Positions 1-11,741 of a stretch of DNA of 11,741 nt are shown here, piece after piece. The stretch covers positions 1 to 11,741 of the forward strand of contig DHIZ01000054.1 of the NCBI GenBank assembly GCA_002404055.1, given 5' to 3'. The first letter of the stretch is position 1. Each line of letters begins with the position of its first letter. This stretch comes from Chloroflexi bacterium UBA4733. GTDB lineage: Bacteria; Chloroflexota; UBA4733. The translations under genes and the position numbers were made by a program. Under the pieces are notes generated by a model. That model was not told where the DNA came from, searched no databases, and saw only the letters and a program-made list of their open reading frames with translations.

Positions 1-760
1 AGCGGCCGCCCTGCGGGCGTCGGCGGCACACCAGGCGCAACACCAGCGCAAGCAAGTGCTCCTCAATGTGGTTCTGGCTGAGGAACGCTTTCTTGGTCGA
101 CGCCGCCAGCGGCGGACGAGCCGGCAAGCCCAGGCGCTGCCGCAGCGACGGTACCGTCGGCACGGTCGGATCCGGCCACGTCGCTTCGGGAGGGAAACAC
201 GCCTCCAGGGTTTTGCGGTGATACCGCCCACAGGGCACCCGGAGCGCGATTGGCAGCCCCCGACTGCCGCAGGGCACGGTGGCTAAGGGCTCGTCCCAAA
301 ATAACTGTCGCATGCACGGCGTGCATCGCCACTGGTAGTGCCGCCAAACGTGAGACGGTTATTCCGTGGCAGGCCCTAACAGCACGGCAAACGGGTGGAA
401 GTACACCGTATCCAGCAGGATCGGCAACAGCGGCCGCTCCCTCGGCTGCTCCGGCAACCGCACGACCCATTCGTAGGTCAGCCGCACCCAACGCACACGG
501 CCGCCCTTCGGGCGTCGGCGCGCCAACTCATCCAGGTGCGGATTAGCCAACCAACGACCGAGCCGCTTCAGCCGACCGTGCAAGGAGTGCTGCGGCGCCG
601 GCAGCGCCCGCGCCAGATCCGACAGGCACAGACACGACCGATCCCAGAACGCCACCAGTACCTCCGCGCACGTCTGGTGCATCTCCTTCCGCCACGTCGG
701 CGCCAGATGCCGGGTGCCCTCTGGGCGCAACGTCACCACGTCTTCGATCGGTGGCATCAT
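1..760 (-). pseudogene. DDE-type transposase, interrupted by a small insertion and truncated at the window edge
   Basis: The minus-strand frame opens at an ATG pair at 760 behind an AAGGAG ribosome site and runs to an in-frame TAA at 359-361. The same frame then stays open without another stop to position 1. The first 133 residues look like the N-terminal part of an IS4-like DDE transposase: a helical region ending in SLHGRLKRLGRWLANPHLD, then LLPILLDTVYFHPFAVLL, where D117 may be the first catalytic Asp. After the stop the frame reads ATVPCGSRGLPIAL and later AFLSQNHIEEHLLALVLRLV, typical of transposase core and C-terminal helices. The stop lies inside a 93-nt insertion (284-379). Deleting it joins the two halves as FAVLLATVPCGSRGLPIAL. 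The gene would have mobilised an insertion sequence and is now probably inactive. The family assignment is from residue pattern only; the element's ends are not visible. Confidence 0.75.
284..379. mobile_element. Small MITE-like insertion with TAA target duplication inside the transposase gene
   Basis: TAA at 284-286 and TAA at 377-379 flank a 90-nt element (287-376). Its ends are imperfect terminal inverted repeats: GGGCTCGTCC at the left and, read inward on the other strand, GGGCCTGCC at the right. The symmetry continues inward without gaps: 300-309 (AATAACTGTC) pairs with 354-363 (GACGGTTATT) with one G.T wobble. Smaller hairpins lie in the middle: ATGCAC/GTGCAT at 312-326 and CACT/AGTG at 330-340. 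It has no coding capacity. Element plus one duplicated TAA is 93 nt, a multiple of three, so the host frame continues beyond it, but the element brings an in-frame TAA on the minus strand. The exact boundaries could shift by 1 nt because CTAA is also repeated at both ends. Confidence 0.75.
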
Positions 761-769
761 GCGACGGGA

Positions 770-775
770 CTCCTT
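770..775 (-). promoter_or_regulatory. Ribosome binding site of the transposase remnant
   Basis: Read on the minus strand this is AAGGAG, 9 nt before the ATG at 760. It fixes the start and strand of the broken transposase gene. Confidence 0.6.
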
Positions 776-1082
776 CTCTCACTGCACGCTGAGGACTTTC
801 GAGCAGTGTGCCGGAGTCCCGCTCCCTTAGCAGCGATCAGCCCGCGTTACAAAATGGGGTACCGCAAGCAGCCCATCGCCATTGACTAGAGAGCCGCCAT
901 GCCATATCATTCCTGGAGCAAGGCAACCAACCCATACTCACCTGCTTCACCGGTTCGCACGTCGTATATTAGGGTCCAGGGGGCGCATGCCGAACGTGTC
1001 GTTTTGCGGCGCAGGATCCGCGACGGGACTAACCGGCGGGATCGTTAGCCCTTGGGGTGGTGGTCCTTGCCGGAGAATGACC

Positions 1083-1087
1083 GGAGG
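1083..1087 (+). promoter_or_regulatory. Ribosome binding site choosing the GTG start at 1095
   Basis: GGAGG sits 7 nt before the GTG at 1095. The in-frame ATG at 1077 lies upstream of it, and the GTG at 1089 is only 1 nt away, so the GTG at 1095 is the best-supported start. Confidence 0.6.
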
Positions 1088-1094
1088 TGTGCCA

Positions 1095-1832
1095 GTGGAC
1101 CAGTCGTGGCCCCGTCCCCTCCCGCCCATTCGTGGCGGCGAAGATGTCAGCGAGGTGCTGATCATCGATGCGCAACTCAACGACGGTCAGCTGATCGCTG
1201 CGAATGAGGTTATCCACATCCCGGAGCGGGGCTACCTCCCCCGGTTGCTGCTCAGCCCAGAGAGTACGCCCGACGACTACGAGCCCGTCGGCGGCGGGGT
1301 CGCCTTCGCCTACATCGGCCACGGTGGGACGCCGCTGGAACGACGGACGATGCAGGGCATCCGGATCGACGCCTTGGGCGATGGACGTTTCCGCTGGATC
1401 TACCCGGTCCGGGGAGAAAAGCTTCTCATCATCCTGCTCCTGCCGGATCAGCACACTGCGGACGACTACCAGCCTTTCCCCGTGGGGGCGAAGGCCTTTC
1501 GGGGACGCGTGGCCATCTACTGGCGGTTTTCGTTCAAGGATGACCCCGCCGAGATCGTCTGGCACGTGACGCCATCGGGGGGTGATCTCCGCGCCGACGT
1601 GGAGCGAGTGAACGCCGGCAGCGCCCGGTTGAGCCGCGAGCGAGACCAGTTCCGGACGGTGCTCACGCAGTTCCTGGACACGATGCAGCGGCAGAGTTTG
1701 GTGATGCATGTCGGTGAACTTACCTTAGGCGATCACTACGACATCTCGGGACAGGTCGGGGCGGCCGGGCGGGGGGCGGCGACCCGAGACAGCGTCTTCA
1801 TCCAACCACCCGGGCAGCCGGAGCAGAACTGA
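1095..1832 (+). CDS. Unknown protein with internal DDYxP repeat and C-terminal DISGQVGA motif
   Basis: I do not recognise the family. From the GTG at 1095 the protein has 245 residues and no signal peptide or membrane helix. Residues 1-170 look beta-rich, with an internal similarity: LLLSPESTPDDYEP around D60-P64 and LLLPDQHTADDYQP around D123-P127, 63 residues apart, as if a small domain had been duplicated. Residues 180-205 look helical and charged (ADVERVNAG...RLSRERDQFR). The C-terminus carries GDHYDISGQVGAAGR at residues 212-226 and ends about 20 residues later. The same motif occurs in the next gene, 84 nt downstream on the same strand, so the two are probably co-transcribed and act together. 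The frame is open further upstream to 882, so a longer protein cannot be excluded. The function is unknown; the shared motif suggests an interaction or assembly element. Confidence 0.8.
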   Translation: MDQSWPRPLPPIRGGEDVSEVLIIDAQLNDGQLIAANEVIHIPERGYLPRLLLSPESTPDDYEPVGGGVAFAYIGHGGTPLERRTMQGIRIDALGDGRFRWIYPVRGEKLLIILLLPDQHTADDYQPFPVGAKAFRGRVAIYWRFSFKDDPAEIVWHVTPSGGDLRADVERVNAGSARLSRERDQFRTVLTQFLDTMQRQSLVMHVGELTLGDHYDISGQVGAAGRGAATRDSVFIQPPGQPEQN

Positions 1833-1904
1833 GTCGCCCGAACGGCGTATCGTGCCGACACCCCTCAACATGCACACTGACCCATGGATCGGCACAGACG
1901 GATT

Positions 1905-1910
1905 GGAGAG
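1905..1910 (+). promoter_or_regulatory. Ribosome binding site choosing the ATG at 1917
   Basis: GGAGAG lies 6 nt before the ATG at 1917, whereas the in-frame ATG at 1884 has no comparable site. This supports the shorter start. Confidence 0.6.
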
Positions 1911-1916
1911 ATTGGA

Positions 1917-2984
1917 ATGGGGAGCGAGGGCCGACTCCACGAGCTCAGCGAGGAGTTCCGCGCGATGCTGCTCTGTGTCGGCACCGACCGCGGCGTCGAC
2001 AACGACGACCTGCGCACCATCCTCAGCTTCATCTCCGAGGTCGTCGAAGTGGTGGAGCAAGCCTTCCGTGACGTCTACCGGGTTCTGGTCGAACTCAAGT
2101 ACGTGGACGACGGGATTAGCCCCAAGCGCCGGCAGTACTTGCGCAAGCAGCTCGACCTGCTGCACATGCGCGATCGCTACCGGGATGCGAAGCAGATCTG
2201 CACCCGCCTACATTTCCTCAGTGAGCAGTACTGGCGCGAAATCGCGCCGGTGACTGTGGGGCTGGAGTACCAGGAGATGTTCAGGCTGGTGGACGAACAC
2301 GAGGGTCGCGTCATATACCTCGTCGAGGAAGCGACCGCCGAGTTGGAGCAGCTGTTGGCGCAGCCCGCCGAACCGGCAGGGCTGCGCCAACTCGCGAAAG
2401 TGGCGGCGCGAAAGGCGGAGGAAATCGCCGCCTCGCTCGATGAACTGCATAGCGTCCAGTATCGTATCATCGGCCTCTCCGGACGGCCGGGGCTGCTGGA
2501 GCTACTCGGGGCCGATCCCTCACTGGAACAGCGTGGGGTCATCGTCAAGGAGGTGCTCATGGGCGACCGGTTCGACATCTCTGGCCAAGTGGGGGCGATC
2601 GGGCGGCACGCCACTGCCACGGGCAACACGTTCACGCAGATCCGCTACGACGCCGGCGCGAAGGTGGATCCCGCCGCTCTGCAGGCGGCGCTCGCCGAGC
2701 TGCATGCGGCGCTCGGAGCGGCGGCGCTGCCGAGAGCCCAGGCGATCAGCGCCCAAACGGCGGTGGGCAACGCGCTCGAAGGCGGCGTCCAGAACGGCCA
2801 GGTGAAGCCGGAAGCGCTGGTGCCCAACCTCAAGAAGGCCGCCGCGACAGTCAAGCAGGCGAGCCTCGTGGTGCAGCAGGGTACCTCCCTCTGGGAGAGT
2901 GTGCAGAAGCTCGCCCCGCTCGTGGGGCCGCTCGTCGGTGGCGCGCACGTCGTCGCCGGCTGGTTTGGCATCCCGCTTCCCTAG
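1917..2984 (+). CDS. Unknown helical protein with central DISGQVGA motif and helical C-terminal tail
   Basis: The 355-residue protein starts at the ATG at 1917. Residues 1-200 are almost entirely helical and charged (for example EVVEVVEQAFRDVYRVLVEL and TAELEQLLAQP), with no enzyme motif that I recognise. GDRFDISGQVGAIGR occupies residues 216-230, followed by HATATGNTFTQI, a glycine, asparagine and threonine-rich stretch that may form a beta hairpin. Residues about 243-330 look like two or three Ala-rich helices, and the last 24 residues (LAPLVGPLVGGAHVVAGWFG and on) are hydrophobic enough to touch a membrane or pack in an assembly. The motif followed by a helical tail resembles C-terminal modules that I associate with bacterial TIR- or caspase-type conflict proteins, but I could not verify that. 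The upstream gene carries the same motif. No NTPase, nuclease or protease is visible in either gene. Confidence 0.85.
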   Translation: MGSEGRLHELSEEFRAMLLCVGTDRGVDNDDLRTILSFISEVVEVVEQAFRDVYRVLVELKYVDDGISPKRRQYLRKQLDLLHMRDRYRDAKQICTRLHFLSEQYWREIAPVTVGLEYQEMFRLVDEHEGRVIYLVEEATAELEQLLAQPAEPAGLRQLAKVAARKAEEIAASLDELHSVQYRIIGLSGRPGLLELLGADPSLEQRGVIVKEVLMGDRFDISGQVGAIGRHATATGNTFTQIRYDAGAKVDPAALQAALAELHAALGAAALPRAQAISAQTAVGNALEGGVQNGQVKPEALVPNLKKAAATVKQASLVVQQGTSLWESVQKLAPLVGPLVGGAHVVAGWFGIPLP

Positions 2985-3058
2985 AGCGCCGGTCCACTGT
3001 CCCCGCGTGGTTGGGAGACGCCGTGGCCCTCCACAAAACGCCCTGATCGTCCATCGTC

Positions 3059-3081
3059 AGCGCACGTCGTCCAGGTGCGCT
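3059..3081. repeat. Short hairpin between the motif-pair genes and the catabolic cluster
   Basis: AGCGCAC (3059-3065) and GTGCGCT (3075-3081) form a perfect 7-bp stem with a 9-nt loop. There is no T-run after it, so it is not a textbook intrinsic terminator. Its position, 75 nt after one gene and 73 nt before the next, would fit a weak terminator or an operator for the cluster downstream. Confidence 0.35.
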
Positions 3082-3153
3082 AGACTGGGAGGAAGGATGT
3101 TACGGCAGATGGAACGCAGGGCGATACTGGCAAAGAAAGGAAAGAGGGAGGTC

Positions 3154-4050
3154 ATGCGCGAAGTCCGCTGGGAGCGAATGTTCCATGACGAACTCGAAGC
3201 GGCATTCACGACGTGTCCGCTTGTGTACTTTGCATATGGCTTGTGCGAGCCGCACGGCCCACAGAATGTGCTTGGACTTGACACGCTGAAGGCGCACGCC
3301 ATCGCCTGCGCGGCGGCGCGGGAGCACGGCGGCATCGTGGCGCCTCCTGATTACTGGCACGTCCACGAGTTGGGCGGATACGCCGCTTGGGCCCACCGGT
3401 CGGTAGGGCAGGTAAAGCGGACGTGGTTGACCAGCGTGCCCCCTTGGGTTCACTTCAAGAACGTCTGCTACCAGTTGCGGGCGGGCGACGCCCTCGGCTT
3501 CCACGCCGCGATTCTGCTTACGGGCCATTACGGACCGAACTGGCAGGATCTCAAGACGCTCTTGGCCTTAGTTCAGCCATACGTGGGTATGCGACTGTAT
3601 GGCCTTCCTGATTATGAGGCCAACCAGCCTGGTTTTGCTGGTGACAATAGGAGCGGCGGCGACCACGCGGGAAGGGTGGAAACCTCCTTGCTCTGGGCGC
3701 TCCAGCCAGAATGCGTAGACGTATCGCGTCTGCCAGCGGTTGGAGATGATGGACCGCACTTTGCTATGGGCGCCAACGCTCGCCAGTCTAACCGCCTAGT
3801 GGGAGAACGGATGGTTGCCGACGAGGTGCGCTGGCTGGGCGACAAGGCGAAGGAGTTGTTGGCGGCCTACGATGCCGGGCAGCCGCAGAACCGATTACTG
3901 ACGTTCGAACAGGTTGAGATCCTGTGGGAGACGGTGGTGCGCCCGCACGTCCGGGAGTTCCACTCAATGCAAGAGCTCTTCCCCGACCAGCAGCCCGTTC
4001 CCCCCGACTCCGTTTGGCATGCAAACTGGCGAGTACCGGACCGTGCATAA
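3154..4050 (+). CDS. Creatininase-family metal-dependent amidohydrolase
   Basis: Members of this family are di-metal hydrolases that open cyclic amides or related C-N bonds (creatinine, FAPy products, peptide steps in mycofactocin maturation). From the ATG at 3154 the protein has 298 residues, a usual family length. Metal-ligand motifs are in order: E32 and H34 in CEPHGPQ, D43 in VLGLD, H125 in TGHYGPN (the family GHGGN motif) and E176 in HAGRVETS. The start MREVRWERM matches where family members begin. A purine-rich GAGGGAGG lies directly upstream but very close (2 nt); in-frame ATGs at 3097 and 3109 would add 19 or 15 residues of weaker composition. It precedes a sugar-type binding protein by 57 nt, so the substrate is more likely a sugar-derived lactam or amide than creatinine, which is inference. 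By eye, A/T-ending codons are commoner here than in the genes around it. Confidence 0.85.
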   Translation: MREVRWERMFHDELEAAFTTCPLVYFAYGLCEPHGPQNVLGLDTLKAHAIACAAAREHGGIVAPPDYWHVHELGGYAAWAHRSVGQVKRTWLTSVPPWVHFKNVCYQLRAGDALGFHAAILLTGHYGPNWQDLKTLLALVQPYVGMRLYGLPDYEANQPGFAGDNRSGGDHAGRVETSLLWALQPECVDVSRLPAVGDDGPHFAMGANARQSNRLVGERMVADEVRWLGDKAKELLAAYDAGQPQNRLLTFEQVEILWETVVRPHVREFHSMQELFPDQQPVPPDSVWHANWRVPDRA

Positions 4051-4097
4051 CGCCTCGCCTCGCGATTGGGTGGGTTGCCTTCTGCAGTAGCATAGAT

Positions 4098-4102
4098 GGA
4101 GA
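4098..4102 (+). promoter_or_regulatory. Ribosome binding site choosing the ATG at 4108
   Basis: GGAGA ends 5 nt before the ATG at 4108. It overlaps the in-frame ATG at 4096, which therefore has no ribosome site of its own. Confidence 0.55.
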
Positions 4103-4107
4103 ACGAT

Positions 4108-5697
4108 ATGCACAGCACGCGATACCCTGACTTCGCCCCTGAACACGGTCTCACTCGCCGGGGGCTCATCCGCGGCAGCCTCGCGCTGGGGGCGCTCGCG
4201 CTGCTCAGCGCCTGCGGTGGCACTACTGCCTCAGCAGTCACCGCACAGGCCAGCAACGTGACCGCCACGACTCAGTCGGCGGCCACGACGTCGAGCGCAT
4301 CCAGTAGGGCTACGGCGGCCACCACCAGTAGCGCGGCGGTTACAGCAGCCCCTGCCCCAACAGCCACCCAAGCGCCGACAGTGACGACGTCGTCGGTGAC
4401 GAGTTCGACAACGACCGTCGTGACCAACAGTGTGACCAGTTCGACGGCGGCCGCGACCAGCAGTGCGGCTGGCGCACGGTCGGCCATCAGCGCCTATTAT
4501 CTGACGACCGGCAACAAGGAGCAGGACAGCCTCTGGCCTGGTTTCTTCGCCCAGTTCAGTGCGGAGCAGCCTTCCATCACGGTCGAGGCCAGCGGCGCGC
4601 CCGACATGCTGCAGAAGCTCACCACACTGATCGCGGGGGGGACCCCGCCCGACTGGGCCTGGGACGACGGGCAGGATGTGGCGCCGCTGGGTTACAAGGG
4701 GGCGCTGCTCGACCTGGAGCCATATCTGGCGCGTGACAAAGTCCAGACGGATGCGTTCTGGCCGGGTGGCTGGGCTATGAGCACGGTGCGGGGGAAGCGA
4801 CTGGCCGTGCCGGTCAACATTGATCCCCAGATGCTCTTCTTCAATAAGAGTCTGTTCCAGGCGGCTGGGGTTTCGACGCCACTGGACTTACAAGCCGCGA
4901 AGAGTTGGGACTGGCAGCATTTCCGCGACGCGGCCGTCAAGTTGACCAAGCGGCCGCCGGGCACGACCGGTGCGGAGCCACTCGCCGACGTGTACGGCTT
5001 TGAGTTGCCGATCAGCCTGCCCTGGTCGCTGCCGTGGTTCCGCACGTGGGGCGGAGAAATCCTGAACGCCGACCTGACGCAGCCGACGCTCAGTTCGCCC
5101 GGCATGCTGGCTGCCGTGGAAGCATTTGTGGGGCTGTCGGTGCAAGATCGCTCCGCCTTCCCCCCGGGCATTCCCAAGGCGCCCAGCTTCATCGCCATGG
5201 AGCAGGCTGGGCGCGAGGCCATGGTCTGGGCCTGGGACTCGCGGGTGGCAATCTGGCGCGCTGTCCACTACGACTGGGACGTGATCGGTGTCGTGCCGAC
5301 GGCGACAAATGGCCCGCAGAGCCTGCTCGGCGGCAACCCGGCGTTCCTCTTCGCCGGCGCGAAGAACAAGGACGCCGCCTGGACGCTGAGCACCTGGTGC
5401 ATCACGGCAGCACCCAATCTTCAAATTGGCGTGGGCTACGGTTCGGTACCCAGCCTGCGCGCGAACCTCCCGACGTTTAAGGAGACCTTGCGCAAGCAAG
5501 GGAAGCCGGCGAACCTGAACGCCTACGATGAAGCGCTGCAAGTGGCCCAACCGACGCCTTCGACGCCTGCTTTCAACGACCTGCAGGCGGCCTGGGGCAA
5601 GGCCATCACGCCGGTCTGGCTCGGGCAGGCCGACCCGAAGACGGTGTTGGCATCACTCACGACGCAGTTCACGGCAGCGCTGGCAAAGTACGCCTGA
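4108..5697 (+). CDS. Sugar-type ABC transporter solute-binding lipoprotein with Tat-like signal
   Basis: The protein (529 residues) has a twin-arginine signal, LTRRGLIRG with R17-R18, a hydrophobic stretch and a lipobox LLSAC with the lipidated Cys at 36. It should be exported folded by Tat and anchored to the membrane. Residues 37-125 are a low-complexity Ser/Thr/Ala/Val linker with short repeats such as VTSST, much longer than the usual tether. The family 1 extracellular binding domain starts near residue 126 (AISAYYL) and shows typical features: MLQKLTTLIAGGTPPDWAW, VNIDPQMLFFNKSLFQAAG and WDWQHFRDAAVKLTK. It would capture a sugar or oligosaccharide for an ABC importer, but no permease or ATPase gene follows; a sulfatase follows after 36 nt. 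The neighbouring genes suggest a sulfated or fucosylated glycan fragment as ligand. Confidence 0.9.
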   Translation: MHSTRYPDFAPEHGLTRRGLIRGSLALGALALLSACGGTTASAVTAQASNVTATTQSAATTSSASSRATAATTSSAAVTAAPAPTATQAPTVTTSSVTSSTTTVVTNSVTSSTAAATSSAAGARSAISAYYLTTGNKEQDSLWPGFFAQFSAEQPSITVEASGAPDMLQKLTTLIAGGTPPDWAWDDGQDVAPLGYKGALLDLEPYLARDKVQTDAFWPGGWAMSTVRGKRLAVPVNIDPQMLFFNKSLFQAAGVSTPLDLQAAKSWDWQHFRDAAVKLTKRPPGTTGAEPLADVYGFELPISLPWSLPWFRTWGGEILNADLTQPTLSSPGMLAAVEAFVGLSVQDRSAFPPGIPKAPSFIAMEQAGREAMVWAWDSRVAIWRAVHYDWDVIGVVPTATNGPQSLLGGNPAFLFAGAKNKDAAWTLSTWCITAAPNLQIGVGYGSVPSLRANLPTFKETLRKQGKPANLNAYDEALQVAQPTPSTPAFNDLQAAWGKAITPVWLGQADPKTVLASLTTQFTAALAKYA

Positions 5698-5733
5698 CCG
5701 TGCGGCCGGGATGTCCCGATCGGAGGAGAGGCA

Positions 5734-7257
5734 ATGGCAACCAGCCGTCCCAATATCTTGTTGCTCATGAGCGATCAGCACAATGCGCGCTGCACCGGCT
5801 ACGCCGGTCATCCCGACGCCCAGACGCCGCACCTGGATCAACTGGCGGCGCAGGGAATCGCCTTCAATCGAGCCTTTGCCCAAAATCCCATCTGCACGCC
5901 GAGCCGGGTCTGCTACCTGTCCGGACAGTATCCCCACAACCACGGCTTCTACGGGCTGCTGGGGCAGGAGCCGGAACATCTTCCCTCGCTGTTCAGCCAG
6001 TTTCGGGCCGCCGGGTACTACACGGGTGCGATCGGGAAGATCCACACACCCTACGGGTGGATTGAGGCGCCGGCTGACGTCGTCCTGGACGCCTACGGTG
6101 ACGAAGCAGGCGCGGGGAAGAATGACTTCGATGACTACCTGCGCCGGATTGATCCGCGCTTGCTCGCCGATCGCGACGACACATACCTGCAGGAATGGAC
6201 GGCCACGGGACGCGGCGGGCAAGGCCTCGACGCGCGGCCCTCACGCTTGCCGTTCGCGCACTGCGTCGACCACTGGTGTGCGACGGAAGCGATCCGGGTT
6301 CTGGAGGAGCGACCCAAGCAGCAGCCGTTCTTGCTCTGGGTCAGCTTCCCGCGGCCACACGAAACCTATCTCCCTTCGACGGAGTTCTGGGAACTCTACG
6401 ATGAGGCGCAGTTGACCTTACCGCCCAGCGCCGATGAGCCCTTGACGGGGAAGCCTCCTAATCAGCGGCGGACACGCGAGGCGCAACGGGCTCCGAACAG
6501 CCCCATGTGGCTGTTCGAACCGCGCACCTACGAAGCCGGGCGACGACGGGTGCTGCGCGGCTACCTCGGCTGCGTCAGTCAGGTCGATGCCTGCGCCGGG
6601 CTGCTGCTCGAGTACCTGGCGAGTGCGAAGCTGACAGAAGAGACGCTGGTGGTCTACTGTGCCGACCACGGTGACTTCGCCGGCGAGCACGGCATCATCG
6701 AGAAGGCCCCCGGCCTCAGCTACGACGCCATCACCCGCGTGCCCATGCTCTGGTCCTGGCCAGGGCGATTCGCTGCGGGACAGCGCCGTGACGACTTGAT
6801 TGAGACGATCGACGTCTTCCCGACATTGTGCGAGCTCGCTGAACTTCGGGTTCCGCAGAGCGTCGACGGCCGCAGTCTGGCTCCGTTGCTGCGGGGAGAG
6901 ACGGTAGCCCCGCGTGAGGCAGTGTATACCGAGAACGCCTGGAGTAAGGCGATCCGGACGCAGCGCTGGAAATATGTGCATTACCCGCCGGACGTCTTCC
7001 CTGAGGAAGCGCGGCCGGTTGGCGAGCTCTACGATCTGGAGCGCGACCCCTGGGAAATGGACAACCTGTTCTACCGGGAGGAGCACCGAGCTGTGGTCGA
7101 GGAACTACGGGTCCGGCTGCTCGACTGGCTCGTCACGAGCAGTCGAGTGGCGAGCTACATGCTGGGCGACGGTGCGCGGCCACACGTACTGGGTGAGGAT
7201 CGCCGCGTCGCCCCGGCACTGTTGCGGGCGGTTCGCGCACCGCGCAACTATCTGTAG
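5734..7257 (+). CDS. Type I (formylglycine) sulfatase, apparently cytoplasmic
   Basis: This 507-residue alkaline-phosphatase-superfamily enzyme hydrolyses sulfate esters. The N-terminus RPNILLLMSDQH provides the metal-binding D14. The sulfatase signature CTPSR starts at C54, the cysteine that maturation converts to formylglycine, with R58 beside it. K102 and H104 lie in GKIH, D311 and H312 in ADHGD, and K324 in the following IIEKAP. The C-terminal part (GELYDLERDPWEMDNL) is typical of the family. GGAGGAGAGG ends 3 nt before the ATG. No signal peptide precedes the catalytic core, so the enzyme should act inside the cell. No formylglycine-generating enzyme or radical-SAM maturase is in the window. 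The overall pattern is close to choline sulfatases and arylsulfatases; the glycan neighbourhood makes a sulfated sugar more likely. A phosphonate monoester hydrolase is a less likely alternative. Confidence 0.92.
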   Translation: MATSRPNILLLMSDQHNARCTGYAGHPDAQTPHLDQLAAQGIAFNRAFAQNPICTPSRVCYLSGQYPHNHGFYGLLGQEPEHLPSLFSQFRAAGYYTGAIGKIHTPYGWIEAPADVVLDAYGDEAGAGKNDFDDYLRRIDPRLLADRDDTYLQEWTATGRGGQGLDARPSRLPFAHCVDHWCATEAIRVLEERPKQQPFLLWVSFPRPHETYLPSTEFWELYDEAQLTLPPSADEPLTGKPPNQRRTREAQRAPNSPMWLFEPRTYEAGRRRVLRGYLGCVSQVDACAGLLLEYLASAKLTEETLVVYCADHGDFAGEHGIIEKAPGLSYDAITRVPMLWSWPGRFAAGQRRDDLIETIDVFPTLCELAELRVPQSVDGRSLAPLLRGETVAPREAVYTENAWSKAIRTQRWKYVHYPPDVFPEEARPVGELYDLERDPWEMDNLFYREEHRAVVEELRVRLLDWLVTSSRVASYMLGDGARPHVLGEDRRVAPALLRAVRAPRNYL

Positions 7258-7344
7258 GGATGCCATCTCCGACAGCGCTCCCACCGTCGGACACCTCAGT
7301 GCTGAGCTTGTGGCAAACCGGACACCTGGAGAAAGGCAGCGAGC

Positions 7345-9309
7345 ATGAGTACACACACCGACAACTGGCACGACCTCGTCTTCTTCGGCATCCACTACGA
7401 CCTGCACGCCAACGCGCAGGATACCGAACTGGGACGGGAGGTGACTGCCGAACTGCTGCGCGAGGCCTGGCAGAAGATCCGGCCGGACTGGATCCAGTGC
7501 GATTGCAAGGGTCACCCAGGCTACACGAGCTGGCCGACGCAGGTGGGCACCCCTTCGCCCGGCATCGTGCGCGACGCACTGCGCATCCATCGCGACGTGA
7601 CGCGGGAACTGGGCATCCCGCTCGTCGTCCACTACTCCGGCGTCTGGGATACGGTTGCCATGCAACAGCATCCGGAGTGGGCCCGCGTCAACGCCGACGG
7701 GCAGCGCGACCCCGACAAGGCCTGTCTCACCGGCGGTTACGGCCCAGAGTTGATGGTCCCGCAACTGCTGGAGATCATCGACCGCTACGACGTCGACGGT
7801 TTCTGGGTGGATGGCGAGAACTGGGCGACGGCGCCCTGTTACTGCGAGCGCTGTCAGCGGCAGTTCGCTGACCAAGCGGCTGGGACCGTGGCGCCACGCG
7901 GGCCGGCGGAGCCAGGGTGGCAGGCGTGGCTGGCCTTCCAGCGCCGGGCCTTCGAAGCTCACGTGCGCCGCTACACGGAAGCCATCCATCAGCGCAAGCC
8001 CGGCTGCCTCGTCTGCAGCAACTGGATGTACTCCGTCCGGCAGCCGGAGCCGGTGACGGCGCCGGTCGACTTTCTGAGCGGCGACTTCAGCCACGCCTGG
8101 GGGCTCGAGCGAGCGCTGGTCGAGGCGCGTTTTCTGGCTAGCCGGGGAATGCCCTGGGACCTGATGGCCTGGGGTTTCACGACAGGCGAGAACCAGCAGG
8201 ATGGTTGGCAGTTCAAGACGGCCGACCATCTCTGCCAGGAAGTTGCCGAGGTGGTCGCCAACGGCGGCGCCGTCTGTGTTTATGTGCATCCGCCGCGCAG
8301 TGGCCACCTCATTGGCTGGCAGCACGACATCCTGGCCGAGGTCGCGCAGTTCTGCCGGGCCCGGCAGGCGGCAGCCCAGGGCAGCGTATCCGTGCCGCAA
8401 GCGGTGGTGCTGCACAGCCAGTCGCACTACTATGCCCACAACACCCCGCTCTACAACCCCGGCCAGGCCACGCAAGCGCTGGAGGGAGCACTCCACGCGC
8501 TGCTCGACACGGGCTATCACGCCGACGTGCAGAACGAGGAAGGTCTCCTGAGCCGGCTGGGCGAGTACGGCCTCGTCGTCGTCGCAGAGCAAGAGACGGT
8601 GCCGGAAGCAGTCGCGGCGGCGCTGCAGGCCTACGTCGAGTCCGGTGGCCGGCTGGTGCTCAGCGGCGCAGGCGTCGCCCGCCAGCCAACCCTGGCCCGG
8701 CTGGCGGGCGTGGAGGCTGCCGGGGAGCCCCGTACGGGCTTCCACTACCTACCCGTGGCTACGGCGGCCGTCACCGTCGCCGGCCCCTGGCAGCCGGTGG
8801 CGCTGCGCGGCGCACGGGAGTGGGCGCGGCTCCTGGCGATCCCCGAGCCGGCGCAAGCCAGCGTGGGTACGGCCATCTCGCTCCGCGAGGTCGGCAGCGG
8901 GCGCGTCGCCGTCATCCATGGCCCCGTCTTCGCCGCCTACTTCCGCACGCACTACCCCTTGCTGCGTGCTCTCTTGCGGAGCTTGTTTCACGAAGTCTGG
9001 CCGGACCCGCTGGCCCAGGTGGAGGCGGCTGGCGCTGTCGTCCACACCGTGCGCCGCCAGCCCGGTCGGACTGTGGTCCACATCCTCAACCGGAGCGTCA
9101 CCCCGGCCACGTCTCCGCGCAATGTCAGTGTCGAGCGTGTGCCGCCGGTGGGGCCGGTGACGCTCCGCCTGCGCCTTCCCGCACGGCCGGCCAGCGTGCA
9201 GGTGGTCCCAGGCGGTCAGGACCTCGACTGGACGTGGGACAGCGGCGTGGTGCGCGTCCGGCTGCCCCAGGTCCACATTCACGCGGCGGTGGTGGTAGAA
9301 GAGGGATAA
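7345..9309 (+). CDS. Glycoside hydrolase, alpha-L-fucosidase-like TIM barrel with beta-galactosidase-type trimerisation domain
   Basis: The 654-residue protein starts behind GGAGAAAGG (8 nt spacing). Residues 1-330 look like a TIM barrel of the GH29/GH151/GHL6 kind: FFGIHYDLHANAQDTELG near the N-terminus and YDVDGFWVDGENW around 148-160, where D156 may be the catalytic nucleophile. A cysteine cluster CYCERC follows at 165-170. Residues about 350-470 resemble the class-I-amidotransferase-like trimerisation domain of family A beta-galactosidases (GLVVVAEQETVPEAVAAAL, then ESGGRLVLSGAG). The C-terminal 150 residues are beta-rich. No signal peptide is seen, so it would act on imported oligosaccharide. 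This architecture is described for GH151 fucosidases, but fucose specificity is inferred. The 87-nt gap upstream contains two small hairpins (7268-7291 and 7295-7306) of unclear role. Confidence 0.8.
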   Translation: MSTHTDNWHDLVFFGIHYDLHANAQDTELGREVTAELLREAWQKIRPDWIQCDCKGHPGYTSWPTQVGTPSPGIVRDALRIHRDVTRELGIPLVVHYSGVWDTVAMQQHPEWARVNADGQRDPDKACLTGGYGPELMVPQLLEIIDRYDVDGFWVDGENWATAPCYCERCQRQFADQAAGTVAPRGPAEPGWQAWLAFQRRAFEAHVRRYTEAIHQRKPGCLVCSNWMYSVRQPEPVTAPVDFLSGDFSHAWGLERALVEARFLASRGMPWDLMAWGFTTGENQQDGWQFKTADHLCQEVAEVVANGGAVCVYVHPPRSGHLIGWQHDILAEVAQFCRARQAAAQGSVSVPQAVVLHSQSHYYAHNTPLYNPGQATQALEGALHALLDTGYHADVQNEEGLLSRLGEYGLVVVAEQETVPEAVAAALQAYVESGGRLVLSGAGVARQPTLARLAGVEAAGEPRTGFHYLPVATAAVTVAGPWQPVALRGAREWARLLAIPEPAQASVGTAISLREVGSGRVAVIHGPVFAAYFRTHYPLLRALLRSLFHEVWPDPLAQVEAAGAVVHTVRRQPGRTVVHILNRSVTPATSPRNVSVERVPPVGPVTLRLRLPARPASVQVVPGGQDLDWTWDSGVVRVRLPQVHIHAAVVVEEG

Positions 9310-9333
9310 GGATTTGCAAAGAGGAGGCTGCCC

Positions 9334-10191
9334 ATGCGATCAGGCGTGGTGGGGATGATGCCGGCGGCGGTGGCAGATATCACCGCTGCTACTGCCGACC
9401 GGCTCCGAGATCTGGGCTTCAGCGGTGTCACGGTGATTGTCCCGAACCCGCTGGAAGCGAGGCGCGAGGAGTACGAGCGCGCCGGCGCCATCCTGCGCGA
9501 CGGCGGCATCAGCGTGGCCCAGGCTAACCCGCGTTACGAGATGCTGGTGCAGCCCGACGACGACCGGCGGGCGCTGGGCATCCGCCAACTGCAGGCGGCC
9601 TGTCGCTGCGCCGCCTGGTTGCAGGCTGCCACGGTGTACGTGCGTCCCGGCAGCCTCAACCCCGCCGGACCCTGGACCCCAGCGCCAGGAAACACCAGCC
9701 TGCGGACGCTCATGCGCCTGGTCGATACCCTGCGGCAAGTGGTTCCGGTTGCGGAGGACGTGGGCATCCCTCTCGCTATCGAAGGGGCGTCCACCAGCCC
9801 CCTGGATACACCGGAGCGAGTGCGCGACTGCATCGAGGCGGTGGGTTCCCCGGCGCTGCGCTTCAACGCCGATCCGGTGAACTTCGTGCGCTCGCTGGAT
9901 GAGCTGTACGACACCACGTCGCTGATCGACCGCCTCTTTGACTGCTGTGGACGCTACACTGTCATTGGGCATGCCAAGGACATCACCTATGACAACACCC
10001 TGCCGGTGCGCATGCGAGAGTGCCCCCTGGGGACGGGGCTGTTCGATCAGGAGACGTATATGCGGCGCTTCGAGCGCTGCTGCCCCGACGGCTTCATGCT
10101 GATCGAGCATCTGCCGGATGAGCAGATCCCAGCCGCCAAGCAGCAACTGGATAGGGTCATGGAGCAGGCCGGCTTGACGTGGCAGGCGTAG
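9334..10191 (+). CDS. Sugar phosphate isomerase/epimerase family TIM-barrel protein
   Basis: This 285-residue protein belongs to the xylose-isomerase-like/AP endonuclease 2 fold group, which includes sugar isomerases, epimerases and inosose dehydratases using a divalent metal. Likely ligands are spaced as expected on successive strands: E150 in LAIEGA, D180 in FNADPVNF, H213 in IGHAKD and E258 in LIEHLPDE. The start at 9334 follows AGAGGAGG closely, and the gene begins 24 nt after the glycoside hydrolase, so the two are very likely co-transcribed. It would isomerise or epimerise the sugar released by the hydrolase, or an oxidised derivative made by the dehydrogenase that follows 29 nt later. 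The exact substrate cannot be read from sequence. Confidence 0.85.
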   Translation: MRSGVVGMMPAAVADITAATADRLRDLGFSGVTVIVPNPLEARREEYERAGAILRDGGISVAQANPRYEMLVQPDDDRRALGIRQLQAACRCAAWLQAATVYVRPGSLNPAGPWTPAPGNTSLRTLMRLVDTLRQVVPVAEDVGIPLAIEGASTSPLDTPERVRDCIEAVGSPALRFNADPVNFVRSLDELYDTTSLIDRLFDCCGRYTVIGHAKDITYDNTLPVRMRECPLGTGLFDQETYMRRFERCCPDGFMLIEHLPDEQIPAAKQQLDRVMEQAGLTWQA

Positions 10192-10208
10192 ACGCGAACA
10201 TGGTAACT

Positions 10209-10212
10209 GGAG
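10209..10212 (+). promoter_or_regulatory. Ribosome binding site choosing the ATG at 10221
   Basis: GGAG lies 8 nt before the ATG at 10221, where short-chain dehydrogenases normally begin (MRLQGKVVLITG). The in-frame ATGs at 10179 and 10200 lack such a site. Confidence 0.55.
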
Positions 10213-10220
10213 TGTACGGA

Positions 10221-10961
10221 ATGCGTTTGCAGGGTAAGGTGGTGCTGATCACCGGTGCGGCCAGCGGTATCGGCCTGGCGGCGGCACAGGTCTGCGCCGA
10301 AGAGGGGGCGGCCCTGGTGCTGGCCGACTTGCCAGCCGCTCCCGGTCTTAGCGCCCTCTCGACGTTGGGGGGAACGAGCAGCCCGGCGCTCGTCGTGCCG
10401 ACCGACGTGACGGACGCTGCAGGTTGCCTGGCGCTGGTTGCGGCGGCGGAACGGCGCTGGGGACGTATTGATGCCCTGATTCACGCCGCGGGGATTATGC
10501 AGGGCGCCTTTGTGCCGGTGGACGAGCTTGACCCGGCGACCTTCCGGCGCGTGATCGAGGTGAACCTGATCGGCACCTTCCACATGGTCAGGGCGGTCGT
10601 CCCGGCGATGCGCCGCCTCAGTCGCGGTACCATTGTGCTCATCACTTCCGGCGCCGGCGTCGTCGGCGGCAGTTCATCGGTTGCCTATGGCGCCAGCAAG
10701 GGCGGCGCCCATGGCCTGATCCTGGTGCTGCAAGAACAGCTACGCCAGGCCGGCATTCGGCTCAACGAGGTCTGTCCCGGCGGTGTCGACACGCCACTGA
10801 AGCGCCAGAATGTCGCCGACGGCGCCCGGGCCGCCGGACGGTCGGTAGAAGAAGCGCTAGCCAATGCGCACCTCGTCGACCCGCGTGGCGTGGCACGAGT
10901 GCTGGCCTTCCTGGCGTCCGACGACGCAGACTACGTGCGGGGCGCGGTGTTTACGCGTTGA
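10221..10961 (+). CDS. Short-chain dehydrogenase/reductase, possibly with a frameshifted C-terminus
   Basis: This 246-residue classical SDR oxidises or reduces an alcohol with a nicotinamide cofactor. The glycine motif TGAASGIG is at 11-18, and D36 after the second strand favours NAD over NADP. The structural NAAG motif is HAAG at 88-91. N115, S143, Y156 and K160 (YGASK) form the catalytic tetrad with the usual 13-residue Ser-Tyr spacing. It follows the isomerase by 29 nt and probably oxidises a sugar in the same pathway. The protein stops at GAVFTR, just where family members normally continue with a VDGG-like motif. Removing one G in ACGCG near 10955-10958 would give GAVFTVDD, so a single-base frameshift, natural or from sequencing, may have shortened the end. 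Otherwise the gene looks intact. Confidence 0.9.
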   Translation: MRLQGKVVLITGAASGIGLAAAQVCAEEGAALVLADLPAAPGLSALSTLGGTSSPALVVPTDVTDAAGCLALVAAAERRWGRIDALIHAAGIMQGAFVPVDELDPATFRRVIEVNLIGTFHMVRAVVPAMRRLSRGTIVLITSGAGVVGGSSSVAYGASKGGAHGLILVLQEQLRQAGIRLNEVCPGGVDTPLKRQNVADGARAAGRSVEEALANAHLVDPRGVARVLAFLASDDADYVRGAVFTR

Positions 10962-11023
10962 CGACACTGAAGAGACGAGGGGGGCGGGCGACAACGGTGA
11001 TGAACTGCGCGGAGATCGTCCAT

Positions 11024-11142
11024 CCCGCCCGGCGACTGAAGTCGCGGGCTAGTCCAAGCGAAGCCCGCCTCCGCGGGCTGGGAACGAGTCCGCGCAGGCG
11101 GACTTTGCGGCATGTAGCCCGCGACTTCAGTCGCCGGGCGGG
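11024..11142. repeat. Cloverleaf-like inverted repeat element
   Basis: A 27-nt left arm (11024-11050) and a 27-nt right arm (11116-11142) are perfect reverse complements. Each arm also contains GCGACT/AGTCGC, so it can fold on itself. The 65-nt space between them holds two perfect 7-bp hairpins with 4-nt loops: AGCCCGC/GCGGGCT (11062-11079) and AGTCCGC/GCGGACT (11087-11104). The whole can fold as a three-stem cloverleaf in DNA or RNA. It has no coding capacity and no clear target duplication. It lies 62 nt after the dehydrogenase stop and 44 nt before the E1 gene. It looks like an interspersed REP/MITE-type element that could also limit read-through between the two units. Confidence 0.85.
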
Positions 11143-11186
11143 ACGCCGCGGATAATACCGGACCACGTACAAAGAAAGGTCACTCA

Positions 11187-11741
11187 ATGGCAACGCTGGC
11201 CGAAGTCCCCACCGCGCCTATAGAGCGTCACGGGCTGTCCGATCAGCAACTGCTCCAGCTCTACGCCACGATGCTGCGCATCCGGCGCTTTGAGGAGCGA
11301 GTGAAGGCGCTGTTCCTGGAGGCGCGGCTGTATGGCAGCGTCCACCTGTACATCGGGGAGGAAGCGGTGGCCACCGGCGCCTGTGCTGCATTGCGCGATG
11401 GCGATGTGATCTCCAGCACGCATCGCGGCCACGGTCACTGCATCGCCAAGGGCTTAGAACTGGCGCCGATGATGGCGGAACTCATGGGCAAGGTGACGGG
11501 CTACAACCTGGGCAAGGGTGGCAGCATGCATATCGCCTCGCTCGACCACGGCATGCTGGGCGCCAACGGCATCGTGGCCGCCGGCATCCCCATCTCCACC
11601 GGAGCGGCGCTCGGCTTCTGGGTGCGCGGCTCGCCGGAGGTGGCGCTCTGCTTCTTCGGTGACGGCGGCGCCAACCACGGCGCCTTCCACGAGGGCATCA
11701 ACTTCGCCGCCACCCTCAAGCTGCCGGTGGTGTTCGTCTGC
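11187..11741 (+). CDS. Thiamine-diphosphate dehydrogenase E1 alpha subunit (pyruvate/acetoin/2-oxoacid), partial
   Basis: The first 185 residues of a protein that normally has about 320-350 are visible; the frame runs off the window end. E1 alpha pairs with E1 beta to decarboxylate a 2-oxoacid (or cleave acetoin) and pass the acyl group to a lipoyl E2. Recognisable parts are LRIRRFEERV, HLYIGEEAVATGA, the THRGHGH loop at 78-84, GKGGSMH, GANGIVAAGIPISTGAALG and the thiamine-diphosphate motif GDGGANHG from G158 on. The window stops just where the metal-binding Asn of the motif (usually ENN) would follow FVC. The start is an ATG 7 nt after AAAGG. It lies beyond the cloverleaf repeat, so it may be a separate unit; the E1 beta gene would be expected next. 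Whether the substrate is pyruvate, acetoin or a branched-chain acid cannot be decided. Confidence 0.93.
   Translation, partial: MATLAEVPTAPIERHGLSDQQLLQLYATMLRIRRFEERVKALFLEARLYGSVHLYIGEEAVATGACAALRDGDVISSTHRGHGHCIAKGLELAPMMAELMGKVTGYNLGKGGSMHIASLDHGMLGANGIVAAGIPISTGAALGFWVRGSPEVALCFFGDGGANHGAFHEGINFAATLKLPVVFVC

Follow-up and report, generated by a model that had tools for sequence, protein, structure and literature searches.

A short motif shared by two adjacent genes marks a glycine-rich C-terminal tail, a candidate assembly motif of accessory proteins

Two adjacent genes in the 11,741-nucleotide stretch of DNA analysed here (the window) share a short motif that forms the front of a C-terminal tail. 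This tail is spread over several kinds of N-terminal part, and at two loci it occurs on neighbours that carry a matched variant. Our preferred reading, held tentatively and at slightly less than an even chance, is that the motif belongs to a tail through which accessory proteins, probably of defence systems, assemble, and by which the product of gene 1 would join that of gene 2. Contact between the two proteins, a sensing partner, killing or damage as the outcome and a role in defence are all steps that we infer from the findings below.

RESULTS

The shared motif and the layout of the gene pair

The features of the window that bear on the pair are the following.

882 to 910, forward strand: promoter-like site ahead of gene 1, TTGACT-17-TATCAT (weak, with 1 found against 0.4 expected in shuffles)
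1095 to 1832, forward strand: gene 1 (P0001), 245 aa, with a predicted beta-rich domain, a helix and a motif-only C-terminal tail (search, poor model)
1710 to 1805, forward strand: gene 1 half of a 32-residue match, residues 206–237, with the 15-residue core at 1728–1772 (BLASTP, motif profile)
1917 to 2984, forward strand: gene 2 (P0002), 355 aa, with a predicted helical N-domain, the motif and a predicted helical C-domain (search, AlphaFold model)
1917 to 2561, forward strand: helical N-domain of gene 2, residues 1–215, recurring at loci L001–L004 (genome scan, model)
2544 to 2639, forward strand: gene 2 half of the 32-residue match, residues 210–241, with the 15-residue core at 2562–2606 (BLASTP, motif profile)
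2631 to 2963, forward strand: helical C-domain of gene 2, residues 239–349, common to P0003 and P0008 and diverging from the usual tail (search, model)

The motif reads GDHYDISGQVGAAGR at residues 212–226 of gene 1 and GDRFDISGQVGAIGR at residues 216–230 of gene 2, with 12 of 15 residues and 35 of 45 bases identical, whereas the best 15-residue window in 2000 shuffled protein pairs never exceeded 9 of 15. Seven of the 12 common residues use the same codon and five use synonymous ones, and such synonymous changes between paired motifs point to selection that has long acted on the protein sequence. A BLASTP comparison of the two proteins gave a single significant match (17 of 32 residues identical, E 2e-7), the remaining alignments listed all having E 3.8 or worse. 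These analyses confirmed the observation of an earlier, sequence-only reading of this DNA, namely the position and identity of the motif, the synonymous differences at Ser, Gly, Gln and Val, to which Asp is now added as a fifth, and the lack of likeness between the rest of the two proteins. A motif profile built from 46 strict-pattern tail cores, with P0001, P0002 and P0003 left out, scored gene 1 at 16.7 bits and gene 2 at 31.7 bits, compared with 7.4 and 4.6 bits, respectively, for the best of 1000 shuffles.

The genes are separated by 84 bases, and a purine-rich stretch lies ahead of both start codons. No second promoter-like site was found within 850–3250, and thus none between the genes, which are likely, as we judge from this layout, to be co-transcribed. 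Neither gene gave anything above cut-off in Pfam, NCBIfam or the PADLOC defence models, and Foldseek with the predicted models returned no match at E 0.001.

A protein search with gene 1 returned two entries, one being gene 1 itself in a longer form starting from ATG 1077 (protein record P0009) and the other its sole distant relative found, P0010, having two hydrophobic stretches at the place where gene 1 bears the motif. The gene 1 model (mean pLDDT 51, 3 sequences) has a beta-rich domain, a helix at residues 174–199 and a tail without structure. A helical domain after the motif is absent, as the protein ends 8 residues past the profile match.

For gene 2, the protein search found six relatives besides itself, and a genome scan with the alignment of these relatives found four loci (L001–L004), from Nitrospirae, Gemmatimonadetes and Acidobacteriia MAGs and from Nitrosomonas sp. 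Nm166. In the three MAG loci, a form of the motif comes after the helical N-domain and leads into some 80 residues that include a conserved KWALDVATK stretch; in the Nitrosomonas genome no motif match was found. None of the four loci has a gene 1 relative near the gene 2 relative. The motif is lacking from the relatives P0005–P0007 and L004, and other tails were seen in P0005 (residues 222–323), P0006 and L004:7983-9020, that of P0006 being of a second type, GDTYNLTGDFREGVLNIRSTL followed by helices. The C-terminal part of P0005 matches the PADLOC candidate PDC-M14B (E 2.9e-5).

The AlphaFold model of gene 2, made from a shallow alignment of 15 sequences, falls below pLDDT 50 across residues 217–244, where the motif lies, with a helical domain on either side; the second of these domains (239–349) is largely above pLDDT 85. 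The model therefore puts the motif in a low-confidence region and not in a rigid enzyme core, a placement that the earlier reading had named as counting against it, with the apparent disorder resting on the shallow alignment. The profile of the tail described below matches the gene 2 C-domain only partially (profile positions 2–77 of 122), and the form of the motif in P0008, which has the same C-domain, went unscored by the motif profile (−1.3 bits).

The motif is the front of a tail on proteins of many kinds

The shared motif proved to be the front of a C-terminal tail, approximately GDxYxxGQAGA[MV]GPxAxAxxxTFxQ followed by a helical domain, many tails reading GAMGP or GAVGP. Searching with the Gemmatimonadetes tail alone gave 56 proteins from 673 candidates within a restricted length range; 46 of these fit the strict core pattern and the remaining 10 are more divergent. 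When the N-terminal parts of 66 proteins (the tail proteins together with relatives of the window genes) were grouped, they fell into 24 groups. Three of these were pairs and 15 were singletons; six of the singletons, with fewer than 100 residues remaining, may be fragmentary. The largest groups were those of the P0015/P0022 kind (15 proteins), the gene 2 kind (14) and the P0017 kind (5), followed by AbiTii (4), PF27061 (4) and the gene 1 family (3). The PF27061 label was taken from precomputed database matches and was not reproduced when we scanned one of the members ourselves. Two tail proteins carry a pentapeptide label, from precomputed or our own Pfam matches. No Pfam model for the tail was found in the tail proteins scanned, nor any from PADLOC, and the literature searched held no published description of it. 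Judged by sequence, the tail is promiscuous, joined to apparently unrelated N-terminal modules of many kinds. The sequence-only reading had seen a danger in the motif belonging only to a large housekeeping domain; what we found was a motif recurring in the tail of proteins with varied N-terminal parts, AbiTii included.

Tail genes on phages and plasmids and across genomes

On the viral contig L105, an AbiTii-plus-tail gene (L105:7122-8342) lies near portal and scaffold genes. On a second viral contig, L106, a tail gene of the P0022 kind (L106:7404-8369) lies on the opposite strand inside a structural module, flanked by a tail-terminator gene and by a gene adjoining that for the major head protein. 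The L107 result is the same as that of L106, and a similar gene occurs in both L108 and L100. The position of the L105 and L106 tail genes within phage structural modules resembles that of accessory cargo genes.

The tail was also found near transposase genes on a Hymenobacter plasmid, between transposases without an annotated gene on an Azospirillum plasmid, and on a conjugative Paenarthrobacter plasmid, where the tail gene stands beside matches to type IIG restriction-methylation and DrmD models. In the last case (L155:6224-14309) the tail gene adjoins a methyltransferase-like pair and a DrmD-like helicase gene; the two methyltransferase-like genes, which flank an IS3 transposase gene, match separate parts of one type IIG model.

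Genome sampling covered four phyla. Matches were found in at least 2 of 200 genomes with the motif alignment, in at least 4 of 396 and at least 1 of 198 in further sets, in at least 1 of 109 within the family of the L116 genome (see below) and in 0 of 398 in another set, all tallies being lower bounds, as 11 to 36 first-pass candidates were scored in most genomes. Every set except that of 398 includes the matching genome used as its centre, and this centre was the only match in the sets of 198 and 109. Such patchy occurrence fits mobile accessory genes, and it is from the company kept by tail genes that a role in defence is suggested.

The earlier reading had placed transposon debris beside the locus, which was not confirmed: two upstream reading frames had no Pfam match at E 0.001, and one of these frames, as well as bases 1–900 as DNA, had no match in the plasmid collection. 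Downstream of the pair, the window at 3154–11741 holds genes for a creatininase, a solute-binding protein, a sulfatase, a glycoside-hydrolase-like protein, a xylose-isomerase-like barrel, a short-chain dehydrogenase and an E1 dehydrogenase, and is thus a catabolic region rather than a defence island, which weighs against the preferred reading. A 23-base direct repeat (window 3–25 and 498–520, 96% identical, 495 bases apart) was also noted in the upstream stretch.

Neighbouring genes with matched motifs

At each tail-gene locus, the other reading frames were scanned for any 15-residue stretch resembling the motif already present there, giving 14 rows and, as L107 repeats L106, 13 distinct loci. 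A second motif gene was present in two of these, the window and L116 (best 12 of 15), while in the other 11 the best other stretch matched at 6–8 of 15. Since these 11 lack a second motif gene, the tail must also work alone. The counts are to be read with the contig ends in mind, L105 ending about 1 kb and L108 about 0.3 kb past the tail gene, so that a downstream partner could be missed there. The motif profile also missed the tail of L155 itself, and divergent partners may therefore be missed too. L156, outside the 13-locus scan, had no second match to the motif profile.

L116, sampled within the phylum of the Acidobacteriia locus, has three motif genes (a, b and d) on one strand within 5.3 kb. 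Gene a encodes 769 residues with hydrophobic stretches at 13–31 and 693–711 and the motif near the C-terminal end; gene b, which overlaps the end of gene a, encodes 157 residues comprising the motif and the helical tail; and gene d, separated from b by a single intervening gene, encodes 463 residues with another N-terminal kind followed by motif and tail. The a and b motifs agree in 12 of 15 residues, 9 of those 12 being in different codons, and in 28 of 45 bases, and the a–d and b–d pairs agree in 10 of 15 residues each. The variant at L116 is GGQQGAVGD, as opposed to DISGQVGAxGR in the window. The gene a motif was found by eye, the original profile not reporting gene a below E 0.05 and the later profile that reports it having been built with this motif included. 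Within L116:4259-13772 the three motif genes are accompanied by genes for a HEPN/Toprim protein, a pentapeptide-repeat protein and a 327-residue protein without a Pfam match.

When compared with 65 other motifs, that of gene 1 is closest to gene 2 by a narrow margin (score 74; next 70 and 67), and the top two for L116 gene a are b and d. In the reverse ranking the pairing is weaker: the best match of gene 2 is its relative P0003, and gene 1 comes seventh; for L116 gene b, L119 ranks first and gene a next; and for L116 gene d, its relative P0061 leads, followed by a and then b. Matching of this kind within a locus could also have arisen if the motif was transferred locally long ago. Both motif-only proteins seen, gene 1 and L116 gene a, adjoin and match a gene with motif and helical domain. 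The interpretation offered in the sequence-only reading is partly supported: L116 has the same layout with a variant of its own, whereas 11 of 13 loci have one motif gene and L001–L004 lack a gene 1 relative.

DISCUSSION

The proposed assembly tail would be a mobile C-terminal element in which some 30 glycine-rich residues lead, in most cases, into a helical domain of about 80 residues. It would be joined to numerous N-terminal modules, unrelated to one another, in accessory genes that probably serve in phage defence. At rest, the motif would be loose in both proteins. A trigger would then reach the beta-rich domain of gene 1, whereupon the motifs of genes 1 and 2 would dock or stack together and cluster gene 2, one of whose helical domains would thereby be switched on, for example against the membrane. 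That L116 gene a is a predicted membrane protein, and that P0010 has hydrophobic stretches at the motif's place, suggests gene 1 as the sensor or anchor and gene 2 as the executor, the direction being a guess. The notion of a sensor–effector conflict pair, put forward in the sequence-only reading, is favoured by L116, by the AbiTii tails and by the tail genes in phage modules, but no TIR, caspase or NACHT/STAND Pfam domain was matched in the window proteins scanned, and single motif genes prevail at 11 of 13 loci.

A broader version, which we regard as possible but rather doubtful, is that the tail represents a plug-and-socket class of assembly motif, apart from the death folds and the described BASS classes, in which locus-specific variants would wire motif-only sensors to executors in mobile anti-phage loci of several phyla, with phages carrying them as cargo. 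The sensors would be membrane proteins or soluble (L116 gene a, gene 1), and the executors would include gene 2, AbiTii and many unnamed domains.

Most tail genes standing alone, as 11 of 13 loci have it, would suit a self-oligomerisation element, such as a trimeric beta-roll like the YadA head, that forms homo-oligomers and is shared by neighbours through local shuffling of tails. The GxxAxA spacing of the tail is by eye similar to that of the YadA head, and P0008, having the C-domain of gene 2, was the sole protein to match YadA_head (PF05658), weakly and below cut-off (E 0.083). Genes 1 and 2 gave no such match at E 1, however, and matched variants at two loci, kept through synonymous change, exceed what plain shuffling predicts; we consider this explanation unlikely. 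We also find it improbable that the two proteins use the motif to bind, each on its own, one shared third molecule, which might be a nucleic acid, a product of the phage, or a chaperone or protease of the host. A fixed ligand would account for a short motif strongly conserved across unrelated N-terminal parts, but it predicts one consensus, as opposed to the locus variants DISGQVGAxGR and GGQQGAVGD.

The alternative that we rate lowest is amyloid signalling of the BASS or RHIM type, with a cross-beta seed templated from one protein to the other: the motif does hold Q-V-G and has low model confidence, but in gene 2 it precedes a folded helical domain, and the proline of the many GAMGP and GAVGP tails would be unusual in a cross-beta core. 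The RHIM core is [IV]Q[IVL]G; genes 1 and 2 both read GQVG and so depart from this RHIM/PP core, with G preceding Q.

Many accessory proteins without annotation bear the tail, including some encoded by phages and plasmids. Should it act as an assembly motif, sensor–effector pairs could be recognised from matched tails alone, and the system would join RHIM and BASS as a natural setting in which to test how parallel signalling pathways are kept separate by short motifs.

Among known systems, the EADs, bacterial Death-like and TRADD-N domains are, in the passages cited, small adaptors found on many effectors and thought to join homotypically (PMC8195603). The tail resembles the EADs in being one module on many effectors (PMC8195603, PMC7159879), and differs in that EADs are described in those passages as helical folds whereas the tail core is glycine-rich, a comparison made through Pfam profiles and description. 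AbiTii is otherwise described, in the part of the source cited, as fused to HEPN domains (PMC3710099); here, 4 of the 56 tail proteins as well as that of L105 are AbiTii plus tail, and genes 1 and 2 have no AbiTii match (PF18864 or PADLOC).

The closest comparison is with BASS, described in the cited portions of the literature as short motifs, of several sequence classes, common to neighbouring gene products in NLR/Bell pairs (PMC7889193, PMC8086366). Genes 1 and 2 share with these, as far as those descriptions go, adjacent genes bearing the same short motif and a helical partner domain (PMC7889193, PMC8086366, PMC12261475), and this layout is the part of the proposed amyloid-signalling likeness that stood. 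By contrast, no NLR, and thus no motif copy at an NLR N-terminus, was found beside them by Pfam in the window proteins scanned, the helical domain follows the motif in most carriers, and the motif gene is often alone in its locus. The gene 1 copy is C-terminal, but the gene 1 domain is modelled, at low confidence, as beta-rich, where BASS has the Bell domain. The window motif is set apart from the BASS classes by description, not by comparison of motif sets. As the defining NLR partner was looked for and not found, we do not file the gene pair under BASS, although by analogy it may still work like a BASS pair.
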